Source: a virus. Taken from it: 34,563 nucleotides of DNA. The translations under genes and the position numbers were made by a program. Position 1 is the stretch's first letter. Each line of letters starts with the position of its first letter. Below, piece after piece: positions 1-34,563 of the stretch. The notes below the pieces were generated by a model. The model did no database searches. It was not told the origin of the DNA and saw nothing but the letters and a program-made list of their open reading frames with translations. The stretch covers positions 1 through 34,563 of IMG/VR virus record IMGVR_UViG_3300022602_000256; one strand, given 5' to 3'.

Positions 1-122
1 TATTCACATATCAACGGAATAAATTGACCTGCAAACCAATCTCTCAAATCCATACCTGTATTAGTGCAGGTAGCAATATGACCATCTATTGTTTTTTCAT
101 ATGTATGTGGGAATGCTTTCAT
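1..122 (-). CDS. Partial small phage protein (second copy of the 33293-33505 gene)
   Basis: Only the first 40 codons are present, and the 3' end is cut by the window edge. The protein begins MKAFPHTYEK and is identical over the visible part to the product of 33293-33505. The start is the ATG at 122-120, which overlaps the TGA stop of the upstream 66-aa gene as ATGA and is preceded by a GGGG-rich ribosome site. Function is unknown. Its amino acids are probably folded (motif MDLRDWFAGQF), a pattern seen in many small phage proteins of this kind. If the two window ends were joined, the reading frame would hit TAG at once, so circular closure at this point would give a 40-aa truncated copy. Confidence 0.7.
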   Translation of the reverse strand, partial: MKAFPHTYEKTIDGHIATCTNTGMDLRDWFAGQFIPLICE

Positions 123-319
123 TCTTGTCCCCTTGCACGAATAGCTTGAGCACAAATTAACTCAACCCTTAATGTGTAGTAATCGCTTATGCTATCCATA
201 GCATCACACACCTTTGCGCACTCCTCACGTTCATCTTCAGCAATAGCATCAACAATTGTGCGTACCATACCCTCACTAAAGTGTTCTAAAAGTATCTGTA
301 CCGCTGTATCTTTAATCAT
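119..319 (-). CDS. Small acidic phage protein, EREECAKVCDA family (copy 1)
   Basis: A 66-aa protein with the motif EREECAKVCDA followed by a C-terminal CAQAIRARGQE, a pattern very common in small hypothetical proteins of proteobacterial phages. It differs from the copy at 33502-33702 by two conservative changes (V/I). It overlaps the next gene downstream by ATGA and starts inside the end of the upstream 55-aa gene. There is no signal peptide or membrane segment. The two spaced Cys residues do not form an obvious zinc site. Biochemical role is unknown. Confidence 0.75.
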   Translation of the reverse strand: MIKDTAVQILLEHFSEGMVRTIVDAIAEDEREECAKVCDAMDSISDYYTLRVELICAQAIRARGQE

Positions 320-479
320 TCTTATCTCCTTGCTGTTCTATAAATGTTCTTTTAATAATTTCTATGGCATTATGGAATTGATCACTCGCTTTACCAGTTG
401 AAAGAGTCCTAGCCAACACAAGTGCTTCAAGTGCAACTGCTAACGCATAATCTTTAGTTAATTTTTCTTCTTTAGTCAT
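312..479 (-). CDS. Small helical protein, 55 aa
   Basis: An ATG at 479-477 opens a 55-aa frame (MTKEEKLTKDYALAVALEAL...) ending with TAA at 312. Its start overlaps the TGA of the 119-aa gene upstream as ATGA. Its end overlaps the start of the 66-aa gene by 8 nt, which is the tight packing expected of real genes in this operon. The composition predicts one or two amphipathic helices. It also carries a diverged version of the linker seen at the right end (GCAAGGAGATAAGAATGA). No family recognised. Confidence 0.65.
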   Translation of the reverse strand: MTKEEKLTKDYALAVALEALVLARTLSTGKASDQFHNAIEIIKRTFIEQQGDKND

Positions 480-835
480 ACAGCCCTCATCACTCTTTGT
501 TGTTTGCCAGAATTACCTTTCCTAGTCTCACCAGTAACCTCTACAAAGCCTTTTCTGAGCAGTGGTGCATATCTAGCAGTGATGGAACTGTATCTATGCT
601 TTGGAAACATATCTAGCACTTCATCAGAAATACATCCTTTCTCCCCAAAAGACTTAATAGCTTCATAGACAATGCTTTCTAGCTTGGTTGTGTCCACAGT
701 CTGAGCTGAGGATTTTGATGTCTCTGGGTCAGTCTTTCTGGCTAACATCTTGGACTCAGTGCCAAAGTGCCTGCTTAATAAACCAGAGCTGTTAAACATT
801 TCATTTATTTGGTCAAAAATCGTAATTTGTTTCAT
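476..835 (-). CDS. Winged-helix-like phage protein
   Basis: A 119-aa protein. Residues about 50-110 (ESIVYEAIKSFGEKGCISDEVL...SSITARYAPLLRKGFVEVTGETR) read like a winged helix: helix, helix with the SSITARYAPL recognition segment, then a beta-wing. Proteins of this shape are common next to phage recombination genes and are assumed to bind DNA. ATG at 835 follows an AAGGA ribosome site. It is the first gene after the 131-bp intergenic region that holds a palindrome, so it may be separately controlled. Regulator versus structural DNA-binding role cannot be decided from sequence. Confidence 0.6.
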   Translation of the reverse strand: MKQITIFDQINEMFNSSGLLSRHFGTESKMLARKTDPETSKSSAQTVDTTKLESIVYEAIKSFGEKGCISDEVLDMFPKHRYSSITARYAPLLRKGFVEVTGETRKGNSGKQQRVMRAV

Positions 836-966
836 AATTTTTCCTTAATGTAAATATAAATTGGGAGGCTTACATAAAGCAGTGTGTGTACAACTTCCAT
901 TCTCCAATAATCGACTATGATTATTGTTAAAACATGAGGAGCTAACCCTCATTACCTCCCAAAACT
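836..966 (-). promoter_or_regulatory. Intergenic control region with palindrome and weak terminator-like hairpin
   Basis: This 131-bp gap holds three things. A hairpin ATGAGG/CCTCAT (934-952) followed on the minus strand by a short T-run may be a weak terminator after the 78-aa gene. A perfect 8-bp palindrome CAATAATC-N6-GATTATTG (905-926) looks like an operator. On the minus strand it also has TTTATGTAAGCC (867-878), sharing TTTATGTAAG with the operator region at 2881-2890. No convincing -35/-10 pair was found, so the promoter for the leftward genes is unplaced. Confidence 0.4.
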
Positions 967-1203
967 TTAAAATCCTATGTCATCATCCTTTTTTTCAAAG
1001 CTAAGTGTTCTTTCTTTTGGAGGATTAATCCATGCCCAGCCAGACCAAGGAGGGTCACAAACTGGTATTGAGTCTATCTTAAGCATGTGTCCTTGTGGTG
1101 TATCAATAATAGACCCAAGCCTATGATATTTGTTCTTTTTGTTGCCATCCCTGTCTGTGTATGTGCCAACAATGGTGCTCAATTCTGATATTACTTTAGA
1201 CAT
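967..1203 (-). CDS. Phage protein of unknown function linked to recombination genes
   Basis: A 78-aa protein starting MSKVISELSTIVGTYTDRDG and ending in an acidic tail (EKKDDDIGF). Its start lies 8 nt inside the end of the exonuclease gene, so it is translated as part of the same unit. Short beta-rich sequence and an acidic C-terminus resemble phage single-strand-binding-type proteins, which often accompany ERF and YqaJ genes. No motif proves this. Calling it an SSB would be guesswork. Confidence 0.55.
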   Translation of the reverse strand: MSKVISELSTIVGTYTDRDGNKKNKYHRLGSIIDTPQGHMLKIDSIPVCDPPWSGWAWINPPKERTLSFEKKDDDIGF

Positions 1204-1810
1204 TTAAGTTCCTTAATTTATTTACTTTATCTTCTAGCTCTTTTAAAAACTGGATTACTTCAGTCTCTAATTCAGCCAAATATGCTTGATCTAAATCAAC
1301 TCTTTTGCAAAAAAGTTGAAGATTCTCAGGCATCCTGGGGTCATAGCTCACAAAGTCACACCAGTTAGTCTGTGTGCAACCCATTTGCCATGTCATTTGG
1401 GTAATGTACTTGCTAGGCATTTTGCCAGATAACAAAGTGTCAACGTGAGTGGCTGTGTTTGGGCATTTGATCTCCAACAACCCTCCATCAACCAAGCCAT
1501 CTGGACTTGCACCAGACATCTCAATTTTGGGATGCTGGACAAATCCTACCTGGTTAACCATGCAGTTGTACTTGACCTCATAGCTTGCTCTAGCCAATGG
1601 CTCAGTCTCAGTCCCCCACTGCATAGCAGAATTGCTAAAAGACTCACTAGGCTTGCCTGTAAGCCTCTCACATAAAAGTTGAGCCATATAGTTATCCCTG
1701 CTTGTAGAATAGCCTGATTTGGTTTTTGCTACTATGTCTGCAACTCTAGATGCTGTGACCTTTCCTAGTCTAGCCTGAAACCACTCATCTGTGCCTTGTT
1801 CTATTTCCAT
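1196..1810 (-). CDS. YqaJ/lambda-exonuclease family recombination nuclease
   Basis: A 204-aa protein of the YqaJ viral recombinase family (PD-(D/E)XK fold, related to lambda Red alpha). Visible motifs: GTDEWFQARLGKVTAS at residues 6-21, the conserved E in WGTETEPLAR (E70), SPDG (D104), EIKCP (E113 and K115) and a Q-helix at YITQMTWQM. These give the metal site and the DNA-binding helix of this nuclease class. It is expected to resect one strand of double-stranded ends 5' to 3' and hand the overhang to the annealing protein encoded just upstream. Start and the upstream stop overlap as TAATG, a typical coupling for two proteins that act together. Confidence 0.9.
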   Translation of the reverse strand: MEIEQGTDEWFQARLGKVTASRVADIVAKTKSGYSTSRDNYMAQLLCERLTGKPSESFSNSAMQWGTETEPLARASYEVKYNCMVNQVGFVQHPKIEMSGASPDGLVDGGLLEIKCPNTATHVDTLLSGKMPSKYITQMTWQMGCTQTNWCDFVSYDPRMPENLQLFCKRVDLDQAYLAELETEVIQFLKELEDKVNKLRNLNV

Positions 1811-2391
1811 TATTTAGCCTCCAATTTCTTTTTCATTTTGTCTTTTACAGCAATTACTTTAAGTTGCCAAGGTTTATCACCATCAGTTGCTGAAATAGCC
1901 TTAACAAAGTTTTTCTGCAACTCTGGTAAATCTTGGCTTTGAGCTATTGCCTCTAACCAATCAGCCATTTCAGATTCATTGACATTAGATTTTGGTTCTG
2001 GTTTTCTAGATGCCATATTGCCATCATCATCTTCTGGAGCAATGCCACAGGCACTCATCAGGGAGTACCTCCTTGCATAAGTCAAAGCACTCCCATAACC
2101 CTGTGGGTCTTGTTTGCTTGCAGGAACATGCAAAACACCACACTCCAAAGTCTCCCCAGATTCATGCAGAAATATGGTTTCTACACTTACTCCAGTTCCA
2201 TTTTCATATAGTTTTTGCATCATGCCTATGCCATTGTTATTTAAAGCATCAATTACAGCCTCCACACAAGCTGATAGATCTGCATACTTGGATTTGAAGT
2301 GTGGGTTAGTGCTAGACTTTAAAGCCGGTCCAAACTCTTTTTGTGCCTTTACAAATGCTGTTGCTATTAACTTTCCACCTTGATTAGTCAT
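1810..2391 (-). CDS. erf: ERF-family single-strand annealing protein
   Basis: A 193-aa protein matching the ERF superfamily of phage annealing proteins: N-terminal LIATAFVKAQKEFGPALKSS, the YADLSACVEAVIDALNNNGIGM segment in two parts, and the family signature GYGSALTYARRYSLMSACGI at about residues 97-116. These proteins form rings or filaments on single-stranded DNA and anneal complementary strands. The start chosen is the ATG at 2391, behind GGGGAAC and overlapping the previous stop as ATGA. An upstream in-frame ATG at 2442 would add an unlikely 17-residue extension. Paired with the adjacent YqaJ nuclease, it forms a two-component homologous recombination system. Confidence 0.9.
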   Translation of the reverse strand: MTNQGGKLIATAFVKAQKEFGPALKSSTNPHFKSKYADLSACVEAVIDALNNNGIGMMQKLYENGTGVSVETIFLHESGETLECGVLHVPASKQDPQGYGSALTYARRYSLMSACGIAPEDDDGNMASRKPEPKSNVNESEMADWLEAIAQSQDLPELQKNFVKAISATDGDKPWQLKVIAVKDKMKKKLEAK

Positions 2392-2585
2392 AATGTTCCC
2401 CATGTAATTAAAATAAATAAAATAATTGAAATAATAATGCAAGCTGTGATTACCATCTTATCTTCTTTGTCAAACTTTTCATTCTCAAAATTTGGCTCTG
2501 GATGTTCAGGAAATGCATCAGCTAGTGTTCTTGGAAATGTCTTTGTTGTAGGATTAATATTCCCTTTTCTGAATTTAATTGTCAT
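2388..2585 (-). CDS. Small membrane-anchored phage protein
   Basis: A 65-aa protein beginning MTIKFRKGNINPTTKTFPRT and ending with one hydrophobic segment (MVITACIIISIILFILITW, residues 44-62) just before the C-terminus, so it is probably a tail-anchored inner-membrane protein. A longer in-frame start exists at 2681, but it would overlap most of the 62-aa gene, whereas the ATG at 2585 overlaps it by only 11 nt. Proteins starting with this MTIKFRKGN motif recur in phages. Function is unknown. Confidence 0.6.
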   Translation of the reverse strand: MTIKFRKGNINPTTKTFPRTLADAFPEHPEPNFENEKFDKEDKMVITACIIISIILFILITWGTL

Positions 2586-2763
2586 CTTCAAATTCCTCTG
2601 GTTCGCAATTTGGGCATCCTGGATGGTCAGGGTCTTGGCAATGTGGATGTGCAAAATAATGGCTTTTGTATTGTTTTTCAAAAAAATCTTTAGCCCTTAA
2701 TTCTGCATATTCAGGGTCTTCATCATAATTATCATCTGGTTCATAAAATGATCTATTGCTCAT
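2575..2763 (-). CDS. Small acidic Cys/His-rich protein, possible zinc finger
   Basis: A 62-aa protein, rich in D and E. C-terminal half has H-P-H-C-Q-D-P-D-H-P-G-C-P-N-C (about residues 39-53), which provides two to three Cys and several His for one zinc ion. The ATG at 2763 has AAGGAAAC just upstream and is the first gene of the leftward operon facing the divergent control region. No catalytic motif. Role unknown. Confidence 0.6.
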   Translation of the reverse strand: MSNRSFYEPDDNYDEDPEYAELRAKDFFEKQYKSHYFAHPHCQDPDHPGCPNCEPEEFEDDN

Positions 2764-2875
2764 AATGTTTCCTTAATTTAGTCTTAATTTAAAAATATCA
2801 GTTGTTGTGCTGATGAATTAAGTGTAAGCCAAATCTGACTAAATAACCACAATTTACAAAAAATATTTAAATGTG

Positions 2876-2904
2876 TTGCTTTTATGTAAGTTATGTCTTA
2901 CAAT
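2876..2904 (+). promoter_or_regulatory. Sigma70-type promoter for the rightward operon
   Basis: TTGCTT (2876-2881), a 17-nt spacer and TACAAT (2899-2904) form a credible sigma70 promoter. The expected start site, six to seven bases after the -10 box, falls on or next to the ATG at 2911, which predicts a leaderless transcript for the Cro-like gene. The -35 box is weak (four of six to consensus), which suits a regulated promoter. Confidence 0.6.
2885..2902. promoter_or_regulatory. Operator-like palindrome TGTAAG-N6-CTTACA
   Basis: A perfect 6-bp inverted repeat with a 6-bp spacer lies between the -35 and -10 boxes and reaches into the -10 box. A repressor dimer bound here would block RNA polymerase. 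The obvious candidate ligand is the small Cro-like protein encoded directly downstream, giving autorepression. The geometry, 18 bp with half-sites one helical turn apart, fits helix-turn-helix dimers. Confidence 0.5.
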
Positions 2905-2910
2905 TACAAC

Positions 2911-3078
2911 ATGGAAAAACAAAAAGCAATTGAATTAGCTGGGTCTGCTTCTAAGTTAGCAAGACTATTAGGAGTGGAAAGACAAAGTGTGCACAAATGG
3001 AAAAAAATTCCAGAGGGCAGGATTTGGCAATTGAAAGTCTTAAAACCTGAGTGGTTTGATAAAACACCAAGATTTTAA
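2911..3078 (+). CDS. Cro-like (YdaS-type) helix-turn-helix regulator
   Basis: A 55-aa protein, MEKQKAIELAGSASKLARLL and so on. Helix-turn-helix: the ASKLARLLGVERQSVHKWKK segment has the scaffold of the YdaS/Cro family (A..LA..LG....V..WK), followed by the usual IPEGRIWQLKVL tail. The ATG at 2911 is preferred over the in-frame ATG at 2893 because the latter lies inside the operator and promoter, and 2911 coincides with the predicted transcription start. Expected role: repressor of early promoters, including its own. No partner CI-type repressor was found in the window. Confidence 0.75.
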   Translation: MEKQKAIELAGSASKLARLLGVERQSVHKWKKIPEGRIWQLKVLKPEWFDKTPRF

Positions 3079-3080
3079 AA

Positions 3081-3377
3081 ATGGCTAAATTTTGTGCAAT
3101 TTGTAATGTAAACATAGAAATGCGAGATTCTAGGGCAGTTTTTTGTTTTAAATGTACAGATGAAAAAGGGAAAAGAACTGGAGGCAGAAAAGCCAGTCTT
3201 TTGGTTAAGAAAGCCATAAAGGATGGAATTTTGCCTGAATTAAAAAATTTGATTTGTGTTGATTGTGGAGCACCAGCTAAATGTTATGACCACAGGGATT
3301 ACAACAAACCTTTGGAAGTTGTGCCTGTTTGTAAAAGATGTAACAAAATTAGAGGTTCTGGAATTTTTGTAAGTTAA
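3081..3377 (+). CDS. Small zinc-finger protein with HNH-like C-terminus
   Basis: A 98-aa protein with three Cys pairs: CAIC...CFKC at residues 5-25, CVDC at about 60-63, and CKRCNKIRG near the C-terminus after YDHRDYNKPLEVVPV. The C-terminal part (CVDC, DHRDY, VCKRCN) has the look of a treble-clef/HNH-type zinc fold, a type common in phages, although the catalytic His pair of a true HNH nuclease is incomplete (one H in DHRD). It follows the Cro-like gene by 2 nt, in the same operon. Nucleic-acid binding is likely; cleavage is uncertain. Confidence 0.6.
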   Translation: MAKFCAICNVNIEMRDSRAVFCFKCTDEKGKRTGGRKASLLVKKAIKDGILPELKNLICVDCGAPAKCYDHRDYNKPLEVVPVCKRCNKIRGSGIFVS

Positions 3378-3378
3378 T

Positions 3379-3485
3379 GGGTTAGAATATTTTGAAACTG
3401 GGCTAGAAAGGGATTGATCCCCCTTTCGAAAAGAGTACCTCCCTCCTGCCATAGTTTCTTTTCTGGAGGTTTGCGAGGGCATTTA
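3379..3485 (+). promoter_or_regulatory. Structured leader of the DUF1376 gene
   Basis: This gap carries two potential hairpins: GAAAGGG/CCCTTTC (3406-3427, 8-nt loop, no T-run after it) and ACCTCC (3437-3442) paired with GGAGGT (3465-3470). The adjacent CCCTC (3441-3445) can also pair with GAGGG (3475-3479), which is the ribosome site for the ATG at 3486. The layout would allow translation to be throttled by leader folding. Confidence 0.35.
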
Positions 3486-4253
3486 ATGCACTATTACCAA
3501 CATCACATTGGTGACTTTTTAAAGGTCACATCTAGGCTATCTGATTCTCAGACTATGGCTTATCTTAGGCTTCTTTGGATTTATTATGATTCTGAAGAAC
3601 CTTTAATCAATAATATTAAAGTATTAGCATTTCAAGTAGGAGCATCTGAAAATGATGTTGAACTTATTTTGCATAGTTTCTTTAAATTGAATGAAGACTC
3701 TTGGCATCAAACTAGGTGTGATTTAGAAATTGCACAATATAGAGAACTTTTGGCTAAAAAATCAAAAGGAGGCAAGGTGTCTGCTGAACAAAGAAAGGCT
3801 AAAAAATCAACAGATGTTGAACAGGTGTTGAACAGGTGTTCATCAGATGTGCAACTAACCAATAACCATGAACCAATAACCAATAACCATAAACCAAATA
3901 TAAATACTATACAGTCAGGAGCAAAGCTCCTAACTTGCCCCCATCAGGAAATTTTAAAACTTTACCAAAAGCATTTACCCCATTTAACCCAGCCAAGGAT
4001 ATGGGAGGGAGCAAGGCAAACTAATCTAAAAAACAGATGGGTACAAGCATCCCAAAAGTCTGATTTTTCAGATGGATATACAAATTTGGAGGAGGGACTT
4101 GTTTGGTGGGATGAGTTTTTTCATTACATAGCCAAAGACACTAAGCTATTTTCAGGCTTTGAAAGTAATAACAGAACTTGGAGACCAGACCTTGTTTGGA
4201 TAGTAAATGCTAGTAATTTTCAAAAAATCATTGATGGGAAGTACAACAAATGA
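3486..4253 (+). CDS. DUF1376-family replication initiation protein
   Basis: A 255-aa protein. N-terminal ~90 residues match DUF1376: MHYYQHHIGDFLKVTSRLSD, then YLRLLWIYYDSEEPL and a winged-helix-like region with NEDSWHQTRCDLEIAQYREL and a basic KKSKGG segment. DUF1376 proteins sit at the O-protein position of phage replication operons and are thought to recognise the origin. A low-complexity linker (VEQVLNRC..., TNNHEPITNNHKP) follows, then a conserved C-terminal domain (residues about 150-250). The ATG at 3486 has GAGGG six bases upstream. An in-frame start at 3414 would fall in the structured leader. It ends overlapping the next gene as ATGA. Confidence 0.75.
   Translation: MHYYQHHIGDFLKVTSRLSDSQTMAYLRLLWIYYDSEEPLINNIKVLAFQVGASENDVELILHSFFKLNEDSWHQTRCDLEIAQYRELLAKKSKGGKVSAEQRKAKKSTDVEQVLNRCSSDVQLTNNHEPITNNHKPNINTIQSGAKLLTCPHQEILKLYQKHLPHLTQPRIWEGARQTNLKNRWVQASQKSDFSDGYTNLEEGLVWWDEFFHYIAKDTKLFSGFESNNRTWRPDLVWIVNASNFQKIIDGKYNK
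3814..3895 (+). repeat. Iteron-like direct repeats inside the replication gene
   Basis: Two repeat blocks sit in the linker-coding part of the DUF1376 gene. At 3814-3843 an 11-bp unit (GTGTTGAACAG) recurs about 2.5 times in tandem. At 3857-3890 AATAACCAT and ACCAATAAC units repeat three times. In lambda, the origin iterons lie inside the O gene in the same relative position, so this is a candidate replication origin. The alternative is simple expansion of codons for a disordered linker. Confidence 0.45.
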
Positions 4254-4549
4254 GCTTTAAAAAATCAGAAACTCAAAATGAGCCAGAAAAAGAAGTCTAT
4301 GGACTATGTTCTAGGTGCATGTCCAGGCAGTTAAATTCAGTCTTAATAAACTTTGGGACTACATGTGAATCTTGTTTTAATGCCTATTGTGAAGCACCTA
4401 GTCCTTATGATTTATCCTACAAAAAGTATGAGGGTGATCCAAAAGGATGGGCAAAAAGGATAATTGATAGATATGAGTCTGGTGAAAAAGTTAGACCAAT
4501 TTCATTAAAGTTTGCAAAAGAAGCATTAAGAATTAAGGAAGAAATATGA
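4250..4549 (+). CDS. Small protein with a CxxC...CxxC zinc knuckle
   Basis: A 99-aa protein. CSRC (about residues 20-23) and CESC (39-42) would hold one zinc ion. The rest is a helical segment that ends DPKGWAKRIIDRYESGEKVRPISLKFAKEALRIK. It overlaps its neighbours on both sides by ATGA, between the DUF1376 protein and the ATPase fusion. The position next to a replication initiator suggests a loader or accessory protein, but no known family was recognised. Confidence 0.55.
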   Translation: MSFKKSETQNEPEKEVYGLCSRCMSRQLNSVLINFGTTCESCFNAYCEAPSPYDLSYKKYEGDPKGWAKRIIDRYESGEKVRPISLKFAKEALRIKEEI

Positions 4550-5616
4550 AAACATTAATATCTACTGTTGAACAAGATGAAATTACAAAAGAATGTTCAA
4601 AATCTTTTGATTTTCAATTTGATGGGTCTACCAAGTTTCAAGTTCCTTTTTTTGAAAAACCTGAAAATTTTCAAATAGGCTTGATTGTTGGGGCATCAGG
4701 CAGTGGCAAATCTTCCATACTATCTACCATAGGAGAGACTGAAAAAGTGTCTTGGAATCCTAATAAAGCCATTTGTAGCCATTTTGAAAATGCTTTGGAT
4801 GCTCAAAACAAACTCAGTGCTGTTGGACTTAATTCTGTGCCATCTTGGTTGAAACCATATCATGTGCTTTCTATGGGAGAAAAGTTTAGAGCTGATTTGT
4901 CAAGATCACTTAAAGACAATGCCATCATTGATGAATTTACTTCTGTTGTAGATAGAAATGTGGCTAAATCTTGTTCTTATGCCATAGCTAGACACATTAG
5001 AAAAAATGGTTTGAAAAATATGGTGTTTGCCTCTTGTCACTATGACATCATTGAGTGGTTACAACCTGATTGGATTTTTGATACAACTACAAGCAGACTT
5101 ACAGTCGCAAGGGGGTCAGTTCGGCCAGTTCTGGAATTGGAAATACTTCCTTGCACAACCGAAGCATGGTCAGTCTTTCGCAACCATCACTATCTCTCAG
5201 GAAACCTTAATAAAAGTTCACGATGTTGGATCGCAACATGGGAGGAAACGCTTGTTGGATTTGCCGCAGCTATCACTCTTCCCTCTGGAACATTAAAAAA
5301 AGCATGGAAAGGTCATAGGACTGTGATATTACCTGATTTTCAAGGTCTAGGTTTTGGAGTTCGAATTAGTGATGCAATTGGGCAAATATTTGTAAATGAG
5401 GGATGTAGATATTTTTCTAAGTCTAGCCATATTAGACTTGGTGAATATAGAAACAATTCACCTTTGTGGAGACCAACTGCTCACAATATGCAAGATAGAA
5501 GTAGGCAATATAAGAAATCCTTAGAACACAAAACAGACTTTTTTTGGTCTAAAGAAATGACCGAAAGACATGCAGATAGGATTTGTTATTGTCATGAATA
5601 TATAGGAGCAATATGA
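4546..5616 (+). CDS. ABC-type ATPase fused to a GNAT acyltransferase
   Basis: A 356-aa two-domain protein. Residues about 1-185 are an ABC-class ATPase without membrane segments: Walker A GASGSGKS (49-56), signature-like LSMGEKFRADLS (108-119), Walker B IIDE (127-130), and a switch His in FASCHYD (H165). From about residue 196 a GNAT fold follows: RNHHYLSGNLNKSSRCWIA, then VILPDFQGLGFG with the acyl-CoA loop (about 260-271). Comparable ABC-GNAT fusions occur in other phages. A Mom-like role in modifying phage DNA bases is possible, since Mu Mom is a GNAT-fold enzyme, but no residue seen here proves it. Codons 187-244 have base use unlike the rest. It overlaps both neighbours by ATGA. Confidence 0.75.
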   Translation: MKTLISTVEQDEITKECSKSFDFQFDGSTKFQVPFFEKPENFQIGLIVGASGSGKSSILSTIGETEKVSWNPNKAICSHFENALDAQNKLSAVGLNSVPSWLKPYHVLSMGEKFRADLSRSLKDNAIIDEFTSVVDRNVAKSCSYAIARHIRKNGLKNMVFASCHYDIIEWLQPDWIFDTTTSRLTVARGSVRPVLELEILPCTTEAWSVFRNHHYLSGNLNKSSRCWIATWEETLVGFAAAITLPSGTLKKAWKGHRTVILPDFQGLGFGVRISDAIGQIFVNEGCRYFSKSSHIRLGEYRNNSPLWRPTAHNMQDRSRQYKKSLEHKTDFFWSKEMTERHADRICYCHEYIGAI

Positions 5617-5915
5617 TTAAAACAATTTGGCAACCAGTTCCTTCTTGGGACAATATGGTAAAAGATAGATTAACCACAAAATCCCCTGTAGCAGAAAGGT
5701 TGCCAAAATCAACCAGAAAACCCAAGGAGCTATCTAAATGCGAAAAGTTAGGTGTATGTAGTCCATCAGACAAAACTTGTTCAAAATGCCCAAATAAGAA
5801 AGCTATTAAAGTTTCTAAAAGTTTGCCTTTGGTTAATCATTTTCCTAGAATTTACAATAATTTGGGATCAAAATATTCAAATGAAATGAGGAAATGGATT
5901 ATAGAAAATGTTTGA
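5613..5915 (+). CDS. Protein of unknown function with Cys cluster
   Basis: A 100-aa basic protein. A Cys cluster, CEKLGVC then CSKC within about residues 43-59, could bind zinc. The N-terminus (IWQPVPSWDN) and C-terminus (HFPRIYNNLGSKYSNEMRKWI) are not known motifs. ATG at 5613 follows GGAGC and overlaps the stop of the ATPase-GNAT gene as ATGA, so a functional link to that protein is plausible. No family recognised. Confidence 0.5.
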   Translation: MIKTIWQPVPSWDNMVKDRLTTKSPVAERLPKSTRKPKELSKCEKLGVCSPSDKTCSKCPNKKAIKVSKSLPLVNHFPRIYNNLGSKYSNEMRKWIIENV

Positions 5916-6096
5916 TTGGGATGCTGAATATCAAAAAATAGTCAAATTTTATGCTCAACTTGCTTTAAGAGATGGATGGATTGAATATGTTAGATATTCA
6001 GTTAAACAAAAACAAGAAACAGAACCATTGCTAAAAAATTTGGCAAAAGATGTAGCTCAAAAAATTAAGGAATTAAAAGATGAGAACAGCAAGTAG
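5908..6096 (+). CDS. Small basic helical protein, 62 aa
   Basis: Reads MFDWDAEYQKIVKFYAQLAL..., largely helical with a Lys-rich C-terminus (LLKNLAKDVAQKIKELKDENSK). It starts 8 nt before the end of the upstream gene and ends inside the nuclease gene start (17-nt overlap). The pattern EY...Y..LA..DGW.EY suggests a small accessory factor of a type common in phage replication operons. Function unknown. Confidence 0.55.
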   Translation: MFDWDAEYQKIVKFYAQLALRDGWIEYVRYSVKQKQETEPLLKNLAKDVAQKIKELKDENSK

Positions 6097-6361
6097 GATT
6101 GATAATAACCAAAAAGCCATTGTGGAGGCTCTCAGAGCTGTTGGAGCTACTGTTTACCATATCAAAGAGCCTTGTGACCTACTGGTTGGCTATCATGGTC
6201 AGACCTTGCTTATGGAGGTCAAAAACTTAGATAATTCTTATGGCAAAAAAGGCTTTAATGCAAACCAAAAGCACTTTGCAGAAAATTGGAAAGGAGGAGC
6301 TTTTTGCCTTGTAGATAGCATTGAATCAGCTCTCAGAATGTTAAACATAATGGTTGATTAA
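6080..6361 (+). CDS. VRR-NUC-like PD-(D/E)XK nuclease
   Basis: A 93-aa protein. After an N-terminal helix (NNQKAIVEALRAVGATV), CDLLVGYHGQTLLMEVKN holds D33, E46 and K48, the D-EXK catalytic set of small VRR-NUC/restriction-fold nucleases. This is followed by NANQKHFAENWKGGAFCLVDS, which is the Q-helix region of these enzymes. Single-domain proteins of this type in phages are thought to cut branched or replication-fork DNA. Position between replication and NinB genes supports a recombination role. Confidence 0.75.
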   Translation: MRTASRIDNNQKAIVEALRAVGATVYHIKEPCDLLVGYHGQTLLMEVKNLDNSYGKKGFNANQKHFAENWKGGAFCLVDSIESALRMLNIMVD

Positions 6362-6362
6362 T

Positions 6363-6776
6363 ATGCAATACAAACTTGTTAATCCCCAGCAAGGCACAGC
6401 CCTAATGAAAACCTTATGGGCAAAGATGAAAACAGCATTGGAATCAGGGAAAATACTAGTTATGATTGTTCAAGAGGAAACTAGGACACATGACCAAAAT
6501 TCTAAGTTTCATGCAATTATTGCTGATATAGCAAAACAGGCAGAGCATTATGGAGCTAAGTGGGATGCAGAATCTTGGAAAAGATTTTTAATAGACCAAT
6601 TTGCCTCAGAAACAGGGCTAAGAGCTTCCAAAGTAGCTCCATCCTTAGATGGGTATAGGATTGTGCAGTTGGGGCTTCAGAGCCGTGCTTTTACAAAAGA
6701 ACAAGCCAGTCAATTTGTGGACTGGTTAGAGGCTTGGTGTGCTCAGAAAGGAATTGAACTTGAAAGCAAACCCTAA
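6363..6776 (+). CDS. ninB: NinB-family recombination protein
   Basis: A 137-aa protein of the NinB (lambda Orf) family: N-terminal YKLVNPQQGTALMKTLW, EETRTHDQNSKFHAIIADIA, the WDAESWKRFLIDQFASETG segment and C-terminal QFVDWLEAWCAQKGIEL. NinB binds single-stranded DNA and helps load recombinases, standing in for host RecFOR. The ATG at 6363, two bases after the upstream stop codon, is preferred. An in-frame TTG at 6354 would add three residues. No strong ribosome site is visible, so reinitiation from the upstream gene is likely. Confidence 0.85.
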   Translation: MQYKLVNPQQGTALMKTLWAKMKTALESGKILVMIVQEETRTHDQNSKFHAIIADIAKQAEHYGAKWDAESWKRFLIDQFASETGLRASKVAPSLDGYRIVQLGLQSRAFTKEQASQFVDWLEAWCAQKGIELESKP

Positions 6777-7116
6777 AAGGCAATATGTTAGAAGTACCAA
6801 ACTTTTAAACAATATTAGATACCTACACTGCCATGCTTGTGGTGCTGATGACCAGACAATAGTGGGTGCTCACTCCAATAGTTTTGCACATGGAAAGGGA
6901 AGAGGAATAAAGGCTGATGACAATATGGTTGCTGCACTGTGCTGGGACTGCCACCATGCCCTAGACCAAGGACATTATCTAAATAAAGAGGAAAAGGAGC
7001 AGTTTTGGATGGATGCCCATTTGAGGACTGTGTTTAGCCTAATCAAGGCTGACCTCTGGCCGTCCTCTGTTCCCCTGCCCCAAACCTACCTAGACTACCA
7101 AAACAAGCTAAATTAG
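6739..7116 (+). CDS. YbcO-like (DUF1364) His-Me finger nuclease
   Basis: A zinc-finger nuclease-like protein of up to 125 aa. CHACGADD, then VGAHSNSFAHGKGRGIKADD and NMVAALCWDCHHALDQG, match the layout of YbcO/DUF1364 nucleases (metal-binding Cys pairs, AH motif, GKG loop, C..CH..LD). In lambdoid phages this family accompanies NinB in the same order, as here. Start is uncertain: GTG at 6739, or TTG at 6760 six bases after AAAGGA. Both lie within the end of ninB. Its TAG shares four bases with the stop codon of the opposing 55-aa gene. Confidence 0.7.
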   Translation: MLRKELNLKANPKRQYVRSTKLLNNIRYLHCHACGADDQTIVGAHSNSFAHGKGRGIKADDNMVAALCWDCHHALDQGHYLNKEEKEQFWMDAHLRTVFSLIKADLWPSSVPLPQTYLDYQNKLN

Positions 7117-7280
7117 CTTTTTTCTGGATGTGCTTTTTCCATAGGCAGATGCTCATGCTTTTTGAGCTTATCTTCTAACCTATGCAACTCATGCTCAGTC
7201 TTTTTTTCATGCTCTCTCAAAACCACATAATGTGATTTGGGAGACTCATAAGTTTTGCCTGTAATTTTAAAGTTTTTCAT
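7113..7280 (-). CDS. Small charged protein after the endolysin, 55 aa
   Basis: ATG at 7280-7278 overlaps the TGA of the endolysin gene as ATGA and opens a 55-aa frame (MKNFKITGKTYESPKSHYVV...) that ends TAA at 7113. The middle is a highly charged predicted helix (LREHEKKTEHELHRLEDKL) rich in His and Lys. It has no signal peptide or membrane segment, so a spanin role is unlikely despite the position. It is the last gene of the leftward late operon and meets the rightward operon with overlapping stop codons. Confidence 0.6.
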   Translation of the reverse strand: MKNFKITGKTYESPKSHYVVLREHEKKTEHELHRLEDKLKKHEHLPMEKAHPEKS

Positions 7281-7696
7281 GCTATTTTTTTCCCTTCTTG
7301 AAGTTCAGCTAAAGATAGTCCACCAGTGTATTGGAAATGTGCCATTTCTTTAAAGTGAACCCATTTGCCTGCCCACTCTAGACCAGCTTGTTCACCTAAT
7401 TCACCTATTGTTGCCCAAACTGGATGACTTCCATCCCAATCAGCTTTTCCATTAACCAAAGGCACAACATCAATAGCACACCTATAGTTATGGAAAGACT
7501 CACCCCCTTTAGCATTTGTAACAATTCTGCCCTCTGTTGTTCTACCTTGAGCATATAAAGCATCTTGGCTTTCATTATTCCTGTATGTAGATGTAACCAA
7601 CAAGTCAATGCCAGAATGTTGGCAAGCCTTAATAAAATCTTCAACCTTTGCTCTAACTTCAGGTAATAATTCATCTAAATTCCTTGAATTAATCAT
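7277..7696 (-). CDS. Endolysin, peptidase M15 type (L-alanyl-D-glutamate peptidase)
   Basis: A 139-aa single-domain protein like the T5 endolysin and VanY-type M15 peptidases. Motifs: TSTYRNNESQDALYAQGRT (S and R at the active-site lip), SFHNYRCAIDV with zinc ligands H69 and D76 (family form SxHxxGxAxD, G replaced by R here), and the C-terminal EMAHFQ with the catalytic acid and the third ligand H120. It cuts the peptide stem of peptidoglycan at the end of infection. No signal peptide, so it relies on the adjacent holin. ATG at 7696 follows GGAGC. Confidence 0.9.
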   Translation of the reverse strand: MINSRNLDELLPEVRAKVEDFIKACQHSGIDLLVTSTYRNNESQDALYAQGRTTEGRIVTNAKGGESFHNYRCAIDVVPLVNGKADWDGSHPVWATIGELGEQAGLEWAGKWVHFKEMAHFQYTGGLSLAELQEGKKIA

Positions 7697-8193
7697 TTTT
7701 GCTCCATAGGTGTTGATTTATGTAACATTGCATCTTTAGCTTGTGAGCCTGCACTAGAACCAAAATAAAAACTCATGATAGCAGTCCAAGCTGTTCCAAG
7801 TGAACCCAACATCAATAACAAGGCATCAGATGTTTTAAATGTTTCCATCATCAAACCAACTAATATTCCAAAAAATCCAAGAGTAACAATAATAGCTAAT
7901 GCTGGAGGAATAAAAGAATGAGTATTAGTTTGCATAGCTCTAGCAGATGATCTATCTTCAACAGCTAATTTTTCAAAATCTAAACCCAATTCTTGTGCCT
8001 TTGCCTTTAAAGCTATTTCTGCTTGCTGGACACTTGCTATTTGGTCAGCAGTAAGTTTGCCATCTGAAAGCATTTTTTGGGCATCATCTTGAGATATGCC
8101 CAAGACTTTTGAAATTGCTTCATAGGCAAGACCTCCAAAGGGGCCGCCAAGTGCAGTGGCAATAGTAGGTGCAATTGTCTTTAACCAATCCAT
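7693..8193 (-). CDS. Holin, GTA 3-TM type
   Basis: A 166-aa protein of the GTA_holin_3TM type. N-terminal part is soluble (PTIATALGGPFGGLAYEAISKVLG, then a helix with QQAEIALKAKAQELGLDFEKLA and the RSSARAMQ motif). Then come two clear membrane segments (PPALAIIVTLGFFGILVGLM and LLMLGSLGTAWTAIMSFYF) and a polar C-terminus. It would form the inner-membrane lesion that lets the endolysin out; the two genes overlap by ATGA. The ribosome site AGGAG overlaps the stop of the upstream frameshifted gene. Confidence 0.8.
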   Translation of the reverse strand: MDWLKTIAPTIATALGGPFGGLAYEAISKVLGISQDDAQKMLSDGKLTADQIASVQQAEIALKAKAQELGLDFEKLAVEDRSSARAMQTNTHSFIPPALAIIVTLGFFGILVGLMMETFKTSDALLLMLGSLGTAWTAIMSFYFGSSAGSQAKDAMLHKSTPMEQK

Positions 8194-8201
8194 ATTAACT
8201 C

Positions 8202-8842
8202 CTAGTTACAGTATCTTGGTGAATACCCTGTTTCCTGAAAAATTTTATAACATTCATACTCTTTGCTATTGGGTTTAAACTTTTTCATAAACTCAATATG
8301 CCATTGTTCCTCTACTTTATTTATCTGATAATCCCAATGGATGTAATACATTAAGCCTGCAACTGTGAAGATGACCACCATGACTGCAATGCATATTGCA
8401 ATTCTAAAATTCCATTTTTCTTTATTTCTTGCTTTTCTGTAATATTCTTGCTCATCCTTTTTTTTTGAGCCTGTTCATATTTGGCTTTGTCTTTTTCTAG
8501 CCTAGCCCTTTCCTCTTGAAAATCTGTCCACAAAGCACCCAACTCTGGAGGAGCTTGATAAGTTAACATTTGCCTTAAATCATACTCAGCTTGTTGAAGT
8601 TGCTTTCTTTTTAAAACATTTTCTAAAGCCTGAGCTTTTATGCTTTTGCCTTTAGGAGGATTTTTTTCTTTTTCTTTTATTTCTTTGTGGGCATTTTCTT
8701 GATGGTCAAAGAAATTACCAACTCCCTCACTTAGCTCTGCATAAATACCATAAACTTCTTTTCCAACATTTTTGGCATCTTTGTAGATTGCCACCCCTTG
8801 CTTGATGGCACTCACAGCAGAGATGGCAAGCATAAAAGGCAT
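8202..8842 (-). CDS. Coiled-coil/membrane protein that needs a -1 frameshift at an A9 tract
   Basis: The zero frame gives 163 aa ending at 8351 with an odd tail (LELQYALQSWWSSSQLQA). At the A9 run (8458-8466 on the plus strand as T9), moving to the -1 frame opens a long reading frame to TAG at 8202 and replaces that tail with a clear membrane helix (FRIAICIAVMVVIFTVAGLMYY) and a polar domain, for 213 aa in all. That stop touches the ribosome site of the holin, as expected for the true gene end. The N-terminal part is a Lys/Glu-rich coiled coil. Either programmed slippage, an indel mutation or a homopolymer error explains it. Function unknown; the position suggests an ejection or lysis role. 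Confidence 0.6.
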
Positions 8843-8843
8843 G

Positions 8844-9080
8844 TTATTTCAAAGTGACATAGTGAGAAATGAAACCAACAAAGCTAGATAGTCCTGAAAC
8901 AACCATCATGCCTACCCAAAAACCACCCCTAGACTTATCAGCCATAGAAACAAGTTTTTCAATAGATAACTCAAGTTTGTCTATTTTTCTTTCCATAGAA
9001 TCAAACTTTTTCTCATAATCTTCTACTTTTTGCCAAAGTACTCCATACTTGACAAGATCAATTGGTGATTCTGTGCTCAT
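8844..9080 (-). CDS. Small coiled-coil plus membrane-helix protein, XhlA/holin-like
   Basis: A 78-aa protein. Residues 12-50 form a heptad-like helix (VEDYEKKFDSMERKIDKLEL...), followed by one membrane helix (WVGMMVVSGLSSFVGFISHYV, in two parts about 55-75). This layout is typical of XhlA-type accessory lysis proteins. It lies in the lysis cluster between the ejection protein and the coiled-coil/TM gene. Its start overlaps the end of the 670-aa gene by ATGA. Confidence 0.6.
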   Translation of the reverse strand: MSTESPIDLVKYGVLWQKVEDYEKKFDSMERKIDKLELSIEKLVSMADKSRGGFWVGMMVVSGLSSFVGFISHYVTLK

Positions 9081-11089
9081 GGTTGTTCCGTAGTTAATCC
9101 ACCTAATTTATTTCTTTGTTCATTTGCAAAAGAATTTTTATCAAATTTTTCTTTAAACTTTTTAGCCATTGATACTGGATATGCAGATAAACCACCAGTT
9201 TTTGCAGATAATGCTGTTTCGCCCAAAGTTAATAAACCATTTGCAGCAAAATCACCTAACATTGCACTATAAGTATTTGAATGACTAAATGTACCAGCAT
9301 CAGGTTTACCAATTTTGCTATTTAGAAGCCCTATTTCAGTTACATCTTGCATAGCTTCTGGTGATAATGCTTCTTTTAAAATAGATTTATTGTTTCTTAA
9401 AAAATCGCCAAATTGATCTGATTTAACTCTTGATTCATTTGCATTAGTTAATACTTTTTTAGCTCTATCTAATTCACCATAAGTAATTGCTTCATGAGCA
9501 ATATGATCTTCTGGTAATTCAGCTTTTAAACGTCTAATTGCTTCAGGTGTAGCAGTAGAAACATATTGTCTATGAAATTTTCCCGCATTTAAACTTTCGC
9601 CTTGTGATGAAGCACTTTCTAAATCTTTACCTTCTCCTATTGCTGCAGCATAAGCTGGATTAGAATCAATTACATCAAATCTTTCTTTTGCTGTTGCTTT
9701 TGCATCTTTAAGTAATGGATATAAAGGCGCAGCATCTTCTGTTAATTCCATATTATTAAGATGCTCTCTAGTTAATCTAGCTGCTTCTTTTTCACTTCCT
9801 TTACCAAATTTACTCAATTCACTTAACCTTTTGTCTAATGTTGTAAATTCTTGAAAAGTCATTACACCATTTTTATCATTTATTTTATTTAATAATTCAT
9901 CAATACTTTTTCTTGCCTCTTCTGTAAACATTTCAGAATTTAAAGTTTTCTTAGAATTTTCAACAAATAATTTTCCGTCTAATGGTAAATCATTTGATTC
10001 TTCTAAACCTAAATTTTTCTTTATTTCGTTATAAGCATTTTTTAAATTTAAATATTTCTCTTTAATATTTTGCAGTCTAAATTTATCTTTTTCAACTAAA
10101 CCATTTATTTCATGTTGACCAAGTTCAGATGCATCAGCATCAGCATGTATTCTTGGAGCATGACGTTGTTTTGATTCTTCAAAAGCCTGAGCTAATTGTT
10201 TAGGTTGTTGTGCAAAATCAGAAGAAAGTCCATTAGCTTCTCTATGATTCCATGCTTGAACATAATCTGAAAGATTATTTGTTCTTTGGCTTTTCAATAG
10301 ATCAACGCCATGTTTTTCTTCTAATGCTCTTGTTTCTAAAGAATTAATATCAACATTTTCTGGTGCTTGTTTAGAAATATGTTCAATTACAGGACTATTA
10401 GGATCAAATTTAGCGAGGGCAGAATTGATATTGCCTTGGATCATTTCAGGAGTTTCTGTTGCTGCAGCTCCTGCACTTCTTAAACCTGGCACAGTTTCAA
10501 TTTTAATTTTAGGTGCTTTAATATTTGCAAATTGTGAATTTAACTGTTGTTTTGCATTAATTCCTGATTTAAATGCCATTTGACGTTCAGCAGTTAATCC
10601 ACCAATTTCAGGAGCAACAGAAGGAATTTTAGATGCTTCAAATGCAGATTGTAAATTTTCTAAATAATTTTTACCTTCTTCAGTAGTAGGTTGAGTACCA
10701 GCATTAAGCATTGCTTGTTGTACTTTTGCTGCCAAGGCATTACCAGCTTGGATGCCTTCTTGAGTACCAAACTTACCACTTGCTAAAGTACCATATATAC
10801 CCGCAGCAGCACTAACAGGCGCAGAAACAATACTAGCAATTGAATGTAATGCAGCTTCTCCAGCGCCTTTTAAAAAAAGAGGCAAATAACTACCTGGCTC
10901 TGGTTTTTCTGCAGGGGTAACTTTTCTGTTTGATATTGAAGTTATATCAGGGTCTGTTTCATAACTATATACAGCATCAGGTTGCAATTCTGGATTTTTT
11001 CCATACATTGCACTCTTTGGAATATTGACAGGCATCCTTTTGCGAATAACTGCAACATCTGGATCTAATTCATAAGCATCATTTGCCAT
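9077..11089 (-). CDS. Large internal virion (ejection) protein
   Basis: A 670-aa, mostly helical protein with high Ala/Lys/Glu content. Residues about 80-110 are a Gly/Ala-rich hydrophobic stretch (KGAGEAALHSIASIVSAPVSAA), the kind used by injected proteins to cross membranes. The bulk, about 200-600, predicts long helices and coiled coils (LQNIKEKYLNLKNAYNEIKK). No enzyme motif seen. In P22-like phages the genes beside the tail adaptors encode ejected E-proteins (gp7, gp16, gp20), so this is the likely gp16/gp20 counterpart. Translationally coupled to the next upstream gene by TAATG. Confidence 0.6.
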   Translation of the reverse strand: MANDAYELDPDVAVIRKRMPVNIPKSAMYGKNPELQPDAVYSYETDPDITSISNRKVTPAEKPEPGSYLPLFLKGAGEAALHSIASIVSAPVSAAAGIYGTLASGKFGTQEGIQAGNALAAKVQQAMLNAGTQPTTEEGKNYLENLQSAFEASKIPSVAPEIGGLTAERQMAFKSGINAKQQLNSQFANIKAPKIKIETVPGLRSAGAAATETPEMIQGNINSALAKFDPNSPVIEHISKQAPENVDINSLETRALEEKHGVDLLKSQRTNNLSDYVQAWNHREANGLSSDFAQQPKQLAQAFEESKQRHAPRIHADADASELGQHEINGLVEKDKFRLQNIKEKYLNLKNAYNEIKKNLGLEESNDLPLDGKLFVENSKKTLNSEMFTEEARKSIDELLNKINDKNGVMTFQEFTTLDKRLSELSKFGKGSEKEAARLTREHLNNMELTEDAAPLYPLLKDAKATAKERFDVIDSNPAYAAAIGEGKDLESASSQGESLNAGKFHRQYVSTATPEAIRRLKAELPEDHIAHEAITYGELDRAKKVLTNANESRVKSDQFGDFLRNNKSILKEALSPEAMQDVTEIGLLNSKIGKPDAGTFSHSNTYSAMLGDFAANGLLTLGETALSAKTGGLSAYPVSMAKKFKEKFDKNSFANEQRNKLGGLTTEQP

Positions 11090-12591
11090 TAGAAATCTCC
11101 ACGCTCTAAGCGTTTTAAATTCTTCATGTTATTAGCCAATGTATCTAATTGATCTCTACTCATATCATGTGTGTAGTAATCAATAATTTTGTCTTTATCT
11201 TTTTGTGGAATATTTTGTCTATTGGTATTTTGAATAATAAAAGCTATTGGATTGTAAGAATTAGCCCAAGCATTTTTAAAATTATCATTATTTAAATATG
11301 TTCTTTCTTTGCCATATTTTTCCTGCATTTTTGATAATGCTTGATTGTATTTTGTGGCAGCTAAATTTGTTGCTTCAGCTCTTTCAACAATATGAGCCAA
11401 TGCTTCTGCAGTTATTTCAGAACTACCTCCTGCAGTCCTTTGATCTGCTTCTGCAGCTTGATTTTTTAACCCCATTAATTGAGATTGTCTTAATTGTTGA
11501 TCTGCCAAACTCTTGACTAAAATATCTAGTTGTGGATCACCAATTACAGTTTGACCAATTGATCTTAAAACCCTGCCTGGAGTACTACCAGCTGCAGCAG
11601 ATAGATTCTTTTTAATATTTTGTGCAGTTAAAGCACTATCTTGTGCAAGTGTTGCACGTTCATTTGCAGCATTAAAATCAGCTTGCCCTGCATTATATCT
11701 AGCAACTTCTTGAGTATTTTGTTGACCAGGAGCAGAAAAATTGTCAATTTTTACAATTGATGGCATTTCATTTTGCCCAACTGCAGATGGAGCAGGAGTT
11801 TGCACCATGCCTGGCATAGAAAGATTGCCAGGTTGTTGACCAGGCTGTACATTAAATGGCACAAATTTACCAGTTGAATCATACTGTCCAATAATACCAT
11901 TTACAGTTGTCACACCTGGTTGCATTGGACTTGGACCAATTGGTAAACCAGCTCCAATTTTAGTACCTGGTGCAGTTTCAGCAATATTAGGATTACCTGT
12001 AGTAACTGCTTGATTAACATTACCCAAACCTTGAAATTGAACAGCAGGAAATTTAGCTGCAAACTGCTCAGATGGTGATGCAGAACTTCTAGCAACTCTA
12101 TTTCTTAGTTCTTCATATCTGTTGTAGTCTTTTTTGGTTACTGCATCTTCTAACTGACCAAGTAAGTTAGATGGATGTTTTGGCAAGCCTACAGCTTCAG
12201 TGCCTTTTCTGACAATATCTAAAGACCTAGTTAATGCTTTTTGATTTACTTCACCATTTTTATCTACATAATCATCAATTGGAGGCAAAGCATTAATCAT
12301 TTTTCTTGCATAATCTTCACCAGAAACAAGATAATTTTGTTTTGATTGTTGTGCTCCAGTTTGAGCAGTTTCTAATTTTGCTTCAGCTTCTTTAACAGCT
12401 AATGGATTAATTTGTTGTGCTTGCTCAATAGCCATTTGAGCTTGCTGAAGTTGCAAAGGATTTAACTGTTGAGCTTGTTTGTAGGCTTGGATGCCATTGG
12501 CAGCATTAACCATCTGTGCAATTGAATTACCCTGCACAGGAGTTGTTTGAACAGGAGTTGGTGTTGCTATTGGAAAAGATTGAATACCCAT
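11089..12591 (-). CDS. Ejection protein, Gln/Ala-rich
   Basis: A 500-aa protein. The first 80 residues are Gln-rich coiled coil (LNPLQLQQAQMAIEQAQQIN repeated with variations), followed by a Pro/Gly-rich central linker (about 180-270, GNPNIAETAPGTKIG and similar) and a helical C-terminal domain (NERATLAQDSALTAQNIKKN onwards, about 305-495). The AAAGSTPGRVLRSIGQTVIG and MQEKYGKERTYLNN motifs recur in phage DNA-injection proteins. By position it matches a P22 gp20/gp7-class virion protein. ATG at 12591 follows AAGGA. Confidence 0.6.
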   Translation of the reverse strand: MGIQSFPIATPTPVQTTPVQGNSIAQMVNAANGIQAYKQAQQLNPLQLQQAQMAIEQAQQINPLAVKEAEAKLETAQTGAQQSKQNYLVSGEDYARKMINALPPIDDYVDKNGEVNQKALTRSLDIVRKGTEAVGLPKHPSNLLGQLEDAVTKKDYNRYEELRNRVARSSASPSEQFAAKFPAVQFQGLGNVNQAVTTGNPNIAETAPGTKIGAGLPIGPSPMQPGVTTVNGIIGQYDSTGKFVPFNVQPGQQPGNLSMPGMVQTPAPSAVGQNEMPSIVKIDNFSAPGQQNTQEVARYNAGQADFNAANERATLAQDSALTAQNIKKNLSAAAGSTPGRVLRSIGQTVIGDPQLDILVKSLADQQLRQSQLMGLKNQAAEADQRTAGGSSEITAEALAHIVERAEATNLAATKYNQALSKMQEKYGKERTYLNNDNFKNAWANSYNPIAFIIQNTNRQNIPQKDKDKIIDYYTHDMSRDQLDTLANNMKNLKRLERGDF

Positions 12592-12599
12592 ATTTATCC

Positions 12600-13370
12600 T
12601 TAATAAGTTGGGTTATATGGTGATGGTGCTGTTACTTGATAACTTGGTGCTTGATAAGGAGTTTGGAATCCTGCCATATTTTCAGGAGTCACAGAACTAG
12701 CTCCAGCTTGGTTAGCTGGATTTAACAATGATGCCAAAGTCAAATTAGAACCCACACTATTCAAACCACCAGCCAAGGCACTAGCACTTCCTACTGTGCC
12801 TGCTGCTTGTGCATTAGCCGCCCCCACTCCCAAGTTAGATATGTTTGTAGCATTTCCAGTAGAAAGATTAGAAAGATTAGCCAGGCTTTGTTGACCTATG
12901 CCTGCAATGCCTGCTAGTTTGTTATAAATATTAGTTTGCTGTGCTTGATAATTATTAAAAGCCTGTTGATAAGCATTAGAGGCATAATCTTCTGCAAACT
13001 TAGTTCCTGCTGTATTTATGTTTGAACCACCACCTCCAGCATTTAAAGCCTGGTTTTGAGCACCCAAACCTTGTTGGAGCATAAACTGATAATTAGGAGC
13101 TAGATTGCTTTTAAGTTGCTCTGGTCCAAAAGCCTGTGTCAAACTAGGTAGTTGTGACTGTAACTGGGCTAAACCTTGTGCTCCTGTTTGAGTATATGGA
13201 GTAAATTGAGGAGATAAATTTTGATAATTCTGTTGCAACTGTTGTTGCCCTGCAAGGGAGGCATTTGCTTGTGTGTTGGCTGCACTTTGTGCCGCGCTTG
13301 CTTGATTCATAGACCCTATAAGTCCCAATCCTCCTGCAATTGCTAATCCTGCTCCAAGTCCTATAGGCAT
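12600..13370 (-). CDS. DNA injection protein, P22 gp7-like
   Basis: A 256-aa protein with a Gly-rich hydrophobic N-terminus (GLGAGLAIAGGLGLIGSM), a Gln-rich stretch, then LSPQFTPYTQTGAQGLAQLQ and FMLQQGLGAQNQALNAGGGG, the recognisable segments of gp7-type DNA transfer proteins. The C-terminus is Ser/Asn/Ala-rich and ends SPYNPTY. Such proteins are packaged inside the capsid and pushed into the host envelope. ATG at 13370 has GGAG upstream. It directly precedes the larger ejection proteins. Confidence 0.7.
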   Translation of the reverse strand: MPIGLGAGLAIAGGLGLIGSMNQASAAQSAANTQANASLAGQQQLQQNYQNLSPQFTPYTQTGAQGLAQLQSQLPSLTQAFGPEQLKSNLAPNYQFMLQQGLGAQNQALNAGGGGSNINTAGTKFAEDYASNAYQQAFNNYQAQQTNIYNKLAGIAGIGQQSLANLSNLSTGNATNISNLGVGAANAQAAGTVGSASALAGGLNSVGSNLTLASLLNPANQAGASSVTPENMAGFQTPYQAPSYQVTAPSPYNPTY

Positions 13371-13372
13371 TT

Positions 13373-13723
13373 TTAACTCCTTTGAATTAAGACTTCATCC
13401 ACTTTGGATGGGTCTTTTTCATTTGTTGCATGAATACAAAACCATACACAATCCTCTAAGGACTGAATAGAATGGTTTATCCCTGATTTTATTTCAAAAC
13501 AGTAAGGAGCACTATACATTTCTTCTGTGCTGTCAGTCCTTACTATTACTTTTCCCTTAGCCAAAAGACTCAAATGACTATATTTATGAGCATGTTGGAC
13601 AATTACATGGTCTTTTGGCAATACAAACTGCTTGGCATATAAACCATCAGAGAAATGATGAACAATCTGAGGGTCAAACTCCATCAGACCTTCATTGGCT
13701 TTCAAAATATCTGCTAAATTCAA
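13373..13723 (-). CDS. Cupin-fold protein in the virion gene cluster
   Basis: A 116-aa single-domain protein with the double-stranded beta-helix pattern of small cupins: VQHAHKYSHLSLLAKGKVIVRT (HxH-x5-8 ... G), then a second half PYCFEIKSGINHSIQSLEDCVW with a conserved His. Metal ligands H44 and H46 are present and H84 may complete the site. The start appears to be TTG at 13723, overlapping the upstream stop. Similar cupins occur among phage tail genes; whether it is structural or enzymatic is unknown. Confidence 0.55.
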   Translation of the reverse strand: MNLADILKANEGLMEFDPQIVHHFSDGLYAKQFVLPKDHVIVQHAHKYSHLSLLAKGKVIVRTDSTEEMYSAPYCFEIKSGINHSIQSLEDCVWFCIHATNEKDPSKVDEVLIQRS

Positions 13724-13953
13724 AATGTTCCCCCTGAAATACCACCTAGAGCTGTCAAAGTACCATCTACAACTGAATTTCCAGTCACAATTTGATTTCC
13801 TTGGATTGTTTGTTGCCCAGTTTTAATGCTGATGAAATTTGGACTTTGTAACCATAGAAGCCAAGGCAAAGCAGGCTGACCAGAAGTGGGGTCAATAAAG
13901 GGCACTCTCGGCCAAAGTATATTCCCACTAGCACTTGATGATGAAACAGTCAA
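13720..13953 (-). CDS. Small tail-associated protein, 77 aa
   Basis: A 77-aa protein beginning with Ser-rich MTVSSSSASGNILWPRVPFI and a Pro-rich DPTSGQPALPWLLWLQSP segment, then a beta-rich end (TIQGNQIVTGNSVVDGTLTA). The start is TTG at 13953, sharing bases with the TGA of the stabilisation-protein gene and placed right behind GGAGGG within that gene. It lies at the P22 gp26 (tail needle) position, but no coiled coil is visible. Function unknown. Confidence 0.5.
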   Translation of the reverse strand: MTVSSSSASGNILWPRVPFIDPTSGQPALPWLLWLQSPNFISIKTGQQTIQGNQIVTGNSVVDGTLTALGGISGGTF

Positions 13954-15419
13954 TTTTCACCCTCCTCAGCTTTTAAATTAGCAGAAACAATCACAGCCTT
14001 AACTGGATCAGTAATGCTAACCTCAAAGATTCTATCCCTAGACCATCCAAGTCTTCTCCAAATTGCCCTATTTTTGTACTTTCCTACAGCTCCAATAGTA
14101 CACCAATGTTCATTAGAATAGGTAGAACCACCATCATTTGACCATCTAAGCATAGCCTGTGGATTTTGCCCTTGACCTGTTTCTAATCCTACACCTGGTT
14201 GAAACTGTATCTGCAATTCAGCAAAATATTGTCTTTGCAAGTCAGTTACCAAATGTGGGCATCTTCTAAGTCTTCTAATAGTATTCCCTGCCTCTGTATA
14301 TACAGCATTATCTAATTGGTATATTTGACCATTTTGATAGTCTCCAACCAAATAAACATTATTGAAAATAGCCCCACAATTTGATCTATGTCTGTTAAAT
14401 TGAGTTCCATCCCAAGATAACCATTTATGCCACATTTCAGAATTTAAATCAAAAACCCAAGTAATATTAATGGTTGGAAATGTGACCACATAAAACTCAT
14501 GACCATCTAACTGATATGTATATGCAACAGCATCAGCTATGTATTGGTTCATCAAAGTTTGTTCTACAGCATGGGTACTGATTCTTTTGAAAGAATAGCC
14601 TTGCATCACACCAATAATGTTTTGACCTCTTTGATCTTGGCTTACAAAAGCAAATTGTTCACCAAATCTGGCTACTGAGAATGGCGCGGCAATCCCATGC
14701 TGTACAGATGTTCCAGTTACCCTTTGAAATGGAAAACTAATAATGCCAGAAATTACATTTCCTACATCTGTCCACATTTCAGCAGTAAATTCACCAAGCA
14801 AAAATACTTGCCTATGGTCAACAATAAGTGAAACAAGTGGGTCAGGAGCACCATCTTTAGAACCATAATAGGCATTTGTGGATGTAACTAACCCCAAGTC
14901 TGTTGCCGCCCAATTCTGTGTCCCAGGCTGATTGTAAATAATGTAGTTATCCACAACATCACAGATATTAGCCCCTTGCCACGGCCCATCTGTGGTAGGT
15001 AAAGTATAAAAACTATTTGCACTTGCAATCCAATAATACCTATTAACACCATCAACAATATAAGCATTTAAACCTGTGTTGGTCATTATGTTATCTGTAA
15101 TTGATACATAACCTGTGCTTGTAGTTAATGTGCCTATCTTAGTAGATACATATCCAACAGAATAAGTAATAGAATAAACAATAGAACCAACAACAACAAT
15201 TAAATATTTACCACCAGAGAGTGTTCTCATACCCCTAACTGAAGCATTATTTAGTTGTAATATGCTTGTTAAGCCTGGAGTAGGATATAAAGCCACCACA
15301 CCTCTACTGCCAGGAGGCTTTAAAGGATCAATCTCAGGATAGAAATTGATGCACTCTTGAGCTTCTTGATAGATGGAGGCCGCTTCATAGGAGGGGCCAA
15401 CAAAGCCAAAATCAGCCAT
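13950..15419 (-). CDS. Packaged-DNA stabilisation protein, P22 gp10-like tail adaptor
   Basis: A 489-aa beta-rich protein. Opens MADFGFVGPSYEAASIYQEA then CINFYPEIDP and GVVALYPTPGLTSI, the conserved N-terminus of the phage stabilisation family. Later come DPLVSLIVDHRQVFLLGEFT, the WVFDLNSEMWHKWLSWDG repeat typical of the propeller-like fold, and the C-terminal LRRCPHLVTDLQRQYFAELQ. In P22 gp10 forms a ring below gp4 and closes the portal channel. It is coupled to the gp4-like gene by TAATG, the same order as in P22. Confidence 0.85.
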   Translation of the reverse strand: MADFGFVGPSYEAASIYQEAQECINFYPEIDPLKPPGSRGVVALYPTPGLTSILQLNNASVRGMRTLSGGKYLIVVVGSIVYSITYSVGYVSTKIGTLTTSTGYVSITDNIMTNTGLNAYIVDGVNRYYWIASANSFYTLPTTDGPWQGANICDVVDNYIIYNQPGTQNWAATDLGLVTSTNAYYGSKDGAPDPLVSLIVDHRQVFLLGEFTAEMWTDVGNVISGIISFPFQRVTGTSVQHGIAAPFSVARFGEQFAFVSQDQRGQNIIGVMQGYSFKRISTHAVEQTLMNQYIADAVAYTYQLDGHEFYVVTFPTINITWVFDLNSEMWHKWLSWDGTQFNRHRSNCGAIFNNVYLVGDYQNGQIYQLDNAVYTEAGNTIRRLRRCPHLVTDLQRQYFAELQIQFQPGVGLETGQGQNPQAMLRWSNDGGSTYSNEHWCTIGAVGKYKNRAIWRRLGWSRDRIFEVSITDPVKAVIVSANLKAEEGEN

Positions 15420-16396
15420 TATCTAAAGAACCCCCCAGAAAGTATCCAGCCTGCATCTTTTTGTCTTCCAACTAAAAGTGAATCTGCATAAGTAGAAACA
15501 ATTGCTGGGTTCATATTTGTCCTCTTTACTGTTGACTTCCCTTGTGCGGCAAACTTCATAATCATCTGAATTTGTGTGGGACTGGCTTTGCCATACATAG
15601 GCATTAATCTTTCTGCCAAGCACCACCTAAGAGCCATGTTGTAACCTTGTGGCAAGTTGATATTATCAAATTGTGTGGTAAATCTTTGAAAAATTTGATC
15701 TACAAATATGTGCATTTCTCCCTGGCTGGGGTTCGGCCACAGGTACACATTCCCCAAAGTTTCTGTGGGTTCATAGTACACAGCCTTCGGCCACGGCCCA
15801 TTTAGTGTCTTCAACCCAATCATTTGATATTGCTCAACATTTAAAACAGAAACTGGGTAATCTAATCCACCATTTGTTATTGGTTGACCATTAGAGTAAG
15901 TATTAATTCTCACAAAAGCAGAATTAAACCTTAATGGTCTTTGGTAATATGAATTAATGGTTTCACTTGATATAGGACTTGAATAAGTCTTATTTAACAA
16001 ATAAGTGCCTGCCTCATTTACATTGTTTCCTGCCCCTGTGAGCATTTGAACAATTGTTGTGCCTGATGTAATACCAGTTCCACTAAGAGTTTGACCAAGA
16101 GAAATGCCACCAGACTGGATAGAAGTAATATTGAGAACATTACCAGTAATGCTTCCAGTAAAGATAGCACCAATCTGACCCCCTGGGCCGATGGTGTACT
16201 GAGTTTGTCCAGAAACAACAGGAAATATGATTTCATTTTTATAAAACACCATCATGTCTTCATTAGACCATTGATCTAACATATCTTGCAACATATCAAA
16301 AGCATCTTGGGATGCCTCAGCAGTTGGAGTTTCACCAGCTTCTAATGCCCCAATGTCTTTTAAAGCCCTGCTAATAATGTCATTTGGTGTAGTCAT
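15419..16396 (-). CDS. P22 gp4-like tail accessory factor with inserted beta domain
   Basis: A 325-aa protein. N-terminal MTTPNDIISRALKDIGALEA and FDMLQDMLDQWSNEDMM, and C-terminal GYNMALRWCLAERLMPMYGK, match the gp4 tail adaptor family. It attaches under the portal and stabilises packaged DNA. Unusual: residues about 78-148 (GSITGNVLNITSIQSGG, LGQTLSGTGITSGTTIVQML, AGTYLLNKTYSSPISS) form an extra Ser/Thr/Gly-rich beta domain inside the TYTIGPGG..FRINTY region. This repeat-like domain is seen in many phage surface proteins. Family proteins without it are about 160-250 aa. Confidence 0.85.
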   Translation of the reverse strand: MTTPNDIISRALKDIGALEAGETPTAEASQDAFDMLQDMLDQWSNEDMMVFYKNEIIFPVVSGQTQYTIGPGGQIGAIFTGSITGNVLNITSIQSGGISLGQTLSGTGITSGTTIVQMLTGAGNNVNEAGTYLLNKTYSSPISSETINSYYQRPLRFNSAFVRINTYSNGQPITNGGLDYPVSVLNVEQYQMIGLKTLNGPWPKAVYYEPTETLGNVYLWPNPSQGEMHIFVDQIFQRFTTQFDNINLPQGYNMALRWCLAERLMPMYGKASPTQIQMIMKFAAQGKSTVKRTNMNPAIVSTYADSLLVGRQKDAGWILSGGFFR

Positions 16397-16398
16397 AA

Positions 16399-18513
16399 TT
16401 ATGCAAATGGTGAGTTAAGTGTAATTGTGATATATGTATTACTTTGAGCTGGTGCAGGTTTAGTAATATTTATGGTTGTTCCACTAATACTACTTATGTA
16501 ACTGTTAGTGCTTGCAGTTGCTCCACTTGCTGATCCAGTTCCATTCATACTTGCAACAGTACCACTCAAATAAAGCAATTTGTATAAGTTTCTATCAATA
16601 GCACCATAATCTAAATTTAATAAAAATTCAGCAAATGGAGTGTAATTGTAAGTACCTGATACTAAAGATGGATAACTAGCCAAATTAACTGCAATTGTTG
16701 CATTGGTTGAATCAGTAAGTGCTATTAAAAGTTGTTGATCTATGTATGTGGGTAATTCATGTCCTGAAGCACTATTTACAGTAAATCCACCATTTGTAGT
16801 AGGGGTAAATGTAAATTTGTTCCCTGATAATATATATGTACCTAGACCACTAACATATTGATCCATGTAAACAGCATTATCACCCCAACCATAAAATTCA
16901 TTGTTTGTAAAATAACATGATTGTTGACTTGCTAAATCAGAATAAAGATATATACATTGGGTTGATTGAGTTGTGTAATTATAAAATTTATTGCCAGATA
17001 TAACTCCATTTTTTACATTTTTAAATAATCCATAATTACCAATTGTTGCGTAATAATTATGAATATTATTTACATATTTTAGCCCCTGTGCATTTACTGG
17101 AGTATTCCAAGGTTGTGATGTGCTATAAGATGTAAATACATTGTTAGAAATTGTTACATCATTATTATAATTACCCCATGTTAGTGCTTGCCACATCTGA
17201 CCACCACCATAATCAACAAGAATTGCATTATTAGAAAATACAATATTTTGTGCATTTGGGCTTATGGATGATATAAGGATTGCTCCACCAGTAGAAGTAT
17301 TTACTCCTATTGAACTACCAGCATTATTGGTATAAGTTGATTGTCTATGTACAGTATTTCCAATCCAATTTAAATTTAAACATCCAAGAGTAGCACTTGC
17401 ATCTACAAACAAAGCAATTTCACCATTATTACACCTAGTGACAAAATTACCAGTAAATGTGCAACTAATGCCACCTTCAATATCTAGACCAACATCACCG
17501 CAATCATTAACAATACAGCCTGTAACTGTTACTTGTTGGCAAGTTGCCATAAATATCCCACCACCACTACAAGTAGAAACTCTGCAATCAGTAATTAAAG
17601 TGTTTAAACATTTAAATAATTGCATGCCATTTGTACTGTTAACAATTGTGCAATTTGTGACCATTACATTATAAGATGCCGCTAATTGAATAGCCTGTGC
17701 TCCTGCTACACTATTAACAATCCAAACATTATCAATTAAAACATCAGTCTGATTACTTACAAGAATACCACCATTATTAAAACCACCACCATCAATATAA
17801 ATATCTCTAATTGCATTATGCCCACCCATTGATATACATTGTCCTTGGGCATCTCCATTAGGAATACCTCTGGAAATAGCTTGTTTTGTCTTAATGACTG
17901 TGGACATACCATCACCAACAACATCAATATTGTTTGGCACTTGTAAAATAGATGAAATTAAATATGTACCTTCAGGAATATAAAAAGTACCACCACCATT
18001 GTTACCTACTGCAGTCAAACCAGCTTGTAATGCAGTTGTATCATCAGTAGTTCCATTACCAGTAGCACCAAAATCTTTTGCATCAATGTAATATTGGAGT
18101 TTTTGCCCTACAGTTCTACTTGTAGCACCAGTTAAAGCACCTGATCCATTAGACTGAATAAATCCAACTAAATTAGCACCTAATGCTGGATTGGTATTAT
18201 TGGTTAAACTTGATAAATCATTGATACCAGGTATATTGTCATAGCTACCAATTTGCACAGCCCCTGCAGTTTGTAAAACAAACTTGTAAGTGCTACCAGC
18301 AATTAACCATATTTCATTGGTTACTCTACCTGAACTATCTAAAACAATTGGATTTGAATTAGCAACTGATCCTGCATTTGTTGTATATGTGGCTGTAGGT
18401 GTTGTTGTACCAGCCGCATATGTATAAATTAAACCACCAAACAAAGGAACACCATTGTTATCAAAAAATTGTGCTCCTGCTCCTGCAAAATATGAAAGAT
18501 TAACTGCTGTCAT
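16399..18513 (-). CDS. Tailspike with right-handed beta-helix
   Basis: A 704-aa protein. Residues 1-95 are a virion-binding domain (VPLFGGLIYTYAAGTTTPTA and VLDSSGRVTNEIWLIAGSTY). From about 145, DAKDFGATGNGTTDDTTALQ marks the classic start of a pectate-lyase-like right-handed beta-helix; many stacked NxVIxNNVF-like rungs follow to about 590 (MVTNCTIVNSTNGMQLF, VVRQCIVNDCGDVGLDIEGG region). The last 110 residues are a trimer-forming or folding tip. Receptor-binding depolymerases have this form; the exact sugar cannot be told. ATG at 18513 follows AAGGTG. Confidence 0.8.
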   Translation of the reverse strand: MTAVNLSYFAGAGAQFFDNNGVPLFGGLIYTYAAGTTTPTATYTTNAGSVANSNPIVLDSSGRVTNEIWLIAGSTYKFVLQTAGAVQIGSYDNIPGINDLSSLTNNTNPALGANLVGFIQSNGSGALTGATSRTVGQKLQYYIDAKDFGATGNGTTDDTTALQAGLTAVGNNGGGTFYIPEGTYLISSILQVPNNIDVVGDGMSTVIKTKQAISRGIPNGDAQGQCISMGGHNAIRDIYIDGGGFNNGGILVSNQTDVLIDNVWIVNSVAGAQAIQLAASYNVMVTNCTIVNSTNGMQLFKCLNTLITDCRVSTCSGGGIFMATCQQVTVTGCIVNDCGDVGLDIEGGISCTFTGNFVTRCNNGEIALFVDASATLGCLNLNWIGNTVHRQSTYTNNAGSSIGVNTSTGGAILISSISPNAQNIVFSNNAILVDYGGGQMWQALTWGNYNNDVTISNNVFTSYSTSQPWNTPVNAQGLKYVNNIHNYYATIGNYGLFKNVKNGVISGNKFYNYTTQSTQCIYLYSDLASQQSCYFTNNEFYGWGDNAVYMDQYVSGLGTYILSGNKFTFTPTTNGGFTVNSASGHELPTYIDQQLLIALTDSTNATIAVNLASYPSLVSGTYNYTPFAEFLLNLDYGAIDRNLYKLLYLSGTVASMNGTGSASGATASTNSYISSISGTTINITKPAPAQSNTYITITLNSPFA

Positions 18514-18522
18514 TGTTGCACC

Positions 18523-18774
18523 TTATGGTTTTGATGAAGCTACTGATGCTTCATAAGCTGAAATTACTTCTTGAGTCCAAGTAGCATTAGCTATTGCAGG
18601 AACTGGGCTTGGGTCAGTTTGTGCACCAACATCTCCTGGATGCCGAACCCATCTTGTAAAATTTCTGTTTATTTCAACATTATTTTCGGTAATTATTTGT
18701 GCTTGACGAATTTGTAAACTGCCATCTTGTAACACTTCTACTTTGTCAATAACTGTTGATGTAGATATAGTCAT
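18523..18774 (-). CDS. Small protein between fiber and tailspike, 83 aa
   Basis: An 83-aa protein: beta-rich N-terminus (STVIDKVEVLQDGSLQIRQA), NRNFTRWVRHPGD, and a C-terminal WTQEVISAYEASVASSKP helix. Proteins with the RWVRHPGDD-like motif are widely found next to phage tail fiber genes, probably as fiber-associated or chaperone-like factors. ATG at 18774 follows AAGGA. Role not established. Confidence 0.55.
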   Translation of the reverse strand: MTISTSTVIDKVEVLQDGSLQIRQAQIITENNVEINRNFTRWVRHPGDVGAQTDPSPVPAIANATWTQEVISAYEASVASSKP

Positions 18775-18782
18775 ATTTTTCC

Positions 18783-19850
18783 TTAGAATGTTGTTTGATA
18801 AACACCACTAAAACTTACAAAATTTCCTGAGTATTGAAGATTTGTATAAGTTCCATTTGTATTTGTTCTAAAAAAGAAATTAGTAGTATTTCTTCCAATA
18901 GTAAAAATTGGACTTAATCCAGCATTTGTACTTGTTAAAAGTAAACCCATAGTATTTGAGCCTTGTTCACTAGCCGCAGTAAAAGGCAACCCACCTAATG
19001 CAGGGTTTGATGTGCTTGAAGTAGTAGGATAATTAACTTGACCTGATACCCAAACTAAATTACCTATTTTTGTATAATTTCCAGTAGCACTTGTAAATGT
19101 TAAACTAGCACCTGATTGGTCTGTAGGAGTCCAAGTACCTATTTCATAATCATTTAAAGTGCTATTGACTGAAGCATTGGTATTATTAAATGTAATACCA
19201 TTTGTTCCAGCAGCAAAATTTAAAGCTGTTAGACCACTAAAAGATGTAACAGTTGAACCAAGTGATACAGATGTACTTCCAATAGTAACTGAACTATTTG
19301 TTAATGCAGAATTAGGAATTGAAGTTAAAGATGCTCCAGAACCACTAAATACAATTGCAGTTAAAGTTCCTGTGGATGGATTAAATTTAAATTTTGTAGA
19401 ACTTGTATATTCAGGAAGATTACCAGTTGTAGCTGTTTTCCAAACTGGATACATAACTGCATTTGTTGATGTGTCATCAGTTGTATTTGTATTTGTGGCA
19501 TTTGTAGCTGAACCAACAGACAAAGTAGATTGAGCTACCCATGTAGGTGCAGAACCATTTGACTCTAATACATATCCACTTGTTCCAATTCCTAGTTTTG
19601 ATAATGCAGTTCCAGAAGCATAATAAGGCAAATCTCCTGCTGTATAGCTAGTGAGTCCTGTTCCACCAGCACTTGTGGGAGTTGTCTTCCATCCAATTAC
19701 TTGAAGTGTTGAAGAATTATCTTTATAAAATAATTTTCCATCAGTATAGTTAATAGCCAATTCACCACTAGCTAAATTGCTAGTAGATGGAGTATTCCCT
19801 GTAGTACCACTGTTATACAGTATTATTGGAGTGTAATTGGTTTGTGCCAT
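18783..19850 (-). CDS. Tail fiber protein A
   Basis: A 355-aa Ser/Thr/Gly-rich fiber. N-terminus YTPIILYNSGTTGNTPSTSN and LASGELAINYTDGKLFYKDN is the conserved start of many phage fibers. The middle carries a repeat module (GLTSYTAGDLPYYASG, GTSGYVLESNGSAPTWVAQS, LSVGSATN, DDTSTNAVMYPVW, EYTSSTKFKFNPSTG) shared with the fiber at 20164-21969. The C-terminal ~110 residues (YEIGTWTPTDQSGASLTFTS onwards) look like a separate beta-sandwich tip, a likely receptor-binding end. Confidence 0.7.
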   Translation of the reverse strand: MAQTNYTPIILYNSGTTGNTPSTSNLASGELAINYTDGKLFYKDNSSTLQVIGWKTTPTSAGGTGLTSYTAGDLPYYASGTALSKLGIGTSGYVLESNGSAPTWVAQSTLSVGSATNATNTNTTDDTSTNAVMYPVWKTATTGNLPEYTSSTKFKFNPSTGTLTAIVFSGSGASLTSIPNSALTNSSVTIGSTSVSLGSTVTSFSGLTALNFAAGTNGITFNNTNASVNSTLNDYEIGTWTPTDQSGASLTFTSATGNYTKIGNLVWVSGQVNYPTTSSTSNPALGGLPFTAASEQGSNTMGLLLTSTNAGLSPIFTIGRNTTNFFFRTNTNGTYTNLQYSGNFVSFSGVYQTTF

Positions 19851-19852
19851 TT

Positions 19853-20164
19853 TTAGATATTAGGTGTAAAAACTTGAGGCATCCAAGGAGGAATTACAGC
19901 TTGCTTTTCCAAAGATTTTAACTGTTCTTGCAGTCTAGATGTAATAATATTTACCCCATCTTTCATAGTTTCAGCTTCAATCCATTGAGCTACTATTTGT
20001 TCAGTAATTTGCTCAAAAGGAACTTTAATTTCAGGATTTTGAAACCACCAATTACCTTCAGTTTCTACCTTTTTTTTATCTTCAGTGGCAGTCACAAAGT
20101 ATTTGGCATGGGTAATTAACCCATTTTCAGCAGAAATTTCTAATATTTTCCATGTGATTTCCAT
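19853..20164 (-). CDS. Small tail-cluster protein, 103 aa
   Basis: A 103-aa protein. N-terminal half is beta-rich (MEITWKILEISAENGLITHA, KYFVTATEDKKKVETEGNWW), C-terminal half helical (FEQITEQIVAQWIEAETMKD, IITSRLQEQLKSLEKQ). Proteins starting with this ITWxI..ISAENGLITxA pattern are common between fiber genes in aquatic phages. Possible fiber assembly or virion component. Adjacent genes on both sides share a 2-3 nt spacing. Confidence 0.55.
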   Translation of the reverse strand: MEITWKILEISAENGLITHAKYFVTATEDKKKVETEGNWWFQNPEIKVPFEQITEQIVAQWIEAETMKDGVNIITSRLQEQLKSLEKQAVIPPWMPQVFTPNI

Positions 20165-21969
20165 TAGAAAGCACCTCCATTAAGTCCATTAGTGATACAT
20201 CCAGTGCTAGGGTAATAAGTTAATTTGGTTGAACTGGTGTATTCAGTTGTCAAATTTCCACTGGTTTGGTTAGCAAAAAGCAAGTATCTTGTGCCTGCTG
20301 TGGTTGTGTCATCAGTCACAGTTGCATAGGCAGTTGGAGTTGTCCAACTAGGTGCAGATGATCCATTACTGGTTAAAACTTGTCCAGTTGTACCATTTGC
20401 CAGAAAAACAGTTGTTCCAGCACCAGATTGATAAGGGATATTGCTTGCCACTCCTCCAGCCAAATTAGTAGCAGTTCCTACTGCCAGACTAGACTGAGCT
20501 GTGTATTGAGGAGCAGATGCCCCTGCAGTTAAGACATATCCTGAAGTCCCAAGACTTAAAAAGCTAGTAGCTCCTGAGCCAGTTTGATAAGGAATTGCTC
20601 CTGCTGTGCCACTAGCAATATTTGTGGCAGTTCCAACTGTAAGGCTAGAAGTTGCAACCCAAATGGGAGCAGAAACTGCCCCTAAAGTCATAAGTAATGA
20701 TCCAGAAGTGCCAGGACTCAAATAAGCTGTAGTGGCTGACCCAGACTGATAAGGCAAGGAATATTGGGTTGTTCCAGCCAAGTTACTAGCTGTTGTGGCT
20801 GTATTGGCATTGCCTGTGGTGTTTTGGTTAAAGGTCGGCCAGGTAAATGTCCCTGTTGAAAAATTCCCAGACTGAGGAGTTCCCAATATTGGAGTCACAA
20901 AAGTAGGTGATGTAGCAAGTGCTACAACTGTCCCAGAACCTGTGGTTGAATAACTTGTACCCCAAGCACTACCAGTTGAATTAGGGATGCCTGCACCTGG
21001 ATAAACCATTGTGCTAGAGGCATTTATTGTTATTGCACTTGATCCATTGTAGGTAGTGCCAGAACTAAAAGTAATGTTAGTTCCAGCTGTCAAATTAGCC
21101 AAATTAGAGCCAAGTGCAATTCCTGAAATTGTGGAATTTGTGAGTCCAGAATTAGGGATGGTTGCATTAATTTGGCTTGGTGCAATACTAATTGTGGTAT
21201 TAGTTACAGATGAAACTTGACCAGATGCATTTGTAACAAATACTGGAACACTAGAGGCAGAGCCATAAGTGCCTGATGTGCCAACTGGGGTAATGCTAAA
21301 AGTGTATGCACTTAGAGTCAAGCCTGTGCCTGCAAAGTAGCTTGCCGCGTTTGCCAACTGACTCCAAGTCACTGGAGTTACTCCTAATGTTCCACCACTA
21401 GCAATGGTACAAACCCAGCCAGAGTTTTGCTGAGTTGAGCCATTTTGAATAAATGTAAAGGCTGAAATTAAGCTATTCCAAGTGTTTGCATCACTTGATC
21501 TAGACCATGTTCCTGAAGATGCTACATAAATTCCATTTTGTGATGATGTGCTCTGGTTTTTAACCAAAACCCTATCATTTACTAAAGTCGTGTACCCATC
21601 AATAGTTTGCAAACCAGATAATGTAATGTTGGCTGTAGTTGCAACTGCACATTCAGCCTTAATTGCATAACCTTGTACAAACATATCCACATAGTTTTTA
21701 TTAACTAGGTCTGTGGGATTGCTTGGAGTTGTGCTAATTGAGCCTGTTGTGGTGCTAATATTGGTAAAAGCACCTGAAGATGGTGTAACTAGCCCAATTG
21801 AGGAGCTATTTATTGTGCTATTTGTGATTGTCAGACCACTCTGAACTGGGTTCAAAGTAGCATAAAAAGGCTGTCCTTGCCCTATAAAAGTATTAAAACT
21901 ACCATCTAAATTGAAATATGCCTGAACTGGCAAGATATTTTGGTCAGATGTTAGGGCAGGAGCACTCAT
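20164..21969 (-). CDS. Tail fiber protein B with tandem repeats
   Basis: A 601-aa fiber. Near residues 85-200 is a conserved phage-fiber domain (VNKNYVDMFVQGYAIKAECA, NITLSGLQTIDG, RVLVKNQSTSSQNGIYVASS, WSRSSDANTW). The C-terminal part holds three tandem units of about 50 residues of the form (S)LxVGTATNxAxG..IPYQxGxGxxxFLxxGTxGxVLxxGxSAP. The start is ATG at 21969, since the upstream in-frame ATG lies inside the preceding gene. It shares the last module with fiber A, so the two genes look like paralogues. Confidence 0.7.
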   Translation of the reverse strand: MSAPALTSDQNILPVQAYFNLDGSFNTFIGQGQPFYATLNPVQSGLTITNSTINSSSIGLVTPSSGAFTNISTTTGSISTTPSNPTDLVNKNYVDMFVQGYAIKAECAVATTANITLSGLQTIDGYTTLVNDRVLVKNQSTSSQNGIYVASSGTWSRSSDANTWNSLISAFTFIQNGSTQQNSGWVCTIASGGTLGVTPVTWSQLANAASYFAGTGLTLSAYTFSITPVGTSGTYGSASSVPVFVTNASGQVSSVTNTTISIAPSQINATIPNSGLTNSTISGIALGSNLANLTAGTNITFSSGTTYNGSSAITINASSTMVYPGAGIPNSTGSAWGTSYSTTGSGTVVALATSPTFVTPILGTPQSGNFSTGTFTWPTFNQNTTGNANTATTASNLAGTTQYSLPYQSGSATTAYLSPGTSGSLLMTLGAVSAPIWVATSSLTVGTATNIASGTAGAIPYQTGSGATSFLSLGTSGYVLTAGASAPQYTAQSSLAVGTATNLAGGVASNIPYQSGAGTTVFLANGTTGQVLTSNGSSAPSWTTPTAYATVTDDTTTAGTRYLLFANQTSGNLTTEYTSSTKLTYYPSTGCITNGLNGGAF

Positions 21970-21971
21970 TA

Positions 21972-22331
21972 TTAATATGCAATGCAAGTCATGACAATAA
22001 CATCACCAGCAGACATATTTGTTGCAAGTCCAGTGGTAATACCATAGCCAGTCATTGTGACTGATGTGGTGCTACTAGCTGTTTGTTGCAAAAATATTCC
22101 TGAACCATTGGTAACATCATTAGCAATACACATCCAACCATTTGGAGCTGGAGGTAGTGTTAGTGTTCCAGATGCGGCTCCCCCTGTCCCCACAGTCACA
22201 GCAAAACAATTTGGACTTACTCCCTTAATTGTGGGTGAAGTACCAAATCCACTTGCTATAACTGGTTGAGTAGAGAAAGTAGTAACAGGAACAGTGTTAG
22301 TTGTATTTGTAAAAGCTACTTGGTTTGTCAT
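21972..22331 (-). CDS. Small virion protein, 119 aa
   Basis: A 119-aa beta-rich protein with high Thr/Gly content (TVGTGGAASGTLTLPPAPNG and WMCIANDVTNGSGIFLQQTA). The TLPPAPNGWMCIANDVT segment recurs in phage proteins next to fibers and may be a trimeric beta-sandwich. It overlaps the upstream gene by ATGA. Role is probably structural; no specific family recognised. Confidence 0.5.
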   Translation of the reverse strand: MTNQVAFTNTTNTVPVTTFSTQPVIASGFGTSPTIKGVSPNCFAVTVGTGGAASGTLTLPPAPNGWMCIANDVTNGSGIFLQQTASSTTSVTMTGYGITTGLATNMSAGDVIVMTCIAY

Positions 22332-22681
22332 GATTGATCTGCCACAGGCATTACATATAAAGTATTTGCTGTTCCAACTGCACTTAGATTAAATCCATTA
22401 GCAGGCACTGCAATCACAGTAGGTTGAGACATGGAAATACCAAGCACAAATGATGTGCTAGTGTTTCCTGCTGTAGGCAATACTGCTGGAGTTGGAGTGA
22501 TGCTAGTAGGATTTAAAGGAGCAATTGAAATAGCAATAGGTGTAGAGCCAGTATTCAAAAATGCACAGTAGTTAATCTGGTCATTGCCAACTGGGACAAT
22601 GCTTAAAGAACTACTTGCAGTTGTTGTTACTGCCACAGCATAGGTTTGCCCTATGGGTCTGTATACACTGGTATTTGCCAT
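22328..22681 (-). CDS. Small virion protein, 117 aa
   Basis: A 117-aa Ser/Thr/Ala-rich, probably beta-sandwich protein (RPIGQTYAVAVTTTASSSLS, INYCAFLNTGSTPIAISIAP, VIAVPANGFNLSAVG). The motif NTGSTPIAISIAP is typical of small phage capsid-surface or fiber-base proteins. Coupled by ATGA to the next gene and placed 2 nt after the 107-aa gene, so the three small proteins are likely made together. Confidence 0.5.
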   Translation of the reverse strand: MANTSVYRPIGQTYAVAVTTTASSSLSIVPVGNDQINYCAFLNTGSTPIAISIAPLNPTSITPTPAVLPTAGNTSTSFVLGISMSQPTVIAVPANGFNLSAVGTANTLYVMPVADQS

Positions 22682-22683
22682 GA

Positions 22684-23007
22684 TTAGACTGCATTTACTG
22701 GTATGGGGCCGTCACTCCTGAGCACCTCAACCAAATATGAACCTGATGCTGGAGTTGCTGAAGAACCAGATGTGTTCACAAATTGAATTGTCAAAGTGTT
22801 ATTAGCAGAAACATAGTCATTTGCAATTGCAATGCCTGCTGTTTGAGCACCACCATTGAATGAAACATTGGTAACATCAGTTGTCAAAAGACCAGGAACT
22901 GTAAAACTTTGTGATGCTGAAGTACCAGTTACTGCTGATGGTGTGAGTGATGGATTTGCTAAGAAATATGCATTTACATTTCCACGCAATATTGTGGTTG
23001 AGGGCAT
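22684..23007 (-). CDS. Small virion protein, 107 aa
   Basis: A 107-aa beta-rich protein (RGNVNAYFLANPSLTPSAVT, FTVPGLLTTDVTNVSFNGGA, NTLTIQFVNTSGSSATPASG). The FTVPGL..TD.V.VSFNG pattern is seen in small phage structural proteins. It is the first gene after the terminator downstream of the coat unit, and ATG at 23007 follows AAAGGA. Function in the virion is not established. Confidence 0.5.
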   Translation of the reverse strand: MPSTTILRGNVNAYFLANPSLTPSAVTGTSASQSFTVPGLLTTDVTNVSFNGGAQTAGIAIANDYVSANNTLTIQFVNTSGSSATPASGSYLVEVLRSDGPIPVNAV

Positions 23008-23042
23008 GATTTTTCCTTTAAGATTATTAAATTGTACTGTTT

Positions 23043-23077
23043 AAAAAAGAAAAAGCTACCCCTTTTGGGAGTAGCCC
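23043..23077 (-). terminator. Intrinsic terminator after the scaffold-coat unit
   Basis: On the minus strand GCTACTCC pairs with GGGGTAGC (stem at 23055-23075 with a CAAAA-type loop, one G-U pair), followed immediately by a T-rich run TTTTTCTTTTTT (23054-23043). This is a strong rho-independent terminator. It lies between the 148-aa gene and the next small virion genes, so it would end or attenuate transcription from the 25815-25843 promoter. Confidence 0.85.
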
Positions 23078-23097
23078 TTTCAATTTATTTAGCTTTT

Positions 23098-23544
23098 TTA
23101 GCTAAAGTCATAACCATAAACATATACATCTCCTGTACCAGTTGCTCCAGAGGCAACTGTTACATCAACATATAAAGTTTGGTTGTTATAAGCCAAGCTA
23201 GTTGAGCTTGAATCAACATAAGCTGTGCCTAAAACTGCTGTTGACAATGCAGAAATTTGTGCAGTTGTCAAAGCACCAAACAAGCTAGATGGTGATCCAG
23301 CATTTGTGGTTGTGATGCCAAGAGCTGTTGATGTTGACAATGAAACTACAGAGCCTGCATTGTTTACATTGGTAACAATCATTTCTTTTGGCAAATAAGC
23401 AGTTGAATTAACAACTGGTACTGGCGTAAATGCTACAGCATTAAGGTTAACACCCTTAGCAACAGCAATCAGGCGCAATGCCTGGTTTGTTGTGACATTA
23501 CTTGGGTGTGCTGTGACTGTGGTTGCTGGTCCGGGATTACTCAT
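23098..23544 (-). CDS. Possible head decoration protein, 148 aa
   Basis: A 148-aa Ala/Thr/Val-rich, beta-type protein beginning SNPGPATTVTAHPSNVTTNQ and ending VDVTVASGATGTGDVYVYGY. It follows the coat gene by 26 nt and is the last gene before the terminator, so it is co-expressed with scaffold and coat. Small beta proteins in this place are often capsid decoration or fiber-like capsid proteins. This is an inference from context and composition only. ATG at 23544 has AAAGGA upstream. Confidence 0.5.
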   Translation of the reverse strand: MSNPGPATTVTAHPSNVTTNQALRLIAVAKGVNLNAVAFTPVPVVNSTAYLPKEMIVTNVNNAGSVVSLSTSTALGITTTNAGSPSSLFGALTTAQISALSTAVLGTAYVDSSSTSLAYNNQTLYVDVTVASGATGTGDVYVYGYDFS

Positions 23545-23570
23545 TTTTTATTTTCCTTTAAATTAATGGG

Positions 23571-24815
23571 TTAAGCCGCGATTCTGCAAGCAAGTTCTTG
23601 GTACAGGGGTGCCCAACCATACAACACATCTAAACGAGTAGGAATACTATCGTTATTAATTGTGTATTGGCGGACAACCCGCATGCTCAAACCAACTTCT
23701 TTGTCAGATGCTCTGCCTGCAAAGTGGACTCCCTCTGGCAACTCCAAATCCGCTACCGCCAAGGTAAATGCATTTCTATGGAAAAGCATGTTCTGTGGTG
23801 ATAGTGTTCCAGTGTTGTTGAAAGGTGTAACCACTGCTGTAGTAGAAGTAGAACCAATGATGATTGAGTTCTGGAACTGACCACCAATGATAACTGCTGG
23901 AGCAACTGTGATGTTTGTAGCACCAGTTCCAACTGTTGTTGTGGACTGAACTACAAAGTTACGCAACTTGCCAGAGCCATAAGCCTGTCTGTTCTGTGGG
24001 TTAGTTGCATATACACCAGCAATTTGGATCACATCACCAGCATTTAATGTGCTTGAAGATGATGCTTTGATCTGAATTGTGGAGTATTGTGACCAACCAG
24101 TTGAGAGATAACCAACTTGAGCTGTAGTGTCAGCAGAGAGTGTGTTACCAGAGTAAGAACCAAAAGTTTGACTGACCACGTTTTGATCCAATTTCCAATT
24201 GGTGCCAGCGCTGTCCCGACCCATCAGCCCCTTCCTGTATTGCTCCGCAATCGCTTCCTGCGGCATGAACAAACCTTTTAGTGAATCAACAATAGTTGCT
24301 GATGTAAAGGGTTCAACAATACATGCTCTGCGACCATCCCTTGGAGCACCTTCAGCATCCAAGTAAGCACCAGCAGTTAAGTAGGTGATTAGTCCTGTTG
24401 GAGGAGTTCCAGCAGTTCCAACTATGTTGGCTGTTTGCAAAGCCGCCATTGTCAGACCATCTCTGTCTATCTTATTTGCTACGGCTGCGACCGCAGGTTT
24501 CAAAACGCGGTCACTAAACATATCCAAAGATAGTGCAAGATCAGCGGTGGTGAACTGTGTGTCCACATGGAACTGAGTTGAGAGAGTTACTGGGACTGAA
24601 GTCTCATTAAAGTCTTCCACATTCAAAGCCGGCCCGGTTGTCCCGATGAACCTACCCGGTCTGCGGACATTCACAGTATTCCCGATCTTGCCTCCAACTA
24701 CGGCAAACTGATCGTCATAGTTGCGGTCTACTTCGCTCGAAAATGTGAGTTCGTTTTCTAAAACCATTAAGGCTTCATTGGTAATTTTTGAAATCGTCAA
24801 AAGATTATTAGACAC
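23571..24815 (-). CDS. Major coat protein, P22 coat-like
   Basis: A 414-aa protein of the P22 coat family (HK97 fold): N-terminal LLTISKITNEALMVLENELT, FSSEVDRNYDDQFA and GKIGNTVNVRRPGRF, the FTTADLALSLDMFSDRVLKP helix and C-terminal RLDVLYGWAPLYQELACRIA. About 415 copies of such a protein form a T=7 shell in P22. The start is GTG at 24815 behind AAGGA. The gene is unusually CpG-rich compared with its neighbours. It sits between scaffold and the 148-aa gene in one transcription unit. Confidence 0.9.
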   Translation of the reverse strand: MSNNLLTISKITNEALMVLENELTFSSEVDRNYDDQFAVVGGKIGNTVNVRRPGRFIGTTGPALNVEDFNETSVPVTLSTQFHVDTQFTTADLALSLDMFSDRVLKPAVAAVANKIDRDGLTMAALQTANIVGTAGTPPTGLITYLTAGAYLDAEGAPRDGRRACIVEPFTSATIVDSLKGLFMPQEAIAEQYRKGLMGRDSAGTNWKLDQNVVSQTFGSYSGNTLSADTTAQVGYLSTGWSQYSTIQIKASSSSTLNAGDVIQIAGVYATNPQNRQAYGSGKLRNFVVQSTTTVGTGATNITVAPAVIIGGQFQNSIIIGSTSTTAVVTPFNNTGTLSPQNMLFHRNAFTLAVADLELPEGVHFAGRASDKEVGLSMRVVRQYTINNDSIPTRLDVLYGWAPLYQELACRIAA

Positions 24816-24850
24816 TTTAGTATTCCTTTTTAAGTGTTAATTTAATAAAT

Positions 24851-25762
24851 TTACCTAATCTTTCCTGCTTTCCTGAGTTCTTTCCATTGCTGAGGTGTAC
24901 CATTAAAATTCCCATTTGAATCTATTGGCACTTCAACATTAGAACCCCCTCTAATAGGATTAATTGGTGCTGGTGCATTGCTCTTTCTCACAGCAGGCTT
25001 TTGTGCTTCAGCAGGCTTGTCAAATCTAGCCTCCAATTTCCCAATCTCTCTCAAGGCACTAATCAAAGACATGCCACTGATTTTTTCAGCTACCTCTGGG
25101 TTTTCTGCAAGGTGATACAGGATTTTAGGTCCGGCCTCACTCTCCAAAATTGCATCCCTAACCTGATCTGATACAACCACATCTGATGATGCAATCATAT
25201 CCTCATAGTCTGGTAACTCTTGCTTGGCTTGCTCTAACTTAGAGTTCCAAGATGTCATCATCTTTTCTCTCTCTGCTTGAGTTTGCTTTTGCTTTTCAGC
25301 TACATCTCTATCTTTTAATGCCTTTTCAGTTGAAAACTTTGCTAATGCTTTTGCATACTCAAATGCATCAGTAAAGTCACTAGGTTGGGGTTCTCTATCA
25401 GGATTTTCTGCCACTTTGGGCTTAGATGCCTGTTCAAGTTCCCTAATCCTGTTTTCTAAAGTCTCTCTTTGTTCCCTTTCCTTTTGAGCCTCAGCTCTGG
25501 CAAGTTCCCTTTCTTTGATGACTTTATCAAACCTTTTTTCAAGTTTGGGCTTTCTAGCACTTTCCTCTGCTGGTTTGGTTTCCTCTTGTGCCTCTGGTAA
25601 ACTCTGCTCCTCTTTTGTCTCTGTCAGCTCAGGTTGCTCTACCTCTTTGGAGGGAGTCTCTGCAGGGTCAGGACTAGGGGAATCAGCTAAACCAAGTTTG
25701 TTAGCATAAAAATCACCTGAATTTTCTGAAGTAATTACATTACTTGCTTGTCTATCACTCAT
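24851..25762 (-). CDS. Scaffolding protein
   Basis: A 303-aa, strongly acidic and helical protein: Pro/Glu-rich first 70 residues, a long charged coiled coil (RFDKVIKERELARAEAQKER, ETLENRIRELEQASKP, about 75-125), a middle with FTDAFEYAKALAKFSTEKAL, and a basic C-terminal end (PQQWKELRKAGKIR) that in such proteins contacts the coat. ATG at 25762 follows GAGGAA and is preferred over an upstream in-frame TTG at 25774. Position before coat and composition make scaffold the best call. Confidence 0.8.
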   Translation of the reverse strand: MSDRQASNVITSENSGDFYANKLGLADSPSPDPAETPSKEVEQPELTETKEEQSLPEAQEETKPAEESARKPKLEKRFDKVIKERELARAEAQKEREQRETLENRIRELEQASKPKVAENPDREPQPSDFTDAFEYAKALAKFSTEKALKDRDVAEKQKQTQAEREKMMTSWNSKLEQAKQELPDYEDMIASSDVVVSDQVRDAILESEAGPKILYHLAENPEVAEKISGMSLISALREIGKLEARFDKPAEAQKPAVRKSNAPAPINPIRGGSNVEVPIDSNGNFNGTPQQWKELRKAGKIR

Positions 25763-25814
25763 GAGTTTCCTCAAGTATTTTGCCTGGTTAACCTAGCCAG
25801 TAAGGTTTGTGGGC

Positions 25815-25843
25815 AATATAACCCAAAATTATATAGAAGTCAA
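25815..25843 (-). promoter_or_regulatory. Sigma70-type promoter for scaffold and coat
   Basis: On the minus strand TTGACT (25843-25838), a 17-nt spacer and TATATT (25820-25815) make a near-consensus promoter, about 50 bases before the scaffold start. The -35 box overlaps the last codons of the ParB-like gene. Same -35 hexamer as the promoter at 34128-34155. A host-type polymerase should read it, so it may add to read-through from upstream. Confidence 0.7.
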
Positions 25844-26292
25844 TCTTCATGCAAATATCCATGTTTTTTTGCATTTTCAATTGATTCTTTGTCCATTGCC
25901 ATTGGTATCTTTTTGACACCTTGATCTCTTAAATAAGCATATCTATGTCTGCCATCACCAAAAACTGGCAAACCATTTGGTTTTATATAAACATTACTGG
26001 CTCTAATAGAATCTGCTTTTTTGACAAAATTACCAAATTCTTTATATCTATTTCCAATACCTCCCTCTCCATTTTCACCAACATAATTACTGGTTTTTTG
26101 AAAAGCAGGATCAAATTTATCAGGATTAACATGGGTCATAATGTCCCCAGTTCTCTTTTCAATTGGATGCATTGTTACTGGCACTTCTCTATCATGCACA
26201 GTTACATGTGACTCTACAGGCTCTGGCATACTTCTTTTTGCCAATTCCTTTTTATCAAATTCTTCCTTATTCTCACTTGTTACTGTAGGCAT
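25840..26292 (-). CDS. ParB/sulfiredoxin-fold protein
   Basis: A 150-aa protein. The second half has IRASNVYIKPNGLPVFGDGR followed by HRYAYLRDQGVKKIPMAMDK; the GDGRHR motif (112-117) followed by a helix and a strand ending V..IP is the ParB/Srx nuclease-like fold (in ParB, G-E-R-R). The first 60 residues are polar and probably disordered. ParB-like proteins in phages occur as part of structural operons or as DNA modification and toxin domains. The place between portal and scaffold is unusual for P22-type phages. Confidence 0.6.
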   Translation of the reverse strand: MPTVTSENKEEFDKKELAKRSMPEPVESHVTVHDREVPVTMHPIEKRTGDIMTHVNPDKFDPAFQKTSNYVGENGEGGIGNRYKEFGNFVKKADSIRASNVYIKPNGLPVFGDGRHRYAYLRDQGVKKIPMAMDKESIENAKKHGYLHED

Positions 26293-28397
26293 TATTGATT
26301 TTCCATTGGCATAATAGATTGATTAGCTTGTGTCATTGCTGTATATTGTTCTTGATTTCTCATTTGAATTTCTCTTTCTAACCTAGCAGTATCCATGTGA
26401 TGCAATAACATATCAGCAATTGCCTCAATTTCTACTCTGTTTTGGCTAGTTATAGCTCTGGTATTGGCATCATGAACCCTAGCCTGTAGCACTGATTCTG
26501 TGTTATGAGCCTTGGCTGTCTGCCTCATTAGCTCTCTCTTAGTTTCCTCAGTCTGCTTGACTTGCTCAATGTCTTGTCTTTGTTGCATAGCCAGTTGCAT
26601 AGCTTGCAATTGCTGGGTGAGTTGCTGGACTTGAGCCTGACCTTGCTTAATCATTAGTTGAGCTTGTGGAGGAATATCAGAGTGCTCATCAATCTGGCTC
26701 AGTGGGTTCAGAGCCGCCAACCTATCAGCAATAGTCTCAGCCCCTGGGAAGTCCATATTCCTAAACACCAAGTCTCCAGCCACATTAAATAACTCAGGCT
26801 TGGCAAGTAAAGGCATCATTGCATCCACAGCTTCTTGTCTCTTGCTGTTGTACCCTGGGCCGGTCTCCATCACCACATCATACTGTCCCACAGTCACATC
26901 ATTAAGCACTCTGCCCACAGCACTTTGCTCATTTATGGTCAAAAGGTCTGGCTTTCCATCATCCCCAATAATCCTCATAACCCTTTCAGTGTCATAAATC
27001 TTGGGAATTAAATCTAAAAGTATCTTGCCAACATGGGAAATTGACTTGGTTAGATTGTCATAGAGGTCAAAATTGGTCAAATCCACTTGCATTTGCTGAC
27101 CATTTAAAGCCTTGCCAGACATATTGCCTTGGAGTTGCTGTGATGGATCATAGATTCCAATAATGGTTGCCATGTCCTGATTGATCTCTTGGGCAGCGGT
27201 CAATATACCAGTAGGAGGAGGCTCTGGTTGCATCCTTTGTGGAGGAGGAGCTGGGTTGCCATCAATATCTGTCTGCTTGTATTTCAGAGTAGCCATTGAC
27301 TTGATATTAGCACTTGCCCAATCCAACTCATGACCCTCATCTTGTCCCTCAGCCATGATCCATTTAGCCTTCGGAGCTAATGCCACAGACTCAGTCATGG
27401 ATGTTACCCAGAAGTTATACATTCTCTGCGCATCCTTGGCGTGTCTGACCATGCCAAATTTCTTTCTCTTGTCTCCAATTACTACATGCCTGCCATAAAC
27501 TGGGACAATTGGGATGTAGTACCCCGGCCAGTCTTTCTCCTCCAACACCTCAATTGCTGTCAACTTTTTCCACTTAATTGTCTTCTTTACACTAGGTCTT
27601 TCATCCACAATCTCTAGCCCAGCTTTGCCAATTCTTTCAAAAAAGTCCTTAGTATCAGCAAATCTAGCAGAGCCATCACTTAATAAATAGAGCTTGGCTT
27701 TCTCTCTAACTGTGTAAAAGTATTCAGCAACTCTAATATCTTCCCTAGTAATCCACTCACTTTGGGTATCCCCAGTGCCTCTGGATGTAAATGAAGTGTC
27801 TTGTGCATCTGGATACATTTCCTTGAACACAGACTTTGGCATCATGGATGTAATCAAGCATCTTTCTTGGTCTGAACCATCCACTGCAATTGAATTTGGG
27901 TCTAAATAGACTGTAAATGGATTATCAATAGGGTCAATAAATAGTTCTTGGTCAAAAGAGTCTTCCCTCACATATCTGTGGTCAACCCTTAAATATCCCC
28001 ATCCCATTCTGACTGCATAGTTGTAGGCATTGTCATAGGCATTATCAGCATTGGAATTAACTTCTATGTGCCTGACCATGCCTTGGATGACTTTGGCATC
28101 CGCTGCATCTTCCACAGTATTTGTGGCATGAACCCTAATTCTGGGTCTTTGCTGTCTTTGCTGATTAGTGACTTGCCTGCAATAGCCATCTAACTTGTTA
28201 ATGGTTAGAACTGGTCTAGACTCTAGGTTTCTTGAATTTTGCAGGTCAACCGGCCACTGATCGCCCCCACTAGCAAACTTGAGGTCTTCCAAAGCCTCCT
28301 GTCTGTTCATGGTGTCTGCATCATTAGCAAACTTCAAGAATTGCTTTGCCTCATCTATGATGGGGTCATAATCTGTTTCTAGTGGGTCAAGTGCCAT
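26292..28397 (-). CDS. Portal protein, P22 type
   Basis: A 701-aa protein of the P22 portal family: PLETDYDPIIDEAKQFLKFA, EALEDLKFASGGDQWPVDLQ, RPVLTINKLDGYCRQVTNQQ and RQQRPRIRVHATNT are the conserved N-terminal blocks, followed by MRMGWGYLRVDHRY-type and FTVYLDPNSIAVDGSDQERC segments. The C-terminal third is Gln-rich helix (QLTQQLQAMQLAMQQRQDIE), equivalent to the barrel of P22 gp1. Twelve copies form the packaging and ejection channel. The chosen ATG, 28397, lies one base after the TerL stop; an in-frame ATG at 28430 would sit inside terL. Confidence 0.9.
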   Translation of the reverse strand: MALDPLETDYDPIIDEAKQFLKFANDADTMNRQEALEDLKFASGGDQWPVDLQNSRNLESRPVLTINKLDGYCRQVTNQQRQQRPRIRVHATNTVEDAADAKVIQGMVRHIEVNSNADNAYDNAYNYAVRMGWGYLRVDHRYVREDSFDQELFIDPIDNPFTVYLDPNSIAVDGSDQERCLITSMMPKSVFKEMYPDAQDTSFTSRGTGDTQSEWITREDIRVAEYFYTVREKAKLYLLSDGSARFADTKDFFERIGKAGLEIVDERPSVKKTIKWKKLTAIEVLEEKDWPGYYIPIVPVYGRHVVIGDKRKKFGMVRHAKDAQRMYNFWVTSMTESVALAPKAKWIMAEGQDEGHELDWASANIKSMATLKYKQTDIDGNPAPPPQRMQPEPPPTGILTAAQEINQDMATIIGIYDPSQQLQGNMSGKALNGQQMQVDLTNFDLYDNLTKSISHVGKILLDLIPKIYDTERVMRIIGDDGKPDLLTINEQSAVGRVLNDVTVGQYDVVMETGPGYNSKRQEAVDAMMPLLAKPELFNVAGDLVFRNMDFPGAETIADRLAALNPLSQIDEHSDIPPQAQLMIKQGQAQVQQLTQQLQAMQLAMQQRQDIEQVKQTEETKRELMRQTAKAHNTESVLQARVHDANTRAITSQNRVEIEAIADMLLHHMDTARLEREIQMRNQEQYTAMTQANQSIMPMENQ

Positions 28398-28398
28398 G

Positions 28399-29685
28399 TT
28401 ATAAAGCCATCCATGATTGTGGTGGTGCATAGTTTACTTGCTTTGGTCTTCTTGGTCTAGTCTCTTGAACACCTAAAGCAACCATGCGAAAAGCATCAGC
28501 TCCATGACTGTATTGGTCATGGAGTGGGTTTTTACTAAAAGCCTTTGTCTCTGGGTCTACCTCATACTTGTAATGCCTCAGACATTGCAAGCCATCATAG
28601 CAATTGTCCCTGTCAAAATAACAATTCCTGAACATAGTTCTGGAGGCATTAATAGAGTCCACAATGCTAGTTCTTGGGATTATTTTGGTTTTGAACCCAG
28701 CATTTCTTACAATTTCCTCTATTGTTCTGCCCTGAGCGGCCAATGTTTTATTTTGGGCATCATGTGGTAACCACAATGTGTCATAAACATAGCCAAAAGT
28801 CTGCATCAATGCTAGGTAATGACTCATGGTTTGCTGACTATCCTCAATATATCTAATAAATCTGATTTCCTGAGCTATGAACTGGACAAACCAAATGGAT
28901 GTGGAATCTGCCCAGCCAAGATCAAACACAGCATGGACTGGCTTGGTAGGGTCATACCTGACTTTAGTGATTCTTTCCTCCAGCTCTGCCATTTGCATTT
29001 CTCTGGCAAATACAGCTCCATCCACAGTCTGCCTGCACAATCCTTCCCAGACTGTGTTGTAAGCCTCTGGGTCTCTAGATTGTAGAGTTCTTCTCTCATG
29101 GTCTAAGACTTCAGGAAACCAAGGGTTATCACTCCAGTTCACCTTTTGGGTGATGCAGTTATCAGGCTTATGCAAAATAAATCTTTGGTATGTGGCATCA
29201 GATTCTAGCTCTGGGTTCATGGTTATCCAGATTTCTGAATCCTTGGCTCTGATAGTAGGAATAAGAATATCCCAACTCCTAGCTGAAACTGCCTGAGCTT
29301 CCTCCACCCAGACAATTGTGCAACCCTCGTAGCTCTTAATATTGTGTGGATTATTCTTTAATCCCACAAAAGCAAACTCAGTTTCATTTGCACCCCTAAT
29401 AGAGTTTTGGGTAATCTCATAGAAACCTATTAAACCCAGTTCTATGATCTGGTCACTTAATAACTTATGAACTGATTGAGATATGGAGTTCTGGAATTCC
29501 CTAGCACACAAAATCCTGTGGACTTGCTTTGCACCCAAGATGAGCAATGCTCTAGCAACAGACCATGATTTTGCTGACCCTCTGCCTCCAAAGATGCATT
29601 TATATCTTGATGGCTTAAACAGGCACTGGAGCTTGACTGGAAACTCAGCCTTTTTAATAGCTTGATTAAGTTCACTCTGCTCCAT
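28399..29685 (-). CDS. terL: Terminase large subunit
   Basis: A 428-aa packaging motor and headful nuclease. Walker A FGGRGSAKS (33-40 region), Walker B TIVWVEEAQ with the EE pair at 128-129, coupling motif WITMNPE (about 153-159), and the RNase-H-like nuclease domain beginning VFDLGWAD (D255 and D260), with PHDAQNKTLAAQGRT and SHGADAFRMVALG late metal ligands. It pairs with the small subunit upstream, whose end overlaps its start by 14 nt. By family it resembles PBSX/P22-like enzymes, which fits headful packaging. Confidence 0.92.
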   Translation of the reverse strand: MEQSELNQAIKKAEFPVKLQCLFKPSRYKCIFGGRGSAKSWSVARALLILGAKQVHRILCAREFQNSISQSVHKLLSDQIIELGLIGFYEITQNSIRGANETEFAFVGLKNNPHNIKSYEGCTIVWVEEAQAVSARSWDILIPTIRAKDSEIWITMNPELESDATYQRFILHKPDNCITQKVNWSDNPWFPEVLDHERRTLQSRDPEAYNTVWEGLCRQTVDGAVFAREMQMAELEERITKVRYDPTKPVHAVFDLGWADSTSIWFVQFIAQEIRFIRYIEDSQQTMSHYLALMQTFGYVYDTLWLPHDAQNKTLAAQGRTIEEIVRNAGFKTKIIPRTSIVDSINASRTMFRNCYFDRDNCYDGLQCLRHYKYEVDPETKAFSKNPLHDQYSHGADAFRMVALGVQETRPRRPKQVNYAPPQSWMAL

Positions 29686-29944
29686 CTGGCTTTACAAATG
29701 TAACCTGAAGATGAGGCATGATGACATTCCCACTTGCATCTTCAAGAGTTGTTGCCTGAACTGCCTTTCCATCTATCCTATCCATTAGCTCTCTGATTGC
29801 CCAAGGTTCACCTTCCTCAGCTTTGCTAATCAGGACTTCAGCAATTGCTCTAGCTCTATGTGGCTCTTGGGAAAGAATCATCCTCAGCTTTTCTTGGAAA
29901 AGTCTGCCTTTAGCTGAGTTAATATTACCTAGTGGAGCACCCAT
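29672..29944 (-). CDS. terS: Terminase small subunit
   Basis: A 90-aa protein starting MGAPLGNINSAKGRLFQEKL, with SKAEEGEPWAIRELMDRIDG and KAVQ in the middle, the hallmark of small terminase-like proteins found directly before terL in many phages. It has the N-terminal helical DNA-binding region and a short C-terminal strand. No ribosome site is visible before the ATG at 29944 (AAATTTACAAT), so translation start may depend on a special context or leaderless/AU-rich leader. Confidence 0.7.
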   Translation of the reverse strand: MGAPLGNINSAKGRLFQEKLRMILSQEPHRARAIAEVLISKAEEGEPWAIRELMDRIDGKAVQATTLEDASGNVIMPHLQVTFVKPDGAE

Positions 29945-29983
29945 ATTGTAAATTTATGTATATATTTGATTTTAATATAACTT

Positions 29984-30175
29984 TTAGTTATTTGTAAGAG
30001 TCTCAGGAGCAGGCTCTGCTGGTGTCTCAGCTACTGCTGTAACTTGAGCTGGAGCAGGCATTTGCTCATTAGCTTTGTGCATTAATTTCTGAACCAATAT
30101 TTGCATATCCCTGATTTTGTGCTCAAGGCTAGTAATTATTAAGTTTACATCTTGGATTTCATGTTCAAATATCAT
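29984..30175 (-). CDS. Small coiled-coil protein with acidic-Pro tail
   Basis: A 63-aa protein: MIFEHEIQDVNLIITSLEHK and IRDMQILVQKLMHKANEQMP form a coiled coil, followed by a Pro/Ala/Glu tail (AVAETPAEPAPETLTNN). The ATG at 30175 follows AAGGA and overlaps the stop of the 46-aa gene as ATGA. A longer in-frame start at 30247 would add a basic extension without a ribosome site, so it is disfavoured. Function unknown; it precedes the terminase genes. Confidence 0.55.
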   Translation of the reverse strand: MIFEHEIQDVNLIITSLEHKIRDMQILVQKLMHKANEQMPAPAQVTAVAETPAEPAPETLTNN

Positions 30176-30312
30176 TTTTTCTTTCCTTGTTGGTGTTTTC
30201 TGCCTGTACCTTTTTTGGTATAGCTTGGGTTTTTGCCTGCTTGCCATTTCATGAACAAATGCTCATCAAATCCAAGTGCTATTAATAAATGGACTGCTAG
30301 ACTAGCTTTCAT
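30172..30312 (-). CDS. Small basic protein, 46 aa
   Basis: ATG at 30312 overlaps the TGA of the 48-aa gene as ATGA and opens a 46-aa frame starting MKASLAVHLLIALGFDEHLF, ending with a Lys-rich tail (KHQQGKKK) at TGA 30172, which again overlaps the next start as ATGA. Two precise coupling junctions argue that it is real. Similar small proteins are seen in terminase-proximal regions. No function assigned. Confidence 0.6.
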   Translation of the reverse strand: MKASLAVHLLIALGFDEHLFMKWQAGKNPSYTKKGTGRKHQQGKKK

Positions 30313-30455
30313 TTCTTTTTCTTGGCTTTCTTTTCTGCTTCACGTTTAACATTCAGGGCAATCGCAACCGCTTGTTTCTGTGGTTTACCAGCCTTGATTT
30401 CTTTTTCTATGTTCTTTCCAACATTCTTCTCGAGTTTTGACTTAATTAATGGCAT
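30309..30455 (-). CDS. Small basic Lys-rich protein, 48 aa
   Basis: Begins MPLIKSKLEKNVGKNIEKEI, continues KAGKPQKQAVAIALNVKREA and ends EKKAKKKK. The AGKP.KQAVAIA motif is shared by small phage proteins of unknown function. ATG at 30455 follows AAGGAAG and starts 14 nt inside the end of the homing-endonuclease gene. It was probably directly downstream of the GroES-like gene before the endonuclease inserted. Confidence 0.65.
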   Translation of the reverse strand: MPLIKSKLEKNVGKNIEKEIKAGKPQKQAVAIALNVKREAEKKAKKKK

Positions 30456-31038
30456 ATTCTTCCTTTCTTTTAGATTTACTCATTTTTTGTCTTGTTTCAT
30501 TACTTATTGGATTTAATTCAAATCTCTTTTTTTGCGATTCTCTCATTTTTTGTCGTGTTTCTTCTGAAACTTCACGACCTTTCATTTTTTCCCTCATGTA
30601 ATCTTTATGTTCTTGGGTATGATTTTTACCAGCAAAAGTACATTTTTCAATCATTTTTTGAGTTCTAATACGTTTTTTATTAGATTCTCGTACAGCATCT
30701 TTTACATGATCTGGTAATTTTATGCCTTTTGCATATTTATTACCTATCATTGTTTTTGATTTATTTCTTCTAGCAATTTCATATAACCTTGAATTAAAGT
30801 ATGCTTCCCTGCCTTTCATAATAATAAATGCACTCCATATTTGATTATTATCATAAATATGCGCTAACAAAGCATGAGCAATAAAATGCTCTCTAGCCGT
30901 CAAAAATACCAAATTATCTAAATTATCAGAACCACCCATACTTTTTGGCAAAATATGGTGAAGCTCTTGATATTGATTTAATTTTTCTCTATTTTTAGCT
31001 TTATTTATTAAAGCCTCATACACTTTCTGGTGATTCAT
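30442..31038 (-). CDS. HNH homing endonuclease with NUMOD3 repeats
   Basis: A 198-aa free-standing homing endonuclease. HNH core: ELHHILPKSMGGSDNLDNLV (H27, H28, N42) and TAREHFIAHALLAH (H51). The C-terminal third has three NUMOD3-type DNA-binding repeats (HTQEHKDYMREKMKG, SEETRQKMRESQKKR, SNETRQKMSKSKRK). Such enzymes cut homologous DNA lacking them and spread by repair. It overlaps the GroES-like gene by 23 nt at its start and the 48-aa gene by 14 nt at its end. No intron or intein signature was seen at its flanks. Confidence 0.85.
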   Translation of the reverse strand: MNHQKVYEALINKAKNREKLNQYQELHHILPKSMGGSDNLDNLVFLTAREHFIAHALLAHIYDNNQIWSAFIIMKGREAYFNSRLYEIARRNKSKTMIGNKYAKGIKLPDHVKDAVRESNKKRIRTQKMIEKCTFAGKNHTQEHKDYMREKMKGREVSEETRQKMRESQKKRFELNPISNETRQKMSKSKRKEEYAIN

Positions 31039-31312
31039 CAGGTTCTTCTACAAAACATACGTCTTGCCATGATAGCACAAGAAATTTCTCATCACCATCT
31101 TTGAAATTATGATACTTTAAGTATTCATCTTTGTAATCTTTAGCTAAAGTGCCAAAATATATTTTATCCCCTACCTTTAGACCTTCAGCCTCAGCCTCAT
31201 CACCAACTGCTATTACATGACCAACTGTGTCTGCCTCAGCAGTTTGGACATATAAACTAGACTGTATTCTTGGAATAGGTCTAACAATAATCTTGTCTTT
31301 TATGGGTTTCAT
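31016..31312 (-). CDS. GroES-like co-chaperonin
   Basis: A 98-aa protein that resembles phage GroES homologues: MKPIKDKIIVRPIPRIQSSL (co-chaperonin N-terminus IKPLxDxVLVRP), GHVIAVGDEAEAEGLKVGDK then IYFGTLAKDYKDEYLKYHNF, and FLVLSWQDVCFVEEP as the last strand. It lacks the usual long mobile-loop sequence length but keeps the VG...GLKVGDKI core. It could replace host GroES to fold the coat protein with host GroEL, as T4 gp31 does. Start overlaps upstream by ATGA. Confidence 0.7.
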   Translation of the reverse strand: MKPIKDKIIVRPIPRIQSSLYVQTAEADTVGHVIAVGDEAEAEGLKVGDKIYFGTLAKDYKDEYLKYHNFKDGDEKFLVLSWQDVCFVEEPDESPESV

Positions 31313-31554
31313 GGGATTTGCCTCCCACTTAATTTTGGTCTGCCAGGCTTTTTCTTTTCTGCCTGGTCAGCTATAACACCCAGCTCTAAATCAACTTTGG
31401 GTAATGTTATTGTGGTTGCCAAAATTGGATTATGTTCACCACACCAATCTGTGCTATTTCTGTTTTGGAAAGTAGGGTATCTTTTACAAACACCCATTTC
31501 CCTAAATCCCTCTTGGGAAAAATATCTACAAGTCTTACAATGTTGAGCAGTCAA
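31309..31554 (-). CDS. Small zinc-binding protein with AT-hook-like tail
   Basis: An 81-aa protein. Four Cys (CKTCRYF, GVCKRY, WCGEHNP) in the first 40 residues could bind zinc. The C-terminal KKPGRPKLSG is an AT-hook-like GRP motif for AT-rich DNA minor grooves. It appears to start with TTG at 31554, eight bases after AAGGA; no ATG is suitably placed. Probably a DNA-binding accessory protein; function unknown. Confidence 0.6.
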   Translation of the reverse strand: MTAQHCKTCRYFSQEGFREMGVCKRYPTFQNRNSTDWCGEHNPILATTITLPKVDLELGVIADQAEKKKPGRPKLSGRQIP

Positions 31555-31585
31555 TTCAAATCCTTATTATTTGGGTTGATTAGAG

Positions 31586-31616
31586 ATACCCCTTAGACCA
31601 CGAATCTTTGGGGTAT
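31586..31616. promoter_or_regulatory. Hairpin ATACCCC/GGGGTAT
   Basis: A perfect 7-bp inverted repeat with a 17-nt loop lies in the 70-bp gap between two minus-strand genes. On the plus strand it is followed by TTCGCTTTTT, so it might terminate plus-strand antisense RNA. On the minus strand it sits in the leader of the 81-aa zinc-protein gene, and no T-run follows. Function not established. Confidence 0.35.
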
Positions 31617-31624
31617 TTCGCTTT

Positions 31625-31981
31625 TTACATAGTGTCTTGGATATGTGGTGTTCTCTCATGAACATAGCACTCAGACTCTTTTGAGCCAGTGTTAAATTCA
31701 CCAGTTCTGCCATCTACTTTACCCATGTGGCTCATGTCTCTAGCACCAATGCTATCAGCCTTGCCCATTGCAACGCCACCATTTAGAGGTCTTTTGATTT
31801 CACCAGTGGAGTCAGCAGAATCAGCACCCTTGGGCATCTTTTCTCCAGACATGCCTTTTGTGCCTTTCATGCTGTTTGGTCCGATCATTTTGTCAAAAGA
31901 CTTCGGCCCCATCTTTTTTTCACCAGTTGAATCTGATGACTTAGCCCCTTTAGGCTCTTTTTCCATTCCATAATATCCCAT
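31625..31981 (-). CDS. Low-complexity Lys/Gly/Ser-rich protein
   Basis: A 118-aa disordered protein built from repeats: KGAKSSDSTGEKKMGPKS, KGADSADSTGEIKRP and MGKADSIGARDM are variants of the same ADS-TGE/KK-MGP unit. The ATG at 31981 follows AAGGAACA; the upstream ATG at 32017 would overlap the membrane protein gene and has no ribosome site. No enzyme motif. May be a scaffold-like or virion-internal basic protein. Confidence 0.55.
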   Translation of the reverse strand: MGYYGMEKEPKGAKSSDSTGEKKMGPKSFDKMIGPNSMKGTKGMSGEKMPKGADSADSTGEIKRPLNGGVAMGKADSIGARDMSHMGKVDGRTGEFNTGSKESECYVHERTPHIQDTM

Positions 31982-32017
31982 TTTTTGTTCCTTGCAAGTT
32001 AAAAATTGGAGTCTCAA

Positions 32018-32188
32018 TTATCCCAAATCACTATCTCTTGTCAAGTGAATTTTGTTGTTTTGGATAGCTTTTTTGAGCTTTTGATCTTCCTCCTCCCAGA
32101 TTATATACATCAAAAAACACCAAACAGCAGTAGCAAAAATTGATGCTCCAAGAAATAAAAGTGCAGATATTATGAGTGAATCAGCCAT
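32018..32188 (-). CDS. Small membrane protein, 56 aa
   Basis: Reads MADSLIISALLFLGASIFAT then AVWCFLMYIIWEEEDQKLKK: one membrane helix (about 5-30) and a charged cytoplasmic tail ending RDSDLG. ATG at 32188 lies within the last codons of the 64-aa gene. It ends TAA at 32018. Possible holin-like, anti-holin or superinfection-exclusion protein; position in an early accessory cluster favours the last. Confidence 0.6.
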   Translation of the reverse strand: MADSLIISALLFLGASIFATAVWCFLMYIIWEEEDQKLKKAIQNNKIHLTRDSDLG

Positions 32189-32375
32189 TTAAATCCTTTG
32201 CCAACTCCTCCAGCTCAGGTCTAAAACCACTAGCATCTACCTCAATTTCCAACAATTTTTTGTATCTTTTGGTCATTAGCTCAATTTCTCTGAGCCTGTA
32301 AACAATCTGTATGTCTGGACATTTTTTGTAAAGTGCTTGGAGTTGGAGCTTTCTTTTGTTTAATAGTTCAATCAT
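32181..32375 (-). CDS. Small coiled-coil protein, 64 aa
   Basis: A highly charged helical protein (IELLNKRKLQLQALYKKCPD, LREIELMTKRYKKLLEIEVD, FRPELEELAKDLNG). The RELEL-like pattern with regular Leu spacing suggests a short coiled coil. It overlaps both neighbouring genes (8 nt). Function unknown. Confidence 0.5.
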   Translation of the reverse strand: MIELLNKRKLQLQALYKKCPDIQIVYRLREIELMTKRYKKLLEIEVDASGFRPELEELAKDLNG

Positions 32376-32664
32376 TTTTAAATGGTCTGGTTGCTTTCAG
32401 TTTTTGGGTTGTGCCATCAAATACAAATTCAATGTTATGTTTCCCAGTTTTGGAAAACTCTAAATAATCTCCATTAAGTCCTAATTTAAAGACTACATTA
32501 GCTGAAACTGCAAAATCAGACTTTTCTTCAGGTTTTATTCTGTATTGAAGATTTAAGTCCCAATCAGGATATTGCTCATCCACCCATTCGTTATATGGAT
32601 TTTTAACTTGAATTTCAGCTCCATCTGCCCATTTTTTAATCAATTCTGAATGTTTGTGTTTCAT
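32368..32664 (-). CDS. Small beta-rich protein, KHxxLIKxWADGAEI type
   Basis: A 98-aa protein starting MKHKHSELIKKWADGAEIQV then NPYNEWVDEQYPDWDLNLQY, RIKPEEK. This N-terminal KHxELIxxWADGAxIxxR..W.D...P.W....YRIKPE pattern is widely found in small phage proteins of unknown function. The C-terminal half adds strands (VVFKLGLNGDYLEFSKTGKH). ATGA overlap with the next gene. Confidence 0.65.
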   Translation of the reverse strand: MKHKHSELIKKWADGAEIQVKNPYNEWVDEQYPDWDLNLQYRIKPEEKSDFAVSANVVFKLGLNGDYLEFSKTGKHNIEFVFDGTTQKLKATRPFKND

Positions 32665-33296
32665 TTGTTTCGCTCCTTACATAATTGTTCTGTGGCTCTC
32701 ATCAAATGATCGAGATCAACAGCTTCTTGTTCTTCACCATTGGAATTGATTTCTTTTTCAAATGTCAATAGTTTAATGTTTTCTAAATCCTCATCAGTCA
32801 ACCCTACCCATTCTTTATTACCTATAAACTTTTCAGCACATGATAAGCAATACAGCGCATAACCACCACCATTTCCACATTCAGCACATCCTTGTTGTGG
32901 TGTTGTGTAGAGAGGTATTTTTGGCAAATTAACTACTGTTGCTGTTTCCCAAGATGTGTATTTAGCCCACTCAAGTTTTCTTTGTTCAACATTAATATAT
33001 GCCACAGGCTCATTCTGCTCTTGTTTTTGTATATGGTAGTGTGTGGCTTTAATCCACAACTCACCTTCAAATTCTTTTGCTGAAATGTATCCTTGCCTCA
33101 TTGCTTCTCTATAACTTAATGCCTTATCAATTTGGGTATTGGCATATTTTGTTAATTTGTCTTCAATCATGTGTTCTTTTTCTGCTATTAGTTTGGCAAA
33201 AATCTCAATAAATTCTTTAGGTATTCTTAAATTAGGTATGTGATTGCATTTTTTGTATGCAATAGTAGCCGTCTCAATAATTTCTTCTGTAGTCAT
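32661..33296 (-). CDS. EREECAKV-family related protein with zinc-finger centre, 211 aa
   Basis: The N-terminal 35 residues (MTTEEIIETATIAYKKC, FAKLIAEKEHMIEDKL) match the N-terminus of the 75-aa gene at 33881-34108 (TEEIIEMARQAG, FAKLVAEKEREE), so the two share a module. The middle has a NVEQRKLEWAKYTSWETATV and IPLYTTPQ segment of a type often at phage protein ends, then CAECGNGGG...CLSCAEKF, a two-CxxC zinc finger. The last part is acidic. ATG at 33296 is coupled by ATGA to the upstream gene. Function unknown. Confidence 0.6.
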   Translation of the reverse strand: MTTEEIIETATIAYKKCNHIPNLRIPKEFIEIFAKLIAEKEHMIEDKLTKYANTQIDKALSYREAMRQGYISAKEFEGELWIKATHYHIQKQEQNEPVAYINVEQRKLEWAKYTSWETATVVNLPKIPLYTTPQQGCAECGNGGGYALYCLSCAEKFIGNKEWVGLTDEDLENIKLLTFEKEINSNGEEQEAVDLDHLMRATEQLCKERNK

Positions 33297-33505
33297 TCTT
33301 GTCCCCTTGCTTTCATCATTGCGTCTGCCATTGCATAACAAACTCTTGCGTTATTTTCATAATCCCATCCGTTTCTATCTGAATATTCACATATCAACGG
33401 AATAAATTGACCTGCAAACCAATCTCTCAAATCCATACCTGTATTAGTGCAGGTAGCAATATGACCATCTATTGTTTTTTCATATGTATGTGGGAATGCT
33501 TTCAT
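33293..33505 (-). CDS. Small phage protein ending ADAMMKARGQE (full copy)
   Basis: A 70-aa protein: MKAFPHTYEKTIDGHIATCT, NTGMDLRDWFAGQFIPLICE, YSDRNGWDYENNARVCYAMA, DAMMKARGQE. A truncated, identical copy starts at 122. The segment MDLRDWFAGQF....C..DA is seen in small phage proteins of unknown role. ATG at 33505 overlaps the previous stop as ATGA; an in-frame upstream ATG at 33538 lies in the 66-aa gene and is rejected. Confidence 0.65.
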   Translation of the reverse strand: MKAFPHTYEKTIDGHIATCTNTGMDLRDWFAGQFIPLICEYSDRNGWDYENNARVCYAMADAMMKARGQE

Positions 33506-33702
33506 TCTTGCCCCCTTGCACGAATAGCTTGAGCACAAATTAACTCAACCCTTAATGTGTAGTAATCGCTTATGCTATCCATAGCATCACATATCTTTGC
33601 ACACTCCTCACGTTCATCTTCAGCAATAGCATCAATAATTGTGCGTACCATACCCTCACTAAAGTGTTCTAAAAGTATTTGTACCGCTGTATCTTTAATC
33701 AT
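33502..33702 (-). CDS. Small acidic phage protein, EREECAKVCDA family (copy 2)
   Basis: A 66-aa protein, 64 of 66 residues identical to the product of 119-319 (two V/I exchanges). EREECAKICDA and CAQAIRARGQE motifs as in copy 1. The ATG at 33702 overlaps the stop of the 60-aa gene as ATGA, where copy 1 instead sits behind a different gene, so the same cassette has been placed in two contexts. Confidence 0.75.
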   Translation of the reverse strand: MIKDTAVQILLEHFSEGMVRTIIDAIAEDEREECAKICDAMDSISDYYTLRVELICAQAIRARGQE

Positions 33703-33881
33703 TCTTGTCCCCTCTTTCTTTTATCAACATACCCACACCAACATTTTTGGTTTGGCATGAGAATCTTTGGTTGAACCTTTGGCAAACGAACAGTGCAATC
33801 AGGGCATGGCATACCTAAACGGTCTTTACGTTCTTTCTTGTATTCTTTCCAATCTTTCCACACTTCAGCCATATCACCCAT
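33699..33881 (-). CDS. Small basic zinc-ribbon protein, 60 aa
   Basis: A 60-aa protein: basic helix (VWKDWKEYKKERKDRLGM), then CPDC and CWCG separated by about 22 residues, which form one zinc-ribbon, ending YVDKRKRGQE. ATG at 33881 overlaps the upstream stop as TAATG. Shares the RGQE end with its neighbours. Function unknown, possibly nucleic-acid binding. Confidence 0.6.
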   Translation of the reverse strand: MGDMAEVWKDWKEYKKERKDRLGMPCPDCTVRLPKVQPKILMPNQKCWCGYVDKRKRGQE

Positions 33882-34108
33882 TATTTACCCCTTGCACGAA
33901 TAGATTCAGCGCACAAATCTGCGGCATTTGAATATCTACCGTTATCATACGCATCACACACCTTTGCACATTCCTCACGTTCTTTTTCTGCTACCAGTTT
34001 GGCAAACTTTTCAGCATATTCAAACCCAATAATCGGCATCCAATTTACATCGGTTGCAATATGAAGTCCTGCTTGTCTAGCCATCTCAATTATTTCTTCT
34101 TCAGTCAT
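33881..34108 (-). CDS. Small phage protein, TEEII/EREECAKVCDA family, 75 aa
   Basis: First gene of the leftward accessory cluster. MTEEEIIEMARQAGLHIATD, then GFEYAEKFAKLVAEKEREEC, AKVCDAYDNGRYSNAADLCA and ESIRARGK. It joins the N-terminal module of the 211-aa gene to the C-terminal EREECAKVCDA module of the 66-aa genes. ATG at 34108 is preferred because AGGAG lies just upstream and the promoter is 20 bases away; a longer frame to 34234 would run through that promoter. Confidence 0.75.
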   Translation of the reverse strand: MTEEEIIEMARQAGLHIATDVNWMPIIGFEYAEKFAKLVAEKEREECAKVCDAYDNGRYSNAADLCAESIRARGK

Positions 34109-34127
34109 TTTGCTCTCCTTTTCGTGA

Positions 34128-34155
34128 AGTATACAATAGATTGTTCTGTAGTCAA
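34128..34155 (-). promoter_or_regulatory. Strong sigma70-type promoter for the leftward accessory genes
   Basis: On the minus strand TTGACT (34155-34150), a 16-nt spacer and TATACT (34133-34128) match consensus at five of six and five of six positions. The predicted start is about 20 bases before the ATG at 34108, leaving a short leader with AGGAG. This is the best promoter in the window and probably fires early with host polymerase. Confidence 0.8.
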
Positions 34156-34234
34156 CCCATGTGTTGCATTTATCATTTCTAAGTTCCCCAAGGGTGGATA
34201 GCAGGGTATCCGATCCCTCTCCAGCGTAGCTCAC

Positions 34235-34445
34235 TTGATTTATTCAAAGGCTAAACCCAAGATTCCCATGAGGTAGCGATTCATTCGATACAGCGCTTGT
34301 CCCACCACTTTCACTGTATCTTGTCTAGTCCCTCGCTAACAGGCTAGGACGGTTATCCATCGGGTGTGTAATGGCCGTATGTTCTATTCCGAGCTGCCCA
34401 TGTAGGCACACTGCTATCGTGCGGAGTACGGGTGGGAGGCAGAAA
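34235..34445 (-). other. Non-coding structured region with CpG-normal composition
   Basis: There is no convincing reading frame here. Several inverted repeats can fold: GATACAGTG with CGCTGTATC on the minus strand (34287-34295 with 34312-34320; the G-U pair of the minus-strand RNA would be a C-A mismatch on plus), a bulged stem GTCTAG/CTAGGAC around 34323-34349, and TGCC/GGCA at about 34402-34415. CpG is frequent, unlike most of the window. Could be a functional RNA, a packaging or recombination site, or acquired DNA. Confidence 0.45.
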
Positions 34446-34556
34446 GCAAAAAACCCTTACTGAAAGATACGAGCTTTAGGCTTGGTTGCCGCATACAAGT
34501 CTGCTATACCAGGATCTTGTAGCTTTGACGAAGCCCGCTCCTTCAGTAAGGGTTCG
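34446..34556 (-). ncRNA. Candidate structured small RNA with terminator-like end
   Basis: On the minus strand a perfect 13-bp stem AACCCTTACTGAA / TTCAGTAAGGGTT (34542-34554 with 34452-34464) ends in a T-run (34453-34448), like a rho-independent terminator, but encloses about 77 nt that fold further: GAGC/GCTC, GGCTT/AAGCC and GCTACAAG/CTTGTAtGC with a bulged base. All helices nest without conflict. The 5' end lies at or beyond the window edge, so it may be the 3' part of a longer RNA. It is not a tRNA, and no known RNA family was recognised. Confidence 0.5.
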
Positions 34557-34563
34557 GGATGTC

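Follow-up and report, generated by a model that had tools for sequence, protein, structure and literature searches.

A long-standing question about phage mosaicism is whether it comes from random joining followed by selection or from homologous exchange at boundary sequences. It is raised here by a 34,563-base virus record from IMG/VR, designated linear and analyzed at full length (the window), in which the sequence AGGGGRCAAGAATGA is found at the junctions of three small-gene pairs at the right end (minus strand) and again at the left end. The terminase, P22-like portal, ERF, YqaJ, NinB, and P22-Cro-like proteins encoded in the window are marks of a P22-like phage, and three of them are relevant to recombination.

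1196..1810, minus strand: YqaJ exonuclease, candidate recombination enzyme (PF09588, E=2.6e-31; phrog_149)
1810..2442, minus strand: ERF single-strand annealing protein, candidate recombinase (PF04404, E=7.5e-25; phrog_2324)
6354..6776, plus strand: NinB/Orf recombination mediator (PF05772, E=2.8e-24; phrog_72)

Elsewhere in the window, positions 4546-5616 (plus strand) encode a protein of unknown function (phrog_11143) in which ABC-type ATPase and GNAT acetyltransferase parts are combined, and positions 30442-31038 (minus strand), near the terminase region, encode a homing-endonuclease-like HNH endonuclease with a NUMOD3 motif. An Rfam scan of the window gave no match.

At the right end, genes of 75, 60, 66, and 70 aa lie head to tail on the minus strand and are followed by a 211-aa gene. 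These genes, their counterparts at the left end, and the copies of the junction sequence, hereafter the linker, are as follows.

33881..34108, minus strand: 75-aa gene, with a TEEII head, the AEKEREECAKVCDA module, and an IRARGK end; TAATG junction (ORF list)
33699..33881, minus strand: 60-aa gene, ends in KRGQE (weak match to phrog_29557)
33699..33713, minus strand: linker copy AGGGGACAAGAATGA, end of the 60-aa gene and start of the 66-aa gene; upstream limit of the duplicated stretch (exact match; repeat end)
33502..33702, minus strand: 66-aa gene, with a MIKDTAVQILLEHFSEGMVRTI head and an EREECAK...IRARGQE tail (ORF list; related loci)
33502..33516, minus strand: linker copy AGGGGGCAAGAATGA, end of the 66-aa gene and start of the 70-aa gene (exact match, R form)
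33293..33505, minus strand: 70-aa gene, MKAFPHTYEK...MKARGQE; 81 aa if counted from an upstream TTG (phrog_2201 match)
33293..33307, minus strand: linker copy AGGGGACAAGAATGA, end of the 70-aa gene and start of the 211-aa gene (exact match)
32661..33296, minus strand: 211-aa gene, with a TTEEII head, IAEKE, and a WVGLTDED module (ORF list)
312..479, minus strand: 55-aa gene, ends in QGDKND and a stop; upstream of the left 66-aa copy, in place of the 60-aa gene (ORF list)
316..330, minus strand: linker variant AGGAGATAAGAATGA in the GDKND frame, end of the 55-aa gene and start of the 66-aa copy (2 mismatches)
119..319, minus strand: second copy of the 66-aa gene, within a 98% identical region (ORF list; repeat comparison)
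119..133, minus strand: linker copy AGGGGACAAGAATGA, end of the 66-aa copy and start of a truncated 70-aa copy (exact match)

A preliminary description of this DNA had placed AGGGG(A/G)CAAGAATGA at three right-end junctions, and it is indeed present there without mismatch (33699-33713, 33502-33516, and 33293-33307), as well as at 119-133 at the left end. The modules it had reported as common (TEEII..., FAKL(V/I)AEKE, and EREECAK(V/I)CDA...) were likewise found in the 75-, 66-, and 211-aa proteins. The RGQE or RGK endings hold for the four right-end genes (RARGK, KRGQE, RARGQE, and KARGQE) and for only one of the two left-end genes for which they had been claimed: the downstream neighbor of the 66-aa copy runs off the end of the contig, and the upstream 55-aa gene ends in QGDKND, which is the linker read in another frame, with 2 mismatches (316-330). 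Similarly, the ATGA overlap described for the junctions applies to the RGQE genes and not to the RGK gene, which is joined by TAATG. The four exact copies in the window are far beyond chance. Allowing up to 3 mismatches gave 8 matches, whereas shuffled sequences averaged 2.2 and reached 8 in 1 of 100 shuffles. The linker is confined to the small-gene cluster; elsewhere in the window there are 3-mismatch matches only, in numbers close to the chance level.

The two ends of the window are related, positions 1-330 being a 98% copy of 33384-33713, a repeat absent from the preliminary description. This similarity stops exactly at an ATGA linker junction, upstream of which, in the direction of transcription, one copy has the 55-aa gene and the other the 60-aa gene. 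The repeat is either a tandem duplication or two population variants joined in a circularly permuted assembly, and under both readings the limit of exchange is the linker. It suggests a circularly permuted or variant-containing assembly rather than a complete linear genome.

Upstream of the cassette operon, positions 34438-34563 (minus strand) contain a strongly conserved structured RNA (GAGCGGGCUUCGUCAAAGCUA, a stem, and UAUGCGGCAACCAAGCCUAAAGCUCG), which is also present in L020, L260, L231, L027, L229, and 49 viral contigs. Its closing stem covaries, resembles a terminator, and ends in U6, and across 6 sequences 10 of the 38 predicted pairs of the element show compensatory changes. In an alignment of 45 sequences, visual inspection shows the inner loop to pair with a stretch located upstream of the hairpin (CACAGA/TCTGTG in L305, CATCGA/TCGATG in L307, CGTTGA/TCAACG in L314, CAACAC/GTGTTG in L291, and TCACGG/CCGTGA in L315), so that a pseudoknot is likely. 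Comparison with Rfam gave no convincing match for this element, which is a candidate new phage RNA.

Using the 66-aa protein as bait, we collected 78 related viral loci, which come throughout from assemblies of partly overlapping metagenomes and represent kin phages rather than independent samples. In these loci, the head of the 66-aa gene (MIKDTAVQILLEHFSEGMVRTIVDA...) is joined to many different tails and then to many different genes, and the junctions that follow it mostly read AAGGGG(A/G)CAA(G/A)AATGA. A scan of viral contigs found the exact 16-mer AAGGGGACAAGAATGA in at least 119 stretches, compared with 6 for the reversed letter order, and one locus (L178) has five linkers within 1.3 kb. 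No relative of the 66-aa protein was found in 50,697 records of cultured phages, in which the cassette DNA has only matches of 34-41 bases. Recurring IMG dataset numbers suggest that the phages with the linker come from lakes. Bacterial genomes yielded 3 matches to the linker pattern, two of which look like chance, their downstream ORFs being unlike the phage small genes. The remaining one, on a contig of a beta-proteobacterial MAG (L280), is a true cassette with an MKTKQEIKEEI gene. Since the 16-mer was present only in that MAG itself among 300 genomes of its family, no prophage home was found. In three viral loci (L165, L186, and L251), the gene right after the linker begins like a YqaJ exonuclease (MTEQRTE(A/E)WFxQRLGK...), and a recombination gene may thus itself occupy a linker cassette.

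We then asked how freely the flanking genes assort. Each 16-mer was scored by the number of unlike flanks on each side, the bait gene and its own junctions being masked. Of 198,158 16-mers in the 78 loci, AAGGGGACAAGAATGA ranked top, with 22 left and 22 right flank clusters; next came 16-mers overlapping it and, as the first unrelated ones, the start module ATGACTAAAGAAGAAAT (MTKEEI) and parts of a second linker. With flanks clustered at 65% identity, 155 distinct linker contexts fall into 68 clusters on the left and 69 on the right, numbers that vary with the threshold (60-70% was tried). The contexts contain 140 distinct left-right pairs, against 146.9 +/- 2.4 when partners were shuffled, which indicates that the pairing of neighbors is nearly random; because contexts with identical 30-base flanks were dropped beforehand, leaving fewer repeated pairs, this comparison shows breadth and not a rate. 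There are 25 four-gamete squares among the contexts. For example, the tail SDSNAIRARGQE stands before ten unrelated genes, one right-hand head cluster comes after fourteen different tails, and relatives of the 55-aa gene locus have the same upstream gene with six different downstream genes. The linker is a short sequence that different phages have in common at their gene boundaries, where the flanks are unrelated. The preliminary description had proposed comparing related phages in this way, and the genes on either side vary almost independently while the junction stays. We also looked for the pattern it had named as refuting its proposal, a fixed gene order with a junction no better kept than its flanks, and found the opposite.

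The limits of similarity between phages coincide with the same sequence. We compiled 656 distinct similarity ends between loci (at least 85% identity over at least 60 bases, bait excluded), of which 144 are at linkers, 14.6-fold over expectation; at other ATG starts with a Shine-Dalgarno (SD) sequence the excess is 2.7-fold. Similarity starts cluster at -15 from the ATG and ends at 0 to +14, which are both edges of the linker. Each linker site has on average 1.31 breaks, compared with 0.34-0.47 for other starts within 1 kb (0.47 for those that are ATGA starts) and 0.21 for random positions within 1 kb. Loci L004 and L005 illustrate this, as they are 99.0% identical across 4,017 bases up to a linker and have unrelated genes beyond it. 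Moreover, in 11 comparisons one phage has A-linker-B-linker-C where the other has A-linker-C; in one of these, the 65-aa gene of L034 has nothing in its place at the left-end junction of the window. Different heads and tails are also joined within genes, at EREECAK codons, so that exchange is not limited to the linker. With near-independent flanks, breaks at the linker, and linker-bounded genes present in one phage and absent from another, the earlier proposal of a portable linker allowing small genes to be swapped or duplicated is supported.

What is kept at these junctions is DNA. Among 159 contexts, the linker is read as RGQE and a stop, overlapping the upstream gene, in 130, as GDKND or GDKNE and a stop, in another frame, in 13, and in 8 is noncoding and lies beyond the upstream stop. 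An upstream gene that uses the GDKN frame takes its last residues from whichever gene comes next. Codon usage agrees: of 60 RGxx ends that overlap the next gene by ATGA, 55 have AGG for Arg, a codon used at 22 of 199 internal Arg positions (11%), and 56 have GGA or GGG for Gly. This AGG bias and the three readings of the linker show that the constraint is on nucleotides and not on a protein tail, namely on the AGGGG ribosome site, the spacer, the start, and the stop. The SD-like AAGGGG is separated from the start by ∼6 bases, the spacer ACAAGA is kept as well, and the ATGA is an overlap of stop and start. Linker columns in the alignment of exact matches were not counted as evidence of conservation because this would be circular.

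A second, unrelated linker, AAGGAGNNNAACACATGA (AAGGAG..AACACATGA), which gives KEKNT and a stop overlapping ATGA, is present at L067-L073, L076, and other loci. Its 65 distinct contexts comprise 26 clusters of left flanks and 50 of right flanks, and it behaves like the first.

The reading that we consider probable is that AAGGGGACAAGAATGA is a nucleotide-level gene linker that also provides homology for cassette exchange, plausibly via the ERF, YqaJ, and NinB/Orf proteins of the phage. Its 15-18 bases contain the final codons and the stop codon of one small gene, an SD-like site, and the overlapping ATGA start of the next. Any gene with a linker at its 3' end would fit before any gene with a linker at its 5' end, making the genes interchangeable cassettes. 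The linker, often lengthened to 18-24 bases, would give a short homology for joining phage DNAs, most plausibly by ERF, a P22-type annealing protein, the YqaJ exonuclease, and NinB/Orf, short-homology annealing being the simplest proposal for the exchange step. It would also keep translation coupled, as is plausible from the ATGA overlap and the SD position. The usual minimum homology for Red and RecA is ∼30 bp, and the 15-24 bases of the linker fall below it, whereas rare RecET events have been seen at 5-13 bp (PMC2327257) and Rad52-like phage recombinases have been reported in relaxed homologous recombination (PMC3945230). A broader reading, which we regard as evenly balanced, is that a standard DNA connector has evolved, combining a frame-independent stop/SD/start with an exchange site for an annealing recombinase, and that at least one second connector has evolved in parallel. 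If true, accessory genes assort as freely as the parts used in modular cloning.

Selection only might produce a similar pattern, if recombination occurred anywhere, breaks at gene boundaries survived, and AAGGGGACAAGAATGA were a favored translation start reached or kept by selection. The 2.7-fold excess of breaks at other gene starts and the correct position of the SD-like sequence in the linker are in its favor. However, most ATGA starts nearby lack the linker (187 others within 1 kb) and have fewer breaks per site (0.47 vs 1.31), and in the window the linker is restricted to the small-gene cluster. Moreover, AAGGGG pairs with the anti-SD through a G.U pair and is therefore not the optimal SD, yet the spacer ACAAGA is kept too. 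We consider this explanation unlikely. A conserved protein tail (AIRARGQE) that had its own function, DNA identity being a by-product, would account for the many upstream proteins of the EREECAK...AIRARG family, but it was rejected on the frame use of the linker, namely the GDKND/GDKNE reading in 13 contexts and the noncoding position in 8. It is further weakened by the codon choice (AGG in 55 and GGA or GGG in 56 of 60 ends) and by the use of linker DNA by the unrelated tails EVLSRGQE and HPDGRGQE, and we regard it as very improbable. As a caution, a common C-terminal "motif" such as RGQE can be the signature of a ribosome site and not a protein feature.

Equally hard to credit is an artefact of metagenome assembly in which unrelated phages were joined at a short repeat, even though the evidence comes wholly from assembled metagenomes and the two ends of the window itself disagree at a linker. 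Final assembly graphs usually use k-mers longer than 16-24 bases, so a repeat of this length is below the usual size, and the same combination recurs in several datasets (L028-L032 come from five IMG datasets and L004-L006 from three). The least probable explanation is a site-specific recombinase that recognizes the linker in the style of an integron or shufflon. Cassette-like gain and loss between identical short sites would fit it, but the 16-mer is not palindromic, no such recombinase was found among the window proteins searched, and the second, unrelated linker (AAGGAG..AACACATGA) behaves alike, which is better explained by homology than by one recognition site. Direct reading of the 16-mer also reveals no inverted repeat, and hence no folded attC-type site as in integrons, and there is no tyrosine integrase gene among the subset of window proteins scanned. 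Exchange by homology at a nucleotide-level linker remains our preferred reading.

Among known systems, the closest element in position is the start-associated sequence (SAS) of cluster K mycobacteriophages, with similar motifs in Microbacterium cluster EF phages (PMC3203893, PMC7302621). The SAS is a 13-bp repeat that includes an SD sequence, is unusually conserved for a ribosome site, and is located just before the starts of different gene families in the non-structural half of the genome; the linker, too, is a conserved SD-containing repeat that immediately precedes the starts of different gene families. The SAS consensus, GGGATAGGAGCCC in cluster K or GGGAAAGGACCCC in cluster EF, is not matched by the linker, and whereas SAS mostly have an upstream gap of >50 bp, 130 of 159 linker contexts are RGQE-frame overlaps with the upstream gene. 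About half of SAS are paired with a 17-bp inverted repeat, the ESAS, and the roles discussed for SAS are translation or protein binding rather than demonstrated exchange. Termination-reinitiation ATGA pairs (PMC6728339) have the same -4 overlap of stop and start, known for coupled translation, but they are a general operon feature and, unlike the linker, have no common mobile junction sequence. At the gene 67/68 junction of Brujita and Island3 (PMC3029335), two neighboring genes have the same C-terminal end, and repeats of ∼50 bp bound one gene that is either present or missing. That is a single case with a longer repeat, compared with a 16-bp linker and 11 present/absent comparisons here.

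The closest idea, as represented in PMC2327257 and PMC3029335, is that of the boundary linkers separating lambdoid phage modules (Clark et al. 2001, phage HK620). These too are short gene-boundary sequences common to different phages and proposed as places of homologous exchange. As they are presented in those two reports, the difference is that here one sequence has many unrelated neighbors on both sides, in up to 5 copies per short stretch (L178), is used in two frames and as noncoding DNA, and contains the stop/start overlap within itself. Boundary sequences are not findable at most mosaic joints (PMC3029335), whereas here one short sequence is found at many joints between freely assorting genes.
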